DNA from: Hydrogenophaga sp. RAC07
GTDB lineage: Bacteria; Pseudomonadota; Gammaproteobacteria; Burkholderiales; Burkholderiaceae_C
Reading direction: 5' to 3'
DNA length: 64,000 bases
NCBI RefSeq assembly: GCF_001713375.1
Contig: NZ_CP016449.1
Span: 372,001-436,000 of the forward strand
Each line of letters starts with the position of its first letter. Within the stretch, counting starts at the first letter, position 1. A model generated the notes under the pieces. It was not told the DNA's origin. It did no database searches and saw nothing but the letters and a program-made list of their open reading frames with translations. Below, piece by piece: positions 1 through 64,000 of this stretch. Made by a program: the position numbers and the translations under genes.

Positions 1-1
1 C

Positions 2-238
2 CGGGCGGTGGCCGTGGCCATGCACGCCGGGCCGGCCGCCGGCCTGCTGATCGTGGACGCCCTGGTGCACCACAAGGCCATGCAGGGGTATCACTGGCTG
101 CCCAGCGTGCGCGGTGATCTGCTCGCCCGGCTGGGCCGCGACGCCGAGGCCCGGGCCGAGTTCGAACGCGCTGCCGCCCTGGCCGGCAATGAGCGGGAGC
201 GAACTTTCCTGCTGGAACGGGCCAGGAGTTTGCGCTGA
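2..238 (+). CDS. C-terminal end of an ECF-family RNA polymerase sigma factor (partial)
   Basis: The reading frame is open from the window edge to the stop at 238, so only about 78 C-terminal residues are visible. They match the helical TPR-like tail of long ECF sigma factors (the SigJ/ECF42-like group with an extra C-terminal domain): an AVAM-x-x-GPAAGL segment, then a DYH/GYHWLP-like element, then an RADLL/GDLLARLGR-D-A-EA repeat and a final LAGNE-ER-FL helix. The sigma-2 and sigma-4 regions that bind RNA polymerase and promoter DNA lie upstream of the window. The family is usually cotranscribed with a YCII-domain protein, which cannot be seen here. The family call is fairly secure; the regulon is unknown. 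Confidence 0.8.
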   Translation, partial: RAVAVAMHAGPAAGLLIVDALVHHKAMQGYHWLPSVRGDLLARLGRDAEARAEFERAAALAGNERERTFLLERARSLR

Positions 239-321
239 TCTGTGGTCCTTTTGTTCGGGTACAAGCCCCCATGGCGTGGCGCCCACGCGCCCCCCACACT
301 CGTTCAAAACAACAGGTGTTC

Positions 322-1482
322 ATGGATCCCACAACCACCACGCGCAGCGAGGTCGATACGCTCGTCATCGGCGCCGGCCCCGCCGGCCTGGCCACAGCCG
401 CCTGCCTGGCCCAGCAGGGCGAGCGCTCGCTGGTGATCGATCAGGCGCGCGAAGTGGCGTCGAGCTGGCGCCACCACTACGAACGCCTGCACCTGCACAC
501 CGTCAAGACGCATTCCGCGTTACCCGGCCTGCCGTTTCCCGACAGCGCGCCGCGCTACGTGCCCCGCCAGGGCGTGGTGGACTACCTCACGCGTTACGCC
601 GATCGCCACGGCATCGAGCCCGAGCTGGGTGAATCCGTGGTGGGCATCGAACCTGCAGCGCGCGGCGCGGGCTGGATCACCCGCACCGCGAGCGGCCGGG
701 TCATTGCCTCGCGCCAGGTGGTGGTGGCCACCGGCGCCAACCGCCGTCCGCGCGCACCCGCCCTGCCGGGCCAGGGCCACTTTGGCGGGCGTGTGTTGCA
801 CAGCCGCGAATACCGCAACGCCGCGCCCTTTGCCAACCAGCGTGTGCTGGTGGTGGGCATGGGCAACACCGGCGCCGAGATCGCGTTGGACCTGGTGGAA
901 CACGGCGTGCGCGCCGCGCTCTCGGTGCGCTCGCCGATCAACATCGTGCACCGCGACGTGCTGGGCCGGCCCACCCAGCTCTCCAGCATCATGCTCAGCC
1001 GCCTCCCGCCGGCGTTGGGCGATGCGGCCGCCACGCTGCTGCGCAACCTGAGCGTGGGCGACCTCGGCCGCTACGGCCTGCACACGGCCGACATGTCACC
1101 GCTGCGCCAGCTGCGCGAAGAAGGCAAGACACCGGTGATCGACGTGGGCACGGTGGCGCGCATCAAGCGCGGCGACCTCCAGGTCTACCCCGGCATCCAG
1201 ACCCTGCTGCACGGCGGTGTGCGCTTCACCGATGGCACCGAGCATCCGTTTGACACGGTGCTGCTGGCCACCGGCTACGACGCTGCCTTGAACGAGCTGT
1301 TTCCGGACACGCCCCTGCCGCTGGACGCGCGCGGCATGCCGGCCGAGGTGGTGGGGCAGGGCGCGCTGGCCGGGGTGTACTTCGTCGGTTTTGACGTGCG
1401 CCAGCCCGGTGGATTGCTGCGCGCCATTGCAGCGCAGGCGCAACAGGTGGCGGCCCACATTGCCCAGGCCAATGGCGGCTGA
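322..1482 (+). CDS. Flavin-dependent monooxygenase / NAD(P)-binding flavoprotein, CzcO-like
   Basis: A 386-residue FAD- and NAD(P)H-binding oxidoreductase. The first dinucleotide-binding motif GAGPAG is at residues 17-22, the second (GMGNTG) at about 179-184, and the LATGY motif typical of flavin-containing monooxygenases and CzcO-type proteins near 315-319. Length fits the single-chain CzcO/TrkA-like flavoprotein group rather than the longer Baeyer-Villiger enzymes. The frame is open upstream to 271, but the ATG at 322, preceded by an AACAGG-like ribosome site, begins directly before the Rossmann fold and is preferred. It stands alone between a sigma factor and a convergent DUF3237 gene. Substrate is unknown; CzcO proteins are often mislabelled as cation transport proteins. 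Confidence 0.82.
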   Translation: MDPTTTTRSEVDTLVIGAGPAGLATAACLAQQGERSLVIDQAREVASSWRHHYERLHLHTVKTHSALPGLPFPDSAPRYVPRQGVVDYLTRYADRHGIEPELGESVVGIEPAARGAGWITRTASGRVIASRQVVVATGANRRPRAPALPGQGHFGGRVLHSREYRNAAPFANQRVLVVGMGNTGAEIALDLVEHGVRAALSVRSPINIVHRDVLGRPTQLSSIMLSRLPPALGDAAATLLRNLSVGDLGRYGLHTADMSPLRQLREEGKTPVIDVGTVARIKRGDLQVYPGIQTLLHGGVRFTDGTEHPFDTVLLATGYDAALNELFPDTPLPLDARGMPAEVVGQGALAGVYFVGFDVRQPGGLLRAIAAQAQQVAAHIAQANGG

Positions 1483-1494
1483 TTCCGCACCACG

Positions 1495-1986
1495 CTACAG
1501 CACGGTGAAGCAGGTGATTTCGACCCGATCTGGACGCCGCACGCCGGTGCCCACGAACAGGCGCTCATTGATCCAGGCGAGCGAGGGCGCGGCGGTCTCG
1601 AAAGTGGGCACGCAGCGGAAGTACACCTGAGCGGGGTCCACTGGCTCGCCCCGGATCAGGCGAGCCGTGACCTCGGGTGGCGCAGCGCGCACAGCCTTGT
1701 TGCACACATAGATCAGCTCGCCGGCATCGGTCTCCAGCAGGTATCGCGCGTCGAGTTGCGCCAGCGTGGGCGTCACGATGGCCTGGAAATCCGCACCTCC
1801 GGGCAATACGCGCGCCGTCCAGCCCTGGCCCTGCACCTGTCCGCCGAGGATGGGAATGATTCGCCGGTTGCCCGCGGGCGTCTGGCCGACTTCGTGTGCG
1901 GGCGCCACCTGCACAGAAAGCGAAGCGAAGAATGCCAGCGAGGGTGCGGGTGGCGGCGTCATCAGCGGGTGGATGGTGTCACTCAT
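1495..1986 (-). CDS. DUF3237 domain-containing protein
   Basis: About 163 residues forming one DUF3237 domain: a beta-rich protein with the pattern G-x-R-x-I-I-P-I-x-GG near the start and a VYFRCVPTFET motif near the end. The family has no established activity; members often sit with catabolic or transport genes. The start at 1986 (MSDTIHPL) is preferred over the longer frame to 2067 because it gives an 8-bp ATGAGTGA overlap with the stop of the Bug binding protein at 1979-1981, the usual sign of translational coupling. It is therefore probably the second gene of a two-gene operon with that binding protein, perhaps acting on the imported carboxylate. That role is inference. Confidence 0.8.
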   Translation of the reverse strand: MSDTIHPLMTPPPAPSLAFFASLSVQVAPAHEVGQTPAGNRRIIPILGGQVQGQGWTARVLPGGADFQAIVTPTLAQLDARYLLETDAGELIYVCNKAVRAAPPEVTARLIRGEPVDPAQVYFRCVPTFETAAPSLAWINERLFVGTGVRRPDRVEITCFTVL

Positions 1987-2977
1987 TCGCGCGGAAGCCC
2001 GTGGCCTTGACGACCTGAGCCCAGCGTTCGGTCTCTGAGGCGATGGTGGCTGCGAATGCGTCGCCATGCTCCTGCGGCACGTCGAACCCCTGTGCCTCGA
2101 GCCTGGCCTTGAAGTCCGGGCTGGCTTGGGCTTTCACTGTGGCCGCTGCGATCTGGTCGAGAACCACCTTGGGTGCGGCCGAGGGCGCCACCAGGCCGAA
2201 CCAGACGGTGGAGCTCAAGTCCGGGTGGCCGAGCTCGCCCAGGGTCGGCACATTGGGGAGGAACTTCGAGCGCTCTTTTGAGGTGACGGCGATGGCGTTG
2301 AGCTTGCCGGCCTGCACCTGCGGCAGCGCCGCCTGCAGTTGCGTGAACCCCAGCAACACCTGGCCGCCCAACAGGTCCGCGATCTGTGGCGCGCTGCCCT
2401 TGTAGGGGATGTGCACCATGTTGAGTTTCATGCGTTCGTTGAGTTGAAAGCCCAGGAAATGCGAAGGTGTGCCTGGGCTGAACGAGGCGTATGCCGCCTT
2501 TTTGGGGTTGGCTGCCGCCCAACTTGCCAGGTCGGCAAGCGTTTTGGCGGGCACCGATGGGTGCGTGACCAGCACAAGCGGACTCTCGATGCCTTTGGCG
2601 ATAGGCTTGAAGTCCGTCTGTTTCCAGCGCAGGTTGGGATACACGGACGGGTTGATGGTGAACATGGCCTGCGTGCTCACCCACAACGTATGGCCATCGG
2701 GTGGCGCTGCGTGCACAAAGTCTGCACTGAGGTTGCCATTGGCACCAGCCTTGTTTTCCACAATGAACGTGCCACCGGTCTGCCTGGCGAGCTGGTCCGC
2801 CAACGCTCGACCATAGACGTCCACCGAGCCGCCCGGTGGTGTGCCTACCACCAGCGTGACGGTCTTGCTCGGCCAGGTTTGGGCCATCGCTTGCGGCGCG
2901 GCGCAGACAGCCATCAGGGCCAGCAAGCTGGTGCCTGCCAGACGCGAGGTCTTTGGGAAAAAGGGAGTGGTGCGCAT
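1979..2977 (-). CDS. Bug-family tripartite tricarboxylate transporter substrate-binding protein
   Basis: A 332-residue periplasmic solute-binding protein. Residues 1-32 form a signal peptide ending AMA-Q. The mature part has the Bug/TctC hallmarks: WPSKTVTLVV-GTPPGG-VD at the N-terminus, a KAGANGN ligand-loop motif, and a C-terminal helix with ERWAQVVKATGF. Bug proteins bind carboxylates or related small organic anions; most are orphans with no adjacent TctA/TctB membrane genes, as here. It is divergent from a MarR regulator at 3079, which probably controls it, and overlaps the downstream DUF3237 gene. Ligand unknown. Confidence 0.92.
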   Translation of the reverse strand: MRTTPFFPKTSRLAGTSLLALMAVCAAPQAMAQTWPSKTVTLVVGTPPGGSVDVYGRALADQLARQTGGTFIVENKAGANGNLSADFVHAAPPDGHTLWVSTQAMFTINPSVYPNLRWKQTDFKPIAKGIESPLVLVTHPSVPAKTLADLASWAAANPKKAAYASFSPGTPSHFLGFQLNERMKLNMVHIPYKGSAPQIADLLGGQVLLGFTQLQAALPQVQAGKLNAIAVTSKERSKFLPNVPTLGELGHPDLSSTVWFGLVAPSAAPKVVLDQIAAATVKAQASPDFKARLEAQGFDVPQEHGDAFAATIASETERWAQVVKATGFRANE

Positions 2978-3028
2978 GGTGTCTCCTGGGCTGTTCGGTG
3001 GTGAACGTCGAATCTATGCCCGGACCAT

Positions 3029-3045
3029 TTGATTGACCAATACAA
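3029..3045. promoter_or_regulatory. Candidate MarR operator (imperfect palindrome)
   Basis: In the 101-bp gap between the divergent Bug and MarR genes, TTGATTG and CAATaCAA flank a 2-bp spacer, giving a near-perfect AT-rich inverted repeat in otherwise GC-rich DNA. Position and symmetry suit a dimeric MarR repressor controlling both directions. This is inference from layout only. Confidence 0.45.
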
Positions 3046-3078
3046 CTAAGCTCAGGGTATTCACCCAGAGGAGGCGAC

Positions 3079-3588
3079 ATGTCTGAATCCCGGCCTGGCC
3101 AATCCGACGAGGCCAGTGAACTGTTCCTCTACCGTCTCGCGCGACTGCAGGCCGTGGCCGTCGCCCCCGTGGGGCGCTTGTGCCATGCACGCTATGGCGT
3201 TTCCCGCCGCGAATGGCGCCTCATTGTCGTGCTCGCCCGACACGGGCCTGTGCTGTCGTCTGAACTGGCGGATCTTGCGCAACTTGACCGAGCGCGCACC
3301 TCACGTTTTGTCTCCGCGCTCGTTGACAAAAAATTGATCTCGCGAGAAGTGATCCCCAGCGACCGCCGCCAGGCGCGGGTGTCACTCACGGAAGCAGGCC
3401 GCACGCTGTACGGCGAGTTTCTGCCAGTGGTGATTGAGCTCAACCGGCAGTTGCTGCTTGTATTGGAGCCCGGAGAGATCGCCCAACTCGACGGACTGGT
3501 TCAGCGTCTGGCCGAACGGGCCAAGGCCAACCTGGAAGCCCTCGATCTGCCGAAGAAGGCCACCTCCCAAAAGGCTTCTCGGCGCTGA
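3079..3588 (+). CDS. MarR-family transcriptional regulator
   Basis: A 169-residue winged-helix regulator. The core runs from about residue 35 to 140 and contains a recognition helix region (SSELADLAQLDRARTSRFV), followed by the wing sequence KKLISREVIPSDRRQARVSLTEAG, the conserved D-x-R motif of MarR proteins. The start is supported by AGAGGAGG eight bases upstream. It is divergent from the Bug/DUF3237 pair, so a local autoregulated switch responding to the transported or degraded compound is likely. The C-terminus has a Lys/Arg-rich tail. Confidence 0.9.
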   Translation: MSESRPGQSDEASELFLYRLARLQAVAVAPVGRLCHARYGVSRREWRLIVVLARHGPVLSSELADLAQLDRARTSRFVSALVDKKLISREVIPSDRRQARVSLTEAGRTLYGEFLPVVIELNRQLLLVLEPGEIAQLDGLVQRLAERAKANLEALDLPKKATSQKASRR

Positions 3589-3670
3589 CTGCATTGGCAA
3601 GTTTCCCCGCCTGGGCGGCTGCAGAGGGGTCTCTTTCCGCAGCAATTTCGACGGTTGGGTCCTGTCAGTC

Positions 3671-4783
3671 TCAGCGCTGGCCGATCTTCACGTCCCCAAA
3701 CAGCTGGCTCATGCCGCGTGGCTGGCTGCGCCAGTACTGCGGCGGAGCGTCCACCTGCGCGCCGAGCTGGGCGGCGGCGTGCCAGGGCCAGCGTGGGTCG
3801 TACAGCATGGCGCGCGCCATGGCCACGAGATCGGCGCGGCCGCTGGCGATGATGTCTTCGGCCTGCTCGGGCTCGGTCACCAGGCCCACCGCAATGGTGG
3901 GCAGGCCTACCTCGCGCTTGACCTGTTCGGCCAGCGGCACCTGGTAGTTGGGGCCGAGCGGGATCTGCTGCAGCGGCGAAATGCCCGCGCTGGAGATGTG
4001 CATGAAATGGCAGCCGCGCTTTTTGAGCTCGTGGCCGAACACCACGCTTTGCGCTGCGTCCCAGCCGCCGTCCACCCAGTCGGTGCCCGACAGGCGCATG
4101 CCGAGTGCCATGGTGGCCGGCAGCACGGCGGCCACCGCGTCGAACACCGCCAGTGGGAAACGCATGCGGTTCTCCAGCGAGCCGCCGTAGGCGTCGGTGC
4201 GCTGGTTGGAAATCGGCGAGAGGAACTGGTGCAGCAGGTAGCCGTGCGCCGCGTGCAGTTCGATGGCGTCGATGCCGATGCGCTGGGCGCGCAGGGCCGC
4301 GTCCACAAACGCCTGCTTGATGCGGTCCAGGCCCGAGGCATCGAGCGCATGCGGTGGCGGTTCGTGCGCGAGGTGTGGGATGGCCGAGGGCGCCAGCGTT
4401 TCCCAGCCGCCGTCGTCGGGCGCGATGAGCTGCCCGCCTTCCCACGGCGTGCGGCTTGACGCCTTGCGCCCCGCGTGCGAGAGCTGGATGGCGATCGGCA
4501 TGGCCGAGTGCTTGCGCACCTTGGTGAGCACCTCGCCCAGCGCGTGCTCGTTCGCCTCGTTCCACAGGCCCAGGTCGGTCGGCGAGATGCGGCCTTCGGG
4601 CGTGACGGCCGTGGCTTCCAGGATCAGCAGGCCCGCGCCCGAGAGCGCGAGGTGGCCGAGGTGGATCAGGTGCCAGTCGGTGGCGTTGCCGTGGTCCGCC
4701 GAGTACTGGCACATGGGGGCGATCACGATGCGGTTTTTCAGGTGCAACGGACCGAGATGAAAAGGCGAAAACAGATGGCTCAC
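3671..4783 (-). CDS. NADH:flavin oxidoreductase, YqjM/XenA-class old yellow enzyme
   Basis: A 370-residue FMN TIM-barrel ene-reductase. The N-terminal APMCQYS motif (Cys25, Tyr27) and the QLSHAGRKASS segment place it in the thermophilic-like YqjM/XenA class, which uses a cysteine to tune the flavin. The ELHAAHGYLLHQFLSP segment near residues 170-185 contains the two histidines that bind the carbonyl of the alpha,beta-unsaturated substrate. It reduces activated C=C bonds with NAD(P)H. It is followed on the same strand by a gap from the PGDYG-like gene upstream, so may be cotranscribed with the 4824-6506 pair. Native substrate unknown. Confidence 0.93.
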   Translation of the reverse strand: MSHLFSPFHLGPLHLKNRIVIAPMCQYSADHGNATDWHLIHLGHLALSGAGLLILEATAVTPEGRISPTDLGLWNEANEHALGEVLTKVRKHSAMPIAIQLSHAGRKASSRTPWEGGQLIAPDDGGWETLAPSAIPHLAHEPPPHALDASGLDRIKQAFVDAALRAQRIGIDAIELHAAHGYLLHQFLSPISNQRTDAYGGSLENRMRFPLAVFDAVAAVLPATMALGMRLSGTDWVDGGWDAAQSVVFGHELKKRGCHFMHISSAGISPLQQIPLGPNYQVPLAEQVKREVGLPTIAVGLVTEPEQAEDIIASGRADLVAMARAMLYDPRWPWHAAAQLGAQVDAPPQYWRSQPRGMSQLFGDVKIGQR

Positions 4784-4823
4784 GGGAGGTCCTTGAAACG
4801 GAGGGAACGGTTGAAGGGCGGGC

Positions 4824-5267
4824 TCAGGCGCTGCCCACGGGGTCGAAGCTCAGGTGGTCGCGCACCCAGTCGGCCGCATTGGCATAGACCTCGCCTTGCG
4901 AGCCCACGGCCACGTAGTCGGGGTGCCGCACTTCGAGCGGGCCTTCCAGCGTGGCCAGCAACGCCACCGTGTCGGGCGGCACCTGCACCAGCCGGCTGCG
5001 CTCGACCTTGCGGTAGCGCCCGGGCCCGGCCGTTTCGTAAGTGCGCGCGAAGAGATCTTTCTTGATCGGCCAGGCCGTGCCATCGTCCTGCACCACCACC
5101 CAGTCCACGCCCGGGTCCGCGGTGAGATCGCCCCAGGCCACCGAAAAGGTCTCCCGGCCGCGCGGCTCACGAATCGCCACCGTGAAGCGGCGGGAGGCCG
5201 TGCGCGGCGCGCCCCAGGCGGGCGGGATCTCGCTGGCGTGGCCAATGGATACGCGTTGTTCGGGCAT
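4824..5267 (-). CDS. Small protein resembling the PGDYG family
   Basis: 147 residues, soluble, no signal peptide. The C-terminal half (LEVRHPDYVAVGSQGEVYA) resembles the PGDYG-domain signature, in which a small beta domain carries an x-PGDYLV-x-G-x-x-GE motif; here the PGDY is HPDY. The N-terminal 70 residues form a separate beta-rich stretch. No catalytic residues can be named. It starts 3 bp after the stop of the saccharopine-dehydrogenase-like gene, so the two are almost certainly one transcript. Function unknown. Confidence 0.6.
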   Translation of the reverse strand: MPEQRVSIGHASEIPPAWGAPRTASRRFTVAIREPRGRETFSVAWGDLTADPGVDWVVVQDDGTAWPIKKDLFARTYETAGPGRYRKVERSRLVQVPPDTVALLATLEGPLEVRHPDYVAVGSQGEVYANAADWVRDHLSFDPVGSA

Positions 5268-5270
5268 GGG

Positions 5271-6506
5271 TCAGTTTGCCTGCGACTCGTCAAGGATCTG
5301 AAACGTCAGGCCCGCATGTTCCTGCAGCCGGCGCACGAGCGTGAGCCCCATGGCCGCACCGGGCGTCCACACGCCGCCGGGGGTCGAGTCGTGGCCGGTT
5401 TCGCGCGCCAGGCACAGCGCCGTTTCGCTGATGAGTTTGCAGGTGGAGCCGTAGCCCGGGTCGCGATCGCCCTTCACGCTGGCCCGCAGGGTGCGCCCGT
5501 CGGCGGTCTGGCCGATGAACAGCACCTCGTAGCGGCCCTTCTCGCGTTGTTCTTTCGTCGGACCTTGACCCGGCTGCGGCAGCGCAAAACGGCGGATGAG
5601 CGCGCGCGTGGGGCCAAAGGCCAGCAGTGCGTTTTGCAGCCGGGTGTTGCGCGCCAGCGCTTTGGCGCGCTTTTCTCCGCCCCTGCCGCTGCCGGTGAGC
5701 AAACGTTCGCTGTAGACGAAGTTGGTGCCCCACGGGTGGCCGCGCAGCGCGTGGGTGCGGTGCACGTTCTTGGTGTTGATCGGCGCCATGACAAACGGCC
5801 CGCTCCACGACTGCGCGAGTTCGTCGAAAGCGGCGGTGCTGTCGTCGGGCTGCCGGGGACCGCGAAAGCCCGGGGTGAGCGCAAACGGATCGGACAGCGT
5901 GCGGGCCAGACCCGGGTCGCGCCCGGCGGCCTCCAGCGTGGCCAGCAGGCTGGCCGCGGTGCCGCCCGAGAAGCCGCCCTTCATCACCTTCACCCGGCCG
6001 TGCACCCGCACCAGCGGCGCGCCCAGGCGCTGCATCGCCTCCTGCTGCAGGTAGACCACGCCGAGGTCGAACGGGATGGAATCGAACCCGCACGAAAACA
6101 CGATGCGCGCGCCGCTGGCCGCCGCCGGGCCTTGCAGGCGCGGGATCATCTGCGCCATCCAGCCGGGCTCGCCGCACAGGTCCACGTAGTCGGTGCCGGC
6201 CTGCGCGCAGGCGTCCACCAGCGGCTGGCCATGCGTCTGGTACGGCCCCACGGTGGTGATGACCACGCGGGCCTGAGTCACCAGCCGTGCCAGCGCGGCG
6301 GCATCGGTCGCGTCGGCCACCAGCAGGGGCAGGGCGGGGCCGATGCCGAGTTCATCGCGCACCCGGGTCAGCTTTTCCAGGCTGCGCCCGGCCATGGCCC
6401 AGGCCACGCCGCCGTCGACACCGTACGTCTTGTGCAGGTACTCGGCCACCAGCCGACCGGTGAAGCCGGTGGCGCCGAAGAGGATGATGTCGAAGGCTTT
6501 GTCCAT
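5271..6506 (-). CDS. Saccharopine dehydrogenase-like / trans-acting enoyl reductase family protein
   Basis: A 411-residue NAD(P)-binding oxidoreductase. The Rossmann motif GATGFTGR is at residues 11-18, followed by AMAGRSLEKL, the region that selects the cofactor, and the YVDLCGEPGWM and FSCGFDSIPFDLG segments that define the saccharopine dehydrogenase-like/trans-acting enoyl reductase group (as in mycobacterial phthiocerol lipid pathways). Such proteins in proteobacteria are thought to reduce double bonds in lipids or terpenoid intermediates. It is divergent from the TetR gene at 6649 and may share its control region. Substrate is not known. Confidence 0.82.
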   Translation of the reverse strand: MDKAFDIILFGATGFTGRLVAEYLHKTYGVDGGVAWAMAGRSLEKLTRVRDELGIGPALPLLVADATDAAALARLVTQARVVITTVGPYQTHGQPLVDACAQAGTDYVDLCGEPGWMAQMIPRLQGPAAASGARIVFSCGFDSIPFDLGVVYLQQEAMQRLGAPLVRVHGRVKVMKGGFSGGTAASLLATLEAAGRDPGLARTLSDPFALTPGFRGPRQPDDSTAAFDELAQSWSGPFVMAPINTKNVHRTHALRGHPWGTNFVYSERLLTGSGRGGEKRAKALARNTRLQNALLAFGPTRALIRRFALPQPGQGPTKEQREKGRYEVLFIGQTADGRTLRASVKGDRDPGYGSTCKLISETALCLARETGHDSTPGGVWTPGAAMGLTLVRRLQEHAGLTFQILDESQAN

Positions 6507-6605
6507 GCGGCATGGTCTCAGAAACGGGGGCTTGCACGGTCGGCCTCAGGGTATCCACGGAGACCGAATGTCGAGCCGGAGACAGCTGCTCACATTTTCA
6601 CAAAG

Positions 6606-6615
6606 CAAGTGCTTG
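6606..6615. promoter_or_regulatory. Candidate TetR operator
   Basis: CAAG-TG-CTTG lies 34 bp upstream of the TetR start, in an AT-rich patch of the 142-bp divergent region between 6506 and 6649. A short palindrome of this kind is typical for TetR regulators of acyl-CoA metabolism. The position suggests it could control both directions. Confidence 0.35.
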
Positions 6616-6648
6616 TTGAAATTCAACGGCGCTGCTATGGTGGCCGCC

Positions 6649-7344
6649 ATGAACCTGGACATTCCCGAATCCCTGGCCGCCGAGGTGGGTGCCGAAGCGC
6701 CGCGCCGCTCGCGTGGGCGCCCGCGCAAGACGGCCGACGAGCGCGACGATGGCAACCGGCGGCGCGAGCTGGTCACTGGTGCGGCGAAGCTGTTCAGGGC
6801 GCAGGGTTTTGCCGGCACCAGCACGCGCGACATCGCCACCGCCGTGGGCATGCGTTCGGGCTCGCCCTTCTACCATTTCGAGAGCAAGGAAGCCCTGCTG
6901 GCCGCGGTGATGCTCGAGGGCATGCAGGGCGCGCTGCAGCGGCAGAACGCTGCACTGGCCGGCCTGCCGCCGGGTGCCGATGTGCGCGAGCGTTTGCGGG
7001 TGCTGGTGCGCAACCACTTCGACGTGCTGCTGGGGCCCGACAGCGATTTCATTCCCGTGATGCTCTACGAATGGCGATCGCTCGACGCCACGCAGCGCAG
7101 CGAGGTGAACGGTCTCAAGGACGACTACGAAGCGGCGTGGGTACCGGTGTTCGAGGCACTGCACGCCACCCGCCAACTCGCCGGCGATCCGGTGCTGGCG
7201 CGTCTCATGATCTTTGGCGCGCTCAACTGGTCGGTGCAGTGGTACGCACCGCCCTCGGGCCGCAGCGCCAAGGCCCGCGCGCGCGCCTCGCTCGACGACC
7301 TCACCACTTCGGCCTTGCAACTTTTTCTGAAGGAGCCGACATGA
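6649..7344 (+). CDS. TetR-family regulator, probable AtuR-like repressor of the downstream operon
   Basis: 231 residues. After a basic leader (RRSRGRPRKTADER) comes the TetR helix-turn-helix: the VTGAAKLFRAQGFAGTSTRD region, then IATAVGMRSGSPFYHFESKEALL. The C-terminal ligand-binding domain contains VMLYEWRSLDATQRSEV, seen in regulators of acyl-CoA degradation. ATG at 6649 is used; an in-frame ATG at 6637 adds four residues and cannot be excluded. The stop overlaps the SDR start (ATGA), so the regulator is the first gene of the operon it probably represses, with an acyl-CoA thioester as the likely inducer. In Pseudomonas AtuR is instead encoded divergently. Confidence 0.88.
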   Translation: MNLDIPESLAAEVGAEAPRRSRGRPRKTADERDDGNRRRELVTGAAKLFRAQGFAGTSTRDIATAVGMRSGSPFYHFESKEALLAAVMLEGMQGALQRQNAALAGLPPGADVRERLRVLVRNHFDVLLGPDSDFIPVMLYEWRSLDATQRSEVNGLKDDYEAAWVPVFEALHATRQLAGDPVLARLMIFGALNWSVQWYAPPSGRSAKARARASLDDLTTSALQLFLKEPT

Positions 7345-8243
7345 GCAACGAACACACCCATTACCGGTCTGCGTTTGCCCCTGGCCTGCTGCACGGCCGC
7401 GTGATCGTGGTCACCGGCGGCGGCTCGGGCATTGGCCGCTGCACCGCGCACGAACTCGCCAGCCTGGGCGCCCATGTGGTGCTGATCGGCCGCAAGCTGG
7501 AGAAGCTGCAAGACACGGCCGGCGAGATCGTGGCCGACGGCGGGCGAGCGAGTTTTCACGCCTGCGACATCCGCGACGAGGACGTCGTGCGCACCGTGGT
7601 CACCGCCATCGTCGGCGCGCACGGCCGCATCGACGGCCTGGTGAACAACGCGGGTGGCCAGTACATCACCCCGCTGGAGAACATCAGCGCCAAGGGCTGG
7701 CAGGCGGTGATCGACACCAACCTCACCGGCGGCTTTCTCATGGCGCGTGAGTGTTATGTGCAGAGCATGCAGACCCAGGGTGGTTCGATCGTCAACATTG
7801 TGGCCGACATGTGGGGCTCCATGCCCGGCATGGGCCACAGCGGTGCGGCGCGCGCGGGCATGGTGAACTTCACCGAGACCGCAGCACTGGAATGGGCACG
7901 CAGCGGCGTGCGCGTGAACGCGGTGGCGCCGGGCTACATCGCCTCCAGCGGCATGGACCACTACCCCCCGGAGGCCGGCCCCATGTTGCGCGAGATGCGC
8001 GAGACCGTGCCGGCCGGGCGCTTCGGCAACGAGGCCGAAACCTCGGCCGCCATTGTGTTTCTGCTCTCACCCGCGGCGAGTTTCATCAGCGGCAGCGTGT
8101 TGCGCGTGGATGGCGCGCGCCCGCAGGTGCGCATGGGCTGGGGGCAGGTGGCGGCACCCGTGGAGGTGCAGGACCGCGACGCGGTGAAACCCTTCGATGG
8201 TTTCCACCGCTACGTGACGCCGAAGGTTTTTCAGGATGTTTGA
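7341..8243 (+). CDS. SDR-family oxidoreductase, PECR-like (AtuB position)
   Basis: 300-residue short-chain dehydrogenase. TGGGSGIG (residues 25-32) binds NADP(H); NNAG follows. The usual YxxxK catalytic motif is replaced by S-G-A-A-R (167-171, preceded by His166). This is not decay: the HSGAARAG signature is that of peroxisomal trans-2-enoyl-CoA reductases (human PECR), whose IRVNAVAPGYI and SPAASFISG blocks are also present. A reductase acting on an enoyl-CoA fits the operon. It occupies the place of atuB in the Pseudomonas atu cluster. It overlaps atuC by 8 bp. Exact step is unknown. Confidence 0.85.
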   Translation: MSNEHTHYRSAFAPGLLHGRVIVVTGGGSGIGRCTAHELASLGAHVVLIGRKLEKLQDTAGEIVADGGRASFHACDIRDEDVVRTVVTAIVGAHGRIDGLVNNAGGQYITPLENISAKGWQAVIDTNLTGGFLMARECYVQSMQTQGGSIVNIVADMWGSMPGMGHSGAARAGMVNFTETAALEWARSGVRVNAVAPGYIASSGMDHYPPEAGPMLREMRETVPAGRFGNEAETSAAIVFLLSPAASFISGSVLRVDGARPQVRMGWGQVAAPVEVQDRDAVKPFDGFHRYVTPKVFQDV

Positions 8244-9903
8244 ATCGTCTTTCAATCCGCAGAGCCCGCAGGCGCACGAGCGGCGCGACGCGATGCTTGC
8301 GCGCATCACGCAGCTGCGCGCGCTTGAAGACCGCGCCGCCCAGGCCTCGGCCAAATCCAAACCCGTGTTTGACAAACGGGGCCAGTTGCTGCCGCGCGAG
8401 CGCGTGGCCCTGCTGCTCGACCCGGGCGCACCGTATCTGCCGCTGTGTTCGCTCGCCGGTTTTCTGCAGGACACCAAGGACCCGGCGAAGTCGGTGCCCG
8501 GCGGCGGCATGGTGGCGGGCATCGGCTTCATTGCCGGTGTGCGCTGCATGGTGGTGGCGAGCGACTCGGGCATCGAGGCCGGTGCCATCCAGCCGCGTGG
8601 GCTGGAGAAGATCCTGCGCGTGCAGGACATCGCGCTGCAGAACAAGCTGCCGTTTGTGCACCTGGTGGAAAGTGCCGGCGCCAACCTCATGAAGTACCAG
8701 GTCGAGGGCTTTGTGCACGGCGGCGCGCTGTTCCGCAACCTCGCGCGCCATTCGGCCGCCGGCCTGCCGGTGATCACGGTGCAGCACGGCTCGGGAACGG
8801 CCGGTGGGGCTTACATGCCTGGTCTCTCCGACATCGTGATCATGGTGCGGGGTCGCTCGCGGGCATTTCTGGCCGGGCCGCCGTTGCTGATGGCAGCGAC
8901 CGGCGAGGTGGCCACCGAAGAGGAGCTGGGCGGGGCGGAGATGCACACCGGTGTGTCGGGCCTGGGGGAGTACCTGGCTGAGGATGACCGGGAGGCGCTG
9001 GGGGTGGCGCGGCGGGTGGTGGGGCAGTTGGTTGGGCGCGCCCCCACCCCAACCCTCCCCCAGAGGGGGAGGGAGCTTGAACTCCCTCCCCCTCTGGGGG
9101 AGGGTTGGGGTGGGGGCCACGAGCGCCAACCCCTTCTACCTCCCGACGAACTCCTGGCCCTCATGCCCGCCCACCACCGCGAGCCGGTGGACATGCGCGA
9201 GGTCATGGCCCGCATCGTCGATGGCTCCGAGCTGCTCGAATTCAAGGCGCTCTACGGCGCCGCCACGCTCTGCGTGCAGGCCCGCATCCACGGCCACGCG
9301 GTGGGCATCGTCAGCAACAACGGCCCGATCGACGTGGCCGGTGCCAACAAGGCCACGCACTTCATCCAGTGGATGTGCCAGCTCGGCCACCCCATCGTTT
9401 ATCTGCAGAACACCACCGGCTACATGGTGGGCAAGGACAGCGAGCAGGGCGGGATGATCAAGCACGGCAGCAAGATGATCCAGGCCGTGACGAATGCCAC
9501 CGTGCCGCAGATCACCATCCAGTGCGGGGCGTCGTTCGGTGCGGGGAACTACGGCATGTGCGGGCGCGGCTACGAGCCGCGTTTTCTCTTCAGCTGGCCG
9601 CAGGCCAAGACCGCGGTGATGGGCGGCGAGCAGGCCGCGCGCACCATGAGAATAGTGGCCGAGGCCGGCATGGCGCGCAAAGGCATCACGCCCGACGCGG
9701 TGCAGATGCAGGCGCAGTTCGACCAGATCGTGAACGTGTTCGAGAGCCAGGCCGACGCCTTCTACACCAGCGGTCTGGTGCTCGACGACGGCGTGATCGA
9801 CCCGCGCGACACCCGCGCCACGCTCGCCTTCTGCCTGGACACCTGCGCCGAGGCCGCCGCGCGCGAACCCCGGCCCATGCAGTTCGGCGTGGCGCGCATG
9901 TAG
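8236..9903 (+). CDS. atuC: Acyl-CoA carboxylase beta subunit, probable geranyl-CoA carboxylase (AtuC-like), with palindrome insertion
   Basis: 555-residue biotin-dependent carboxyltransferase. The N-terminal half has GGGMVAGIGF, HGSGTAGGAYMPG and FLAGPPLL; the C-terminal half has GNYGMCGRGY and the biotin-proximal VMGGEQAA. With the alpha subunit at 12172 it would carboxylate a 3-methyl-branched enoyl-CoA. The LVESAGANL, YQVEGFVHGG and MPGLSD variants plus atu gene order favour geranyl-CoA over 3-methylcrotonyl-CoA carboxylase; this is inference. Residues 269-294 (26 aa, APTPTLPQRGREL...) are encoded by a 78-bp perfect palindrome inserted in frame in the linker between the two crotonase domains; without it the protein is 529 aa, close to the family norm. 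Confidence 0.87.
   Translation: MFESSFNPQSPQAHERRDAMLARITQLRALEDRAAQASAKSKPVFDKRGQLLPRERVALLLDPGAPYLPLCSLAGFLQDTKDPAKSVPGGGMVAGIGFIAGVRCMVVASDSGIEAGAIQPRGLEKILRVQDIALQNKLPFVHLVESAGANLMKYQVEGFVHGGALFRNLARHSAAGLPVITVQHGSGTAGGAYMPGLSDIVIMVRGRSRAFLAGPPLLMAATGEVATEEELGGAEMHTGVSGLGEYLAEDDREALGVARRVVGQLVGRAPTPTLPQRGRELELPPPLGEGWGGGHERQPLLPPDELLALMPAHHREPVDMREVMARIVDGSELLEFKALYGAATLCVQARIHGHAVGIVSNNGPIDVAGANKATHFIQWMCQLGHPIVYLQNTTGYMVGKDSEQGGMIKHGSKMIQAVTNATVPQITIQCGASFGAGNYGMCGRGYEPRFLFSWPQAKTAVMGGEQAARTMRIVAEAGMARKGITPDAVQMQAQFDQIVNVFESQADAFYTSGLVLDDGVIDPRDTRATLAFCLDTCAEAAAREPRPMQFGVARM
9040..9117. repeat. 78-bp perfect palindromic repeat inside atuC (repeat family A)
   Basis: Arms 9040-9075 and 9082-9117 are exact reverse complements of 36 bp around a 6-bp spacer (CTTGAA). 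Each arm itself contains a smaller hairpin, CCCTCCCCC-AGA-GGGGGAGGG. The length is a multiple of three and no stop is created, so the host gene stays open. The same core recurs at 11122-11264. It resembles a REP/BIME- or MITE-type intergenic element but lies in a coding sequence. Confidence 0.95.
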
Positions 9904-9933
9904 GCACCCATTCAAAACAACAGGAGACAAGAC

Positions 9934-11106
9934 ATGCAGTTCACCCACGAGCACCGCGAGATCCAGAAGACGCTCAAGCGCTACATCGACGAACACATCA
10001 ACCCGCAGGTGGACGAATGGGAGAAGGCCGAGATCTTTCCGGCGCACGAGGTGTTCAAGGGGCTGGGTGATCTGGGTCTGCTCGGCCTGACCAAGCCCGA
10101 AGCGTTTGGCGGCGCGGGGCTCGACTACTCCTACGGCATGGCCATGGCCGAGACGCTGGGCCACATCCACTGCGGCGGCGTGCCCATGGCCATCGGCGTG
10201 CAGACCGACATGGCCACGCCCGCGCTCGCGCGCTTCGGCAGCGAAGAACTCAAGCGCGAGTTTCTTGCGCCCGCCATTGCGGGCGACATGGTGGGCTGCA
10301 TCGGCGTGAGCGAACCCGGTGCCGGCAGCGACGTGGCGGCCATCAAGAGCGTGGCGCGCAAGGACGGCGACGACTACGTGATCAGCGGCCAGAAGATGTG
10401 GATCACCAACAGCCTGCAGGCCGACTGGATGTGCATGCTGGTCAACACCAGCGACGGCCCGGCGCACAAGAACAAGAGCCTGGTGATGGTGCGCATGCGC
10501 GAGAACGGCAAGCTCGTCAAAGGCATCGAGGTGGCGCAGAAGATCAGGAAGATCGGCATGAACAGCAGCGACACCGGCCTCATCTACTTTGACGAGGTGC
10601 GCGTGCCGCAAAGCAACCGCATCGGCCAGGAGGGCGCGGGCTTCATCTACCAGATGCAGCAGTTTCAGGAAGAGCGCCTGTGGTGCGCGGCCAGCACGCT
10701 GGAGAGCCTGACCAACTGCATTGGCTGGACGGTGGAGTGGGCGCAGGAACGCAAGCTGTTTGGCGCCAGCCTGGCCGACCAGCAGTGGGTGCAGTTCAAG
10801 CTGGCCGAGCTGAAAACCGAGGTGGAAAGCCTGCGCGCACTGACCTACCTGGCGTGTGAACGCTACATCGCCGGCGAAGACGTGACCGAGTGGGCCACCA
10901 TGGCCAAGCTCAAGGCCGGGCGCCTGAACCGCACCGTGCCCGACACCTGTCTGCAGTTCTGGGGCGGCATGGGCTTCACCTGGGAAAACAAGGTCTCGCG
11001 CATGTACCGCGATGGCCGGCTCGCGTCGATTGGCGGTGGGGCGGACGAGGTGATGCTGGGGATCCTGGCGAAGACGATGGGGATTGCGAAGAGGGCGGTG
11101 AAGTGA
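9934..11106 (+). CDS. atuD: Acyl-CoA dehydrogenase, probable citronellyl-CoA dehydrogenase (AtuD-like)
   Basis: 390-residue FAD enzyme of the acyl-CoA dehydrogenase family, inserting a 2,3 double bond in an acyl-CoA. GVSEPGAGSDVA and MWITNS are the flavin/substrate signatures. The C-terminal position used as base in medium-chain enzymes is Gly (IGGGADEVM), but Glu247 in QEERLWCA aligns with the alternative base of isovaleryl-CoA and long-chain dehydrogenases, so activity is expected. That arrangement suits branched substrates such as citronellyl-CoA. A good AGGAGA site precedes the ATG. It follows atuC by 30 bp. Assignment to AtuD rests on order and family. Confidence 0.85.
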   Translation: MQFTHEHREIQKTLKRYIDEHINPQVDEWEKAEIFPAHEVFKGLGDLGLLGLTKPEAFGGAGLDYSYGMAMAETLGHIHCGGVPMAIGVQTDMATPALARFGSEELKREFLAPAIAGDMVGCIGVSEPGAGSDVAAIKSVARKDGDDYVISGQKMWITNSLQADWMCMLVNTSDGPAHKNKSLVMVRMRENGKLVKGIEVAQKIRKIGMNSSDTGLIYFDEVRVPQSNRIGQEGAGFIYQMQQFQEERLWCAASTLESLTNCIGWTVEWAQERKLFGASLADQQWVQFKLAELKTEVESLRALTYLACERYIAGEDVTEWATMAKLKAGRLNRTVPDTCLQFWGGMGFTWENKVSRMYRDGRLASIGGGADEVMLGILAKTMGIAKRAVK

Positions 11107-11121
11107 GGTTGTTTCGCGCGG

Positions 11122-11264
11122 GCCCCCACCCCTGCCCTCCCCCAGAGGGGGAGGGAGCGAAGGCAGAACTCCTCCTGGTTCCCCCTCCCCCTCTGGGGGA
11201 GGGAGCGAAGGCAGAGCTCCCCCTCGTTCCCCCTCCCCCTCTGGGGGAGGGCAGGGGTGGGGGC
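11122..11264. repeat. 143-bp compound palindromic repeat (repeat family A)
   Basis: Lies between atuD and atuE. Outer arms 11122-11155 and 11231-11264 are exact 34-bp reverse complements; between them is a further copy of the CCCTCCCCC/GGGGGAGGG hairpin and a tandem duplication of about 52 bp (unit GAGGGAGCGAAGGCAG...CCCCCT). Three hairpin cores in total. The core is the same as in the element inside atuC at 9040. Confidence 0.92.
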
Positions 11265-11296
11265 TCGCCCGCCGACACATTGCAGGACACCCCACG

Positions 11297-12175
11297 ATGA
11301 CCCCCTTCCACACACAACGCCAAGGCGACACCGAACGCTGGACCCTCAACGACCCCGCCACGCGCAACGCCCTGAGCGACGCCATGGTGCTCGGCCTGTT
11401 TGAAGCCACCCTGCGTGCACAACAAGACGACAGCCTGCGCATCATCGTGCTCACCGGCGCGCCGGGTGCCTTCACCGCCGGTGGCAGCCTGGGCAACTTC
11501 GCCAGCGCCATCGGCCAGCCGCTCAAACCCGGCGAAGACGATCCGCTGATCGCCATGAACCGGGGCTTTGGCGATGTGTTGCACGCGCTGTGTGCGCTGC
11601 CGCAGCTGCTGGTGTGCGCGGTGGACGGCGCGGCCATGGGCGGGGGCTTTGGCCTGGTGTGTTGTGCCGACCATGTGATCGCCACCGAGCGTTCGGTGTT
11701 CGGCACACCCGAGGTCACGCTCGGCCTGCCGCCGGCGCAGATTGCGCCCTTTGTGTGGATGCGGCTGGGCGAGGCGAAAGCGCGCCAGTGTTTGCTGCAG
11801 GGCCTCAGCTTCAAGGCCGAAGCCGCCATGCAGCTGGGCCTGGTGGACGAGGTGGCCGACGACGGCGAACTGGAGCAAGGTTTGCAGGACCGGCTGGCCC
11901 GCTTGAGACGCGCCGCACCCGGCGCGGTGGCCAGCACCAAACGGCTGCTGCAGCGCCTGCGCGGTGACGTGCCCGATTTGCGCGAGGAGGCGGCCCGTGC
12001 ATTTGCTGCGGCGCTGCGCAGCCCCGAAGCCTCAGCGGGACTGTCCGCGTTTGCCAAGAAGCAGCCGGCCCCCTGGGCTGGAAACGTGCCCCCACGCTCC
12101 ACCGCTGCGCGGGTCGCTGCCCCCCAAGGGGGCGAATCCGGCTTGGGGCGGCCCGGCGCCGGAGTTGATTCATGA
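11297..12175 (+). CDS. atuE: Enoyl-CoA hydratase/isomerase, probable isohexenylglutaconyl-CoA hydratase (AtuE-like), repeat-extended
   Basis: 292-residue crotonase-fold protein. The oxyanion-hole segment GAPGAFTAGGSLGNF and the VDGAAMGGGFGLVCCADH block are clear, and PEVTLGLPPAQIAPFV is the variant seen in hydratases acting on branched glutaconyl-CoA esters. Position between atuD and atuF matches atuE. The natural C-terminus of the family ends near the FAKKQPAPW segment (about residue 260); the last 28 residues here are translated from a repeat of family B (12089-12162), so the original stop has been lost and a new one is used, which overlaps the atuF start by 4 bp. Confidence 0.84.
   Translation: MTPFHTQRQGDTERWTLNDPATRNALSDAMVLGLFEATLRAQQDDSLRIIVLTGAPGAFTAGGSLGNFASAIGQPLKPGEDDPLIAMNRGFGDVLHALCALPQLLVCAVDGAAMGGGFGLVCCADHVIATERSVFGTPEVTLGLPPAQIAPFVWMRLGEAKARQCLLQGLSFKAEAAMQLGLVDEVADDGELEQGLQDRLARLRRAAPGAVASTKRLLQRLRGDVPDLREEAARAFAAALRSPEASAGLSAFAKKQPAPWAGNVPPRSTAARVAAPQGGESGLGRPGAGVDS
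12089..12162 (+). repeat. Repeat family B copy at the 3' end of atuE
   Basis: A GC-rich element beginning CCCCCACGCTCCACCGC, with an inner GCCCCCCAAGGGGGC palindrome and ending GGGGCGGCCCGGCGCCGG. The same element is at 31618-31694 and, in reverse orientation, at 25521-25598. Here it is translated as part of atuE. Confidence 0.9.
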
Positions 12176-14088
12176 AACGCCTCCTGATTGCCAACCGCGG
12201 CGAAATCACCCGCCGCGTCATCCGCACCGCGCACGCCATGGGCATCGAGACCGTGGCCGTGTTTTCCGAGTCCGACGCCCACGCGTTGCATGTGCGCGAG
12301 GCCACCAGCGCGTTTGCGCTGGGCGGCACCACCTCGGCCGAGTCGTACCTGCGCGTGGACCGCCTGCTGGACGCGGCGCTGGCCACCAACGCCGACGCGG
12401 TGCACCCCGGCTATGGCTTTCTCAGCGAGAACGCCGACTTCGCGCAGGCCGTGATCGACGCCGGCCTCACCTGGGTCGGTCCACCGCCAGCGGCCATCCG
12501 CGCGCTGGGCAGCAAGTCGGCCGCGAAGGCACTGGCCGTGGCGCACGGTGTGCCTTGTCTGCCCGGCTACTTTGGCGACGACCAGAGCGAATCCACGTTT
12601 GAGGCCGAGGCGCAGCGCGTGGGGTTTCCGCTGATGGTGAAGGCCGTGGCCGGTGGCGGCGGGCGCGGCATGCGCCTGGTGCACAGCGCCGACCAGTTGT
12701 TGCCTGCGCTCAGGGGCGCACGCTCGGAAGCCCTGAGCGGTTTCGGCAATGGCGACCTGCTGATCGAGCGCGCGCTGCTGCGCCCCAGGCATGTGGAGGT
12801 GCAGGTGTTTGCGGATGCGCACGGCCACTGCGTGCACCTGGGCGAGCGCGACTGTTCGGTGCAGCGTCGGCACCAGAAGATCATTGAAGAAGCGCCGAGC
12901 CCTGCGGTGTCGCCCGAGCTGCGGGGCGAATTGGGGCGCTGCGCCGTGGCGCTGGCGCAGGCGGCGGGGTATGTGGGGGCGGGGACGGTGGAGTTTTTGT
13001 TGGAGGGCAGCGCTTTCCACCTCATGGAGATGAACACGCGCCTGCAGGTGGAGCATCCCGTCACCGAGGCACTCACCGGTCTTGACCTCGTTGAATGGCA
13101 ACTCCGCGTCGCGCGCGGCGAACCGCTGCCCCTCACGCAGGCACAGATCACCTTCAACGGCCACGCCATCGAAGTGCGCCTGTGCGCCGAAGACGAGCAC
13201 CACACACCGCACACGGGCCGCGTGCTGCGGTTCGCCGAACCGCCGATGGTGCCCGGCCTGCGCTTTGACCACGCGCTGGAAACCGGCAGCGAAGTCAGCC
13301 CGCACTTTGACGCCATGCTCGGCAAGCTGATCGTGCACGCGCCCACCCGCAGGGATGCCATCGACCGCCTCGCCCACGCGCTGGACCAGACGCGTGTGCT
13401 TGGCCTGCCGACCAACCGCGCGTTCCTTGCGGCCTGCCTGCGCCACCCGGTGTTTCACGAGGGCGGTGCGCTCATTCCCTTTCTGGCCGAGGAGGGCGAC
13501 ACCGTTCGCGCCATGCTGCTGCCCCCGCCCGACGCGGTGCTGGCCAGCGTGCTCGGCGCGGCCTTCAGCGCGCAGGCCCCGGCCACCGCGCTGGCCTGCC
13601 CCTTTGCCCGCCCCCTGCGCTGGCAACACGGCGAGCAGGTGCTGGACCTGGCCGCGCGAGAGCTCGGGCAGGGCGCGCTGAGCGTGGCCTGGGGCGAGCG
13701 CACAGCGCAGGCGCGCGTGAGCCCGGGCCGCGTGGTTGTGGACGGCATCGGCTGGCCTGTGGCGGCTGTGTCGCTCGGCGCGGGCCGCTGGCAGGTGCAA
13801 GCCGGTGCCCACACCATCGAGCTGCTTGACCTCAGCCTCGTGCCGCGCGAGCGCGCAGGCGGTGTGTCGGCCGCGCGCGAGTTGCGCGCCCCGTTCAACG
13901 GCAAGCTCATCGCCGTGCACGCCCAAGCTGGCGCCACCGTTGCCAAAGGCGAGCCGCTGCTGGTCATCGAATCCATGAAGCTCGAACACACCCTGGCCGC
14001 GCCGCGCGACGTGACCGTGGACAACGTGTCGGTGGCCGCTGGCCAGCAGGTCGCGCCCGGACAACTGCTCATCACCTTTGCCGCATGA
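12172..14088 (+). CDS. atuF: Acyl-CoA carboxylase alpha subunit (biotin carboxylase-BCCP), AtuF-like
   Basis: 638 residues. Residues 1-450 are an ATP-grasp biotin carboxylase: RLLIANRGEITRR at the start, the GGGGRGMRLV ATP loop, HVEVQVFADAHG and the EMNTRLQVEHPVTE catalytic block. A linker follows and the last 75 residues are a biotinyl domain with ESMKLEH; Lys603 is the predicted biotinylation site (MKL rather than the commoner MKM). It charges biotin with bicarbonate for the beta subunit at 8236. Length matches alpha subunits of methylcrotonyl- and geranyl-CoA carboxylases. Overlaps both neighbours by ATGA. Geranyl specificity is inferred from context. Confidence 0.88.
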   Translation: MKRLLIANRGEITRRVIRTAHAMGIETVAVFSESDAHALHVREATSAFALGGTTSAESYLRVDRLLDAALATNADAVHPGYGFLSENADFAQAVIDAGLTWVGPPPAAIRALGSKSAAKALAVAHGVPCLPGYFGDDQSESTFEAEAQRVGFPLMVKAVAGGGGRGMRLVHSADQLLPALRGARSEALSGFGNGDLLIERALLRPRHVEVQVFADAHGHCVHLGERDCSVQRRHQKIIEEAPSPAVSPELRGELGRCAVALAQAAGYVGAGTVEFLLEGSAFHLMEMNTRLQVEHPVTEALTGLDLVEWQLRVARGEPLPLTQAQITFNGHAIEVRLCAEDEHHTPHTGRVLRFAEPPMVPGLRFDHALETGSEVSPHFDAMLGKLIVHAPTRRDAIDRLAHALDQTRVLGLPTNRAFLAACLRHPVFHEGGALIPFLAEEGDTVRAMLLPPPDAVLASVLGAAFSAQAPATALACPFARPLRWQHGEQVLDLAARELGQGALSVAWGERTAQARVSPGRVVVDGIGWPVAAVSLGAGRWQVQAGAHTIELLDLSLVPRERAGGVSAARELRAPFNGKLIAVHAQAGATVAKGEPLLVIESMKLEHTLAAPRDVTVDNVSVAAGQQVAPGQLLITFAA

Positions 14089-15245
14089 ACACGACGCACG
14101 ACTTCACCCCCGAAGACCGCACCGCGCTGCTCGACACCGTGCAACGCTTCGCCACCCAGGCCATCGCGCCGCATGTGAACGCGTGGGACGAGGCCGGCGA
14201 GTTCCCGCGCGGCCTGTACCACCAAGCCGCCGAACTCGGCCTGCTCGGCCTGGGCTACCCCGAGCACCTGGGCGGCACGCCCGCGCCCTGGAGCGTGCGC
14301 AACGGCATGTCTCAAACGCTGGCGCGCCATGGCGGCAGCGGCGGAGTGATGGCCAGCCTGTTCACGCACAACATCGGCCTGCCGCCGGTGCTGGCGCACG
14401 GCACACCCGAGCTGCAGGCCGAGGTGATCCCGCCGGTGTTGCGTGGCGAGCAGATTGCAGCCCTGGGCATCACCGAGCCCGGCGGCGGCTCGGACGTGGC
14501 CGCGCTGCGCACCACCGCGCGGTTGGAGGGCGACGAGTACGTGATCGACGGCGAGAAGGTGTTCATCACCTCCGGCATGCGCTGCGACTGGATCACGCTG
14601 GCGGTGCGCACCGACCTGAACAGCAAGGGCGCCAGCGGCATCAGCATGATCGTCGTGCCTTGCCACACCCCCGGCATCTCGCGCAGCAAGCTGCACAAGA
14701 TGGGCTGGCACTGCAGCGACACCGCGCAGCTGCGCTTTGACGGTGTGCGTGTGCCCGCCCGCTACCGGTTGGGCGCCGAGGGCGCAGGCTTTCGCATGAT
14801 CATGGGCAACTTCAATGGCGAGCGCCTCGCCATGTCGGCCATGGCGCTCGGTTTTTCGCAGGCCTGCTACGACGAAGCCCTGGCCTGGGCCCGCCAGCGC
14901 AGCACCTTCGGCGCACCCCTCATCGAACGCCAGGTGATCCGCCACAAGCTCATGGACATGCAGATGCGCATCCAGTCCACCCAGGCCTGGGTGGACGCGC
15001 TGGGCGCGCGGGTGGACGCGGGAGACAGTGGAACCGACTGGGTGGCACAGGTCTGCCTCCTGAAAAACCACGCCACCCAGACCATGCAGCACTGCGCCGA
15101 CGCTGCCGTGCAGATCCTCGGCGCCATGGGCTACATGCGCGGCACCGTGAGCGAGCGTGTGTACCGCGAGGTGAAGGTCATGATGATCGGCGGCGGTGCC
15201 GAAGAGATCATGAAAGAACTCGCCGCACGACAATGGGCCCTATGA
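14085..15245 (+). CDS. Acyl-CoA dehydrogenase (second in operon)
   Basis: 386-residue acyl-CoA dehydrogenase, distinct from the one at 9934. GITEPGGGSDVAALRT and KVFITSGMRCDWI are the flavin-binding signatures. As in the first enzyme the medium-chain base position is Gly (IGGGAEEIMKEL) and Glu246 in NGERLAM is the likely base. It occupies the place where Pseudomonas atu clusters carry atuG (an SDR), so the pathway here may handle a further saturated acyl-CoA, for example a shortened isoprenoid intermediate. It overlaps atuF (ATGA) and the thioesterase (ATGA). Confidence 0.88.
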   Translation: MNTTHDFTPEDRTALLDTVQRFATQAIAPHVNAWDEAGEFPRGLYHQAAELGLLGLGYPEHLGGTPAPWSVRNGMSQTLARHGGSGGVMASLFTHNIGLPPVLAHGTPELQAEVIPPVLRGEQIAALGITEPGGGSDVAALRTTARLEGDEYVIDGEKVFITSGMRCDWITLAVRTDLNSKGASGISMIVVPCHTPGISRSKLHKMGWHCSDTAQLRFDGVRVPARYRLGAEGAGFRMIMGNFNGERLAMSAMALGFSQACYDEALAWARQRSTFGAPLIERQVIRHKLMDMQMRIQSTQAWVDALGARVDAGDSGTDWVAQVCLLKNHATQTMQHCADAAVQILGAMGYMRGTVSERVYREVKVMMIGGGAEEIMKELAARQWAL

Positions 15246-15733
15246 CCAAAACAACAACGACCCCCTACGCACCCGTCGAATTCGAGCCCGAATTCATCGA
15301 CGCGCTCAAACACCTGTTTGAAGAAAAGATCGTGTTCAACCAGGTGCTGGGTTTGAAGATCGTGAGCATCACGCCCGACAAGGTCGTCGGCCGCATCGAC
15401 ATGAAGCCCCAGCTGGTCGGCCACTACAGCCACAACCGCATCCACGGCGGCGTCATCAGCGCCTGCCTCGACGCCATGGGCGGCCTGGCCTGCATGGCCG
15501 CCATCGGCGCGCGCCACATGATTGAGCCCCCCATGCAACGCCTGCACCGCTTCAGCAAACTCGGCACCATCGACCTGCGCATCGACTACCTGCGCCCCGG
15601 CATCAGCGACCACTTTGAACTGCGCGCCGAAGTCATGCGCCTGGGCTCGCGCGTGGCGAGCACACGCATGGAGTTTCTGGGGGCGGATGGGAAGTTGATG
15701 TCGACCGGGGCGGGGGCTTACATCGTTTCGTGA
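15242..15733 (+). CDS. PaaI-family hotdog-fold thioesterase
   Basis: 163 residues in a single hotdog domain. The helix segment HGGVISACLDAMGGLACMAAIG carries the HGG motif of PaaI/YigI-type thioesterases, followed by TIDLRIDYLRPG, the central strand. Such enzymes hydrolyse CoA esters that build up in a pathway and free CoA. The start at 15242 forms an ATGA overlap with the preceding dehydrogenase; an in-frame ATG at 15233 adds three residues. A diverged fragment of a paralogue lies just downstream at 16117. Confidence 0.88.
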   Translation: MTKTTTTPYAPVEFEPEFIDALKHLFEEKIVFNQVLGLKIVSITPDKVVGRIDMKPQLVGHYSHNRIHGGVISACLDAMGGLACMAAIGARHMIEPPMQRLHRFSKLGTIDLRIDYLRPGISDHFELRAEVMRLGSRVASTRMEFLGADGKLMSTGAGAYIVS

Positions 15734-15764
15734 CCTTTCCCAACCAACAACCAGGAGACTAGCC

Positions 15765-16079
15765 ATGATCAAAGTCAGCGTGATGTACCCCAACACCCCT
15801 GGCGCGAAGTTCAACCACGACTACTACCGCGACCAACACATGCCCATGGTCAAGGCCAAGCTGGGCGCGGCGCTCAAGTCCTACACCGTGGACAAAGGCA
15901 TGGCCGGCGGTGCCCCCGGCGCACCCGCCACCTACGTGGCCATGTGCCACTTGTTCTGCGATTCGGTGGAAACCTTCCAGGCCGGATTCGGACCCCACGC
16001 CAAAGACATCATGGCCGACGTGCCGAACTACACGGACATCGCACCGGTGATGCAGATCAGTGAGGTGGTGGTTGGGTAG
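15765..16079 (+). CDS. EthD-family dimeric alpha/beta-barrel protein
   Basis: 104 residues with the EthD signature: MIKVSVMYPNTPGAKFNHDYYRDQHMPMVK at the N-terminus (here shown as its start and HDYYRDQHMP) and MCHLFCDSVETFQ in the middle. EthD proteins are small ferredoxin-like dimers linked to degradative operons, first in ethyl tert-butyl ether breakdown; their chemistry is unclear. A CAGGAGAC ribosome site precedes the ATG. It is the last intact gene of the operon before the island at 16.1 kb. Confidence 0.86.
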   Translation: MIKVSVMYPNTPGAKFNHDYYRDQHMPMVKAKLGAALKSYTVDKGMAGGAPGAPATYVAMCHLFCDSVETFQAGFGPHAKDIMADVPNYTDIAPVMQISEVVVG

Positions 16080-16116
16080 TGGCGGGTTAGCTGATCAAGG
16101 TGACCACCGTTGGTCC

Positions 16117-16306
16117 ATGGACGAGGCGCTTTGGAAGCGCCTGAGTCGCTTTAGAAGACTCAGCACTATCGACCTGCGCCCCGACATCAGCGAACACTTT
16201 GAACTGCGTGCCGAAGTCATGCAACGGGGCTCGCGCGTGGCCAGCACTCGCCTGGAGTTTTTGGGGTCGGACGGGAAGCTGTTGTCCACTGGAGCGGGTG
16301 CGTGCG
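16117..16306 (+). pseudogene. Degenerate fragment of a second PaaI-type thioesterase
   Basis: The translation (STIDLR-PDISEHFELRAEVM, then GSRVASTRLEFLG and GKLLSTGAGA) matches the last third of the thioesterase at 15242, residues about 105-160, with scattered substitutions. A 15-bp in-frame deletion removes one of two CTGCGC direct repeats present in the intact gene. The N-terminal catalytic part and the true C-terminus are missing; the frame runs on into unrelated DNA. It marks the left edge of the island. It is either an old duplication or the remains of a second paralogue. Confidence 0.8.
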
Positions 16307-16331
16307 GCAGCGCAGGTCCTGCGGTGGCGGG

Positions 16332-17285
16332 TCAGGCGGTCAGTAGAACTTCCTGAACTTCGGAGACGTCGAGCGAAGGCAGGCTTCCGACGTTGATGCT
16401 GTACTTGACGCCGGTCACACCGAGTGGCGGAACATAGTCGTCGGGGAGCCGGGGGAATGTGCCGGCAACCTCGAACACGTGGACATTGCGGAATGTAAAC
16501 CGTAGCAGGACACCGGTCTGCCGCAGGCTTTCGTGCCAGCCGAGCTGTGCCAAGCGCATATCAAAGACGTCGAGCGCATGTCCATCCGATCCGAGCTTCT
16601 CTCGAATTTCATCGACGCGGTCTGCGAGGGTTTCGTCGCCACCCAAGCTTCTTTCCAGCATGACGCTGACGAACAGGAGGCGTTTGCTGACGGGAGCTTT
16701 CAGCTGATCGAGGCGGGAGATCTCATGTTTCGGCTCAGACCGCGTAGTTGTCTTTACCTCGACATGGACTCCCTGTCCGATTAAATCGTGGCGTTCACTT
16801 TCCGGGCCGCTCCAGAGGTGGCAGATCCGCGGGCCTAGCGTCGGCAACAGCACATTCGACAACACCCAGAGTTCTCCGAACAAGCCGATCTGCTCCGTTG
16901 CGCCGAGGTCGGGCGCGAGCGGGCGCAGTGCCGCGCGCATTTCGTCGATGATCCGTTCGACCGAGACCGCAGGATCACGGCCTTCAATGCGAATGGCATG
17001 CAGGACTTTGTTTGCGACGAGCGTCAGCAGCTCTTCGTGGTGGCTGCGGGCGGAGACATCAAGCCACATCTGTCCGCCTTCCAGGATACGTACTTGAAGG
17101 CTCTGCAGGTCCGGAGGCAGATTTTGTGGAGCGACATCGATGGCAAGAAGCAGGTGCAGTCGTCCGTCGTCTGAGACGCCGATCAGTGCAAGTTCCAAAT
17201 CTTCGGCTACTTGTTCGTAGACGTCCTCATGTGGAAGGCGCTGTTCGCGCAGGCTTGTCCATCGCTCTTGCGTGATCTCACCCAT
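16332..17285 (-). CDS. PD-(D/E)XK motif protein (DUF4420), restriction-type nuclease of a Z1 system
   Basis: About 317 residues. The segment GQGVHVEVKTTTRSEPKHEIS contains the E-V-K core of a PD-(D/E)XK nuclease, preceded by the SERHDLI aspartate; FGELWVLSNVLLPTLG is typical of DUF4420. This family is found next to Z1-domain helicase-like proteins, MORC/MutL-like ATPases, cytosine methyltransferases and Vsr in a restriction-type defence cluster (Iyer, Abhiman and Aravind's MORC-related systems). The ATG at 17285 gives an 8-bp overlap with the Z1 stop. Base composition is visibly less GC-rich than the flanks. The gene looks intact, but its partners are truncated or absent. Confidence 0.85.
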   Translation of the reverse strand: MGEITQERWTSLREQRLPHEDVYEQVAEDLELALIGVSDDGRLHLLLAIDVAPQNLPPDLQSLQVRILEGGQMWLDVSARSHHEELLTLVANKVLHAIRIEGRDPAVSVERIIDEMRAALRPLAPDLGATEQIGLFGELWVLSNVLLPTLGPRICHLWSGPESERHDLIGQGVHVEVKTTTRSEPKHEISRLDQLKAPVSKRLLFVSVMLERSLGGDETLADRVDEIREKLGSDGHALDVFDMRLAQLGWHESLRQTGVLLRFTFRNVHVFEVAGTFPRLPDDYVPPLGVTGVKYSINVGSLPSLDVSEVQEVLLTA

Positions 17286-18145
17286 GGCGGACCCCACGGT
17301 TCACGACAAACCGTTCTTTGCCGTCAGTGGTCCAGGGTAGTGATAGCGCGAGGCCAAGCACGGCCTGTGTCGGCGCGCGCAGCGGTTCCGGATCGAGTGG
17401 GTACAGGAGCAGCAGTCCTTGCTGAGCAGGCCGGTCCTCGCGCATAGCCCTAGCGTTGAAGCCGTATTCCGCCCGGTAGTTGTCCGGTCCGCCATGGAGA
17501 TCAACACCTTCGTGGCGAGGATCGATCAGGATGCCGATCGACTCGTTGGCTTGCAGCGAACGCCGCACAAGTCCGAACGGCCTTCCTCCGAGGAGTACCT
17601 GCCGGTCACGCTGCGGGTTGGCTACGAACACTTTCCAGTTCACCAACTCTCCCGCTTCCGCGCGCTCCAGGATCCAGTCGGCAATCTCAGCCCCTAAAAA
17701 TGCAATGCTATTCGGGTGTCCTTCATAGCGCTGCAGAAACAGCGCAATATCCTCGGCTGGTACATCGTGTGCGATAGCGCCGCCGTGAACATCCTGAGTT
17801 GGGGGGTGCTGTCGCAGTAGCGCGGACGCAAGGTCTAAATTCCGCTCAAGCAATTCGCGGTCGTACAGGGGTAATAGGATGGTCTGGGGATTCTCCCCAG
17901 ACCATGACCGCGCGTCATCCGTCTGCATCCTGCTCTTGTTCTTGCTTGTAAGCAGCAGCTTAGAGTGGGCGCGCATCCTTATGGCCATCTGATCGGGTTT
18001 GCGGCCGGCCTTGTTCAGTGCAGTGATGGATTCACGCAGGGACTCTTCGACCAATGCCAGCTCCACAAACCATTGCGCGATGCCTTCAGTGGTCCAGATG
18101 CGAATCAGATCTTCATAGCCAGCCCGAAAACCGTACCAGCGGGCC
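17278..18145 (-). pseudogene. Z1-domain protein, C-terminal remnant (5' truncated by IS21-type element)
   Basis: About 289 codons that match the C-terminal third of Z1-domain proteins: RWYGFRAGYEDLIRIWTTEG (the conserved R-W-F/Y-G-x-R-x-GYEDL block) near the junction, and GLLLLYPLDP with VLGLALSLPW and FVVNRGV at the end. Full Z1 proteins are roughly 900 residues and carry the ATPase motor; that part is missing. The homology stops exactly where the IS end begins (18146). The open frame continues into the IS to 18192, giving a spurious start. The truncated gene overlaps the DUF4420 gene by 8 bp. Confidence 0.82.
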
Positions 18146-18252
18146 TGTTGGCTTCCGTTGAAAACTGACCCACTTAGAGCTGCAATTTCCATTTAAAGCT
18201 GACCCACGTAAGAACCCTATCCTGCTGCTTTTAGTAGCAGGAGATTTCAGGA

Positions 18253-18612
18253 GTGATAGACGTGGCGACTTTAAGTGTCATAAGACGCTGGGCATTGCGC
18301 GAGCAGATGTCCATCCGCGAGATCTCCAGGCGCACAGGCCTGGCTCGCAATACCGTTAAGAAGTACCTGCGGGCGGGCGACGAAGAGCCCCGCTATGCCA
18401 AGCGGACGAGCACCAGCAAGCTCGATCCATACGCTGACAAGCTTTCGACCTGGCTCTTGATCGAGGCAACAAAGTCGCGGAAACAGCGGCGCACTTTGCT
18501 GCAGCTCCACACAGACGGCGCTTTTGGATCGGCTGACGCACCGATGCCATATTCTGGAGACCGGAAACGACAGCTATCGGTTCAAAAACAGTTCAGCAGG
18601 CCCCAAGTCTGA
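18253..18612 (+). pseudogene. istA: istA N-terminal fragment (IS21 transposase)
   Basis: Residues to about 85 match IS21-family IstA: a helix-turn-helix with MSIREISRRTGLARNTVKKY followed by KLDPYADKLSTWL and KSRKQRRTLLQLH. After LLQLH-TD the frame enters istB sequence out of frame and ends at 18612. The DDE catalytic domain is absent. The true start may be GTG at 18262 rather than 18253. Confidence 0.88.
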
Positions 18613-18646
18613 AAAGGAGAAAACGAAGCACTTATCCACAACGTGA
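18521..18646 (+). pseudogene. istB: istB C-terminal fragment
   Basis: In the frame one base ahead of istA, 41 codons read LLDRLTHRCHILETGND and then S-Y-R-F-K-N-S-S, the well-conserved C-terminus of the IstB helper ATPase, ending at TGA 18644-18646. The AAA+ ATPase domain is gone. It fixes the position of the internal deletion to about 18515-18520. Confidence 0.85.
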
Positions 18647-18683
18647 GCTGCTTTGCTCACACAAGCGGGTGGGTCAGCATTCG

Positions 18684-19052
18684 ATGGAAATCTCGGGTCA
18701 GAGATCAGTGGAACTCAACAAGCTTGTGCACGGAATGGGCTTCAGGTATCGCTTGCACCGAAAGGATTTGCCAGGTTCGCCGGATCTTGTTTTTCCGCGA
18801 ATGAAGAAGGTGACTTTCGTGCATGGCTGTTTCTGGCATCGGCATCCTGGTTGCAGGTTTGCCTACACCCCGAAGTCGAATGCGCAGTTCTGGCTGAATA
18901 AGTTGGAGGGCAACACGCGGCGCGATGCATTGGCTTTGGCAGCGCTGGTTGCCCTGGGATGGCAGTTTCTGATCGTTTGGGAGTGCGAGGTTTGCGATCT
19001 GCCTCAGCTGACCCGGAAGCTGAGGTCGTTCCTGGAGGCAGATCACTGCTGA
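18684..19052 (+). pseudogene. vsr: Very-short-patch repair (Vsr) endonuclease, 5' truncated
   Basis: The 122-codon frame reads GMGFRYRLHRKDLPGSPDLVF, then FVHGCFWHRHPGC and FLIVWECEV, the core of Vsr mismatch endonucleases. The catalytic Asp (PDLVF), the metal/Zn His and Cys residues of HGCFWHRHPGC and WEC are kept. The first 12 residues come from the IS end; native sequence begins at 18721, so the N-terminal arm (including the usual R-S-x-x-M-x-x-I region) is lost. Vsr is a normal companion of Dcm-type methyltransferases and of Z1/DUF4420 restriction clusters. Activity is doubtful. Confidence 0.84.
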
Positions 19053-19150
19053 TCATTGAGCTGGATGGCGACGGACTTTCTCTGAGATTTTCGGCACCGC
19101 AGCCGACCTTGCTGTTGGTCTCGTTGGTCTCTACCTTTGTCTTTTGGGTA

Positions 19151-19600
19151 TCAATGGTCTGTTCGGTCATGTTGTGCATCGAACAGTGAACTCCGGGCAG
19201 GTTCCCCGGGTTTAAGTGGCCTCACCCCCCACCAAGCCACCCCCACCGCCACCGCAAACCCCGTGTACCCCGCCACAAACACCCACCAGGGCGCCTCCCA
19301 GTACAGCAGGCGTGACAGCCAGTGCTCGATGAAGCTTTCGCGGTAGCCGCTTTGGCCGGCGAGGCGGCGCAGGTCTTGTTCCCACACGGTCAGGGGGCAG
19401 AGCTGGCCGAGCCAGGCCTGGGCGGCGATGAAGACCATCAGGGCCAGGTGGGTGAGGCGCAGGCCGAAGTGGCGCACCCAGCGCCAGCCCAGGGCACCGC
19501 CGAGCAAGACGAGGGGCAGCAGGCCGACCACGAAGAGCACGATGCCCATGTGCAGCGCCAGGATGGCGTCGGCGAGCCACAGGGCTTGGGTGGGTGTCAT
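19151..19600 (-). CDS. DUF2784 family membrane protein
   Basis: 149 residues with four hydrophobic segments at roughly 10-40, 48-68 and 105-130, and the DUF2784 signature LCPLTVWEQDLR with the following GYRESFIEHWL. Family function is unknown. The last 15-20 residues are polar and may derive from the island junction rather than the ancestral gene, since the family usually ends soon after the last membrane segment. It is the first native gene to the right of the island. Confidence 0.8.
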   Translation of the reverse strand: MTPTQALWLADAILALHMGIVLFVVGLLPLVLLGGALGWRWVRHFGLRLTHLALMVFIAAQAWLGQLCPLTVWEQDLRRLAGQSGYRESFIEHWLSRLLYWEAPWWVFVAGYTGFAVAVGVAWWGVRPLKPGEPARSSLFDAQHDRTDH

Positions 19601-19603
19601 GGT

Positions 19604-20623
19604 TCAGCCCAGCGCATTGGTGTCGATGTCGGGGTGCCGTTTGCGGAGGGCTTTCAGGCCTTCCAGCGCGCGGCGTTGCCAGCCCGGGCCGCGGTTGATC
19701 AGGTCGAGCCAGGTCTCGTTCAAAAGGTCGGCGTCGTTCTCGGCCAGGTATTCAATGAGCGACGCGGCCTGGTCGAGGTCTTTGGTGGCCTTCACCCGCA
19801 TGTCTTGTGGGCGCTCGCCGTACACCAGCAGCTTGTGCAGGGCATACTTTTCGGGGGGCGGCGCGTTCACGGTGATGGCGCCGCGTTGCGCGAGCAACGT
19901 CACCTGAATGGGCGCCTCCATGGAAAACTCCATGAACTTCAAGGGCTGCATCGTGGCGTTCAAGGCCTTGATCAACACGGGTGTGTCGCCGCCCCGGTGG
20001 GTTGAGGTCACAAAGTCGATCTGCAAATCCTGCTCGTCGGACTTGATGTAAGTGGTGAGGCTGCTTACCGGCACAAAGCCCATCTTGAGTGCTTCGATTT
20101 CGCTGCCCATGTCCATGGTCACGTCCGACGGAATGGCCACCGACACGTTGCGCCCCGCGTGTGCGAAGTCAAGGTCGACGGTTTGTGCACCAGCATGCCA
20201 GCGCACACCCAGGTAGTTCTGGTACGCCATGTACACATGTGTGCCCACCAGGATGCCGCCCGCCATGAAGAAGCCGGCATCGGCCAACCGCTCGATGATC
20301 TTGGCGTGAGAGGGAACGATGGCCGGGCAGCCCGCTGCAATGGCCTGGCGCGTCAGCTGCCGCAGGTGCGTTTTGGATTCATCACCTTGGCGGTGCAGCT
20401 CGATCATGGCTGTGAGCTCGTCGCTGTCCGTGCCCAGGAAGATCTGCTTTTGTTTGCCCGTCAGGTCGGCGGTCTGGTAGTACCAGTAGTGGTGGCCCTT
20501 GACGGATTTGCGGGAGAAGCTGCCCGGCAGTGATGCCACCGAACGAACGCTGTCCAGCATGCTCGCGCTTCTCACCGCGGCGTACGCGGTCTGGGCTGCG
20601 GTCGAGAGTGGTGTGTAGAGCAT
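19604..20623 (-). CDS. GSU2403-family nucleotidyltransferase-fold protein
   Basis: 339 residues resembling the NTP_transf_8/GSU2403 family: an N-terminal SLPGSFSRKSVKGHHYWYYQ segment and GTDSDELTAMIE, then a nucleotidyltransferase-like core with GGILVGTHVYMAYQN and VDLDFAHAG (the D-x-D metal motif). Such minimal nucleotidyltransferases often act in RNA/protein modification or toxin-like systems; the role of this family is open. The frame extends to 20719, but starting at 20623 removes a spurious signal-like peptide encoded by a palindromic promoter region and matches the family start (YTPLSTAAQTAYA). Stop is 3 bp upstream of the DUF2784 start. Confidence 0.78.
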   Translation of the reverse strand: MLYTPLSTAAQTAYAAVRSASMLDSVRSVASLPGSFSRKSVKGHHYWYYQTADLTGKQKQIFLGTDSDELTAMIELHRQGDESKTHLRQLTRQAIAAGCPAIVPSHAKIIERLADAGFFMAGGILVGTHVYMAYQNYLGVRWHAGAQTVDLDFAHAGRNVSVAIPSDVTMDMGSEIEALKMGFVPVSSLTTYIKSDEQDLQIDFVTSTHRGGDTPVLIKALNATMQPLKFMEFSMEAPIQVTLLAQRGAITVNAPPPEKYALHKLLVYGERPQDMRVKATKDLDQAASLIEYLAENDADLLNETWLDLINRGPGWQRRALEGLKALRKRHPDIDTNALG

Positions 20624-20628
20624 GCTCG

Positions 20629-20658
20629 TTATACTGAAAAAAATAAAAGTCAGTATAA
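20629..20658. promoter_or_regulatory. Perfect 9-bp inverted repeat at the promoter of the GSU2403-family gene
   Basis: TTATACTGA (20629-20637) and TCAGTATAA (20650-20658) flank a 12-bp A-rich spacer directly upstream of the start at 20623. On the gene strand the proximal arm gives a TATAAC -10-like element only about 8 bases from the start codon. The AT-rich block stands out in the GC-rich background and looks like an operator overlapping the promoter. Confidence 0.65.
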
Positions 20659-20699
20659 CCAGCTGCTTCATGGGTTGGAAGCCCGGAAACCCACCGGCG

Positions 20700-20736
20700 A
20701 AAAAAAACCGCCAGCACACAAGGTGTTGGCGGTTTC
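20700..20736 (-). terminator. Rho-independent terminator of the LivK/ligase operon
   Basis: On the minus strand AACCGCCA...TGGCGGTT forms a stem that is followed by eight T residues (A run at 20700-20707). It ends transcription from the binding-protein gene at 20788. Confidence 0.85.
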
Positions 20737-20787
20737 ACGCATGGCCTGCCGAGGCAGGCAACGTGTCATTCGTTGATCACACAGCGC

Positions 20788-21963
20788 TCACTTGGCGGCG
20801 TCGATCTTCATGTACTCGGACACCACTTTCCAGCGGTTGTCCTGCAGCTGCGAGAGGCGGGTTGAATTGCTGCCCAGGCGCTTGGTGGGGCTGAAGGTCA
20901 TTTCGGCGCTGCCGAAGATATCGGGCGGAATGACCATGGTGTCCATCGCCTTGATGAAGCTCTCGGTGGTCAGGTTGTTGCCGGCCTTGCCTGCGGCGCG
21001 CAAGAAGGTGTCCACCAGCGAATAGCCATAGACCGAGAACACGGTCGGGTCTTCGTTGAACTTGGTCTTGTACTTGTTGGCCCAGAACCGGATCGGCTGC
21101 GAGGCTTCGTCGGTGTAGGGGTTCTGCACCGTCATGGTGGCGTAGAAGCCGTTCATGGCGGGGCCGCCGAGCTTGTGGATCAGGTCGGTGTAGGCGGCGC
21201 TGGAGCCGATGAAGGTGGGGTTGAAGCCCAGGCGCTTGGCCGTGGCAATGCCGCCGATGGTCTCGCGGATGATGGTGCCCATCACGACCATGTCGCACTG
21301 CTCGGAGGCCAGCTTCTGCATCTGCGACGAGAAGTCGGTGGCGCCGCGCTTGTAGCTGGTTTCCACGGCGAGCGTCATGCCGGCGGCTTTCAGGCCGTCT
21401 TCAGCGCCGCGCTTCACCTCCAGGCCGAACTCGTCGTCCTGGTACATGGCGCACACCTTCTTGGCGCCTTTTTCCTTCGCCAGCTTGGGCACGGCGATCT
21501 TCATCTGGTCGTAGTAGGTGGCGGCAAAGCTGTACTTGAGCTTGTGGAAGGGCTCGTACATTTCGCGCGCTGCGGTCACCGGAAAGAAGTTGATCACGTT
21601 CTTCTGGAACTGCACCGGCATGGCGGCCATGTTTTGCGCGGTGCCGATGTGGCCCACCATCGCAAAGATCTTGTCCTGGTTCACCAGCTTCTGCGCGGCC
21701 AGCACGGCGCGGCGCGGGTCGTAGGCCGAGTCTTCCACCACCAGCTTGATCTTGCGGCCGTTGATGCCGCCTTGCTCGTTCACCTCGTCCACCCGCAGCA
21801 TCATGCCCAGGCGCACCTGCTTGCCAAAGCCGGCAATGGGGCCCGAGAGGTCTTGAATGGAGCCGAGCACGATTTCGTCTTTGCTCACGCCTTGCGTTTG
21901 CGCGAAGGCCGCGCTGCTGCCCGCGGCGAGCAGGGCGGCAACCAGTGTCAGTCGGGTTTTCAT
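20788..21963 (-). CDS. Branched-chain-type ABC transporter periplasmic substrate-binding protein
   Basis: 391 residues. Signal peptide residues 1-21 (AAFA-Q). The mature protein follows the type I periplasmic binding fold: EIVLGSIQDLSGPIAGFGKQ, then DEVNEQGGINGRKIKLV and VMGTIIRETIG. Sequence and context (next to an acyl-CoA ligase and terpene genes) suggest an aliphatic or terpenoid acid ligand rather than leucine, but this is inference. It is the last gene of the operon reading livH-livM-livG-livF-ligase-binding protein, and is followed by a strong terminator. Confidence 0.92.
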   Translation of the reverse strand: MKTRLTLVAALLAAGSSAAFAQTQGVSKDEIVLGSIQDLSGPIAGFGKQVRLGMMLRVDEVNEQGGINGRKIKLVVEDSAYDPRRAVLAAQKLVNQDKIFAMVGHIGTAQNMAAMPVQFQKNVINFFPVTAAREMYEPFHKLKYSFAATYYDQMKIAVPKLAKEKGAKKVCAMYQDDEFGLEVKRGAEDGLKAAGMTLAVETSYKRGATDFSSQMQKLASEQCDMVVMGTIIRETIGGIATAKRLGFNPTFIGSSAAYTDLIHKLGGPAMNGFYATMTVQNPYTDEASQPIRFWANKYKTKFNEDPTVFSVYGYSLVDTFLRAAGKAGNNLTTESFIKAMDTMVIPPDIFGSAEMTFSPTKRLGSNSTRLSQLQDNRWKVVSEYMKIDAAK

Positions 21964-22014
21964 CTCTTGTGTCTCCTGGGGTGGTGGTCAGATGGTGGCG
22001 GTTGAGGTGAGGGG

Positions 22015-23871
22015 TCAGCTGTACATGGCGTTGATCTGCGGCTCGTATTTGGTCTGCACCAGCTTGCGTTTGAGCTTCATGGTGGGGGTGAGTTCTTCGT
22101 CTTCGGCGCTCAGCTGGGTGTCGAGCAAAAAGAACTTCTTGATCTGTTCCACCCGGGCAAACTTTTTGTTCACGCGATCGATCTCGGTCTGGATCAGCGC
22201 CTGCACCTCGGGCGCGCGGGTGAGGCTGGCGTAGTTGGAAAACGGCACGTCGTTGTCCTGCGCATACTTCTCCACGTTCTCCTGGTCGATCATGATGATC
22301 ACGGTGAGGTAGGGCTTCTTGTCGCCGATCACCACGGCGTCCGTCACGTACGGCGAAAACTTGAGTTCGTTCTCCAGTTCGCTCGGCGTGATGTTCTTGC
22401 CCCCTGCGGTGATGATGATGTCTTTCATGCGGTCGGTGATGCGGAAAAACCCTTCCTCATCCACCACGCCCACATCACCCGTGTGCAGCCAGCCCTCGCT
22501 GTCGATGGTCTCGGCGGTCTTCTCGGGCAGGTTCAGGTAGCCCATGAACACGTTGGGACCGCGCACCAAAATTTCGCTGGTCACCGGATCGAGCTTCACC
22601 TCGTTGTAGCTGGCGGCGGGGCCGATGCTGCCGGGCTTGATGCGCTCGGCCGGGATGCCGGTGGACGCACCGCAGGTTTCCGTCATGCCCCACACCTCGA
22701 GCATGGGCACGCCCAGCGCCAGGTACCAGCGCACCAGCTCGGGCGAAATGGGCGCCGCACCCGTGACGAGAAAACGCGCCTTGTGGATGCCGATGAGCTT
22801 GCGCACGTTGTTGAGCACCAGCGTGCGCGCCACATGAAACTGCAGGCGCAGACCACCGGGCACCGGCTTGCCGGCCATCACCAGGTCGGCCACGCGCTGG
22901 CCCACGCCAATCGCCCAGGCGTAGGCGGCCTGCTGGATCTTGCCGGCTTCCTTCAGCGTGATCATCACGCCCGAATAGAACTTTTCCCACACGCGCGGCA
23001 CGGCGGTGAACACCGTGGGCGCGATCTCGCGCACGTTCTCGGGCACCGTCTCGGGGTTCTCCACAAAATTGAGCTTGGCTCCGGTGTAGAGCGAAAAATA
23101 CTCGCCGCCCATGCGCTCGGCGATGTGGCACAGCGGCAGAAAACACATGCACTCGTCCTGCTCGCTGCGGGCAATCAGCGTGTTGTAGCCGCGCACGGTG
23201 TAGACCAGCGCCTTGTGCGAATGCATCGCGCCCTTGGGCCGGCCGGTGGTGCCCGAGGTGTAGACCAATATGGCCAGTTCGTCGGGCTTGCAGCCGGCCA
23301 CGCGGGCTTCCAGCATGCCGGGGTGCTGCTGCAGGTGGGCGCGGCCCAGCTCGCGCAGCTGCACCAGGCTGATGACCTGCGGGTCGTTGAGCTCGCGCAG
23401 GCCTTCCATGTCCTCCACGACTATTCTGCGCAGCTTGGGCAGCTGGTCGCGCACTTCCAGTGCCTTGTCCAGCTGTTCGTCGTTCTCCACAAACAGCACC
23501 GTGGTGCCCGAGTCGGCGCAGAGGTACTGCACCTGCTCGGCCGCGTCGGTGGGGTAGATGCCGTTGGACACACCGCCCGCGCTGAGCACGGCCAGGTCGC
23601 AGAGCACCCATTCGATGGTGGTGTTGGACAAGATGGACGCGGTCTCGCGCGGCTCGAAGCCGATGGCCATGAGGCCGTGCGCAATCTCGCGCACCGCATC
23701 ACCGGTCTGCGTCCAGCTCCAGCTGCGCCAGATGCCGAACTCCTTCTGCCGCATCCACACGTTGGGCCCGCGCGCTTTCACCCCGTTCCAGAACAGCGCC
23801 GGAATGGTCTCGCCTTCGAGCACGATCTTGTTTTGCGGCTGGATGCCGGAGAGGTCCCACAAGTTGCTCAT
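22015..23871 (-). CDS. AMP-dependent acyl-CoA synthetase (FAA1-type), candidate AtuH
   Basis: 618 residues of the ANL superfamily. The YTSGTTGRPKGAM P-loop (about residues 215-227), the motif GWLHTGDVGVVDEEGFFRITDR and the C-terminal GKNITPSELENELK block are present. It activates a carboxylic acid as acyl-AMP and then acyl-CoA. Members of this class are commonly encoded inside LIV-type ABC operons for long or branched acids. Given atu genes on both sides, it is a candidate for the citronellyl-CoA synthetase step. It sits 51 bp from the binding-protein gene and 1 bp from livF. Confidence 0.88.
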   Translation of the reverse strand: MSNLWDLSGIQPQNKIVLEGETIPALFWNGVKARGPNVWMRQKEFGIWRSWSWTQTGDAVREIAHGLMAIGFEPRETASILSNTTIEWVLCDLAVLSAGGVSNGIYPTDAAEQVQYLCADSGTTVLFVENDEQLDKALEVRDQLPKLRRIVVEDMEGLRELNDPQVISLVQLRELGRAHLQQHPGMLEARVAGCKPDELAILVYTSGTTGRPKGAMHSHKALVYTVRGYNTLIARSEQDECMCFLPLCHIAERMGGEYFSLYTGAKLNFVENPETVPENVREIAPTVFTAVPRVWEKFYSGVMITLKEAGKIQQAAYAWAIGVGQRVADLVMAGKPVPGGLRLQFHVARTLVLNNVRKLIGIHKARFLVTGAAPISPELVRWYLALGVPMLEVWGMTETCGASTGIPAERIKPGSIGPAASYNEVKLDPVTSEILVRGPNVFMGYLNLPEKTAETIDSEGWLHTGDVGVVDEEGFFRITDRMKDIIITAGGKNITPSELENELKFSPYVTDAVVIGDKKPYLTVIIMIDQENVEKYAQDNDVPFSNYASLTRAPEVQALIQTEIDRVNKKFARVEQIKKFFLLDTQLSAEDEELTPTMKLKRKLVQTKYEPQINAMYS

Positions 23872-23872
23872 G

Positions 23873-24661
23873 TCATCTCCAGTTTTTCTTCTTCTTCCAG
23901 CGCCGATCGGCCCGCACGCCTTCTTCCTTCATGCCGAGGTAGAACTCCTTGATGTCGTCCTTCTCGCGCAAGTTGGCGCAGGTGTCTTCCATCACGATGC
24001 GGCCGTTCTCCAGCACGTAGCCGTAGTCCGACGCATTGAGTGCCATGTTGGCGTTTTGTTCCACCAGCAGGATGGTGGTGCCGCGCTCGCGGTTGATGCG
24101 CACCACGATCTCGAAGATCTCTTTCGTGAGCTTCGGGCTCAGGCCCAGGCTGGGTTCGTCGAGCAGGATCAGATCAGGGTTGGCCATGAGCGCGCGGCTG
24201 ATGGCCAGCATCTGCTGCTGCCCGCCCGAGAGCAGGCCCGCGTCTTGTGCGGCGCGCTCGCGCAGGATGGGGAAGTAGTTGAACACCAGCTCCATGTCGC
24301 GCGCCACGCCGTCGCGGTCCTTGCGGGTGTAGGCGCCCATCAGCAGGTTGTCGCGCACCGAGAGCAGGGCGAACACCTCGCGCCCTTCGGGCACGTGGCT
24401 CAGGCCCTGCTGCACCACGAAGGCCGGGTCCTTGGCGGTGATGTCTTCACCCTTGAACTCGATGGAGCCCTTGCGCGGATCGATGATGCCGCTGATGGTC
24501 TTCAGGATGGTGGTTTTGCCCGCGCCGTTGGAGCCGAGCACGGTGGCGATCTCGCTGCGGCGCACCTGCAGGCTCACGCCGCGGATCGCCTTGATGGGGC
24601 CGTAAGCGCTCTCGACGTTGAGCAGCTTCAACACGGGGGCGTCGGAGGTGGCAACGCTCAT
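23873..24661 (-). CDS. livF: ABC transporter ATP-binding protein, LivF-type
   Basis: 262 residues. Walker A GSNGAGKTT, signature LSGGQQQMLAISRAL, Walker B LILLDEPSLGLSP. The C-terminal 30 residues include a basic tail (RRWKKKKNWR), longer than usual LivF. The start at 24661 is taken because it overlaps the livG stop by ATGA; the frame is open further upstream but only through livG DNA. It energises import together with LivG. Confidence 0.92.
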   Translation of the reverse strand: MSVATSDAPVLKLLNVESAYGPIKAIRGVSLQVRRSEIATVLGSNGAGKTTILKTISGIIDPRKGSIEFKGEDITAKDPAFVVQQGLSHVPEGREVFALLSVRDNLLMGAYTRKDRDGVARDMELVFNYFPILRERAAQDAGLLSGGQQQMLAISRALMANPDLILLDEPSLGLSPKLTKEIFEIVVRINRERGTTILLVEQNANMALNASDYGYVLENGRIVMEDTCANLREKDDIKEFYLGMKEEGVRADRRWKKKKNWR

Positions 24662-25497
24662 GACCTTGCTCCCACTGCAGCAGGCTTGTGGTTTTCGCGG
24701 CGCAGGCCCGATACGTCGTCCATCGAGCCCAGGTAGGCCTCGATCACGCCCGGGTCGCTCTGCACCTGCGCCGGCGTGCCCGACGCCAGCTCGGTGCCCA
24801 TGCTCATGGCCAGCACGCGGTCGGACACCTTGGAGACCAGGGTCATGTCGTGTTCCACCATCAGCACGGTGATGCCGAGTTCGTTCTTGATGTCGGTGAT
24901 CCAGAACGCCATGTCTTCGGTCTCCTCCACGTTCAGGCCCGAGGAAGGCTCGTCCAGCAGCAGCAGCTTGGGCTCGGTGCACAGCGCGCGCGCGAGCTCC
25001 ACCACCTTGCGCACACCGTAAGGCAGGCCGGCCACCATGCTTTCGCGGTGGTGCTGCAGGTCCAGCAGGTCAATCACTTGCTCCACCTTCTCGCGCGCCT
25101 CGATCTCGGCCGCGCGCGTCTTGCTTGTGAAGAAGATCTCGCTCCACAGCCCGGTCTTGCGGTGCGTGTGGCGGCCGATCAGCAGGTTCTGCAGCACGGT
25201 GGCGTGTTCGAACAGCTCGATGTTCTGGAACGTGCGCGCGATGCCGAGGCTGGCAATCTGGTGCGGCGCCTGGTCGGTCAGGCGCAGCATGCCGTCGGGC
25301 CCGGCGTAGTCGATGGTGCCGGTGGTGGGCGTGTAGATGCGGCTGATCAGGTTAAACACCGTCGTCTTGCCGGCACCGTTGGGGCCGATCAGGGTGAACA
25401 CCTCGCCGCGCTTGACGTCAAAGCTTACGTTGTTGACCGCGAGCACGCCGCCGAAGCGCACGCTCAAACTTTTCGCCGATAGAAGGATGTCGCTCAT
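24658..25497 (-). CDS. livG: ABC transporter ATP-binding protein, LivG-type
   Basis: 279 residues. Walker A GPNGAGKTT, then GIARTFQNIELF (LivG family block), a signature variant LPYGVRKVVELARAL replacing the LSGGQ loop, and Walker B LLLLDEPSSGLN. Start at 25497 gives MSDILLSAKSLSVRFGG directly before the nucleotide-binding domain. A copy of repeat family B separates it from livM. Confidence 0.92.
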   Translation of the reverse strand: MSDILLSAKSLSVRFGGVLAVNNVSFDVKRGEVFTLIGPNGAGKTTVFNLISRIYTPTTGTIDYAGPDGMLRLTDQAPHQIASLGIARTFQNIELFEHATVLQNLLIGRHTHRKTGLWSEIFFTSKTRAAEIEAREKVEQVIDLLDLQHHRESMVAGLPYGVRKVVELARALCTEPKLLLLDEPSSGLNVEETEDMAFWITDIKNELGITVLMVEHDMTLVSKVSDRVLAMSMGTELASGTPAQVQSDPGVIEAYLGSMDDVSGLRRENHKPAAVGARS

Positions 25498-25520
25498 AGG
25501 ACCTGCTCGGAGAGAAATAC

Positions 25521-25598
25521 GGACGGCCGCCGGGCCGCCCCAAGGCCGGCCAGCCCCCTCGGGGGGCAGCGCAGTACACGAAGTGACAAGCGTGGGGG
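25521..25598 (-). repeat. Repeat family B copy between livM and livG
   Basis: Reverse complement of the element seen at 12089 and 31618: CCCCCACGCTTG at 25598 down to GGGGCGGCCCGGCGGCCG, with inner GCCCCCCGAGGGGGC palindrome. It occupies almost the whole 103-bp gap between the two genes of the operon. Confidence 0.9.
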
Positions 25599-25600
25599 CA

Positions 25601-26677
25601 TCATTTGAGACGGTCCGACTTCTGGAAGCTCTTCTGCCGCTTGAACATGCCCTTGCGATAGAACGGGAACAGCTGGAAATAGGCGCGGATCTTGAGCCAG
25701 CGGCCATACAGGCCCATGGGCTCGAACAGCACAAACGCGATCAGCACCAGGCCGTACACCGTGCCTTGCAAACCGGCCGCCTGGCCAATGGCCGCGGGCA
25801 GGAAGTCCTTGCCCAAGGCAATGAGCTGCGGCATCACGATCAGGAAGATGGCGCCGAGGAACGCGCCGTGGATCGAGCCCAGCCCGCCGATCACCACCAT
25901 GAGCAGCAGATCGATCGACTGGATGATGCTGAACTGCTCGGGCGAGAGGAACTGGATCTTGTGCGCGTACAGCGCGCCGCCAATGCCGGCGAGTGCGGCC
26001 GAGAGCGCGAAGCTCATGGTCTTGTAGCGCGCCAGGTGAATGCCCATGCTCTGCGCCGAAATCTCCGAATCGCGGATGGCGACAAACGCGCGCCCGGTGG
26101 ATGAGCGCATGAGGTTGGCAATGGCCAGCGTGGCCAGCACCGTGACCACCAGGCACAAAAAGTAGAACTCGTTGGTGGACTCCAGCTCCCAGCCGAAGAG
26201 CGCGGGCGCATTGACCACCAGGCCCGAGTTGCCGCCGGTCACGTGTTCCCAGCGCGCCATGATTTCTTCAACGATGAAACCGAACGCCAGCGTGGCCATG
26301 CCGAGGTAGATGCCCTTCACCCGCAGCGCCGGCAAGCCCACCACCATGCCCACCGCGGCCGAGAGCAAGCCGGCGCAGGCCAGCGCCAGCGGGAAAGGCA
26401 ACCCGGCGTTGACCATGATGGCCTGCGTGTAAGCGCCCACGCCCAGAAACGCGGCGTGGCCGAGCGAGAACAGGCCGGTGAAACCCGCCAGCAACATCAG
26501 CCCGAGGCCGACGATGGAATAGATCAGCACAAAGGTGAGCTGGGCAAGCCAGTACTCCTGGATCACCCACGGCGCGGCCACGAGGAAGAGGCCCAGCAGG
26601 CTGTACCAGAAGGTCTGCCCGCCATGCTTGGCGAGTTTGATGTCCTGGTTGTAGTCGGTCTTGAAAAGGAATCTCAT
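25601..26677 (-). CDS. livM: ABC transporter permease, LivM-type
   Basis: 358 residues with about nine to ten hydrophobic segments. Family marks: GLGLMLLAGFTGLFSLGHAA near residues 58-77, then RSSTGRAFVAIRDSEISAQSMG (the cytoplasmic coupling loop), and VVIGGLGSIHGAFLGA. The N-terminus has an additional cytoplasmic stretch (FKTDYNQDIKLAKHG). The C-terminus extends about 25 residues beyond the last membrane segment. Forms the channel with LivH. Confidence 0.92.
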   Translation of the reverse strand: MRFLFKTDYNQDIKLAKHGGQTFWYSLLGLFLVAAPWVIQEYWLAQLTFVLIYSIVGLGLMLLAGFTGLFSLGHAAFLGVGAYTQAIMVNAGLPFPLALACAGLLSAAVGMVVGLPALRVKGIYLGMATLAFGFIVEEIMARWEHVTGGNSGLVVNAPALFGWELESTNEFYFLCLVVTVLATLAIANLMRSSTGRAFVAIRDSEISAQSMGIHLARYKTMSFALSAALAGIGGALYAHKIQFLSPEQFSIIQSIDLLLMVVIGGLGSIHGAFLGAIFLIVMPQLIALGKDFLPAAIGQAAGLQGTVYGLVLIAFVLFEPMGLYGRWLKIRAYFQLFPFYRKGMFKRQKSFQKSDRLK

Positions 26678-26690
26678 GGTTCTCGATCAG

Positions 26691-26733
26691 TTGGGGTCAG
26701 AGCACGTCGCTGCGCGAGTGGTCTGACCCCCAA
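26691..26733. repeat. Hairpin repeat between livH and livM
   Basis: TTGGGGTCAGAGCAC (26691-26705) pairs with GTGGTCTGACCCCCAA (26718-26733) around a 12-base loop, with one mismatch and one bulge. There is no T run after it, so it is not a typical terminator. It may be a third small palindromic repeat type or a processing/stability element in the operon mRNA. Confidence 0.7.
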
Positions 26734-26737
26734 GTCA

Positions 26738-27613
26738 TCACACTTTCTTGCGCAGTTTTTCGCCAAAGAGGCCGTTCGGTTTGAGCACCAGCATGATCAG
26801 CACCACGATGTAGGGCGCCACGTCCTTGAAGCCTTCAGGCAGATAAAAGCCCGAGAACGCTTCGACGATGCCGATGATCAAGCCGCCCACGATGGCGCCG
26901 GGCAGGCTGGTGAAGCCACCCACCACCGCAGCCGGAAAAGCCTTGAGACCGATGAAGCCCATGTTGGCGTGCACGAAGGTGATGGGGGCGAGCAGCAGGC
27001 CGGCAATGGCCGCCACCGCCGCGGCCAGGCCCCACACCAGGCCGTTGAGTCGTTTCACCGGAATGCCCATGTAGTAGGCCGCGAGCTGGTTTTGCGACGA
27101 AGCCTGCATGGCGATGCCGAGCTTGCTGTAGCGGAACATGGCGAACAGCCCCAGACACAGCAGACCGGTGACGCCGATCACCACGATCTGCTCGGCCGAG
27201 ACCACCAGTCCACCCATGCGCAACACCTGGCCGGCGTAGGGCACGGGCAGGGTGTGGGTGTCGGTGCCGATGTTGGGGATCATGGTGATGAGCCCGCGCA
27301 GCACGTAACCCACACCGATGGTCAGCATGACGATGGAGAACGCGGGCTGCCCCAGGATGGGGCGCACCACCGCGCGTTCGAGCACCACACCAAAGAGGCC
27401 CATGGCGATGATGGCGGCGGGCACCGCGAGCCAGAAGGGCAGACCGAGCACCGTCATGGCCGCGAGGGCGGCGAAAGCGCCGACCATCATCAGGTCGCCC
27501 TGCGCAAAACTCACGGTTTCGGTCGCCTTGTAGATCAGCACGAAACCCAGGGCGATGAGTCCGTAGATACAGCCCTGGGCCGCACCGCTGATGAGCAGTT
27601 GCAGCAATTGCAC
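26738..27613 (-). CDS. livH: ABC transporter permease, LivH-type
   Basis: 291 residues with eight predicted hydrophobic segments; GCIYGLIALGFVLIYKATE at the N-terminus and GGFTSLPGAIVGGLIIG in the second half are the LivH marks. The start codon is GTG at 27613, six bases after an AGGAG site; an ATG four bases upstream is out of frame. First gene of the transporter operon, divergent from atuA with a 149-bp shared control region. Confidence 0.92.
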   Translation of the reverse strand: MQLLQLLISGAAQGCIYGLIALGFVLIYKATETVSFAQGDLMMVGAFAALAAMTVLGLPFWLAVPAAIIAMGLFGVVLERAVVRPILGQPAFSIVMLTIGVGYVLRGLITMIPNIGTDTHTLPVPYAGQVLRMGGLVVSAEQIVVIGVTGLLCLGLFAMFRYSKLGIAMQASSQNQLAAYYMGIPVKRLNGLVWGLAAAVAAIAGLLLAPITFVHANMGFIGLKAFPAAVVGGFTSLPGAIVGGLIIGIVEAFSGFYLPEGFKDVAPYIVVLIMLVLKPNGLFGEKLRKKV

Positions 27614-27762
27614 GCATGTCTCCTGTTGTTCTGGCGCCGCCTTGTCGGGGTTGCGTGCTGCAAACTGTGTGGCAGCCTGTCCCTGCGGTGTGAAAGATTT
27701 ATAGCTGTCTTGCCCGGGACTGCCGCTAGGGGTTGTCCCCCATCCAGAGTCGCCGACGCGCC

Positions 27763-29163
27763 ATGAAGATGCACCGCATGAAGTCCATACGCATCGGCGC
27801 CGGCCTGGGGTTTTACGGCGACAACTGGGAGCCTGTGGCTGCGAGCATCGAACGTGGTGGTGTGCAGTTCATCGCCAGCGACCACCTGGCCGAACTCACG
27901 CTGGCCATCCTGCAAAAAGACCGCCAGCGCGACCCGGCGCTGGGCTATGCGCGCGACGTGGTGCCCATGCTGTTGAAGCTCTGGCCGCTGATGCGCGAAC
28001 GCGGTGTGCGTTTTGTGTGCAACGCCGGTGGGCTCAACCCGCGTGGTGCGGCGCAGGCGGTGCTGGCGGCGTTCAAGGCCAAGGGCTGGCAGGCCAAGGT
28101 GGCGGTGGTCACGGGCGACGATGTGTTGTCGCGCCTGCAAAGCGCCGAAGCCGGGTTCGACCACCTCTTCACCCACGAGCCCGTGGCCGGCGTGCGCGAG
28201 CGGCTCGTGTTTGCCAACGCCTACGTGGGCGCACAGCCCATCGTGGACGCGCTGGACGCGGGGGCCGACATCGTGATCACCGGGCGCGTGGCGGACGCTG
28301 CGCTCTTTCTCGGGCCGCTGGCGCATGGCCTGGGCTGGACGCTTGCGGGCGCCTCCAGCGAGCAAGAGCTGAACCGCCTGGCGCAAGGCCTCACCGTGGG
28401 GCATTTGCTCGAATGTTCGGGCCAGGGCAGCGGTGGCAACTTCGGCAGCCAGGGCGCGTGGCAGGCCATCCCCGATCTGGCGCACATCGGCTACCCCGTC
28501 GCCGAGGTGTACGAGGACGGCACGGCGCTCATCACCAAGGCACCCGACACGGGCGGGCGCATCAACTTCGACACCGTGCGCCAGCAGCTGCTCTACGAGG
28601 TGCACAACCCGCACGCCTATTTTTCGCCCGACGTGGTGCTGGACATGGGCCACATCACCCTGCACGACGAAGGCTTTGATCGCGTGCGCCTCACCGGAGC
28701 GCGCGGCACGCCGCCCACCGACACGCTCAAGGTGGTGGCGGGTTTCCGCGACGGTTACAAGGCCGAGGTGACCTGGGGCTTCTCGTGGCCCGACGCCTGG
28801 GACAAGGCGCAGGCCGCGCAAGCGACCATCCGCACCCTGCTCAAGGAGAAACGCATTCCACACGACGAACTGTTTGTGGAATACCCGGGACTCAACTCGG
28901 CGCACGGTGCGCTGGCGCCGCTGCCGAAGGCCGATGCGCTCAACCAGAGCAACGAGATCTGGACACGCCTGGTGCTGCGCACGCAGGACAAGGCCGCCGC
29001 CGACGGCTTTGGCCGTCTGTTCCCCTGGATCGGCCTGAGCGGCCCGGCCTACACCTGCGGCTTCACGGGGCTGCACAACACCAGCGAGTTGTTGGGCATC
29101 TGGCCGACGCTGATCCCGCGTGCCGAGGTGGAGCAGGGCGTTCGTGTGGAGCTGCTGTCATGA
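27763..29163 (+). CDS. atuA: AtuA family protein (DUF1446), main domain
   Basis: 466 residues of the acyclic terpene utilisation AtuA family. Marks: SIRIGAGLGFYGDNWEP at the start, FVCNAGGLNPRG, VVTGDDVLSRL, ADIVITGRVADAALFLGPL and GHLLECSGQGSGGNF. AtuA is essential for growth on citronellol/geraniol in Pseudomonas, but its reaction is not settled; a late step acting on the isohexenylglutaryl-CoA product has been suggested. The ATG at 27763 is preferred to an upstream TTG. In Pseudomonas the protein is near 600 residues; here the C-terminal domain is a separate gene (29160) overlapped by ATGA. Confidence 0.9.
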   Translation: MKMHRMKSIRIGAGLGFYGDNWEPVAASIERGGVQFIASDHLAELTLAILQKDRQRDPALGYARDVVPMLLKLWPLMRERGVRFVCNAGGLNPRGAAQAVLAAFKAKGWQAKVAVVTGDDVLSRLQSAEAGFDHLFTHEPVAGVRERLVFANAYVGAQPIVDALDAGADIVITGRVADAALFLGPLAHGLGWTLAGASSEQELNRLAQGLTVGHLLECSGQGSGGNFGSQGAWQAIPDLAHIGYPVAEVYEDGTALITKAPDTGGRINFDTVRQQLLYEVHNPHAYFSPDVVLDMGHITLHDEGFDRVRLTGARGTPPTDTLKVVAGFRDGYKAEVTWGFSWPDAWDKAQAAQATIRTLLKEKRIPHDELFVEYPGLNSAHGALAPLPKADALNQSNEIWTRLVLRTQDKAAADGFGRLFPWIGLSGPAYTCGFTGLHNTSELLGIWPTLIPRAEVEQGVRVELLS

Positions 29164-29534
29164 CGAAGATCACCATCCCCCTCGTGCGCATCGCCCACGC
29201 CCGCAGCGGCGACAAGGCCGACTGGGTGGACTTCGGCCTGTTCGCGTGGAACGCAGCGGGCTACCGGCTGCTGGAGCGTGAGGTCACGGCAGCACGCGTG
29301 CAGGCGCACTTTGCACCCTGGTTGCCCGGCGAGGTGGACGCCTGGACGCTGCCCAACATCCTGGCGCTCAAGTTCGTGTTGCGTGGCGCCCTGCAGGGTG
29401 GTGGCGCACGCAACCTGCGGCTGGACAACCTGGGCAAGGCGATGGCGGGGGCGTTGCTGCGCATGGAGATCGAGGTGACGCAGGACGAACTGGACGCTGC
29501 CTTGAACACGCCACGCGTGGGTTGGTGGCCATGA
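29160..29534 (+). CDS. AtuA-related C-terminal domain protein
   Basis: 124 residues beginning IPLVRIAHARSGDKAD, then VNIGL-like VDFGLFAWN and LPNILALKFVLRGALQGGGA-R-LRLDNLGK. This is the small ferredoxin-like domain that follows DUF1446 in full-length AtuA proteins. Encoded here as its own polypeptide with ATGA overlaps on both sides, so it should be made in equal amount with the main domain and probably forms a complex with it. Confidence 0.85.
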   Translation: MTKITIPLVRIAHARSGDKADWVDFGLFAWNAAGYRLLEREVTAARVQAHFAPWLPGEVDAWTLPNILALKFVLRGALQGGGARNLRLDNLGKAMAGALLRMEIEVTQDELDAALNTPRVGWWP

Positions 29535-30322
29535 GCGCTGTCACCACCGAAAGACACGACGACATCTGGATCGTCACGCTCGACCGCCCCGATGTGCGCA
29601 ACGCGGTGGACAGCCCGACCGCACGCGCCCTGCATGCCGCCTTTCTCGAATTCGAAGCCGACGCCACGGCCAGGGTCGCGGTGTTCCATGGCGCCAACGG
29701 CCACTTCTGCGCTGGCTGGGACCTGCAATACGGCGCACGCCTCGCCGCTCAGGGCGACACCAGCGGCCTTGACCTCGACTTCAACGCCGACGACCCGCAC
29801 GCCCTCGGCCCCATGGGCCCGTCGCGCCTGCAGCTCAGCAAGCCGGTGATCGCCGCGGTGAGCGGCGCGGCCGTGGCCGGCGGCATGGAGCTTGCGCTGT
29901 GGTGCGACATGCGTGTGATGGAAGAAGACGCGTACTTCGGCGTCTACTGCCGCCGCTTCGGCGTGCCGCTCATCGACGGCGGCACGGTGCGCCTGCCGCG
30001 CCTGATCGGCATGGGCCACGCGATGGACCTGATCCTCACCGGCCGCCAGGTGGAGGCGGCCGAGGCGCTGCAGATGGGCCTGGCCAACCGGGTGGTGCCC
30101 ACAGGGCAAGCGCGCGAAGCCGCCGTCACCCTGGCGCGCCAACTGGCCGCCTTCCCGCAAGCCACGATGCGCGCCGACCGCGAGAGCGCGCTGGCCCAGT
30201 GGGACCTGCCGCTGGGCGAAGCGCTGTTGCAGGAATGGCAGCGCGGCAAGGCGCGCATTCCCGATGCACTTGCAGGCGCCACGCGCTTCGCTGCGGGACA
30301 GGGGCGCCATGGAAAGTTCTGA
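29531..30322 (+). CDS. Enoyl-CoA hydratase/isomerase family protein
   Basis: 263-residue crotonase-fold protein: GANGHFCAGWDLQYGA and AAVSGAAVAGGMELALWCD form the two oxyanion-hole segments, and RRFGVPLIDGGTVRLPRLIG is the active-site loop. It may hydrate an unsaturated intermediate in the same pathway as AtuA, to which it is translationally coupled (ATGA). It overlaps the following SnoaL-like gene by 14 bp. Confidence 0.88.
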   Translation: MSAVTTERHDDIWIVTLDRPDVRNAVDSPTARALHAAFLEFEADATARVAVFHGANGHFCAGWDLQYGARLAAQGDTSGLDLDFNADDPHALGPMGPSRLQLSKPVIAAVSGAAVAGGMELALWCDMRVMEEDAYFGVYCRRFGVPLIDGGTVRLPRLIGMGHAMDLILTGRQVEAAEALQMGLANRVVPTGQAREAAVTLARQLAAFPQATMRADRESALAQWDLPLGEALLQEWQRGKARIPDALAGATRFAAGQGRHGKF

Positions 30323-30740
30323 CATCGACGAAGCCTCGGTGCGCGCCGCCACCGAAGCCTGGATCGCCGCGTTCAACCGCGGCGACACGGCGGCCATCTG
30401 CGCGCTCTACGACCCACAGGCCGTGCTCTGGGGCACCACCGCGGCCGAGCTCATCACCACGCCGCAGGGCATCGCTGCGTATTTCGCCGCCGTGTTCGCG
30501 TTGCAGCCGGTGCCGCACATGGCGCTGGGTGAGGTGTTGCCCCGCGTGTTCGGCGAGATGGCGGTGAACACCGGTCGCTACACGCTGACGATGTCCGCGG
30601 CGCCGTCGCTGCGCGAGGTACCGGCCCGCTTCAGCTTCACTTTCCGGCGCGTGGCTGGCGCATGGCGCATCGTGGACCACCATTCTTCGGCCGTGCCCGC
30701 GCCGCTGAACGCACTGGCTGCGCTGGCCGAGGCCTCATGA
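30309..30740 (+). CDS. SnoaL-like / SgcJ-EcaC family protein
   Basis: 143 residues of the NTF2-like fold: AATEAWIAAFNRGDTAAICALY at the start and RFSFTFRRVAGAWRIVDHHSS at the end. The FTFRR...W-IVDHHSS ending matches the SgcJ/EcaC group. No defined activity; some members are oxidoreductase partners or calcium/calmodulin kinase association-domain relatives. It overlaps genes on both sides, so belongs to the atuA operon transcript. Confidence 0.8.
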   Translation: MESSDIDEASVRAATEAWIAAFNRGDTAAICALYDPQAVLWGTTAAELITTPQGIAAYFAAVFALQPVPHMALGEVLPRVFGEMAVNTGRYTLTMSAAPSLREVPARFSFTFRRVAGAWRIVDHHSSAVPAPLNALAALAEAS

Positions 30741-31612
30741 GCGGGTTGGGTCGCGTGTCGCATCGGTTTCTGCGTTGCGCACTTGCCTGCGGTGTGTTCG
30801 TTGCCGCGGCCTGCCATGCCCAGGCGCCGCGCATCGAGCGATGTGGCGAGGTGCTGACGCTGGACACCCGATCCGGCAACACGCTGCGTCTGTCTTTCGC
30901 GCTTTCGTCGGGCGGTGTGGCGGCCAGCCCCGTCACGCTGCTGTTGCTGGCCGGGGGTGGCGGGCACCTGGACCTGGATGCCCAAGGCTGCGCGCGCAAG
31001 CTGGCCGGCAACTCGCTCGTGCGCTCCGTCCCGCTGTTCAACGCAGCCGGTTTTTCCACCGCGCTGGTGGACGCGCCTTCCGGCTTCCAGGGAGAAGACG
31101 GACTGCGTGGATTTCGCACCGACCCGCGCCATGCGCACGACCTCGGCGAGGTGATTGCCCTTCTGCGCACACGCACGCAGGGTGCGGTGTGGGTGGTGGG
31201 CACGAGCCGTGGCGCCATCTCGGCGGCCAACGCCGCGTCGCGGCTCTCAGGCGCGGCCGCACCCGATGGTGTGGTGTTGACCTCGGCCCTGATGGCCGGC
31301 CAGGCGGGCGCCCGCAAACCCTGGGTCGCACAGTCCGTGTTCGACCTGCCGCTGGAGAACATCCACCTGCCCTTGCTGGTGGTGGGCCACGCGGCCGACA
31401 CCTGCGTGCGTTCGCCCCCCGGACTCATGGCGCAACTCGTCGAACGCACGCGCAGCCCGCGGCAGCAGGTGGTGACCGTCAGCGGCGGCCCTGGCGCGCC
31501 GGCGCGAACGGGGCTGGACGCCTGCGAGGGTCGCACGCCACACGGCTTTCTGGAGCAGGAGGCGGAGGTGGCGACGGGCATCGCACGGTTTGTGCGTGGG
31601 AGCACTTACTGA
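30737..31612 (+). CDS. Exported alpha/beta-hydrolase-like protein
   Basis: 291 residues. Signal peptide to about residue 28 (AAACHAQA). The mature part has a LLLLAGGGGHLDL segment, and VWVVGTSRGAISAANAAS provides the nucleophile elbow (GTSRG, serine as nucleophile). DTC near VGHAADTC and a late HGF could complete the triad. Likely periplasmic esterase or peptidase-like enzyme of unknown substrate. It closes the run of overlapping genes begun at atuA; a family B repeat follows. Confidence 0.7.
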   Translation: MSGLGRVSHRFLRCALACGVFVAAACHAQAPRIERCGEVLTLDTRSGNTLRLSFALSSGGVAASPVTLLLLAGGGGHLDLDAQGCARKLAGNSLVRSVPLFNAAGFSTALVDAPSGFQGEDGLRGFRTDPRHAHDLGEVIALLRTRTQGAVWVVGTSRGAISAANAASRLSGAAAPDGVVLTSALMAGQAGARKPWVAQSVFDLPLENIHLPLLVVGHAADTCVRSPPGLMAQLVERTRSPRQQVVTVSGGPGAPARTGLDACEGRTPHGFLEQEAEVATGIARFVRGSTY

Positions 31613-31617
31613 TCCTG

Positions 31618-31694
31618 CCCCCACGCTCCGCCGCTGCGCGGGTCGCTGCCCCCCGAGGGGGCTGACCCGGCCTGGGGCGGCCCGGCGCCGGGTC
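31618..31694 (+). repeat. Repeat family B copy, intergenic
   Basis: CCCCCACGCTCCGCCGC at the start, GCCCCCCGAGGGGGC inner palindrome and GGGGCGGCCCGGCGCCGGG at the end; about 85-90% like the copy at 12089. Located just after the stop of the hydrolase gene. Confidence 0.9.
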
Positions 31695-31702
31695 GGGTTT
31701 CC

Positions 31703-31708
31703 TATGAT
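31703..31708 (+). promoter_or_regulatory. -10-like TATGAT close to the GATase start
   Basis: TATGAT ends six bases before the ATG at 31715; a transcript starting seven bases downstream of it would be almost leaderless. One of several genes in the window with this layout. Confidence 0.45.
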
Positions 31709-31714
31709 GGCGGC

Positions 31715-32455
31715 ATGACCGCAACCGATTTTTCCGCTCCGGCCGACGTGCTGGTGCTGCAACACCTGTTCGAAGACGGCCCGGGCTTTCTCGGCGAATG
31801 GCTTGATGCGCAAGGCATCCCCTGGCACCTGCGCTGCGCCGAAGCCGGCGAGGACTACCCGACCTCGGTGCGCGGCTACCGGGGGCTGGCGGTGCTGGGC
31901 GGCGCCTGGAGTGCGAACGACGAGCGACCCACGCTGCGCCAGGCCGAGGCGCTGATCATCGAGGCCGATGCGCTGGGCATCCCGGTGATTGGCCACTGCC
32001 TGGGCGGCCAGCTCATGGCCCGTGCGTTTGGCGGCCGTGTCGAGCCCTTGCCCCAGCCCGAGGTGGGCTGGTGGCCCATCGCCCGAACGGACAGCGGCGC
32101 CGCGCGCGAGTGGCTGGGCGATGCCGAACAACCCACGGTGTACCAGTGGCACCAGGACAGCTTCACCGAGCTGCCGCCCGGCGCCGAGCTGCTGGCCTCG
32201 TCCGCCACCTGTGCCCACCAGGCCTTTGCCCTGCGCCAGCACCTGGCCATGCAGTTCCACATCGAGATCACGCCGGCCAAGATCCAGGACTGGATGGAAG
32301 AGCCCGGCCATGCGTACCCGGTGAACGTGCTGCTGCACCGGGGCAGCGTGCAGGACCCCGCCGCGATGCACGCCGCCACACGGCGTCACTTGACCGGCAG
32401 CGAGGCCATGGCCGACCGCATTTACCGGGCGTGGCGCTCGCGCTGGCCCGGCTGA
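31715..32455 (+). CDS. Class I glutamine amidotransferase-like protein
   Basis: 246 residues. The nucleophile elbow GHCLGGQLMA carries the catalytic Cys, and FHIEITP the His-Glu pair, as in type 1 glutamine amidotransferases. Standing alone, without a synthetase domain, it resembles GMP-synthase-like GATases (YfeJ-like) or gamma-glutamyl hydrolases; VYQWHQDSFTELPPGAELLA is typical of that group. It might remove gamma-glutamyl groups from amines or other metabolites. Start supported by a -10-like element immediately upstream. Confidence 0.85.
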   Translation: MTATDFSAPADVLVLQHLFEDGPGFLGEWLDAQGIPWHLRCAEAGEDYPTSVRGYRGLAVLGGAWSANDERPTLRQAEALIIEADALGIPVIGHCLGGQLMARAFGGRVEPLPQPEVGWWPIARTDSGAAREWLGDAEQPTVYQWHQDSFTELPPGAELLASSATCAHQAFALRQHLAMQFHIEITPAKIQDWMEEPGHAYPVNVLLHRGSVQDPAAMHAATRRHLTGSEAMADRIYRAWRSRWPG

Positions 32456-32462
32456 GCGTGGC

Positions 32463-32903
32463 TCAGCCCGTCACGCCCGGCAGGTCCAGGCCTTCTTTCG
32501 GGATCGGCCGCGGCCGGCCTTCCATGTCGATCGCCACGTAGGTCAGGCTGGCTTCGGTCACTTTCACGTACTGGCCCTGGGCGGAGAAACGTTCGGCGAA
32601 CACCTCCACCTGCACGGTGATGGACGTGTTGCCCACGCGGGTGACATGTGCGAAGAAGCTCAGGATGTCGCCCACGCGCACCGGCTGTTTGAAGATGAAC
32701 TGGTTCACCGCCACCGTGGCCATGCGACCGCGCACGTAGCGCGCCGGCAGCACGGCACCGGCCAGGTCGACCTGGGCCATGACCCAGCCGCCGAAGATGT
32801 CGCCGTTGGCGTTGCAGTCCGCCGGCATGGGAATGACCTTCAACACGAGTTCCCTGTCGCGGGGCAGGGTGGTTTCGGGGTTCGGGCTTGTTTTGTCGGT
32901 CAT
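32463..32903 (-). CDS. Acyl-CoA thioesterase, YciA-type hotdog
   Basis: 146 residues. MPADCNANGDIFGGWVMAQVD is the hotdog core with the catalytic Asp of the YciA/BACH group (N-GD-F-GGW), followed by VNQFIFKQPVRVGD. It hydrolyses acyl-CoA esters in the cytoplasm. Start ATG at 32903; the longer open frame to 33035 overlaps the divergent ABC transporter and is rejected. Divergent start codons are 34 bp apart. Confidence 0.9.
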   Translation of the reverse strand: MTDKTSPNPETTLPRDRELVLKVIPMPADCNANGDIFGGWVMAQVDLAGAVLPARYVRGRMATVAVNQFIFKQPVRVGDILSFFAHVTRVGNTSITVQVEVFAERFSAQGQYVKVTEASLTYVAIDMEGRPRPIPKEGLDLPGVTG

Positions 32904-32937
32904 GGTCACAATCTCCAGTTGCTCACGATTCTCACGC

Positions 32938-34806
32938 ATGCGCCCAGACAACCCCTCCCAAGCCACCGTCGCCCTGCCCGCCACCCCGGGCGTCCCGGGC
33001 AACAAGCCCCAGCGTTCCGACTGGGCCACGCTCAAACGCCTGTTGCCCTATCTGTGGCAATACAAGGTGCGCGTGGTGCTGGCGCTGGCGTTCATGGTGG
33101 CGGCCAAGATGGCCAACGTGAGCGTGCCGCTGCTGCTGAAACAGCTGGTGGACGCCATGAGCATCAAGCCCGGCAGCGTGGAAGCCCTGCTGGTGGTGCC
33201 GCTGGGGCTGCTGCTGGCCTACGGCGGCCTGCGCCTGTGCACCAGCCTCTTCACCGAGCTGCGCGAACTGGTGTTTGCCAAGGCCACCGAGGGCGCCACG
33301 CGCAGCATCGCGCTGCAGGTGTTCGGCCACCTGCATGCGCTGAGCCTGCGTTTTCACCTGGAGCGACAGACCGGTGGCATGACGCGCGACATCGAGCGCG
33401 GCACGCGCGGCGTGCAGTCGCTCATCTCGTACTCGCTCTACAGCATCATCCCCACACTGATCGAGGTGACCATGGTGCTGGCGCTGCTGGGCACCCAGTT
33501 CGACATGGGCTACGTGTGGATCACGCTGGTGGCGCTGGTGCTGTACATCACGTTCACCGTGGTGGTGACCGAGTGGCGCACCAAGTTCCGCCGCGAGATG
33601 AACGAGCTGGAGTCCACCAGCCAGACGCGCGCCATCGACTCGCTGCTGAACTACGAGACGGTGAAGTACTTCAACAACGAAGCCTTCGAAGGCCGCCGCT
33701 ACGACGAAGCGCTGGAGAAGCTGCGCCGCGCCCGCATCAAGAGCCAGACCACGCTGTCCCTGCTCAACGCCGGACAACAGCTGGTGATTGCGGTGGCGCT
33801 GGTGCTCATGCTCTACCGCGCCACGCAAGGCGTGGTGAGCGGCGAGATGACGCTGGGCGACCTGGTGATGGTCAACGCCTTCATGATCCAGCTCTACATA
33901 CCGCTGGGATTCCTGGGCGTGCTCTACCGGGAGATCAAACAGAGCCTGACCGACCTGGACAAGATGTTCGTGCTGCTGGAGAAAGAGCGCGAGATTGCCG
34001 ACCAGCCCGGTGCCCAGGCTTTGGCGCTGGACGGCCCGCCGGCGGTGCGGTTCGAGAACGTGCGTTTCTCCTACGAGCCGGCGCGCGAGATCCTGCACGG
34101 CATCAGCTTCGAGATTCCGCCGGGCAAGACGGTGGCGGTGGTGGGGCCGTCGGGTTCGGGCAAGAGCACCTTGGCCAGGCTGCTGTACCGCTTCTACGAC
34201 GTGACCAATGCGGCTTCCGGTATCGAGCCGGGCCCGCATGGCTTTGGCCGCATCACCATCAACGGGCAGGACATCAAAGGTGTCACGCAATCCAGCGTGC
34301 GCCAGAGCATCGGCATCGTGCCGCAGGACACGGTGCTGTTCAACGACACCATCGAATACAACATCCTCTACGGCCGCCCCGAGGCCGGGCACGACGCCGC
34401 GGTGCAGGCCGCACAGGCCGCGCACATCCACAGCTTCATCGAGCGGCTGCCGCTGGGTTACCGCACCATGGTGGGCGAGCGCGGTCTCAAACTGTCGGGT
34501 GGTGAAAAGCAGCGCGTGGCGATCGCGCGCACCTTGCTGAAAAACCCACCGATCGTGATCTTCGACGAAGCAACCTCGGCGCTGGACTCGGCGAACGAGC
34601 GGGCGATTCAGGCGGAGCTGAAGACCGCCGCGCGCAACAAGACCACGCTGGTGATTGCGCACCGCTTGTCCACGGTTGTGGACGCACACGAGATCCTGGT
34701 GTTGGTGAACGGGGAGATCGTTGAGCGGGGAACGCATGCCGACCTCGTGTCGCGGGGTGGCGTCTATGCGGGGATGTGGGCTTTGCAGCAGAGCGGGGCG
34801 GACTGA
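32938..34806 (+). CDS. Atm1/ABCB7-type ABC transporter (permease-ATPase fusion)
   Basis: 622 residues: an N-terminal type IV ABC exporter domain with six membrane segments (about 45-330) and a nucleotide-binding domain from about 370. VKYFNNEAFEGRRYDEAL is the signature of the Atm1/HMT1/ABCB6-7 class. Walker [10 protein letters not shown], signature LSGGEKQRVAIARTLL, Walker B IVIFDEATSALDS and the H-loop IAHRLST are all intact. Homologues export glutathione-linked persulfides or metal conjugates and matter for Fe-S and heavy metal homeostasis. Start at 32938, avoiding overlap with the divergent thioesterase. Confidence 0.92.
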   Translation: MRPDNPSQATVALPATPGVPGNKPQRSDWATLKRLLPYLWQYKVRVVLALAFMVAAKMANVSVPLLLKQLVDAMSIKPGSVEALLVVPLGLLLAYGGLRLCTSLFTELRELVFAKATEGATRSIALQVFGHLHALSLRFHLERQTGGMTRDIERGTRGVQSLISYSLYSIIPTLIEVTMVLALLGTQFDMGYVWITLVALVLYITFTVVVTEWRTKFRREMNELESTSQTRAIDSLLNYETVKYFNNEAFEGRRYDEALEKLRRARIKSQTTLSLLNAGQQLVIAVALVLMLYRATQGVVSGEMTLGDLVMVNAFMIQLYIPLGFLGVLYREIKQSLTDLDKMFVLLEKEREIADQPGAQALALDGPPAVRFENVRFSYEPAREILHGISFEIPPGKTVAVVGPSGSGKSTLARLLYRFYDVTNAASGIEPGPHGFGRITINGQDIKGVTQSSVRQSIGIVPQDTVLFNDTIEYNILYGRPEAGHDAAVQAAQAAHIHSFIERLPLGYRTMVGERGLKLSGGEKQRVAIARTLLKNPPIVIFDEATSALDSANERAIQAELKTAARNKTTLVIAHRLSTVVDAHEILVLVNGEIVERGTHADLVSRGGVYAGMWALQQSGAD

Positions 34807-34833
34807 ATTCTTCGTCGGTTTGCTTTTTTCTGT

Positions 34834-34867
34834 CGTTGCGGGCCGGGCCGAGAACCGGCGCGCAACG
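34834..34867. other. Inverted repeat between convergent genes
   Basis: CGTTGCG with GCCGG on one side pairs with CCGGC and CGCAACG, separating the convergent ABC exporter and fatty acyl-CoA reductase genes. There is no T run on either strand directly after it, so termination is possible but not shown. Confidence 0.45.
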
Positions 34868-34904
34868 ACATCAAACCCATCACTTCAAAAGTCAACGGAA
34901 GAGT

Positions 34905-36890
34905 TCAGAAGTGAATCCCCCGCATCATCTGCTGCATGGCCACCGCCTCAGCCGACAACTGCGACTTCCCTCCCTTGTCCCCCTTCGCCGCCGACGAATC
35001 CGGGAACATGCGAAAGCTCGTGTTCATCACGATCTGCGCCACCCGCGGCACCATGGCGTGCATCACCTGGCCGGTGATGCCCAGGCGCGTCGCGATCCGA
35101 ACCGGCTTGAAGATGCAGGCCTGCGCGATCATGTCGGCCGCTTCCTCGGGTGAGAGCGTCGGCACGTTCTTGTAGATCTGGGTCGGCGCGATCATGGGCG
35201 TGCGAACCAGCGGCATGTTGATGGTGGTGAAGCTGATGCCCTGGTCGGCGAACTCGCTGGAAGCGCAGCGCGTCCACGCGTCCAGCGCAGCCTTGCTGGC
35301 CACGTAGGCGGAGAAGCGCGGTGCGTTGGTCAGCACGCCGATGGAGCTGATGTTGACCACATGGCCCTTGCGTTTGGCCACCATGCCGGGCAGCAGGCCC
35401 ATGGTCACGCGCAGGCAACCGAAGTAGTTGAGCTGCATGGTGCGCTCGAAGTCGTGGAAGCGGTCGTAGCTGCCTTCGATGGCGCGGCGGATCGAGCGGC
35501 CGGCGTTGTTGATGAGGAAGTCCACGCCACCGTGGTTGGCCACCAGCAGCTGCACGAAGCGGTCGGCGTCCGCCATGTCGGCGATGTCGGCCGGGTAGGC
35601 GATGAACCCGTACCCCTTGTCTTTCGCCTCCTTGCAGGCTTCATCAAGCTTGTCCTGGTCGCGCCCGCAGATGATCGTCACCGCACCTGCCTCGGCGAAC
35701 TTGTGCGCCGCGGCCAGACCAATGCCCGAGCTGCCGCCGGTGACCAGCACCACCTTGCCCGCCACGGTGCCCTTGAGGCTGCGGTCGATGTGCAGATCGG
35801 GGTCGAGGTGGCGTTCCCAGTAGTCCCACAGGCGCCAGGCGTAGTCCTTGAAGTTGGGGCACGCAATGCCGCTGCCCTTGAGCGCGGCCAGCGTCTCGCG
35901 GCAGTCGAAGCGCGTCGGGTAGTTGACGAAGGTCATCATCTCCTCGGGCAGCCCGAGGTCCTGCATGATGGCCTTGTAGACGCGGCGCACCGGTGCCAGC
36001 GCCATCAATCCCTTCTTCACGCTCTTGGGAATGAAGCCCATCAGCGCGGCGTTGATGAACAGGTTCATCTTGGGCGCATGGGCCGCCTTGCTCAGGATGT
36101 CGAGCACGTCGCCGACGCGGTAGCCCATGGGGTCCACCAGGTGGAAGCACGCGCCACTGCTGCGTTTGAGGTGGCTGATGTGGTCGAGCGCGTCCACCAC
36201 GAAGTCCACCGGCACGATGTTGATGCGGCCGCCTTCCAGGCCGACGCTGGGCATCCACGGCGGCAGGATCTGGCGCAGGCGCTGGATGAGCTTGAAGAAG
36301 TAGTAGGGCCCGTCGATCTTGTCCATCTCGCCGGTCTGGCTGTCGCCCACCACGGCGGCGGGGCGGTACACGCTCCACGGCACCTTGCATTCCTGGCGCA
36401 CGATCTTTTCGCTCTCGTGCTTGGTCATGAAGTAAGGGTGGTCAAGGCCTTCGGCCTCGTCGAACATGTCTTCGCGGAACACGCCTTCGTAGAGACCGGC
36501 CGCAGCGATGGAGGACACATGGTGGAAGTGGCCGGCGCCGATCGCCTTGGCGAACTCCACCGTGTTGCGCGTGCCGTCCACGTTGACCGCGATCTGGCTC
36601 TCGGCATCGGCCTCCAGGTCGTACACCGCAGCCAGGTGGTAGAAGTGGTCGATCTGGCCCTTGAGCGCTTTGGTCTCGTCGGCCGAGACCCCCAGCTTCT
36701 TCGATGTGAGGTCGCCAAACACCGGCACTGCACGCGCCGCACCCACGCCCCAGTACTCGCGCAGCCCCGCCACCTTGCCTTCGCTTTCCTGGCGGATGAG
36801 GAAGTGCACCACCGCACCTTTGCGCTGGAGCAGCTTGCCCACCAGGCGCTTGCCGATGAAGCCGGTGGCACCGGTGACGAAGTAATGCAT
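34905..36890 (-). CDS. Two-domain alcohol-forming fatty acyl-CoA reductase, Marinobacter type
   Basis: 661 residues, the same length as the Marinobacter fatty acyl-CoA reductase (Maqu_2507 type), whose sequence it follows closely as recalled. N-terminal half: extended SDR with TGATGFIG (6-13), FHLAAVYD-like YHLAAVYD, HHVSSIAAAGLYEGVFREDMF and Y-x-x-x-K in YFMTK. C-terminal half: classical SDR with TGGSSGIG near 385, NNAGRSIRRAIE, HVVNISSIGVLTNAPRFSAYVASK and NMPLVRTPMIAPT. It would reduce fatty acyl-CoA through aldehyde to alcohol with NADPH, for wax esters or related lipids. Start at 36890 removes an unrelated 28-residue extension. Confidence 0.88.
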   Translation of the reverse strand: MHYFVTGATGFIGKRLVGKLLQRKGAVVHFLIRQESEGKVAGLREYWGVGAARAVPVFGDLTSKKLGVSADETKALKGQIDHFYHLAAVYDLEADAESQIAVNVDGTRNTVEFAKAIGAGHFHHVSSIAAAGLYEGVFREDMFDEAEGLDHPYFMTKHESEKIVRQECKVPWSVYRPAAVVGDSQTGEMDKIDGPYYFFKLIQRLRQILPPWMPSVGLEGGRINIVPVDFVVDALDHISHLKRSSGACFHLVDPMGYRVGDVLDILSKAAHAPKMNLFINAALMGFIPKSVKKGLMALAPVRRVYKAIMQDLGLPEEMMTFVNYPTRFDCRETLAALKGSGIACPNFKDYAWRLWDYWERHLDPDLHIDRSLKGTVAGKVVLVTGGSSGIGLAAAHKFAEAGAVTIICGRDQDKLDEACKEAKDKGYGFIAYPADIADMADADRFVQLLVANHGGVDFLINNAGRSIRRAIEGSYDRFHDFERTMQLNYFGCLRVTMGLLPGMVAKRKGHVVNISSIGVLTNAPRFSAYVASKAALDAWTRCASSEFADQGISFTTINMPLVRTPMIAPTQIYKNVPTLSPEEAADMIAQACIFKPVRIATRLGITGQVMHAMVPRVAQIVMNTSFRMFPDSSAAKGDKGGKSQLSAEAVAMQQMMRGIHF

Positions 36891-37097
36891 GAAGGTCTCC
36901 TGGAACAGTTGGTGTGTGAGCGAGGCGAAACGCCTGCCATTCTTGTCCACGAAACTGCCCCGCCCATTCCGCAAAAACCCGCGTACGCCGCACCGGCATT
37001 AGTCTTGCGCCCCTACACAGCGCGCAGGGCCAGCACGTACAGTGGTTGCACTCGGGCCCCTGGCCTGTCCATCCATTTCAATCCACAGGAGCACACC

Positions 37098-37652
37098 ATG
37101 GTCAAGAAGATCCAGAAAAACGGCAGCGACAAGAAGGCGTCCGCCCAGGCGTTCAACTCCCCGCTGTCCGGTGCCATCAAGGACTCGGCCCAGCAGATCT
37201 GGCTGGCCGGCCTCGGCGCTTTTGCCAAAGCACAGGAAGAGGGCGGCAAGGCCTTCGAGTCCCTGGTCAAGGAAGGTCTGTCGATCCAGCGCAAGACCCA
37301 GGCGGTGGCCGAAGAGCGCATTTCGGAAGCCACCAACAAGGTCAGCAGCATGGCGACCGACATTTCCTCCAAGGCGTCGGGCCAGTGGGACAAGCTCGAG
37401 TCGATCTTTGAAGAGCGCGTGGCCAAGGCCCTGAACAAGCTGGGTGTGCCCTCGGCCCGCGACGTGGATGCGCTGATCAAGCGCATCGACGCACTCAACC
37501 AGCACGTGCAGCAACTCGCCGGCAAGGCCCCGGCCAAGACCGCAGTGCGCAAGGCCACCCCCGCGAAAAAGGCGGCTGCCAAGCCTGTCGCGAAGAAGGC
37601 TGCTGCAAAACCCGCCGCCCGCAAAACCACCCGCAAGGCCGCCACGGCGTGA
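37098..37652 (+). CDS. Phasin (PhaF/PhaI-type polyhydroxyalkanoate granule-associated protein)
   Basis: 184 residues. Residues 1-145 form the amphipathic phasin helix region (IWLAGLGAFAKAQEEGGKAFESLVKEG); the C-terminus is a Lys/Ala/Pro-rich tail of AAKP-type repeats similar to histone H1, as in PhaF, which binds DNA and helps divide granules between daughter cells. AGGAG ribosome site six bases before the ATG. Divergent from the fatty acyl-CoA reductase and followed by a strong terminator. Suggests the organism stores PHA. Confidence 0.88.
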   Translation: MVKKIQKNGSDKKASAQAFNSPLSGAIKDSAQQIWLAGLGAFAKAQEEGGKAFESLVKEGLSIQRKTQAVAEERISEATNKVSSMATDISSKASGQWDKLESIFEERVAKALNKLGVPSARDVDALIKRIDALNQHVQQLAGKAPAKTAVRKATPAKKAAAKPVAKKAAAKPAARKTTRKAATA

Positions 37653-37680
37653 GGGCTGTGAGGCCTGACGGCATCACTTC

Positions 37681-37707
37681 AAAAAGGGGCGTTCGCGCCC
37701 CTTTTTT
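37681..37707 (+). terminator. Rho-independent terminator after the phasin gene
   Basis: A5-GGGGCG-TTCG-CGCCCC-T6: a six-base GC stem closed by the stable UUCG loop, followed by six T. Confidence 0.93.
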
Positions 37708-37757
37708 GCGTCTGTGCGCCATGCTGCAACGCAGCACTTTCGGCAGCACCCGCGGTC

Positions 37758-37763
37758 TACACT
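37758..37763 (+). promoter_or_regulatory. -10-like TACACT close to the patatin start
   Basis: TACACT ends seven bases before the ATG at 37771, consistent with a transcript that starts at or next to the start codon. Confidence 0.4.
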
Positions 37764-37770
37764 CAAACGC

Positions 37771-39039
37771 ATGACGACTCCGCGCGCAGCCCATCCCGTG
37801 CCATCTTCCTTGCCTGCTTCAAGGCCAGCGAAAAGCCGTTCGGGCAAGGCAACGGGTCCCCGTATCGCACTGGCACTGGCCGGTGGTGGACCGCTCGGTG
37901 CGATCTACGAAATCGGTGCGCTCTGCGCACTGGCCGACAGCCTGAATGGCCTCGACCTCAACCGCTGCGATCACTACGTCGGTGTGTCCGCGGGTGGCTT
38001 CATTGCCGCCGGTCTGGCCAACGGCATCACGCCCCGTGAACTCTGCGAGGCTTTCATTGAAGACCGCAGTGGTCGGGACAACTTCGATCCGGCGTGGCTG
38101 CTCAAACCCGCCTGGGGCGAACTGGCCAGTCGGCTGCAACGTGTGCCCGGCCTCCTGGGCAGCGCGCTGTGGGCCTGGGGCGTGCAGGGCAAGACCTTCA
38201 CCAACGCCTTCGAGCGTCTGGGTGCGGCCCTGCCCACGGGCGTGCTGGACAACGAGGGCATCCACCACCAGATCGAGCGGCTCTTCAGCCGGCCCGGACG
38301 CACCAACGACTTTCGCCAGCTGCGCGCCCGCCTGACGCTGGTGGCCACGCAGCTCGACACCGGCGAGGCCGCACCGTTCGGCAAGGCCGGGTGGGACCAT
38401 GTGCCCATCTCGCGCGCGATCCAGGCCAGCGCGGCCTTGCCGGGGCTGTTTCCACCGGTGGAGATCGATGGTGAGCACTACGTGGATGGCGCGCTCAAGA
38501 AGACCTTGCACGCCACCGTGGCGCTCGACGAGGGCGTCGGCCTGTTGTTGTGCCTGAACCCGCTGGTGCCGTTCCGGGCGCACGCGGTGGGTGAACACGC
38601 CGATCACATCCCTGCACTGGTCGACGGTGGTTTCCCGGCGGTGATGAGCCAGACCTTCCGCTCCATGATCCATTCCAGGCTGGAGCTGGGCATGAAGAAC
38701 TACGAGCGTCTCTACCCGGGCAGCGACATCGTGCTGATCGAGCCCGACCAACGCGACGCCAAGCTGTTCACGGCGAACACCTTCAGCTACCGCCAGCGGC
38801 GCGAGCTCGCCGAACATGCGTTCCAGCAGACGCGCAAGATGCTGCGCGAGCGCCAGCCCGAGCTCGCGCCCAAGCTGGCGCGCCACGGCGTGACGCTGAA
38901 CCTGGCTTCGCTGCGCAGCCCCGACCTGCGCCTGGTGAACGAGCCGTCGGTGCCCGCTCAAACCGCGTTGGGTCGCCAGCTGCACGCCACCCTGGACGAC
39001 CTGCAGCGCCACCTCGGCACACCGGCCCTGGGCCGCTGA
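37771..39039 (+). CDS. Patatin-like phospholipase family protein
   Basis: 422 residues. The patatin fold has its oxyanion-hole AGGGPLGAIYEIGAL, nucleophile Ser73 in GVSAG, and the dyad Asp239 in VDGALK. The first 35 residues are a basic, low-complexity leader. Cytoplasmic; hydrolyses ester bonds in phospholipids or storage lipids. In some PHA producers patatin-like proteins lie near granule genes and this one follows the phasin, but a role in granule turnover is only inference. A TetR gene starts 6 bp after its stop. Confidence 0.9.
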   Translation: MTTPRAAHPVPSSLPASRPAKSRSGKATGPRIALALAGGGPLGAIYEIGALCALADSLNGLDLNRCDHYVGVSAGGFIAAGLANGITPRELCEAFIEDRSGRDNFDPAWLLKPAWGELASRLQRVPGLLGSALWAWGVQGKTFTNAFERLGAALPTGVLDNEGIHHQIERLFSRPGRTNDFRQLRARLTLVATQLDTGEAAPFGKAGWDHVPISRAIQASAALPGLFPPVEIDGEHYVDGALKKTLHATVALDEGVGLLLCLNPLVPFRAHAVGEHADHIPALVDGGFPAVMSQTFRSMIHSRLELGMKNYERLYPGSDIVLIEPDQRDAKLFTANTFSYRQRRELAEHAFQQTRKMLRERQPELAPKLARHGVTLNLASLRSPDLRLVNEPSVPAQTALGRQLHATLDDLQRHLGTPALGR

Positions 39040-39044
39040 GCGCC

Positions 39045-39704
39045 ATGGCGAAAAAAGCCCCGCGCCGCACCGCCGAGCGCATCCTTGAGGTCACGCTCGA
39101 GCTGTTCAACCGTTTCGGCGAGCCCAACGTGTCCACGACACTGATCTCGGCCGAGCTGGGCATCAGCCCGGGCAACCTGTACTACCACTACCCGGCCAAG
39201 GACGAGCTGATCAACTCGCTGTTCGAGCGTTATGAAAAGGCGCTGGGGGAGTTGCTGGGTGCCAGCGAAGGTGTGCGCAATGTGGAAGACGCCTGGTTCT
39301 TCCTGCACTCGCTGTTCGAGATCATCTGGGAATACCGGTTTCTCTACCGCGACCTCAACGACCTGCTCTCGAAGAACCGCATGCTGGAAACCCATTTCCA
39401 GACCGTGCTGAAAGACAAGACGCGCGCCATCCGCAACCTGCTCGCTGCCCTCAGCAGCCACAGTGCGGTGACGATGGACGCGCGCGAAATGGAGCCCACC
39501 GCCGACAGCATGGTGGTGGTGCTCACCTACTGGCTGAGCTTCGAGTACGTGCGCGATCCGCGCCACGCGCTGGAGCCCGACAACGCCCAACAGGCCCTGA
39601 TGCGTGGCGCCTACCATGTGCTCAACCTGCTGGCGCCCTACCTGGAGAGCTCGCAGCGGCAGCACCTGATCCATCTCACAGCGGCCTACAGCCCCAGCGC
39701 CTGA
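39045..39704 (+). CDS. TetR-family transcriptional regulator
   Basis: 219 residues. Helix-turn-helix: AERILEVTLELFNRFGEPNVS then LISAELGISPGNLYYHYPAKDELI, with the GNLYYHY signature of the YsiA/FadR-like TetR subgroup active in lipid metabolism. The C-terminal part belongs to the domain found in acyl-CoA-responsive regulators. Six base pairs after the patatin stop, probably cotranscribed with it and with the gene at 39722. Confidence 0.88.
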   Translation: MAKKAPRRTAERILEVTLELFNRFGEPNVSTTLISAELGISPGNLYYHYPAKDELINSLFERYEKALGELLGASEGVRNVEDAWFFLHSLFEIIWEYRFLYRDLNDLLSKNRMLETHFQTVLKDKTRAIRNLLAALSSHSAVTMDAREMEPTADSMVVVLTYWLSFEYVRDPRHALEPDNAQQALMRGAYHVLNLLAPYLESSQRQHLIHLTAAYSPSA

Positions 39705-39721
39705 CGCAAGAGGAGACAACG

Positions 39722-40495
39722 ATGGACAACTGGACACCTTTCCCCTGGACCGTGAACCCCCGGTTCGACGCCACCCACCTGCAGCGCCAGTGGAGCCGTC
39801 TGCACATGGGCGATGCCGAGCCCTGGCCCGAGCGCGCCGATGTGCAGGCGGTCTGGGTGCTGTTTCACAACGGCGAGTTTCAACGCGCCACTCTCGAGGG
39901 CCTGGCCCTGGGTGACGCCGGCATGAACGTGGCCAACAAGGCCACCTGCATCTACGCCAACTACCTGGAGCCGCGTGAACACGCCCGCCAGCAACTGCTG
40001 CTGGAGGCGGCCGGCCGCGCCGAAGCGCTGCAAAAGCGCGAGCCGACCAACGCCGGTGCGTGGTACTGGCAAGCCTACGCACTGGCGCGCTACAGCCAGT
40101 GCATCAGCGTGGCGAAAGCCCTCACGCAGGGCCTGGGCGTGAAGATCCGGCAGGCGCTGGAAACCACCATCGCGCTGGCACCGCGCCATGCCGATGCCCA
40201 CTTGGCGCTGGCTGGGTACCACGCCGAGGTGATCGACAAGGTGGGCGCGCTGGTGGGCGGCATGACGCACGGCGCCAGCAAGGACGCCGGGCTGGCGCTG
40301 TACCAGAAGGCGCTGGCGCTCAACCCCGACTCGGCCGTCACCATGTCCGAGTACGCCAACGGCCTGATCATGCTGGACGGCCACAAACGCATGGACGAAG
40401 CGCGCCACCTGCAGGACCGCGCCGCCGCGGTGCAGCCGCTCGATGCGATGGAGCAGCTGTACGTTGCCTCCGTACGGTTGGTGCTGGAAGGTTAG
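39722..40495 (+). CDS. Tetratricopeptide-like protein of unknown function
   Basis: 257 residues, all-helical, no signal peptide. Two to three TPR-like units can be seen: DAHLALAGYHAEVIDKVGAL, GLALYQKALALNPDSAVTMSE and EARHLQDRAAAVQPLDAME. An AAGAGGAGACAACG ribosome site precedes the ATG. It follows the TetR gene by 17 bp. Possibly an adaptor or folding factor; nothing more can be said from sequence. Confidence 0.75.
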   Translation: MDNWTPFPWTVNPRFDATHLQRQWSRLHMGDAEPWPERADVQAVWVLFHNGEFQRATLEGLALGDAGMNVANKATCIYANYLEPREHARQQLLLEAAGRAEALQKREPTNAGAWYWQAYALARYSQCISVAKALTQGLGVKIRQALETTIALAPRHADAHLALAGYHAEVIDKVGALVGGMTHGASKDAGLALYQKALALNPDSAVTMSEYANGLIMLDGHKRMDEARHLQDRAAAVQPLDAMEQLYVASVRLVLEG

Positions 40496-40503
40496 GGCAG
40501 CGC

Positions 40504-40509
40504 CATAAT
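40504..40509 (+). promoter_or_regulatory. -10-like CATAAT close to the LysR start
   Basis: CATAAT ends eight bases before the ATG at 40518; the expected transcription start would coincide with the start codon. Confidence 0.45.
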
Positions 40510-40517
40510 CGCGCCCC

Positions 40518-41435
40518 ATGGAAACCAAGTGGCTCGAAGATTTCGTCAGTCTGGCTGAAACCCGGAGCTTCAGCCGCTCCGCGCAGTTGCGCCATGTGAC
40601 GCAGCCGGCCTTTTCGCGGCGCATCCAGTCGCTGGAAGCCTGGGCCGGTACCGATCTGGTAGACCGGTCTTCGTACCCCACACGGCTCACGCCCGCCGGG
40701 CAGACCCTGTACGACCAGGCGCTCGAGATGCTGCACGCCCTGCAAAGCACGCGCGCCATGCTCAGAGCCCACACGGCCGCTGCGCAGGACGTGATCGAGT
40801 TCGCCGTGCCGCACACGCTGGCCTTCACGTTTTTCCCCTCCTGGCTCTCGGGGCTGCGAGACACCTGCGGACCGATCAAGAGCCGCCTGATCGCGCTGAA
40901 CGTGCACGATGCCGTGCTGCGGCTGGTCGAAGGCAGCTGCGACCTGCTGATCGCCTACCACCACGAGTCGCAGCCGATCCAGCTCGACGCCAACCGCTAC
41001 GAAATGCTGCCGTTGGGCCGCGAGTTGCTGGCTCCGTATGTGAAACCCTCCGCCACCGGTGCACCTTCTTTCCTGCTGCCCGGTCTTGCCGGCCAACCGC
41101 AGCCCTACCTGGCCTATGCGCCCGGCGCTTACCTGGGCCGAGCGGTCGACCAGATGCTCAAACAAAGCAGCGTCCCGGTGCACCTGGACCGCATCTACGA
41201 GACCGACATGGCTGAAGGGCTCAAGGCGATGGCGCTGGAGGGGCACGGGATTGCGTTCCTGCCCGCCAGTGCCGTGCGCAACGAGGTGGCCGCCCGCAAA
41301 CTGGTGTCGGCCGGCGGTGCGCTGGAGACGTCGCTGGACATCCGCATCTACCGCGAGCGACTCGCTGCGCGAAAAGGCAAAGGGCCGGTCGAAAAATTCT
41401 GGAACGACCTTCAACATCGGCTGGGCGCCGTTTGA
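40518..41435 (+). CDS. LysR-family transcriptional regulator
   Basis: 305 residues. N-terminal winged helix-turn-helix with WLEDFVSLAETRSFSRSA and VTQPAFSRRIQSLEAWAG; the C-terminal substrate-binding domain follows from about residue 90. HTLAFTFFPSWL and EGHGIAFLPASAV are typical of LysR regulators near amino acid transport or hypochlorite-response genes. It is upstream of and codirectional with gltIJKL (277 bp away), so might control that importer. The promoter-like CATAAT lies just before the start codon. Confidence 0.9.
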   Translation: METKWLEDFVSLAETRSFSRSAQLRHVTQPAFSRRIQSLEAWAGTDLVDRSSYPTRLTPAGQTLYDQALEMLHALQSTRAMLRAHTAAAQDVIEFAVPHTLAFTFFPSWLSGLRDTCGPIKSRLIALNVHDAVLRLVEGSCDLLIAYHHESQPIQLDANRYEMLPLGRELLAPYVKPSATGAPSFLLPGLAGQPQPYLAYAPGAYLGRAVDQMLKQSSVPVHLDRIYETDMAEGLKAMALEGHGIAFLPASAVRNEVAARKLVSAGGALETSLDIRIYRERLAARKGKGPVEKFWNDLQHRLGAV

Positions 41436-41712
41436 GGCCTGCGCGTTCGAAGCTTTAACGCGGAAAGCCGGGCGCGGCCATTGGGGTAAATTCGGACATG
41501 AACGCTTTGCATGACCGGCGCTGCAAACAGCATTGGCGTTCACAACCGGCGCTGGCTACATTGGCGGGCTGTCCGTTTCTCACGTGGGGTTTCCCGGGTG
41601 GTACGGAGGTTGCATGCAGAGCATCATTCGGGGGTCCCTGTTTTCTGGACGGGCCTCACATCCCGATGAAAACCGTCGACCTTTCGTTTTTTTCACAAGC
41701 AAGGAGATAGAT

Positions 41713-42612
41713 ATGAAGAAACACCTGCTCGCATGGGCCGTGACCGCACTGGCCGCCAGCAGCGCCCTGGCTCAAACCGGCGACACGCTGGCCAAGATCA
41801 AGGCGTCCGGCAGTGTGTCCCTCGGTGTGCGTGAGTCGTCCGGCCTGGGCTACACCTTGGGCAACGGCAAGTACGTCGGTTTCCACACCGAAATGGGCGA
41901 AATCGTCCTTTCCGACATCCGCAAGCAGCTGGGCATGACGGCGATGGAAGTGAAGTACCAGCCGGTCACCTCGCAAAACCGCATTCCCCTGGTGCAAAAC
42001 GGCACGGTGGATCTGGAGTGCGGCTCCACCACCAACAACGCCACGCGCCAGAAAGACGTGTCGTTCGCCGTGACCACCTACGTGGAAGAAGTGCGCATCG
42101 CGGTGAAGGCCAACTCCGGCATCAACGGCATCAAGGACCTGGCCGGCAAGAGCGTGGCCACGACCACCGGCACCACCTCGGTGCAGACCCTGCGCAAGAA
42201 CGAGCGCGCCGGTGGCATCGACTTCAAGGAGGTCTACGGCAAGGACCACGCCGACAGCTTCCTGCTGCTCGAGTCGGGCCGCGCCGATGCCTTCGTGATG
42301 GACGGCTCCATCCTGGCGGCCAACATCTCCAAGGCCAAGAACCCCGCCGACTTCAAGATCGTGGGTGAAGTGCTGTCGGTCGAGCCGATCGCCTGCATGC
42401 TGCGCAAGGACGATCCGGCGTTCAAGAAGGCCGTGGACGACAGCATCAAGCGCCAGATCGCCGACGGCTCGCTCGCCAAGCTCTACGACAAGTGGTTCAT
42501 GCAGCAGATCCCGCCTGCCAACGTGAAGATCGGCCTGCCGCTCTCCGACGCCACCAAGGCGGCCTGGGCGGCACCGAACGACAAGCCGATGGAAGACTAC
42601 GCCAAGAAGTAA
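41713..42612 (+). CDS. gltI: Glutamate/aspartate ABC transporter substrate-binding protein
   Basis: 299 residues. Signal peptide residues 1-20 (SSALA-Q). The mature protein has LAKIKASGSVSLGVRESS, IPLVQNGTVDLECGSTTNN and VEEVRIAVKANSGI, the GltI/DEBP hallmarks for acidic amino acid binding. An AAGGAGA site lies six bases before the ATG, the best in the region. The 277 bp upstream hold no clear feature other than presumed promoter DNA. Followed by a stem-loop that probably reduces read-through into the permease genes. Confidence 0.93.
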   Translation: MKKHLLAWAVTALAASSALAQTGDTLAKIKASGSVSLGVRESSGLGYTLGNGKYVGFHTEMGEIVLSDIRKQLGMTAMEVKYQPVTSQNRIPLVQNGTVDLECGSTTNNATRQKDVSFAVTTYVEEVRIAVKANSGINGIKDLAGKSVATTTGTTSVQTLRKNERAGGIDFKEVYGKDHADSFLLLESGRADAFVMDGSILAANISKAKNPADFKIVGEVLSVEPIACMLRKDDPAFKKAVDDSIKRQIADGSLAKLYDKWFMQQIPPANVKIGLPLSDATKAAWAAPNDKPMEDYAKK

Positions 42613-42629
42613 GCGCGCAAGCTTCTGGC

Positions 42630-42666
42630 ACGCCCCTTCAAGTGGATCATTTGAAGGGGCGTTTTC
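42630..42666 (+). terminator. Attenuating terminator between gltI and gltJ
   Basis: ACGCCCCTTCAA (42630-42641) pairs perfectly with TTGAAGGGGCGT (42651-42662), followed by TTTTC. Its place inside the operon fits partial termination, giving more binding protein than membrane components. Confidence 0.85.
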
Positions 42667-42721
42667 GTAGGCGCCTCCTTTTTCCGGGGCGCTGCGTGGA
42701 CGATAAAAAGAAAGGGCTCCT

Positions 42722-43477
42722 ATGAGCTGGGATTGGCAGGTGTTCTGCGAAGACACCATCGAGCGGCAGCCGGTGCAGGGCTGCTTTGGCAAGGGGGGCG
42801 ACATCACCTACCTCGACTGGATGCTGTCGGCCTGGGGCTGGACGGTGTCGGTCGCGCTGCTGGCGTTGCTGCTGGCGCTGGTGCTGGGCATCCTGATCGG
42901 CACACTGCGCACGCTGCCCGATCGACCCATGGTGGTGCGGCTGGGCAATGCCTGGGTGGAGCTGTTTCGCAACATCCCTTTGCTGGTGCAGATCTTCCTC
43001 TGGTACCACGTTCTGCCCTCGATGTTCAACGTGCTGCAGGGCGTGCCGGGCTTCGTGCTCGTGGTCTTTGCCCTGGGCTTCTTCACCTCGGCGCGCATCG
43101 CCGAGCAGGTGCGCTCGGGCATCCAGGCCCTGCCGCGTGGCCAGCGTTATGCCGGCATGGCGATGGGCTTCACCACCTTCCAGTACTACCGCTATGTGCT
43201 GCTGCCCATGGCGTTTCGCATCATCATTCCGCCGCTCACCAGCGAGACCATGAACATCTTCAAGAACTCCTCGGTGGCGTTCGCGGTGTCGGTCTCCGAA
43301 CTCACCATGTTCGCGATGCAGGCGCAGGAAGAGACCTCGCGCGGCGTCGAGGTCTACCTGGCCGTGACCGGCCTCTACATCGTCTCGGCCTTCGCCATCA
43401 ACCGCATCATGGCCTTCATCGAAAAGCGCGCGCGCATACCGGGCTTTGTCGTGGCCGGTGGATCGGGAGGTCATTGA
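42722..43477 (+). CDS. gltJ: Glutamate/aspartate ABC transporter permease GltJ
   Basis: 251 residues of the HisM-type amino acid permease family with about five membrane segments; WVELFRNIPLLVQIFLWY and RIAEQVRSGIQALPRGQRYAGMAMG (the EAA coupling loop) are diagnostic. Partner of GltK at 43479, whose ATG is 1 bp beyond its stop. Ribosome site weak, in keeping with lower expression than gltI. Confidence 0.92.
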   Translation: MSWDWQVFCEDTIERQPVQGCFGKGGDITYLDWMLSAWGWTVSVALLALLLALVLGILIGTLRTLPDRPMVVRLGNAWVELFRNIPLLVQIFLWYHVLPSMFNVLQGVPGFVLVVFALGFFTSARIAEQVRSGIQALPRGQRYAGMAMGFTTFQYYRYVLLPMAFRIIIPPLTSETMNIFKNSSVAFAVSVSELTMFAMQAQEETSRGVEVYLAVTGLYIVSAFAINRIMAFIEKRARIPGFVVAGGSGGH

Positions 43478-43478
43478 G

Positions 43479-44150
43479 ATGAATCTGAATCTCGACTTTT
43501 CCTTCTACAACTGGGACCTGATCACCAACTTCGTGCTGAAGGGCCTGTACTTCAGTCTGATGTTGACCATCGTGGCCACCATCGGCGGCATCATCTTCGG
43601 CACCGTGCTCGCGCTCATGCGCCTGTCGGGCAAGAAGTGGCTCGACACGCCGGCCACCATTTATGTCAACGGCATGCGCAGCATCCCGCTGGTGATGGTG
43701 ATCCTGTGGTTCTTCCTGCTGGTGCCGCTGCTGATCGGGCGGCCCATCGGCGCCGAGGTGTCGGCGGTGATCACCTTCATCGCTTTCGAGGCGGCCTACT
43801 TCAGTGAAATCATGCGAGCGGGTATCCAGTCGATCCCGCGCGGCCAGGTGCATGCAGGCCAGGCGCTGGGCATGACCTACGGCCAGAACATGAAGCTGGT
43901 GGTGCTGCCGCAGGCGTTTCGCAACATGCTGCCGGTGCTGCTCACGCAGACCATCATCCTGTTCCAGGACACCTCGCTGGTCTACGCCATCGGCGCTTAC
44001 GACATGCTCAAAGGCTTTGAGGTCGCGGGCAAGAACTTCGGTCGCCCGATCGAGGCCTACCTCGCCGCCGCCGTGATGTATTTCGTCATGTGCTACGCAC
44101 TGTCGTGGGCCGTCAAACAGCTGCACAAGAAGATCGCCATCATCCGTTGA
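43479..44150 (+). CDS. gltK: Glutamate/aspartate ABC transporter permease GltK
   Basis: 223 residues, five membrane segments; GMRSIPLVMVILWFFLLVP and YFSEIMRAGIQSIPRGQVHAGQALG carry the amino acid permease family motif and EAA loop. The ATG at 43479 is preceded by GGGAGG and almost abuts the gltJ stop. Confidence 0.92.
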   Translation: MNLNLDFSFYNWDLITNFVLKGLYFSLMLTIVATIGGIIFGTVLALMRLSGKKWLDTPATIYVNGMRSIPLVMVILWFFLLVPLLIGRPIGAEVSAVITFIAFEAAYFSEIMRAGIQSIPRGQVHAGQALGMTYGQNMKLVVLPQAFRNMLPVLLTQTIILFQDTSLVYAIGAYDMLKGFEVAGKNFGRPIEAYLAAAVMYFVMCYALSWAVKQLHKKIAIIR

Positions 44151-44174
44151 TGCAACCGCTATTCAGGAATTGCC

Positions 44175-44912
44175 ATGATTGAACTCAAGAACGTCTCCAA
44201 GTGGTACGGCAGCGTCCAGGTGCTGACCGATTGCTCCACCAACATCCAGAAGGGTGAAGTGGTGGTGGTCTGCGGCCCCTCGGGCTCGGGCAAGTCGACC
44301 CTCATCAAGACCATCAACGCGCTCGAGCCCTTCCAGAAGGGCGAGATCACCGTGGATGGCGTGCCGGTGCACGACCCCAAGACCGATCTGCCCAAGCTGC
44401 GCAGCCGCGTGGGCATGGTGTTTCAGCACTTCGAGCTGTTCCCGCATCTGTCGGTGACGGAGAACCTCACGATCGCGCAGATCAAGGTGCTGGGCCGCAA
44501 CCCCGACGAAGCGAAGACGCGTGGTCTCAAGATGCTCGACCGCGTGGGCCTGTCGCTGCACAAGGACAAGTTCCCGGGCCAGCTCTCGGGCGGCCAGCAG
44601 CAGCGTGTGGCGATCGCGCGCGCGCTGTCCATGGACCCGATCGTGATGCTGTTCGACGAACCCACGTCGGCGCTCGATCCCGAGATGGTCGGCGAGGTGC
44701 TCGACGTGATGGTCGGTCTGGCCAACGAGGGCATGACCATGATGTGCGTGACGCACGAGATGGGCTTTGCGCGCAAGGTCAGCAACCGCGTGATCTTCAT
44801 GGACGTGGGCGGCAAGATCCTAGAAGACTGCTCCAAGGACGACTTCTTCGGCAAACCCGAAGACCGCCAGCCGCGCACCAAGGACTTCCTCAACAAGATT
44901 CTGGCGCACTAG
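44175..44912 (+). CDS. gltL: Amino acid ABC transporter ATP-binding protein GltL
   Basis: 245 residues. Walker [11 protein letters not shown]-loop [13 protein letters not shown], signature [15 protein letters not shown], Walker [17 protein letters not shown] and H-loop [12 protein letters not shown]: the standard polar amino acid importer ATPase. Last gene of the gltIJKL operon; a GC-rich repeat follows. Confidence 0.94.
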
Positions 44913-44917
44913 AAAAC

Positions 44918-45000
44918 ACCCCCGCAGCGCTTCGCGCTACCCCCTCAAGGGGCGCTCCCTTGGGCCGGCGGAGCCAGACCCTTGGGAGCCCTGGGTGGGG
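44918..45000 (+). repeat. GC-rich palindromic intergenic repeat, related to family B
   Basis: CCCCCGCAGCGCTTCGCGCTA, then CCCCTCAAGGGGCGCTCCC and TTGGGCCGGCGGAGCCAGAC with nearby inverted CCCTTGGG/CCCTTGG blocks. The layout (CCCCC-GC start, inner CCCC..GGGG palindrome, GGGCCGGC end) resembles family B, but the sequence is diverged. Lies between gltL and pyrC. Confidence 0.65.
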
Positions 45001-45031
45001 CATCTCGCGCCGGCTGCGTGCTGGCTGATGG

Positions 45032-45037
45032 GACAAT
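45032..45037 (+). promoter_or_regulatory. -10-like GACAAT close to the pyrC start
   Basis: GACAAT ends six bases before the pyrC ATG at 45044, with no Shine-Dalgarno sequence in between. Confidence 0.45.
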
Positions 45038-45043
45038 CACGGC

Positions 45044-46087
45044 ATGAACAGCCCCTTCGACACCCTCACGATCACACGACCCGACGACTGGCACCTGCAC
45101 GTGCGCGATGGCGACGCCCTGCGCACCGTGGTGCCGCACACCGCCGCCCAGTTCGGCCGCGCGATCATCATGCCCAACCTCAAGCCGCCGGTGACCACCG
45201 CGGCGCAGGCCGTGGCCTACCGCGACCGCATCCTCGCCGCCGTGCCCGAAGGCATGAGTTTCGAGCCGCTGATGACGCTCTACCTCACCGACAACCTGCC
45301 CGCCGACGAGATCGCGCGCGCCAAGGATGCCGGTGTGGTGGCGGCCAAGCTCTACCCGGCAGGCGCCACCACCAACAGCGACGCGGGCGTGACCGACATC
45401 CGCAAGACCCACAAGACGCTGGAAGCCATGCAGCGCGCCGGCATGCTGCTGCTGGTGCACGGCGAGGTGACTTCGCCCGACATCGACCTGTTCGATCGCG
45501 AGGCGGTGTTCATCGACCAGCAGATGATTCCGCTGCGCCGCGACTTCCCCGAACTCAAGGTGGTGTTCGAACACATCACCACGAAAGAAGCCGCGCAGTA
45601 CGTGGCCGACGCCAGCCCCTTCACCGCCGCCACGCTCACCGCGCACCACCTGCTCTACAACCGCAACGCGATCTTCACGGGCGGCATCCGCCCGCACTAC
45701 TACTGCCTGCCGGTGCTCAAGCGCGAAACCCATCGCCAGGCCTTGCTGGCCGCCGCCACCGGCGGCAACCATCGCTTCTTCCTCGGCACCGACAGCGCGC
45801 CACACCCGGCGCACCTGAAAGAACACGCCACCGGCTGCGCCGGCTGCTACACCGCGCACGCCGCCATCGAGATGTACGCCGAGGCCTTTGATTCGGTCGG
45901 CGCGCTCGACAAACTTGAAGCCTTTGCCAGCTTCAACGGTCCGGCGTTCTATGGCCTGCCGCGCAACAGCGGCAGCGTCACCCTCAAGCGCGAAAACTGG
46001 ACCAGCCCCGAGAGCTTCCGCTTCGGCGAGGCCGATCTCAAGCCGCTGCGCGGTGGGGAAGTGCTGCCCTGGCGCCTGCAGGCCTGA
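45044..46087 (+). CDS. pyrC: Dihydroorotase
   Basis: 347 residues, type II dihydroorotase as in E. coli PyrC. Zinc ligands His17 and His19 in [11 protein letters not shown], carbamylated Lys102 in [14 protein letters not shown] and [23 protein letters not shown] are present. It closes carbamoyl aspartate to dihydroorotate in pyrimidine synthesis. The stop overlaps the next gene start by one base (TGATG), so DUF3025 is translationally coupled. No ribosome site is visible; a -10-like box is next to the ATG. Confidence 0.96.
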
Positions 46088-46857
46088 TGTTTCCTGGCGA
46101 ATCGCCCGATTGGTGCAAACCCTGGTTCGCGCCGGTCGCTGCCAATGGTCGCGCGGTCCAGGTTCACCTGAACGCCGGCCATCCCCTGCCACAAGCCCTG
46201 AGCGCGCTGCCGGCTTGCCCGGTGCGTTTTGTGCCGCAGACCGATCTGCCTGCCGGCACCGCGTACGAACAATTCATCTTCGACAGCGGCCGCGTGCCCA
46301 CGCGCGAGAACCTGCACGACTTTTTCAACGGCCTGTGCTGGCTGCGCTTCCCGCAAACCAAACAGCGTTTGAACCAACTGCAAGCCGCCGAGATTGCCGC
46401 GGCCGGAGTGCGCGAGGTGCGTGGACCGGTGCGCGATGCGCTCACGCTGTTCGACGAAAACGCCGCGCTCCTGCAGGCGCCGGAACCGCTGTGGAACGCA
46501 CTGATCGGGCGCGACTGGCACCGCCTGTTCGTCACGCTGCGCCCGCTCTGGGCGCAGGCGCGGCTGGTGTTGTTTGGCCATGCGCTGCTGGAAAAACTGG
46601 TCACGCCCTACAAGTCGATCACCGCCCACGTGCTGCGCGAGCCCGTTCCCATGGCACTTGGCGACGACATCACCGCATGGGACGCCTGGCTGGCGCAGGC
46701 ACTGAGCGCACCGGTGCTCGCCGCCAAGCCCTTCACGCCGCTGCCGGTGCTGGGTGTGCCGGGCTGGTGGCCCGCGAACGAGGCCGCCGGGTTCTATGTC
46801 GACGCCAGCGTGTTCCGCGCGCCGCGGCAGCCGGGTGAGGGCAACGCACCAGCCTGA
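46087..46857 (+). CDS. DUF3025 domain-containing protein
   Basis: 256 residues, single DUF3025 domain: [24 protein letters not shown] and [18 protein letters not shown] are typical. Conserved in beta- and gammaproteobacteria, no known activity. Coupled to pyrC; a proline-rich end ([15 protein letters not shown] and FRAPR) matches the family. Confidence 0.88.
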
Positions 46858-47041
46858 TGCACCGCCGGCGCGCCTTGATTTCGCGCCCGCCAGCCCCATA
46901 CTGGATTCTCGGTATCATCCGCCGGCCTTCAGGGTGGTGCCGGCGTGTGGTGCCACCGCGAAGGCGGGAACCCGCCAGGTCCACCCGGGTCACAAGCGCA
47001 GTCCGGTTGCCCTTTGGCACCGCTGCAACACTGGAGTAAAC

Positions 47042-47914
47042 ATGAAACGCATCTTGCTGTTCGTTCTGACCAACTTTGCCGTGATGGCGGTTTTGTTGAT
47101 CACCACCCGCATCCTGGGTGTGGACCGCTTCCTCACGGCCAACGGCCTGAACATGACGGCGCTGGCCGGGTTCTCGCTCGTCATCGGCTTTGGCGGCGCC
47201 ATCATCTCGCTGCTGATCAGCAAGCCCATGGCCAAGTTCAGCACCGGCGCGCGCGTGATCAGCCAGCCGCAAACGGCCGACGAAGCCTGGATCGTGGAGA
47301 CCGTGCGCCGCTTTGCCGAGAAGGCCGGCATCGGCATGCCCGAAGTCGCCATCTTCGAAGGCGCACCCAATGCGTTCGCCACGGGTGCGTTCAAGAACTC
47401 GGCGCTGGTGGCTGTGTCCACCGGCCTGTTGCAGAACATGACCAAGGAAGAGGTGGAGGCGGTGATCGGGCACGAGGTCGCGCACGTGGCCAATGGCGAC
47501 ATGGTCACCATGACGCTGATCCAGGGCGTGATGAACACGTTCGTGGTGTTCCTCAGCCGCGTGATCGGTTACGCGGTGGACAGCTTCCTGCGCAAGGGCG
47601 ACAGCAATTCGTCGGGCCCCGGCATCGGGTACATGATCACCACCATCGTGATGGACATCGTGCTGGGTTTCCTGGCCGCCATCATCGTGGCCTGGTTCAG
47701 CCGCCAGCGCGAGTTCCGCGCCGACGCAGGTGCTGCCGGCCTCATGGGCCGCAAACAGCCCATGATCAACGCGCTGGCCCGCCTGGGTGGCCTCACCCCG
47801 GGCGAGCTGCCCAAGACCATGCAGGCCCTGGGCATCACCGGCGGTCTGGGCAAGCTGTTCTCGACGCACCCGCCGATTGAAGAGCGGATCGCTGCATTGC
47901 AGAACAACAGTTGA
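47042..47914 (+). CDS. htpX: Membrane-bound zinc metalloprotease HtpX
   Basis: 290 residues with four membrane segments. The zinc site is HEVAH (His144, Glu145, His148), with the third ligand in REFRADAGA. HtpX cleaves misfolded inner-membrane proteins alongside FtsH and is induced by envelope or heat stress. The 184-bp upstream gap contains a GGTATCAT -10-like element near 46911 but no sure heat-shock promoter. Ends in a strong bidirectional terminator. Confidence 0.95.
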
Positions 47915-47929
47915 TGGCTTCCGCCCAAC

Positions 47930-47958
47930 AAAAAAGCGACCCTCGGGTCGCTTTTTTT
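47930..47958. terminator. Bidirectional terminator between htpX and the glycine-zipper gene
   Basis: A6-GCGACCC-TC-GGGTCGC-T7. Symmetric poly-A and poly-T flanks let it serve both convergent genes. Confidence 0.93.
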
Positions 47959-47974
47959 GTCGGGTTCGGACGCA

Positions 47975-48685
47975 TCAGCGGTGGCGATCCCACCGGTGGT
48001 TGTCGCGGTGCCTGAAGCCGTCGTGCCGGTGCCCTGGGTGGAACGAACGGTGGCCGTTGATGAAGATCACGCCCGGCGACACCTGGTAACGAGGGTAGTA
48101 CTGCGTGCCGATGGTGATGCGGGTGTTGGAGGGGTAGTACTCGGTCTGCGGGCGGTAGATCGGGGCGTTGTTGTAGACCGGCGGGGCGTAGCCCGGAGGG
48201 GGCAGGGCGTCCGCGGGCGACACGGTGAGGCGGATGGTCGGACCCGGGTCCTGCGGCATCTGCACGCTGTACTGGCGCCCGGCGTACTCGTAGACCACGT
48301 TGTAGGCGACCGTGCGGTTCTCGTAGAAGGTCTGCGAGCCGCACTGGCGGTAGCTTTCGGTGTAGGGCTGGCCGGGGCCTTCAACGCGGTTGCCGATGAT
48401 GGCGCCGCCAATGAGGCCGATCACCGTGGCGGCTGCGCGGCCGCTGCCGTTGCCGATGGCGTTGCCTGCGGCACCCCCGGCAATGCCGCCGAGCAGGGCG
48501 CCGGCGCCCGACGGTTGGCCCTGGTAGGTCACGCGCTCGTCGCTGCACACCTCACGTGGCACGGCCACCTGCTGCACCACCGGCGTGCTGCTGAGCACGC
48601 GCCCCTGTTCCTCTTGTGCATGTGCAGACACGGAGCTGCCCAGTGCCAGCAGGCCCATCACGGGGATCAAAACGGGAAATTTCAT
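47975..48685 (-). CDS. Glycine-zipper 2TM-domain envelope protein
   Basis: 236 residues. Signal peptide to about residue 24 (SAHA-Q). The glycine zipper GALLGGIAGGAAGNAIGNGS...GLIGGAIIG at about 63-100 matches the Rick_17kDa_Anti/17 kDa antigen family. The C-terminal half is rich in Pro/Tyr and ends in a His/Arg-rich tail (HPGHRHDGFRHRD). Probably outer-membrane or periplasmic, of unknown function. No lipobox cysteine is evident at the cleavage site. Confidence 0.82.
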   Translation of the reverse strand: MKFPVLIPVMGLLALGSSVSAHAQEEQGRVLSSTPVVQQVAVPREVCSDERVTYQGQPSGAGALLGGIAGGAAGNAIGNGSGRAAATVIGLIGGAIIGNRVEGPGQPYTESYRQCGSQTFYENRTVAYNVVYEYAGRQYSVQMPQDPGPTIRLTVSPADALPPPGYAPPVYNNAPIYRPQTEYYPSNTRITIGTQYYPRYQVSPGVIFINGHRSFHPGHRHDGFRHRDNHRWDRHR

Positions 48686-48777
48686 GGCGCACTCCTGATA
48701 ACAACGGCAAGAGTGTGCGCCAGGGCGGCCAAGCCATGATGCGTGGCTTGTAAAGATTCGTCACTCTGCGGGTGATT

Positions 48778-50619
48778 TCACACCGCCGCCCCGGTTCTGT
48801 GGGTGTTCAGGAGGTCGAACGCCAGGGCCTCGGCCACCTTGAGGCCGTCCACCCCGGCCGAGAGAATGCCGCCGGCATAGCCCGCCCCTTCGCCCGCCGG
48901 GTACAGGCCGCGCGTGTTCAGGCTCTGGAAGTCGTCGCCGCGGGTGATGCGCAGCGGCGCCGAGGTGCGGGTTTCCACGCCGGTGAGCACCGCATCGGCC
49001 ATGTCATAGCCCTGGATCTTGCGGCCGAACACCGGCAGCGCTTCGCGCATGGCCTCGATGGCGTATGCGGGCAGGGCGGGTGCCAGATCGCCCAGTTTCA
49101 CGCCCGGCTGGTACGACGGCACGACCTCGCCCAGTGCGCTGGACGGGCGCTGCGCCACAAAGTCACCCACCAGCTGGCCCGGGGCCTCGTAGGTGCAGCC
49201 ACCGAGCTGGTAGGCGCGCGCTTCGAGTTCGCGTTGCAGCACGATGCCGGCCAGCGGGTGGGTTTTGCCGTCAGTGGCAAGCGCGGTGGCCTGCGCGGCG
49301 TAGCGTGGTCCGTCGATGTCGCCGAAGGCGGCGGACCACAGCGGTGCGTCATGGGGAAAGGCTTGCGGGAAATCAGCCGGTTCGATGCCCACCACCAGGC
49401 CGGCGTTGGCGTTGCGCTCGTTGCGCGAGTACTGGCTCATGCCATTGGTGACCACGCGCCCGGGCTCCGAGGTGGCCGCCACCACCATGCCGCCGGGGCA
49501 CATGCAGAAGCTGTAGACCGCCCGGCCGTTTTTCGCGTGGTGCACCAGCTTGTAGTCGGCCGCGCCCAGCAGCGGGTGGCCACTGTGGCGACCCCAGCGC
49601 GCGCGGTCGATCACACCCTGCGGGTGCTCGATGCGAAAGCCCACCGAGAACGGCTTGGCTTCCATGAACACACCGGCGTCCCACAGGTGCGCAAACGTGT
49701 CGCGCGAACTGTGGCCGAGGGCGAACACCACGCGCTGCACCGGCATGTCGGCGGTGTCGCCGGTGGCCAGACACCGCACCCGCAGCGACGCAATGCGTTG
49801 CTCGCCGCCGTCCTGGGCGAGGGTGAGGCCGCGCACCTGGTGCTGAAAGCGGATCTCGCCGCCCAGCGCAATGATCTTTTCGCGCATGGCCTCGACCACG
49901 CGCACCAGCTTGAAGGTGCCGATGTGCGGGTGGGCGGTGTACAGAATTTCGCTCGGCGCACCTGCGTCCACAAACTCCTGCATGACCTTGCGGCCGAGGA
50001 AGCGCGGGTCCTTGATCTGGCTGTAGAGCTTGCCGTCGGAAAACAGGCCCGCGCCGCCTTCGCCGTACTGCACGTTGCTCTCGGGGTTGAGCACGTGTTT
50101 GCGCCACAGGCCCCAGGTGTCCTTGGTGCGTTCACGCACCGGTTTGCCGCGCTCCAGCACGATGGGCCTGAAGCCCATTTGCGCCAGGGCCAGCGCGGTG
50201 AACAGGCCGCAGGGCCCCAGGCCCACCACGACCGGGCGCTCGCTTTCATCAGCCGGCCAATCAGCAGGCGCATGGCCAGGTGGGTGCCAGGCCATGTCGG
50301 GCGTGGGCTGGATGTGGGGCTTGCCGGCGTGTTGCACCAGCAAAACGGCTTCCTGGGCGGGATCGGCCAGTGTCACGTCGACGATGTAGACCGCAAGCAG
50401 ATCGGCCTTGCGCGCGTCGAAGCTGCGTTTGAAGACGTGCAGGTGCGCAATGTCGGAAGCGGGCACGGCAAGCGCCGCGGCTGCCAACCGGGTCAGGGCC
50501 TCCACCGGGTGCGGCGGCGGTTCGCGGTCGAGGTCGGTCTCGGTGGGGGCGTCGGCGGCGCGGCGGTGCTCGGTCGGCACCTCGGCCAGGGGCAGCTTGA
50601 GTTCGGAGAGTCGGATCAT
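48778..50619 (-). CDS. FAD-dependent oxidoreductase (COG2509 group)
   Basis: 613 residues. An N-terminal region of about 90 residues precedes the FAD-binding motif VVVGLGPCGLFTALALAQMG; YGEGGAGLFSDGKL is the signature of COG2509 dehydrogenases, followed by CMCPGGMVVAATSEPG and GLYPAGEGAGYAGGI. Reaction unknown; related proteins are called uncharacterised FAD-dependent dehydrogenases. The start at 50619 (MIRLSELKLPL) is the family start; the longer frame adds ten residues. Confidence 0.88.
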   Translation of the reverse strand: MIRLSELKLPLAEVPTEHRRAADAPTETDLDREPPPHPVEALTRLAAAALAVPASDIAHLHVFKRSFDARKADLLAVYIVDVTLADPAQEAVLLVQHAGKPHIQPTPDMAWHPPGHAPADWPADESERPVVVGLGPCGLFTALALAQMGFRPIVLERGKPVRERTKDTWGLWRKHVLNPESNVQYGEGGAGLFSDGKLYSQIKDPRFLGRKVMQEFVDAGAPSEILYTAHPHIGTFKLVRVVEAMREKIIALGGEIRFQHQVRGLTLAQDGGEQRIASLRVRCLATGDTADMPVQRVVFALGHSSRDTFAHLWDAGVFMEAKPFSVGFRIEHPQGVIDRARWGRHSGHPLLGAADYKLVHHAKNGRAVYSFCMCPGGMVVAATSEPGRVVTNGMSQYSRNERNANAGLVVGIEPADFPQAFPHDAPLWSAAFGDIDGPRYAAQATALATDGKTHPLAGIVLQRELEARAYQLGGCTYEAPGQLVGDFVAQRPSSALGEVVPSYQPGVKLGDLAPALPAYAIEAMREALPVFGRKIQGYDMADAVLTGVETRTSAPLRITRGDDFQSLNTRGLYPAGEGAGYAGGILSAGVDGLKVAEALAFDLLNTHRTGAAV

Positions 50620-50680
50620 GGCGGCGGGGGGCTTGTGGCGATCAAGCAATCCAGGGCAAAGCCGCCATTGTCCGACAGCT

Positions 50681-51157
50681 TCAGGGCACGACCAGCGTGA
50701 GCTTGGGAAAGTAGCGCCGGTAACGCACGGCGTCGCGGGTGAGCAGCTGAAGCTGGTTCACCCAGGCGTGGGCGCCGATGTAGAAGTGCGGCATGGGCGA
50801 AGGCTCGGTGCCGCTGTGCTGGCGGTAGAGCTTGAAGGCCTGGCCGGCGAGAAAGGCTGCGTCCCAGGGCAGGGCCTGGCGTTGCAGCGGCAGGTGGGCC
50901 AGGGTGGCTTCCAGGTCGGCGGCGGTCTCGAAACGCGGGCTGACCTCGGCCAGGATGAGCGGGTTGATGAAGAGAGGGCCTTGTTGGGCGCAGCGTTCCA
51001 GCTGCGCAATCGACCAGTCGGCCCACAAGGAGTCGTCGGCCAGCACGTCGATCAGCACGCTGCTGTCGACCAGGGTGCCTGCGATCGGGGCAGGCTGGAG
51101 GTAGCGCGCATCCGGCTCGCGGGCGAGTGCGCTCGCGGTGTTCTTGTGGTGTGCCAT
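50681..51157 (-). CDS. vapC: PIN-domain protein, VapC-type toxin with altered acidic site
   Basis: 158 residues, PIN-domain fold: VDSSVLIDVL (first Asp), LILAEV (Glu) and LLTRDAVRYRRYFP (C-terminal Asp). The position that is normally Asp in the P-D-F-x-IGAHA motif is His124 here (PHFYIGAHA), so one metal-binding acid of the nuclease is missing and activity is doubtful. The first 28 residues extend beyond usual VapC length. It overlaps the antitoxin gene by one base (TGATG), typical of vapBC. Confidence 0.85.
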   Translation of the reverse strand: MAHHKNTASALAREPDARYLQPAPIAGTLVDSSVLIDVLADDSLWADWSIAQLERCAQQGPLFINPLILAEVSPRFETAADLEATLAHLPLQRQALPWDAAFLAGQAFKLYRQHSGTEPSPMPHFYIGAHAWVNQLQLLTRDAVRYRRYFPKLTLVVP

Positions 51158-51396
51158 CAGCCGCGCAGGTATTTCATGAATTCGTCGGTGCCCATGTGCT
51201 TGAAAGCACTGGCGTTGGCGCTGCCACGGGCCCGCTCGAAAGCGCGGCGCGCCGGCGAGACCGTGGCGACCGTGGCCCGCATGAGCACGTCGCCGTTGGG
51301 CAGCACCTCGAAGCTCACCTCGCCATGCGGGTAAAGCCGGGCCTGCTCGCGCACCGCCAGGGGGATGGTGACCTGTCCTTTGCTGGTGATTTTCAC
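51157..51396 (-). CDS. vapB: AbrB/SpoVT/MazE-type antitoxin
   Basis: 79 residues. The swapped-hairpin DNA-binding domain begins MKITSKGQVTIPLAVRE with FEVLPNGDVLMR, and the tail (RRAFERARGSA) should wrap around the PIN partner. It represses its own operon. An AGGAGGTAAG site (minus strand, near 51405) lies just upstream. Confidence 0.9.
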   Translation of the reverse strand: MKITSKGQVTIPLAVREQARLYPHGEVSFEVLPNGDVLMRATVATVSPARRAFERARGSANASAFKHMGTDEFMKYLRG

Positions 51397-51481
51397 GATT
51401 CTTACCTCCTGAAAGTAAGAATCCTACCGGGGCCTGCGAGGCACCACGGCCGGGGGTATGCGGGCAGGCGGGATAATGCGG

Positions 51482-51865
51482 GTGTGAAGCGCGCCAGGCC
51501 GTCGCTGGCACTGCCTCGCAAGAGGACCCGAAAGGGGGTGCTGGAGGAACGTCCGGACTGCACAGGACAGCGTAGGAGGTAACACCTCTCCACCGACAAG
51601 CCGCAAGGCCCTAAGGTGAGGATCAGAGCAACAGAGACGAGCCGCTTCAGTGCGGGTGAAACGGGCAATCTCTACGCGCAGCAATACCAAATAGGCCAGC
51701 CTGACGAGACACGGTTCGCCGTGTTGAGGATCCTTGTGGTTCCGCGAGGAGAGTTGGCGGGTAGGTAGCACCGAGCCGGGTGGGCAACCCCCGGCCCAGA
51801 TGAATGGCGGTCACATCCGGGGCAACCTGGATGCACAGAATCCGGCGTAACGGCGCGCTTCACAC
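51482..51865 (+). ncRNA. rnpB: RNase P RNA (class A)
   Basis: The ends form P1: GTGTGAAGCGCGCC at 51482-51495 pairs with GGCGCGCTTCACAC at 51852-51865. Conserved regions are clear: GAGGAACGTCCGGACTGCAC near 51545, CAGAGACGAGCCG-like segment near 51632, and CAGAATCCGGCGTAA near 51837. It is the catalytic RNA that matures tRNA 5' ends. The 3' end touches the stop codon of the convergent Crp/Fnr-type gene, and no separate terminator is visible. Confidence 0.96.
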
Positions 51866-52546
51866 TTATGCCTGCGGCAGCCCGTTGTTCAATGCGGGCC
51901 GCTTCGCGACGGCGCGCAAACCGTCCAGATCGAGGATGTGGATGCGTCCGCGCTGGTAGTCCACCAACCCCAACTCCTTGAGTTCGACCGCCGCCAGCGT
52001 CACGCCCGCGCGGCGCACGCCCAGCATGTCGGCCAGGTGGGCGTGGGTGAGCAGCAGATCGTCGTGCCCGTTGCGGGCATGACTCAGCAGGATCCAGTTC
52101 GCCAGACGGGACTTGATGTCGTGCGTCTGGGAGGCTGCGGCGAGCGAGGCAACCTCCTGCGAAAAACCCCACAGGTAGACGGCGAAGGCGCGGAGCAGGT
52201 GCGCTCTGCGTGCAACCAGCCGCTGCATGGCTTCGCCGTCGGCGCGAAAGGCTTTGCCACCACGCTGCACCTGCAATGTGAGATTGCCGGCGCCCAGACC
52301 GAGCGCGTGCTGAAGCCCCACGGCCCCTTCCTGGCCAGTCAGCCCCACCGCCAGACCACTGCCATCGGAGTGGCGAACGACCAGCGCCACGCTGGCGGTG
52401 GTCAGAAAGTGCACATGTGCGTGGGGTGTGTGAGGCGCTGACAGGATGTCGCCCGTCTTCAGATCGACGGGCTTGCAGTGGCGCTCGATCCGCCGCTGAT
52501 CGTCGGTGGCCAGTTGGGCCACGAGGCCATTGTTTGTCAGGGTCAA
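51866..52546 (-). CDS. Crp/Fnr-family transcriptional regulator
   Basis: 226 residues: cyclic-nucleotide-binding-like beta-barrel (SAPHTPHAHVHFLTTASVALV, GLTGQEGAVGLQHALG) and a C-terminal helix-turn-helix (THAHLADMLGVRRAGVTLA). No Fnr-type Fe-S cysteines. The start is TTG at 52546, with a CGGGAG ribosome site a few bases upstream. Divergent from another member at 52847, with a perfect inverted repeat in between. Confidence 0.88.
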   Translation of the reverse strand: MTLTNNGLVAQLATDDQRRIERHCKPVDLKTGDILSAPHTPHAHVHFLTTASVALVVRHSDGSGLAVGLTGQEGAVGLQHALGLGAGNLTLQVQRGGKAFRADGEAMQRLVARRAHLLRAFAVYLWGFSQEVASLAAASQTHDIKSRLANWILLSHARNGHDDLLLTHAHLADMLGVRRAGVTLAAVELKELGLVDYQRGRIHILDLDGLRAVAKRPALNNGLPQA

Positions 52547-52743
52547 TGGGGCTCCCGTTCTGGATTCAAGGTCAACGCTTCAACGGGAGTGCCATGGCCG
52601 AATGGCCGGTCCAAGTGTAAGCATGCGCGCAGGAAGTGTAAGTGGCGAGTGCGCTGGATGCTGCAAATTCCACCGAACGCCCAAGCCGCCGGACGCGCCG
52701 CGTGAACATCCATGGGGAAGCTCAACCCACCGCTTGCGTTTCT

Positions 52744-52763
52744 TGTGTTCGATAGCGAACACA
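52744..52763. promoter_or_regulatory. Perfect inverted repeat, candidate Crp/Fnr-type operator
   Basis: TGTGTTCG-ATAG-CGAACACA, eight perfect base pairs around a 4-bp centre, in the 300-bp divergent region. Its centre lies about 40 bp before the start expected from the TACACT box at 52782, the class II activator position of Crp-type proteins. The rest of the 300 bp contains two AAGTGTAAG direct repeats near 52614 and 52635 and nothing else recognisable. Confidence 0.65.
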
Positions 52764-52781
52764 TTGAGGAGGCTTTGCCCC

Positions 52782-52787
52782 TACACT
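52782..52787 (+). promoter_or_regulatory. -10-like TACACT for the Crp-like gene at 52847
   Basis: TACACT stands 19 bp downstream of the perfect inverted repeat. No good -35 element is seen at the right distance, as expected for an activator-dependent promoter. Confidence 0.45.
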
Positions 52788-52846
52788 GTCAGCCGCCCGG
52801 TCATGTCGGCCCCGCACCCCATCACGCCTGCGGGCGGGAGCACACA

Positions 52847-53551
52847 TTGCCAGCCGATTTCCGTTCCAACCACCTGCTGGCCGCCCTGACCCGAGGCGAT
52901 CGCCCGTCCTGGACCGAGCAGCTGGAACAAGTCGAACTGTCTGCCCGCTTCGAGTTGCACCAACAAGGCATGGTGGCAACACACATCCACTTTCCGACCA
53001 GCGCCCTGGTGGCGATGAACCACCGTTCGGACGGGGGCGACACGCCCGCGGCGCTGGTGGGCAACGACGGCATGGTGGGGGTGGCGGCGTTCATGGGCAC
53101 AGGCACCGAGACCCACCGTGCGGTGGTCCTGCACCCCGGACTGGCCTGGCGCCTGCCCACCAATGCGGTGCCCTTCGACGGACAAGCCGCTGCGTCCGTG
53201 GTCAAAGCCGTGGTGGGCTATTTGCTGTCGCTCACATCCCAGATCTCGCAGACGGCTCTCTGCCAGCAGCACCACAGCGTGGAACAGCGCCTTACACGCT
53301 GGCTGCTCACCGCCTTGGACCGCCTGCCCGGCCATGAGGTGGCGATCGACCATGGCACGCTGGCCGATGCGCTGAATGTGCCTGCCGATGCCCTGGCCGG
53401 CGCGGTGACGCAACTGGTGGGCGCCGGCGCACTGGTGTGCGAGCCGCAGCGGCTTGTTGTGCCGAGCCGCGCCGCGCTGGTGGCACGCTCTTGCGGTTGC
53501 CATGCCCCTGACCAGGGCGCCGTCAACAAGTCGCGGTTGCCGCCGGTTTGA
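52847..53551 (+). CDS. Crp/Fnr-type regulator-like protein
   Basis: 234 residues from a TTG start at 52847, chosen because GGGCGGGAG lies seven bases before it and because homologues begin NHLLAALT; the frame is open back to an ATG at 52712. HIHFPTSALVAMNH and ALVGNDGMVGVAAFMG are the sensor barrel, SQTALCQQHHSVEQRLTRWLL the dimer helix, and the C-terminal ALNVPADALAGAVTQLV a weak helix-turn-helix. Same architecture as the divergent gene at 51866 but clearly diverged. A CGC pair near the end (SCGCHA) is of unknown meaning. Confidence 0.78.
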   Translation: MPADFRSNHLLAALTRGDRPSWTEQLEQVELSARFELHQQGMVATHIHFPTSALVAMNHRSDGGDTPAALVGNDGMVGVAAFMGTGTETHRAVVLHPGLAWRLPTNAVPFDGQAAASVVKAVVGYLLSLTSQISQTALCQQHHSVEQRLTRWLLTALDRLPGHEVAIDHGTLADALNVPADALAGAVTQLVGAGALVCEPQRLVVPSRAALVARSCGCHAPDQGAVNKSRLPPV

Positions 53552-53563
53552 GCGGTCCGCTGC

Positions 53564-54370
53564 TCAGAGCAGCCGGGGCATGTAGCCGGTGCGCAGGGCG
53601 TGGGCCCAATCGTGTCGCCCGTTCCGGGCCGCCAGGTGCGCGGCGGCTTCAGCGTCGTACGGGACCGAGATCAGGGCGGCGTGCCATTGACCATCGACCC
53701 GCTCTGCGATCGCATAGTGGGCATCGGGACTCCCGTTCTCCACCCGGTGGTAGCTGGAAAGCGGGTGGGCGCGGCTGACGTCGTAGGCCGGCATGCCGAC
53801 CGCGCCCGGGTTGACGATCAGCAGGCTGGTGGTGAGGCGCACGACCCGCGGAATGTGGGAGTGACCACAGGCCAGGAGGCGCACGTGGGGCGGCACCCGG
53901 TCGCCCAGACGTTCCGCAATCTCGGGCGCCAGCGCGGTGCGGATCCCCTCACCTTCAGCCGTCTCCAGGAGGTATTCCACGGTGCTTCGTGGAGTGCCAT
54001 GGCACAGGGCCACTTCGGTGCCCAGACGCTCTTTCCACAGTTCGCCGGTGTGCAGGCGCTCATCCAGCGAATCCTGCAAAGCCGCCAGCCACCACCGGGA
54101 GGGATCGTCGAGTTCTCCCGCGGCAAAGGCGTCCGAGGTGCTGCGCTCACCGGTGGCGACCTGCAGCACCTGAGGATCGTGGTTGCCCGCGATCTGCAGC
54201 CAGTCCTGGCGCATCAGGAAGTGAGCGGTTTGCAGAGGCATCAAGGGCCCGCTGACCATGTTGCCCAGGTTGACCACCTCATCCACACCACCGCGCCGCG
54301 CGATGTCGGCGACCACGGCCTGGAGGGCCGAGAAGTTGCCATGGACATCGGACATGACCGCGATCTTCAT
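53564..54370 (-). CDS. Metallophosphoesterase, YfcE/MJ0936-like, with Asn at a metal site
   Basis: 268 residues of the calcineurin-like fold. D-x-H motif Asp8/His10 (MSDVHGN), GNHDP, and GHSHIP are present, but the bridging GD motif reads LGN (Asn37). Family members are phosphodiesterases or phosphatases, some acting on nucleotides. The MVSGPLMP extension after it is typical of a YfcE-like subgroup. Start ATG at 54370. It is adjacent to the NUDIX-MBL gene (10 bp gap) on the same strand. Confidence 0.85.
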   Translation of the reverse strand: MKIAVMSDVHGNFSALQAVVADIARRGGVDEVVNLGNMVSGPLMPLQTAHFLMRQDWLQIAGNHDPQVLQVATGERSTSDAFAAGELDDPSRWWLAALQDSLDERLHTGELWKERLGTEVALCHGTPRSTVEYLLETAEGEGIRTALAPEIAERLGDRVPPHVRLLACGHSHIPRVVRLTTSLLIVNPGAVGMPAYDVSRAHPLSSYHRVENGSPDAHYAIAERVDGQWHAALISVPYDAEAAAHLAARNGRHDWAHALRTGYMPRLL

Positions 54371-54380
54371 GAATGCTCCC

Positions 54381-56102
54381 TCAGAGATTGAAGCCCCCGA
54401 GGCTTTGCAGCCGCTCCACGTGGGCCAGCAGGGATCGTTTGGCCACCGGCCACAGCCGTTCGGGCACATCGTCGTAGGCCAGTCGGACCCAGTCGTCCAA
54501 CGAGCCCTCGGGCGACGCCTGCATGGCGCGTGCGACCTTGGCTTCGCGCTGCAGACGGTGCGCCTTGAGGTGCGCAATGGCCCGCAAGGCACCACCTTCC
54601 AGGGGCGCGGAAACATTGTCTTCGCTGGCCCGCCAATCTCCTAACACGTAGCCGTGCGCGGGCAGGATGAACTCGACCTGGTGCTGCCGACAGCGGTCGG
54701 CGAGCTTGTCCAGCGAGTCGAGATAGGCGCCCATGCTTCCGTCAGGCGGGTCGATCACGGTGGTGCTGCCATTGAGGATGTGATCGCCTGTGAAAAGCAG
54801 GCCATCCTCGATCAAGACCAGGCACAAGTGGTTGGCGGCATGGCCGGGGGTGTGCACCACTTCCAGCGTGTGTGTGACGGTCCCGTCGCCCGATCGCCCC
54901 GTCAGCACGATGTGTTCGCTATCGGACAAAGATCGTTCGGGGGTGAAGCGGCTGTTTTCCCTTGAAGTGGGCGCGCTGGGGAGGCCGAGGATCGGCGGCT
55001 TTTCCAGTCCGGCCGTCACACACATGGCCTGCAGACGCGGCGCGCCGGGCGAGTGGTCGGGGTGCGAATGGGTGCAGACGATGGCCTGGATGCGGCCACC
55101 GGCGGCGCGCCACAGACGCTCGATGTGGGGCGCATCGTCCGGACCCGGGTCGATCACGATGTGGCCGGTGGCTGGATCGCCCACCACGTAGCTGTTGGTG
55201 CCCGGGCCGGTCATGAAGCCGGGGTTGGGTGCCGTCAGGCGTTGCACGTTTTTCAGCAGTGGCACCGGCCGTTCGTGCTGCCAGTCCAGGCTGTGCGCGA
55301 TCTGGCCGTCGGGGCAGACCAGGGCCAGTTCGCCGAACGGCGGCTCGTGTTCCATGTGGCGCGATTCGGCACCGCGCATGAGGCCGGCGCGGGGGCAGCT
55401 TGTCCACAGGGGTTGATCATTCACTGCGCAAGCGTCCAGCACCTCCTGCACCGTTGCGTGGTCTCGCAGACGTTCCAGCGTGCGGATGGTCGGGAAGATG
55501 ATGAAAAAGTCGCCCGCTGCATGGCGCGCCAGCGCGTCGGCCGGGCGGATCCACAACGGTTCGAACTGTTCGGCTTCATCGGCCACCGGGGACTGGTCTT
55601 CGGGCATGCGCGCCACCAGGAAAGGGACGTCGAAGCGGCGCGGCAGGTCGCGGTCGGTGATCCAGTGGGCCAGCACGAACACGCCTGCGCCGTCCAGGGT
55701 GAGGCCCCTGGCCCGGCACTGTGCGGCAAACGGCGCCTCGCGGTCCAGTTGGGCAATGTCGCTGTCGTCCACCGGCAAACCGTCGGCCCTGTGTGCCAGC
55801 AACACCCCAAGTTCCTCGTAACTCTCGCGGATCGCCGCAATGGCCTGCGTGAGATGCAGGTCGCTCTGCGTGGCACGGCGGGTGGCGATGCCGTGCGATT
55901 GCGCGTCGGCTGCGTCGATACCCCCGCCGGGGAACACGTAGGCGCCTGGCGCAAAGCTCGCCGTCATGGAGCGGCGTGTCATCAACACTTCGATACCGGG
56001 GCGTGCCGGGTCGGCGCTGTCGCGCAGCAGCAGCACGGTGGCGGCGGGACGCAGCGGCGCGGGTGCGCGCTGGGGATGCAGGAGTTGGGTGGGTCTGACC
56101 AT
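54381..56102 (-). CDS. NUDIX hydrolase-metallo-beta-lactamase fusion protein
   Basis: 573 residues. Residues 1-270: NUDIX domain with FPGGGID and the box [16 protein letters not shown]. Residues 285-573: MBL-fold hydrolase with the [10 protein letters not shown] zinc motif, [24 protein letters not shown] and [10 protein letters not shown], followed by a winged-helix-like end ([16 protein letters not shown]) as in LACTB2-type proteins. The MBL half resembles LACTB2/beta-lactamase-like ribonucleases. Fusions of this kind are known in Burkholderiales; substrate is unknown, perhaps a CoA or nucleotide derivative. Confidence 0.88.
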
Positions 56103-56157
56103 CGCGGCATTTTGCGGGAAGCGCGCGCCCTTCTGGCCCCGTGCGCGAGTGAGCGCC

Positions 56158-56163
56158 GATAAT
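56158..56163 (+). promoter_or_regulatory. -10-like GATAAT close to the dapF start
   Basis: GATAAT ends six bases before the dapF ATG at 56170; no ribosome site lies between them. Confidence 0.5.
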
Positions 56164-56169
56164 TGCCCC

Positions 56170-57045
56170 ATGCACATCCGATTCACCAAGATGCAGGGCG
56201 CGGGCAACGACTTCGTCGTGCTGGACGAGACCCGCGGTCGGCTCGGTCTCTCCGCAGCCCAGTACCGTTTTCTGGCCGACCGCCACTTCGGCGTGGGCGC
56301 CGACCAGATCCTGAGCGTGCGTTCCACGCTGGAGCCCGGCCTCGATTTTGAGTATGCGATCCACAACGCCGACGGTGGCGAGGTGGAGCACTGCGGCAAT
56401 GGCGCGCGCTGCTTCGTGCGTTTCGTGCACGACAAGGACCTGAGCCAGCGCAACCCCCTGCGCGTGAAGGTCGCCAACGGTGAGCTGGAACTGCATGCCC
56501 ACGCCGACGGGCGTGTGACGGTGGACATGGGGCCGCCCGTGTTTGCGCTGGACCGTGTGCCTTTCAAGGCCCAGGACCTGCAGCCCGAGCCCATGGGCAA
56601 CTTCGAGCGCTGGCCGCTGGCCCTTCCGTACGCCGGTGACGTGCCGGTGGCCGTGCTGTCCATGGGCAATCCGCACGCGGTTCTGCTGGTCGACGATGTG
56701 AAGACCGCGCCGGTGCAGGCCTGGGGCCCGATGATCGAACGGCACGAACGGTTTCCGCAGCGCGTGAACGCCGGCTTCATGCAGGTGGTTGGTCGGTCCG
56801 AGGTCAAGCTGCGGGTGTTCGAGCGCGGCTCGGGCGAGACACTGGCCTGTGGCACCGGGGCCTGCGCCGCGGTGGTGGCCGGCATCCGGCTGGGCTTGCT
56901 GGATGCGCGCGTGGACGTGCACACCCATGGAGGCATGCTCACCATCGAATGGCAGGACAACCGTGGCCACGACAACGCTGTGCTCATGACCGGTCCGGCC
57001 ACCACCGTGTTCGACGGCGAGATCACCCTTCCCGACATCGGCTGA
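56170..57045 (+). CDS. dapF: Diaminopimelate epimerase
   Basis: 291 residues. The two active-site cysteines are Cys75 in HCGNGARC and Cys227 in [23 protein letters not shown] is the conserved start. It converts LL- to meso-diaminopimelate for lysine and peptidoglycan. It is followed at 25 bp by DUF484 and then xerC, a common proteobacterial order. Confidence 0.97.
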
Positions 57046-57069
57046 ACCCAGCCCCGACCCCACCGACCC

Positions 57070-57753
57070 ATGAACACCAACAACATCCCGCCCATCACCG
57101 AAGACGACATCGCCAATTACCTGGCCAACACGCCCGATTTCTTCGAGCGCCACGCCAGCCTGCTGGCAGCCGTGCAGCTCACCAGTCCGCACGGTCACCG
57201 CGCGGTGAGCCTGCAGGAGCGCCAGGCCGAGATGCTGCGCGAAAAGATCAAGGGGCTGGAGCTCAAGGCGGCCGAGATGATCCGCAATGGCCACGAGAAC
57301 ACCACCATTGCCGACAAACTGCAGCTGTGGACCCGCGCGCTGCTGCTCACGCGCGAGCCTGCCGAGCTGCCGGTGGTGGCGGTGCGTGAAATCGCCAACC
57401 AGTTCATGGTGCCGCAGGTGGCCATCAAGGTATGGGGTGTGGCGCCCGAGTTTGAAGACCAGCTGTTTGCGCAGGGCGCCAGCGACGACGTGAAGGCCTT
57501 CGCCTCCTCGCTCTCACGGCCCTACTGCGGCGCCAACCCGGGACTGGAAGCCGCCGGCTGGCTGGACGATCCGTCGAGCGCGACCTCGCTCGCGCTCATT
57601 CCGCTGCGCGCCGGCATTGCACCGCAAGCCTTCGGCTTGCTGGTGCTTGCCTCGGCCGATCCACAGCGGTTTGCCAGCGACATGGGCACCGACTTCCTGG
57701 AACGCATCGGCGAGATCACCAGCGCGGCCTTGTCCCGCCTGCGCCCCGAATAA
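57070..57753 (+). CDS. DUF484 family protein
   Basis: 227 residues, GAF-like. ITEDDIANYLANTPDFFERH and SLQERQAEMLREKIKGLE are the DUF484 signature; the second half is a GAF-type domain ending FLERIGEITSAALSRL. Always found between dapF and xerC in many proteobacteria; role unknown. It ends 6 bp before xerC. Confidence 0.93.
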   Translation: MNTNNIPPITEDDIANYLANTPDFFERHASLLAAVQLTSPHGHRAVSLQERQAEMLREKIKGLELKAAEMIRNGHENTTIADKLQLWTRALLLTREPAELPVVAVREIANQFMVPQVAIKVWGVAPEFEDQLFAQGASDDVKAFASSLSRPYCGANPGLEAAGWLDDPSSATSLALIPLRAGIAPQAFGLLVLASADPQRFASDMGTDFLERIGEITSAALSRLRPE

Positions 57754-57759
57754 CGTCCC

Positions 57760-58734
57760 ATGAACCCGCCGGTGCACGCCGCCTCCGAAGCCCCCACAGG
57801 TGACGATGCCGCGCTGGTGCAGGCCTACCTTGGCCACGTGAGGGTGGAGAAGCGCCTGGCCGATCGCACGGTGGTGCTCTACACGCTGGATCTTGAGCGC
57901 CTCACGGCCCACGCGGCCGAGGCCCGGGTCGGTCTGAAGGACGTTCAAAACACGCACATCCGCCGCTGGATCGCGCAGATGCACAGCGCCGGGCGCAGCG
58001 CGCGGGGCATCGCGCTCATCCTCTCGGGCTGGCGCGGGTTTTATGTGTGGCTCGGGCGGCAAGGCCTGATGGGGCACAACCCGGTGCAGGACGTGCGCGC
58101 GCCCAAGGCCGGCAAACCGCTGCCCAAGGCGCTGGGTGTGGACGAGTCTGTGCAACTCGCCTCTCACGTGGAGGAAGCCGACCACCCGGCGCTGGAAGCA
58201 CGCGACGCCTGCATCACCGAGCTGCTCTACGGCTGCGGCCTGCGCATCGGTGAGCTGGTCGGGTTGGACGTGACGGCCAGCGGCACCGCACGCGGCTGGA
58301 TCGACGCGCAGGACGGCGAGGCACACGTGCTGGGCAAGGGCTCCAAGCGGCGCAGCGTGCCGGTGGGCCAGGCCGCGCTGGCGGCGCTGGCGCGCTGGTT
58401 GGAGCAGCGCGCCCCCTGGGCGGGCGATGACGCTGCCCTGTTCATTGGCTCGCGCGGCCAGCGCCTCACGCCGCAACACATCCGCGTGCGCCTCAAGCGC
58501 CGCTCGCGCCTGGCCGGGTTGGCCACGCCGGTGCACCCGCACATGCTGCGTCACTCGTTCGCCAGCCACGTGCTGCAGTCCAGCGGCGACCTGCGCGCGG
58601 TGCAGGAGCTGCTGGGCCACGCCAGCATCAGCACCACGCAGGTTTACACCCGGCTGGACTTCCAGCACCTGGCCAAGGTGTACGACGCGGCGCATCCCCG
58701 GGCCCACGCCAAGGACAAACCGCCGAAAGGCTGA
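57760..58734 (+). CDS. xerC: Tyrosine recombinase XerC
   Basis: 324 residues. N-terminal SAM-like core-binding domain (to about 115), then the catalytic domain with Arg in YGCGLRIGEL, Lys in GKGSKRR, HMLRHSFASHVL (His-x-x-Arg), His in GHASISTTQ and nucleophile Tyr296. It acts with XerD at dif to resolve chromosome dimers. About 20 residues longer than E. coli XerC, mostly in the N-terminal and final parts. Confidence 0.95.
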   Translation: MNPPVHAASEAPTGDDAALVQAYLGHVRVEKRLADRTVVLYTLDLERLTAHAAEARVGLKDVQNTHIRRWIAQMHSAGRSARGIALILSGWRGFYVWLGRQGLMGHNPVQDVRAPKAGKPLPKALGVDESVQLASHVEEADHPALEARDACITELLYGCGLRIGELVGLDVTASGTARGWIDAQDGEAHVLGKGSKRRSVPVGQAALAALARWLEQRAPWAGDDAALFIGSRGQRLTPQHIRVRLKRRSRLAGLATPVHPHMLRHSFASHVLQSSGDLRAVQELLGHASISTTQVYTRLDFQHLAKVYDAAHPRAHAKDKPPKG

Positions 58735-58764
58735 GCAAGGGCTGAGGCGGCTGCGGGTGGGCCC

Positions 58765-58770
58765 GACAAT
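58765..58770 (+). promoter_or_regulatory. -10-like GACAAT close to the methyltransferase start
   Basis: GACAAT ends six bases before the ATG at 58777. Confidence 0.45.
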
Positions 58771-58776
58771 ACCCGC

Positions 58777-59961
58777 ATGAAACTCATCCGCCTCAAGCCC
58801 GGCAAAGACCGATCCCTCCTGCGCCGCCACCCCTGGGTGTTCGACGGCGCCATCGCCAAAGGCGGCGGCGATGCGGGCGAAACCGTGCGCGTGGAAAGCG
58901 CCGAAGGGCAGTTCCTCGCCTGGGGCGCGTTTTCGCCCGCGTCGAGCATCCGCGTGCGCGCCTGGAGCTTTGACGAAGCCCAGCGCATCGACGCCGACTT
59001 CCTGCGCGCCACGCTGGCGCGCGCCATTGCATTGCGCACAAGGCTGGGCATCGAGAGCGACGGCATGCGGCTGGTGCATGGCGAGTCCGACGGTGTGCCC
59101 GGCCTCATCGTGGACCGCTACGGTGACACGCTGGTGGCCCAGTTCACCGCCTGCGGTGTGGAGCGGCACAAGGCGCTGATCGCCGACGCGCTGATCGAGC
59201 TCACCGGGTGCGCGCGTCTGTACGAGCGCTCCGACACCAGCAGCCGCAAGCTCGAAGGCCTGCCCGAAGTCACGGGCTGGCTGCGCGGCAGCGGCCCCAC
59301 CGCGCTGGTGCTGCGCGAACACAGCTGGCAGCTCGGCCTGGACATCGCCCAGGGCCACAAGACCGGGTTCTACCTGGACCAGCGCGACAGCCGGCTGGTC
59401 TGCAGCCAGTACGCGCTGCGCTTGCAGTTCAAGCAGATGCTCAACTGCTACAGCTACACCGGCGGCTTCACCGTGGCCGCGCTGGCCGGTGGAGCAGGGC
59501 ACGTCACCTCCATCGATTCGTCGGCTCCCGCCTTGCAGCAGGCGGCGGCCAACGTGGCGCTCAACGGCTTTGACGCCGCGCGCGCCAGCTTCATGGACGC
59601 CGACGTGAACGCCTCGCTGCGCCAGTTCGTGGCCGAGGGCCGCCAGTTCGATGCCATCGTGCTCGACCCGCCCAAACTCGCACCCACCGTGGCGCACGCC
59701 GAGCGCGCGGCCCGTGCCTACAAGGACATCAACCGCCTGGCTTTCAAGCTGCTCACCCCGGGCGGCGTGCTGTTCACGTTCTCCTGCTCGGGCGGCATCG
59801 GGGTGGAGCTGTTCCACAAGATCGTGGCCTCGGCCGGCCTTGATGCCGGGGTGGATGGCGCGATCCTCCAGCGCCTGGGCGGTGCCAGCGATCACCCCAT
59901 GACCGTGAATTTCCCCGAGGGTGAGTACCTCAAGGGACTGGTGGTCATGAAAAAACAATAG
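58777..59961 (+). CDS. rlmI: Class I SAM-dependent rRNA methyltransferase, RlmI-like
   Basis: 394 residues. N-terminal PUA domain (LKPGKDRSLLRRHPWVFDGAI), a central EEHAD-like domain, and a C-terminal Rossmann methyltransferase with the SAM site NCYSYTGGFTVAALAGGAGHV and the DPPKLAP catalytic loop. Homologous to RlmI, which makes m5C in 23S rRNA (C1962 in E. coli). Family is certain; the exact target is inferred. Confidence 0.9.
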   Translation: MKLIRLKPGKDRSLLRRHPWVFDGAIAKGGGDAGETVRVESAEGQFLAWGAFSPASSIRVRAWSFDEAQRIDADFLRATLARAIALRTRLGIESDGMRLVHGESDGVPGLIVDRYGDTLVAQFTACGVERHKALIADALIELTGCARLYERSDTSSRKLEGLPEVTGWLRGSGPTALVLREHSWQLGLDIAQGHKTGFYLDQRDSRLVCSQYALRLQFKQMLNCYSYTGGFTVAALAGGAGHVTSIDSSAPALQQAAANVALNGFDAARASFMDADVNASLRQFVAEGRQFDAIVLDPPKLAPTVAHAERAARAYKDINRLAFKLLTPGGVLFTFSCSGGIGVELFHKIVASAGLDAGVDGAILQRLGGASDHPMTVNFPEGEYLKGLVVMKKQ

Positions 59962-60038
59962 GGCGCGCAGGCCTTGGGGTGCTCGCATACACTTGCGCGC
60001 TTCTTTCGACCGCCCACCTTCGACACCGTCGCACCGCC

Positions 60039-61127
60039 ATGTCACTCATCCCCGCCACCATCCTCACCGGTTTCCTGGGCTCGGGAAAAACCACACTGCT
60101 CAAACGCGTGCTCACCGAGGCGCACGGCCAGAAGATCGCGGTGATCGAGAACGAATTCGGTGAAGAGAACATCGACAACGAGATCCTGGTGGCCGACACC
60201 ACCGAGAACATCATCCAGATGAGCAACGGCTGCATCTGCTGCAGCATCCGCGACGACCTACGCGCCACGCTGCGCGATCTGGCCGAAAAGAAGCGCAAGG
60301 GTGAACTCGATTTCGACCGCGTGGTGATCGAAACCACCGGCCTGGCCGATCCCGGCCCGGTCGCACAGACGTTTTTCATGGACGACGAGGTGGCCGAGCA
60401 GTACCTGCTGGACTCCATCCTCACGCTGGTGGACGCCAAACACGCCGCGCAGCAGCTCAACGACCGTCAGGAAGCGCGCCGCCAGGTGGGCTTTGCCGAC
60501 CAGATCTTCATCAGCAAGGCCGACCTGGTGAGCGCCGAGGACCTGGACGCGCTGACCCACCGCCTCAAGCACATGAACCCGCGCGCGCCCATGCGGGCCA
60601 CGCATTTCGGTGAGGTGTCGCTCAAGGAGGTGTTCGACCTTCGCGGCTTCAACCTGAACGCCAAGCTCGACATCGACCCGGACTTCCTCAAGGTCGACGA
60701 TCACGACCATGCCGACCACGATCACGAACATGGTGAGCACTGCGACCACCCGTCGCACAAGCAGGAGCATGGTCACGACCACGGGCATGACCATGGCCAT
60801 CAAGGGCAGGGCCACCACCATCACCACGACGATGACGTGAAAAGCTTCGTTTACCGCGCCACCCGGGCGTTCAACCCGGCCAAGCTGGAAGACTTCCTGG
60901 GTGCCATCGTGCAGGTGTATGGCCCGCGCATGCTGCGCTACAAGGGCGTGCTCGACATGGACGGCACCGACCGCAAGGTGATCTTCCAGGGCGTTCACCA
61001 GCTCATGGGCAGCGATCTGGGCCCACCGTGGGCCGAAGGCGAGCAGCGCATGAGCAAGATGGTGTTCATCGGCATCGACCTGCCGCGCGACATCCTGGTG
61101 CAGGGCCTGGACCAGAGTCTGGTCTGA
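60039..61127 (+). CDS. CobW/COG0523 family GTP-binding protein with His-rich loop
   Basis: 362 residues. Walker A GFLGSGKTT (11-19), the metal motif Cys65-Ile-Cys67-Cys68, Switch ETTGLADPGP, and SKAD as guanine site. Residues about 225-268 are a His/Asp-rich metal-binding stretch (DHDHADHDHEHGEHCDH and similar). The CobW C-terminal domain follows. The group includes zinc metallochaperones (ZNG1/ZigA-like) and nitrile hydratase activators. It is next to dksA. No Zur-like palindrome was seen upstream. Confidence 0.92.
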   Translation: MSLIPATILTGFLGSGKTTLLKRVLTEAHGQKIAVIENEFGEENIDNEILVADTTENIIQMSNGCICCSIRDDLRATLRDLAEKKRKGELDFDRVVIETTGLADPGPVAQTFFMDDEVAEQYLLDSILTLVDAKHAAQQLNDRQEARRQVGFADQIFISKADLVSAEDLDALTHRLKHMNPRAPMRATHFGEVSLKEVFDLRGFNLNAKLDIDPDFLKVDDHDHADHDHEHGEHCDHPSHKQEHGHDHGHDHGHQGQGHHHHHDDDVKSFVYRATRAFNPAKLEDFLGAIVQVYGPRMLRYKGVLDMDGTDRKVIFQGVHQLMGSDLGPPWAEGEQRMSKMVFIGIDLPRDILVQGLDQSLV

Positions 61128-61216
61128 GCACCGAGCCGCCGTGCTGTTTGTCTCGCTTCTCCAACGTCTGGGTTTCCCCTCACGACCGGATTCCGGGAGC
61201 GTCGCCGCCACCTCGT

Positions 61217-61222
61217 TACAAT
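61217..61222 (+). promoter_or_regulatory. -10-like TACAAT upstream of dksA
   Basis: TACAAT ends eight bases before an ATG at 61231 that is in frame with dksA. It most likely drives dksA, with either a leaderless long form or a 170-base 5' leader. Confidence 0.5.
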
Positions 61223-61401
61223 CGCGCCCCATGCCGGTGGCCCGGCGGTCTTCCAGTGCAGGTGCTCGCCAACGGCCGAGTCCCGGTTCAGGGAGGGGTA
61301 TAACCTTCCAACCGTCGGCCATGCCGACACAGGTTGATGCGGCCCAACCCCGCACACCGGACCCGGATCAAGCACCGTCAGGCACTGAGAGGAGACCCGT
61401 T

Positions 61402-62619
61402 GTGAAAGCCCCGGCTACCAAGTCAGCGAAACCAGCCAAGTCCGCAGCCGCGAGCGCCAAAGGGCGATCGTCGGCGGCCAAGGCGGCTGTGCCTGCAGCG
61501 CGCAAGCCCGCGGCCAAGAGCGCCGCCAAGGTTGCGGTGAAGCCGGTCTCCAAGTCGGTTGCCAAGCCCGCGGCGAAAGCCCCGGCCAAGGTGGCCGTGA
61601 AGCCTGTTGCCAAAGCGGCCACCAAGGTGGCGCCCAAAGCCTCCAAGCCCGTGGCCAAAGCCGCCGCCAAAGGCCCTGTCAAATCGAAAGCAAGCGCACC
61701 GACCCAGAAAACCGCTTCGCCTGTTGCGAAAGCCTCCCCCAAGGCAGTGGCCAAAACCACTGCTGCGAGCAAGCCCGTTGCCGTTGCCAAGAAGGCCGCT
61801 GCACCGGTCAAGCCCACGCCTTCCCGCCCACCCGCGGTCAAGCCCACTCCGGCGAGTTCCGCCAAATCCAAGGTACAGCCCGCCGCCAAGGCGGCTGTTC
61901 CCACCGTGACCACTTCTGCTCCCCGGGCGGCCGCCGCCGCCCCCGTCTCCAAAGTTGCCAGCGCAAAGAAGGCACCGGCTCCAGCCCCCGTGGTTGTTGA
62001 GCCCACGCCACGCCCATTGGGCAAACGCGCGGCCAAAAAAGTCATGATGGAGCAGATGACCCAGGCTGCGGTGGTCCCCACCCACGCGCCCGATGCTGCC
62101 AAGGCGACTTTTTCCCACACGAACGAACGTGCCGTCATGACCCCTCCCGTCCCTTCCTCGATCCAGAAAGACCCCAAGCGGGCCAACAACTGGAAGACCC
62201 TGCCCGCCGATCAATTGACCGATCAGGACGTGCAGGCCATGCCCGACAGCGAATACATGAGCGATCTGCAGCTGGCCTATTTCCGCCGCAAGCTGTCACA
62301 GCTGAAGGCCGACATGCTGGCCAACGCGGGCGAGACCACCGAGCACTTGCGCGAAGACACGGTTGTGGTGCCCGATCCAGCCGATCGCGCCACCATCGAA
62401 GAAGAGCATGCCCTGGAGCTGCGCACCCGTGACCGCGAGCGCAAGCTGCTCAAGAAGATCGAACAGGCCATTGTCCGTATCGATTCGGGCGACTACGGTT
62501 ACTGCGAAGAGACCGGTGAGCCCATCGGTGTGGGCCGGCTGATGGCCCGCCCGACCGCCAGTCTGTCGCTTGAAGCCCAGCAGCGGCGCGAACTCAAGCA
62601 GAAGATGTTCGGGGACTGA
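61402..62619 (+). CDS. dksA: RNA polymerase-binding transcription factor DksA with long AKP-rich N-terminus
   Basis: 405 residues from GTG at 61402, chosen for the GAGAGGAGAC site six bases before it; in-frame ATGs at 61231 and 61321 would give 462 or 432 residues. Residues 1-240 are Ala/Lys/Pro/Val low complexity similar to histone H1 or PhaF tails. The C-terminal 150 residues are DksA: coiled coil SDLQLAYFRRKLSQLKADML with the DPADRATIEEE tip (D-x-x-D-x-A), then a degenerate zinc finger where only Cys368 (YCEETGEPI) of the four cysteines remains. DksA acts with ppGpp on RNA polymerase in the stringent response. Confidence 0.9.
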   Translation: MKAPATKSAKPAKSAAASAKGRSSAAKAAVPAARKPAAKSAAKVAVKPVSKSVAKPAAKAPAKVAVKPVAKAATKVAPKASKPVAKAAAKGPVKSKASAPTQKTASPVAKASPKAVAKTTAASKPVAVAKKAAAPVKPTPSRPPAVKPTPASSAKSKVQPAAKAAVPTVTTSAPRAAAAAPVSKVASAKKAPAPAPVVVEPTPRPLGKRAAKKVMMEQMTQAAVVPTHAPDAAKATFSHTNERAVMTPPVPSSIQKDPKRANNWKTLPADQLTDQDVQAMPDSEYMSDLQLAYFRRKLSQLKADMLANAGETTEHLREDTVVVPDPADRATIEEEHALELRTRDRERKLLKKIEQAIVRIDSGDYGYCEETGEPIGVGRLMARPTASLSLEAQQRRELKQKMFGD

Positions 62620-62669
62620 TCCTTCCACTTCGATTCCGACTCCGACCCCTTTCCGGCACCCAACCACCC

Positions 62670-64000
62670 ATGTCCAAGGACGATTCCAACGGCGGCTTTC
62701 TCTCGAAGGTGGTGAAGTTCGTGCGTCATCCGACCACGAGCTGGGCCGACCTGGACACGCGCCAGGCCGACCGCGAGAGCGAGTACAGCAAGGCGGCGCT
62801 GAAGGAGATGATCGAGCGCAAGCGGCGCAACGACTTCGTGCGCAAGCGTGAATTCGACATGCTGCGCAAGATCCGCAGCCGCGAGGGTACGAGCCCCGAG
62901 GGTCCAGGCATGCGGCCTTCGTTCTTCCAGAGCAGCCTGCCCTCCAAGCCCGACGACCGTGCCGAGACGCTGAAGAAGATCGACGAGATCGAAGCCCAGA
63001 TGTCGATGCAGTGGTGGAAGACCAAGGGCCCCGATTCGCTGGTGAGCACCGGTTCCAGCCTCAACCCTGCGGCGGTCAACAATTCGGGTGGCTCGCCGCT
63101 CAAGGCCAAGGAAGAGGTTCCGGCTGCCACGCCAGACCTCCAGGCGCGCAAACGCCAGGCGCAGTACGACGAGACCGAACCCGCTCCGCTGCCTGTGGCC
63201 ACCGGGAAGGCGCAGTTCGGCGCCGCTGACACCCGCAACCCCACCCCGGTCGAGCAAACGCACCCCAGCGCAGCCGCCAAGACCCCTCAGGGTCCAAGCC
63301 GCACCGGCCTGATGGCGCCCACCCAGCCCAGCGAGCTCGGCAGCTCCCATTCCGTCGGCGGTGCGTTTTCCGCGTCGCATTTCTATTCGCTCGACGTGCA
63401 GGAGATCGTTCAGGATCCCGACGTCGAAGAAGCCGCCATCCGTTTCGCCAATGGCGATGACGCGGGCGCCGAACAAGGGTTGATGGAAGTGCTGGGCGAG
63501 GGCGGTGCGAAAGTCGACGAAATCGACGACTGGCTGGCTTTGTTCGACCTCTACCGTGCCACCGGCCAGCTGGCGCCCTTCGAGAGTCGCGCGGTCGATT
63601 TTGTCAACCGCTTCAGCCGTTCCGCTCCCCAGTGGTACGACATGCCGGAGACGGTGTCGTCGATGACCGGGAAGACCTTCACGCCCACCGCCAGCAACAA
63701 CCGCGCGGTCTGGGTGAGCGAAGCCGAGCTGGACGCCCACGCGGTCGGCACATTGCAGAACGTCTTGCTGCGAGCCAAACAGCCCTGGGTGCTCGACTGG
63801 ACGCCCATGGAATCCATGGACCTCAAGGCCGCGCGCGCCTTGCTGGGCATCTTCACGCTCTGGGGCGACCAGGACGTGGAGCTGCGGTTCCTGGGCTCGG
63901 CCGTGTTCCGTGACCTCCTGAAGCACTACACCCCCTCGGGCCGCCGCGATGTGGAGCAGCTCTGGTGGGAACTGCGCATGGCGGTGCTTCGCGTGATGAA
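62670..64000 (+). CDS. Uncharacterised protein, 5' part (runs off the window)
   Basis: Open frame from ATG at 62670 to the window edge, at least 443 residues. Residues 1-60 are basic and helical (FVRHPTTSWADLDTRQADRE), 100-215 are low complexity and probably disordered, 230-300 are helical (DPDVEEAAIRFANGDDAGAEQ), and 330-440 look like a STAS-type domain (VWVSEAELDAHAVGTLQNVL, WVLDWTPMESMD, ELRFLGSAVFRDLL). Such STAS-like proteins are common in Comamonadaceae next to dksA by my reading, but I cannot name a function. No stop is seen in the window. Confidence 0.7.
   Translation, partial: MSKDDSNGGFLSKVVKFVRHPTTSWADLDTRQADRESEYSKAALKEMIERKRRNDFVRKREFDMLRKIRSREGTSPEGPGMRPSFFQSSLPSKPDDRAETLKKIDEIEAQMSMQWWKTKGPDSLVSTGSSLNPAAVNNSGGSPLKAKEEVPAATPDLQARKRQAQYDETEPAPLPVATGKAQFGAADTRNPTPVEQTHPSAAAKTPQGPSRTGLMAPTQPSELGSSHSVGGAFSASHFYSLDVQEIVQDPDVEEAAIRFANGDDAGAEQGLMEVLGEGGAKVDEIDDWLALFDLYRATGQLAPFESRAVDFVNRFSRSAPQWYDMPETVSSMTGKTFTPTASNNRAVWVSEAELDAHAVGTLQNVLLRAKQPWVLDWTPMESMDLKAARALLGIFTLWGDQDVELRFLGSAVFRDLLKHYTPSGRRDVEQLWWELRMAVLRVM

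What the first reader, a model, noticed from the sequence alone, without database searches (positions are those of the whole stretch)
9040..9117. A 78-bp perfect palindrome sits in frame inside a carboxylase gene
The two 36-bp arms are exact reverse complements, with a nested hairpin in each arm, and the length (26 codons) preserves the frame of the carboxylase beta subunit. The element is of the kind normally confined to intergenic DNA and occurs again, in compound form, 2 kb away. It lands in the linker between the N- and C-terminal carboxyltransferase domains, a place that may tolerate insertion. It adds an exposed Pro/Gly/Arg-rich peptide and a very strong mRNA hairpin. This is either a recent hop of a mobile palindromic repeat or a selected regulatory/structural insert.
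Basis: seen in the sequence. Interest (0 to 1): 0.8.

Follow-up and report, generated by a model that had tools for sequence, protein, structure and literature searches.

The report
Palindromic repeat inside a carboxylase linker
A 78-base mirror-image DNA repeat is translated as a probably floppy 26-residue spacer inside an enzyme, and related bacteria carry other kinds of repeat in that same spacer, so this stretch of the gene behaves like a landing strip for mobile DNA.

Summary
Two exact 36-nt inverted arms (9040-9075, 9082-9117) and a 6-nt spacer fill codons 269-294 of a 555-aa carboxyltransferase beta subunit, in frame. It belongs to an interspersed palindromic family (29 core matches, 23 sites in this genome). 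It is not a recent hop: relatives carry it at the same place with the same 3' flank. It is not confined to spacers: 7 of 23 sites are in frame in genes (UvrA, UvrD, DnaE2 type and others). No RAYT link: 0 of 9 RAYT loci in 8 genomes have this core in the fetched flanks.

The larger finding lies outside the coordinates. In 117 distinct orthologue linkers, the linker (69-112 aa counted with its anchors) varies while the rest hardly changes length. It holds seven insert types without detectable mutual similarity, in frame; four are shown to be multicopy in their genomes. A tree needs at least 15 insert/no-insert changes (8 forced by supported branches). Strong hairpins: 1.73 per kb in the linker, 0.97 in short gaps between operon genes, about 0.01 in other coding sequence.

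Best reading: a relaxed linker that behaves like spacer DNA and keeps whatever small repeat is active. In-frame palindromes are known (Rickettsia palindromic elements, intragenic REPs); many families in one linker I found in none of eight searches.

The parts
8236..9903 (+). Host gene: acyl-CoA carboxylase carboxyltransferase beta subunit (geranyl-/methylcrotonyl-CoA carboxylase type), 555 aa
   Evidence: ORF; PF01039 E 7.4e-110; best solved relative 5ikl geranyl-CoA carboxylase beta, E 3.9e-174
9040..9117 (+). Family A palindromic repeat, translated as residues 269-294 APTPTLPQRGRELELPPPLGEGWGGG
   Evidence: pLDDT <50 over residues 268-295
9040..9075 (+). left 36-nt arm, with nested hairpin 9053-9073
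9082..9117 (+). right 36-nt arm, with nested hairpin 9084-9104
11121..11264 (.). Compound copy (three cores) between the acyl-CoA dehydrogenase and enoyl-CoA hydratase genes
   Evidence: family A hairpins in a gap at about the same distance from the carboxylase in L048 and L066
9934..11106 (+). acyl-CoA dehydrogenase gene of the same operon (used as a coding control)
12172..14088 (+). biotin carboxylase / biotin carrier alpha subunit, likely partner of the carboxyltransferase (used as a coding control)

Best explanation
The palindrome is a non-autonomous interspersed repeat (a REP/MITE-like 'family A' element) that entered the interdomain linker of this carboxylase in an ancestor of several Hydrogenophaga species and was kept because its length is a multiple of three, its reading frame is open and the linker tolerates extra disordered residues. 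Shown: identity of the element, its in-frame position, its other copies in the genome, its presence and absence across relatives, turnover of different repeats at the same linker, and length conservation of the rest of the protein. Inferred: that the process is insertion under relaxed constraint, followed by drift, replacement or partial deletion (L146 looks like a scar), without a function for the RNA hairpin or the peptide. Not known: the enzyme that moves families A and B.
For: Linker occupants in 117 distinct orthologue linkers: A and B (similar to each other), and types that I call E (GTCATTCCCGCG), D (CACCCCGGACTCGATCCGGGG), S (CCGTTCGCCCTGAGC), R (GGGGTCAGATTCC), G (GGTCAAATCGGCCTCC...GCAAGCAGCTAT) and H (GTTGGGCGTTGAGCG). 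With host flanks trimmed, of 55 pairs among 11 representative inserts only A-B, E-E and R-R reach 5 or fewer of 500 shuffles. Multicopy in the host genome: E 23 and 22 places in G254 and G070; D 13 in G134, 0 in 3 others; G 40 (capped), 19, 9 and 8 places in four genomes; A/B 29 cores in G000. Tree: at least 15 insert/no-insert changes, 19 over 8 classes. Hairpins: linker 12 in 6.9 kb, gaps of up to 400 nt between operon genes 13 in 13.5 kb, five coding sequences 4 in 326 kb. In the genus 17 of 19 genomes with A/B in the linker have more than one A/B core elsewhere, against 2 of 27 others. N-part length 184 in 113 of 117 rows. Disorder at 268-295.
Against: All 22 A/B linker copies are read in one frame (PTPTLP/TPTLSR type), although the +1 frame is free of stops in 16 of the 20 that the script reached, and copies in other genes of this genome use all three frames: neutral tolerance alone does not predict this unless the copies share few origins. 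The two arms here are still perfectly paired although the insert is older than the species. E in L199's genome has only 2 places, one of them the linker itself. Type H was not shown to be a repeat: no second copy in its own locus. The Fisher test ignores phylogeny and counts half copies and the scar as A/B. Classes were assigned by eye.
Confidence: 0.77

Rival explanations
1. True insertion hotspot: the linker DNA (or an earlier palindrome in it) is a preferred target for several repeat-moving machineries, so palindromes land here more often than in other tolerant DNA.
For: 1.73 strong hairpins per kb in the linker against 0.97 in short operon gaps; 5 of the 11 family A cores of the genome lie in 2.2 kb of this operon; mosaic and half copies (L150, L142, L077, L067).
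Against: The excess over true spacers is under two-fold and shared ancestry is not removed; an earlier, looser gap definition gave 0.45 per kb because it counted unaligned stretches. Dissimilar families use the site; residual linker on the 5' side differs between loci; no shared target word was established.
Confidence: 0.1
2. Selected insert: the RNA hairpin or the Pro/Gly/Arg-rich peptide has a function (translational pausing at the domain boundary, mRNA stability, linker length).
For: Very stable hairpin; one reading frame in the 22 A/B copies; stems still well paired in several relatives.
Against: 62 of 103 confidently classed orthologues have no insert and others have different ones; no terminator-like site on the + strand in 8900-11400; predicted disorder.
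Confidence: 0.08
3. RAYT-mobilised REP in the strict sense.
For: One Y1_Tnp gene in this genome; a repeat sharing a 21-nt word with the flank of that gene did enter the linker of L087.
Against: 0 of 9 RAYT loci in 8 genomes have A/B cores in the fetched flanks of about 1.5 kb.
Confidence: 0.03
4. Assembly artefact.
For: Inverted repeats can be misassembled.
Against: Single-contig genome; orthologous inserts with their own substitutions in other assemblies; open frame kept.
Confidence: 0.01

Closest known systems
Rickettsia palindromic elements (RPE; Ogata et al. 2000, 2002; seen here only through passages of PMC10969869 and PMC3733652)
   Same: Palindromic repeats inserted in frame in genes for ordinary proteins, adding an open peptide.
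   Different: Other host; about 150 bp as first reported (PMC10969869 passage) against 78 here; here several dissimilar families enter one linker of one gene. No RPE sequence was compared.
Intragenic REPs of the GTAG/CGTC superfamilies (Di Nocera et al. 2013, PMC3733652; passages and section 15 seen)
   Same: Short palindromes and dimers encoding 20-30 residues inside genes, including uvrA, a UvrD/REP helicase and dnaE2; different REPs at about the same site of recB in X. campestris and X. oryzae.
   Different: No GTAG or CGTC tag at the ends here; no RAYT beside them; more insert types at one site.
RAYT-associated REPs / REPINs (search listings; otherwise recalled)
   Same: Paired inverted units, low to moderate copy number, spread across a genus.
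   Different: The RAYTs found here lie beside a different repeat.
Coding palindromes in nematomorph mitochondrial genes (PMC6649704, start of abstract in a search listing only)
   Same: Long inverted repeats inside coding genes.
   Different: Mitochondrial; not compared in sequence or mechanism.

Membership tests
Interspersed small palindromic repeat (REP/MITE-like, broad sense) | Many dispersed copies in one genome | tested here: met
   29 forward core matches, which I group into 23 sites; 0 for the reversed control pattern
Interspersed small palindromic repeat (REP/MITE-like, broad sense) | Presence/absence polymorphism among orthologous sites | tested here: met
MITE | Target-site duplication | not tested
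   No exact empty site in a near-identical strain was available
GTAG/CGTC-tagged REP | GTAG or CGTC at one end | tested here: not met
   Ends read GCCCCCACCCC...GGGGTGGGGGC; neither word, in either orientation, within 9030-9127 (read)
RAYT-associated REP / REPIN | Repeat flanks the RAYT gene | tested here: not met
   0 of 9 RAYT loci in 8 genomes
Rickettsia palindromic element | In-frame insertion in protein-coding genes | tested here: met
Rickettsia palindromic element | RPE family sequence | not tested
   No RPE sequence was fetched or compared
Rickettsia palindromic element | Rickettsia host | tested here: not met
   Genome is in the genus whose members have the same linkers as records titled Hydrogenophaga

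The most novel reading that the evidence does not exclude
The interdomain linker of this carboxylase is a standing landing pad on which Comamonadaceae repeatedly domesticate whichever palindromic mobile repeat is active in their genome, in one preferred reading frame, so that new protein segments are made again and again from dissimilar mobile DNA at one defined site.
Probability: 0.22. Interest if true: 0.65.

Novelty: new variant of a known kind. Interest (0 to 1): 0.5.

Why it matters
In-frame palindromic repeats are known, but the reports seen here describe them spread over many genes. Here one short linker has sampled seven dissimilar insert types across one bacterial family, with empty, partly deleted and replaced states beside each other. 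That gives a natural, countable series for asking how mobile DNA becomes protein sequence, whether frame and peptide are selected, and what moves families A and B, for which no transposase was found. It also warns annotators that 'PTPTLPQRGRE'-type segments are repeat DNA and not conserved domains.

Tried and rejected
RAYT link: searched for Y1_Tnp in this genome and 7 others; the loci carry GGGGTCAGA-type words, not A/B cores (no shuffle control was made for those words). Rfam: no match in 7800-12500 at gathering scores. Terminator reading: nothing on the + strand in 8900-11400, one chance-level site on the - strand. Frame test: suggestive only, because the number of independent A/B insertions is uncertain; the script stopped with an error after 20 of 22 copies (L075 and L067 not scored for stops in other frames; their frame was read). 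Structure: the AlphaFold model is moderate (mean pLDDT 71.6) with other low stretches such as 210-243, so disorder of the insert is supported but not strongly. Tree labels: the first count included doubtful remnants (31 changes over nine labels); with 14 of 117 rows dropped (half copies, the scar, doubtful or unclear linkers) a more thorough tree needs 26, or 19 with A and B merged; its bootstrap had not settled. Hotspot: the first gap control (15 hairpins in 33.7 kb, 0.45 per kb) counted any unaligned stretch; restricted to gaps of at most 400 nt it is 13 in 13.5 kb, 0.97 per kb, so I lowered the hotspot odds, and those of the novel case a little, and raised the main reading slightly. One search also found 4 hairpins in 143 kb of flank outside the aligned genes, left out of the coding and gap counts. 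Similarity of types: a first test still held host flanks and gave spurious likeness; trimmed, only A-B, E-E and R-R remain. Type S was not counted in its own genome, but L176 shares 15-18-nt words with the flanks of 5 of 8 other loci examined. L046's insert was first labelled S by eye and is of unknown type. Which of A or B sits in the linker does not clearly follow the number of A copies elsewhere (p 0.08). The reversed control of the B pattern gave a hit in 1 of 67 genomes (G315).

Full report
What is there. The window belongs to a complete 4.67-Mb genome in a genus whose members have the same linkers as records titled Hydrogenophaga (L043/L131, L044/L134 and others). At 9040-9117 two exact 36-nt inverted arms with a 6-nt spacer fill codons 269-294 of a 555-aa carboxyltransferase beta subunit. 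The nearest solved relative by sequence is geranyl-CoA carboxylase beta, 5ikl; the alignment puts the insert between the N- and C-terminal halves, where 5ikl is shorter. The strand folds into one long hairpin, z -10.5.

It is an interspersed repeat. The pattern CCCTCNCCC(0-10)GGGNGAGGG has 29 forward matches in this genome, with 0 for the reversed control; I group them into 23 sites. Two subfamilies are evident: A (CCCTCCCCC) and B (CCCTCTCCC). Family A cores occur in 24 of 67 genus genomes (0-36 copies), B in 38 of 67 (0-40 copies). An eighth, a histidine kinase (L038), has domain support on one side only. Pfam was given 20 of the 23 spanning frames listed. uvrA, a UvrD/REP helicase and dnaE2 are also among the genes in which Di Nocera et al. 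report REPs (PMC3733652; passages and section 15). Naming the polymerase DnaE2 rests on recall of that family's features; Pfam says Pol III alpha type.

The linker collects repeats. The search for related loci kept 80 orthologous loci, the best of 586; genus and family searches added others (46 of 67 genus genomes and 124 of 299 family genomes had a match at the thresholds chosen). I fetched all 45 other genus matches and 40 of the 44 family matches outside the genus with at least 72% identity (G009, G045, G048 and G197 were left out). The script used 143 loci with 117 distinct linkers; L100-L122, of which 15 of 23 are Bradyrhizobium, were not put into it. Outside the linker, length hardly changes (N part 184 in 113 of 117 rows, four others not examined; C part 191 in 98 of 115 rows where the anchor was found, 195 in 12, other values in 5); the linker with its anchors runs from 69 to 112 residues. 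The long linkers hold DNA of different kinds: A or B palindromes in many Hydrogenophaga and in Ramlibacter (L060, L075, half copy L077), and elsewhere types E (L187, L190, L199), D (L177), S (L176), R (L087, L186), H (L084) and G in about 14 loci. With host flanks trimmed, 11 representative inserts give 55 pairs, of which only A-B, E-E and R-R are alike beyond shuffling. Multicopy status in the own genome was tested for four types: A/B (29 cores); E, 23 and 22 places in G254 and G070 but only 2 in G198, one of them the linker; D, 13 places in G134 and 0 in three other genomes; G, 40 (capped), 19, 9 and 8 places in G200, G015, G002 and G099. S shares 15-18-nt words with flanks of 5 of 8 other loci and R a 21-nt word with the RAYT locus L012; H was not shown to recur.

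Turnover. On a tree built without the linker, with 14 of 117 rows dropped as doubtful, at least 15 changes between insert and none are needed (8 forced by well-supported branches), and 19 over eight classes; A/B alone needs 8 (5 forced). L043 is the nearest row to the window gene and carries family A; L046, sister to that pair, carries an insert of unknown type, and L132 (A) and L044 (B) complete the five-row clade: replacement within a close group. L043, L049, L066 and L132 share the window's 3' flank CACGAGCGCCAACCCCT, so the insert is older than this species. L146, beside L048 and L137, keeps the start of the element but lacks the rest, which I read as a deletion scar. L187 and L190 carry the same insert with the long arm segment on opposite sides, as if the hairpin had flipped.

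Tolerance or hotspot. With a fixed hairpin threshold in 58 loci, the linker has 12 hits in 6.9 kb (1.73 per kb) and the five coding sequences 4 hits in 326 kb. Gaps of at most 400 nt between aligned operon genes have 13 in 13.5 kb, 0.97 per kb; a looser gap definition gave 15 in 33.7 kb. The linker therefore behaves like spacer DNA, less than two-fold denser than true spacers and over a hundred-fold denser than coding DNA; shared ancestry is not removed from these counts. In the genus, A/B in the linker goes with A/B elsewhere in the genome: 17 of 19 against 2 of 27 genomes with more than one other core (p 1.5e-8, not corrected for phylogeny). What is kept depends on what is active. The AlphaFold model leaves residues 268-295 unstructured (pLDDT below 50), although the model as a whole is moderate.

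What does not fit. All 22 A/B copies in the linker are translated in the same frame; +1 is free of stops in 16 of 20 scored, and copies in other genes of this genome use all three frames. Common descent explains part of this; selection against the other frames could explain the rest. The window copy has perfectly matched arms although it is not young; arm-to-arm conversion is possible but untested.

Mobiliser. The only Y1/RAYT-type gene found in the genome (C1:3260415-3260741) lies beside GGGGTCAGATTCC-type repeats. Across 8 genomes, 0 of 9 such loci have an A/B core in the fetched flank and 8 of 9 have the GGGGTCAGA type. Families A and B are therefore without a known mover.

Literature. Rickettsia palindromic elements and intragenic REPs are clear precedents (PMC10969869 passages; PMC3733652), including different REPs at about the same site of recB in two Xanthomonas species. 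Eight searches listed no paper whose title or shown abstract reports one linker holding many repeat families, or palindromic repeats of Hydrogenophaga; only open-access papers are held and the listed papers were not read through.

Verdict. The finding is real and is a new case of a known phenomenon; the multi-family recurrence at one linker is the part worth attention.

Noticed in passing
window 12090-12175: The last ~30 codons of the enoyl-CoA hydratase ORF lie past the end of the family-model matches and contain GCTGCCCCCCAAGGGGGC, another small palindromic word with near copies at 25553 and 31645 (0.01 expected): perhaps a C-terminal tail made of repeat DNA.
   Followed up: partly
L126, L033, L217, L010, L219, L129 (own genome C1:928757, 1440004, 1742638, 3804237, 2714871, 1239694): A/B cores in frame inside UvrD, DnaE2-type polymerase, DUF3418 helicase, UvrA, M20 amidohydrolase and B12 radical SAM genes, recalling the repair-gene bias described for REPs in PMC3733652.
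   Followed up: partly
L187 and L190 linkers: Same insert, but the extra segment sits in opposite arms, as if the hairpin had inverted between two species.
   Followed up: no
L012 (own genome C1:3260415-3260741): Only Y1/RAYT-type gene found in the genome, flanked by GGGGTCAGATTCC-type repeats; the carboxylase linker of L087 shares a 21-nt word with it.
   Followed up: yes
L150 linker: Hybrid palindrome: left outer arm of family A type, right arm of family B type, in a clade where the neighbours have no insert.
   Followed up: no
window 9040-11264: Five of the eleven family A cores of the whole genome lie in this 2.2-kb stretch of one operon.
   Followed up: partly
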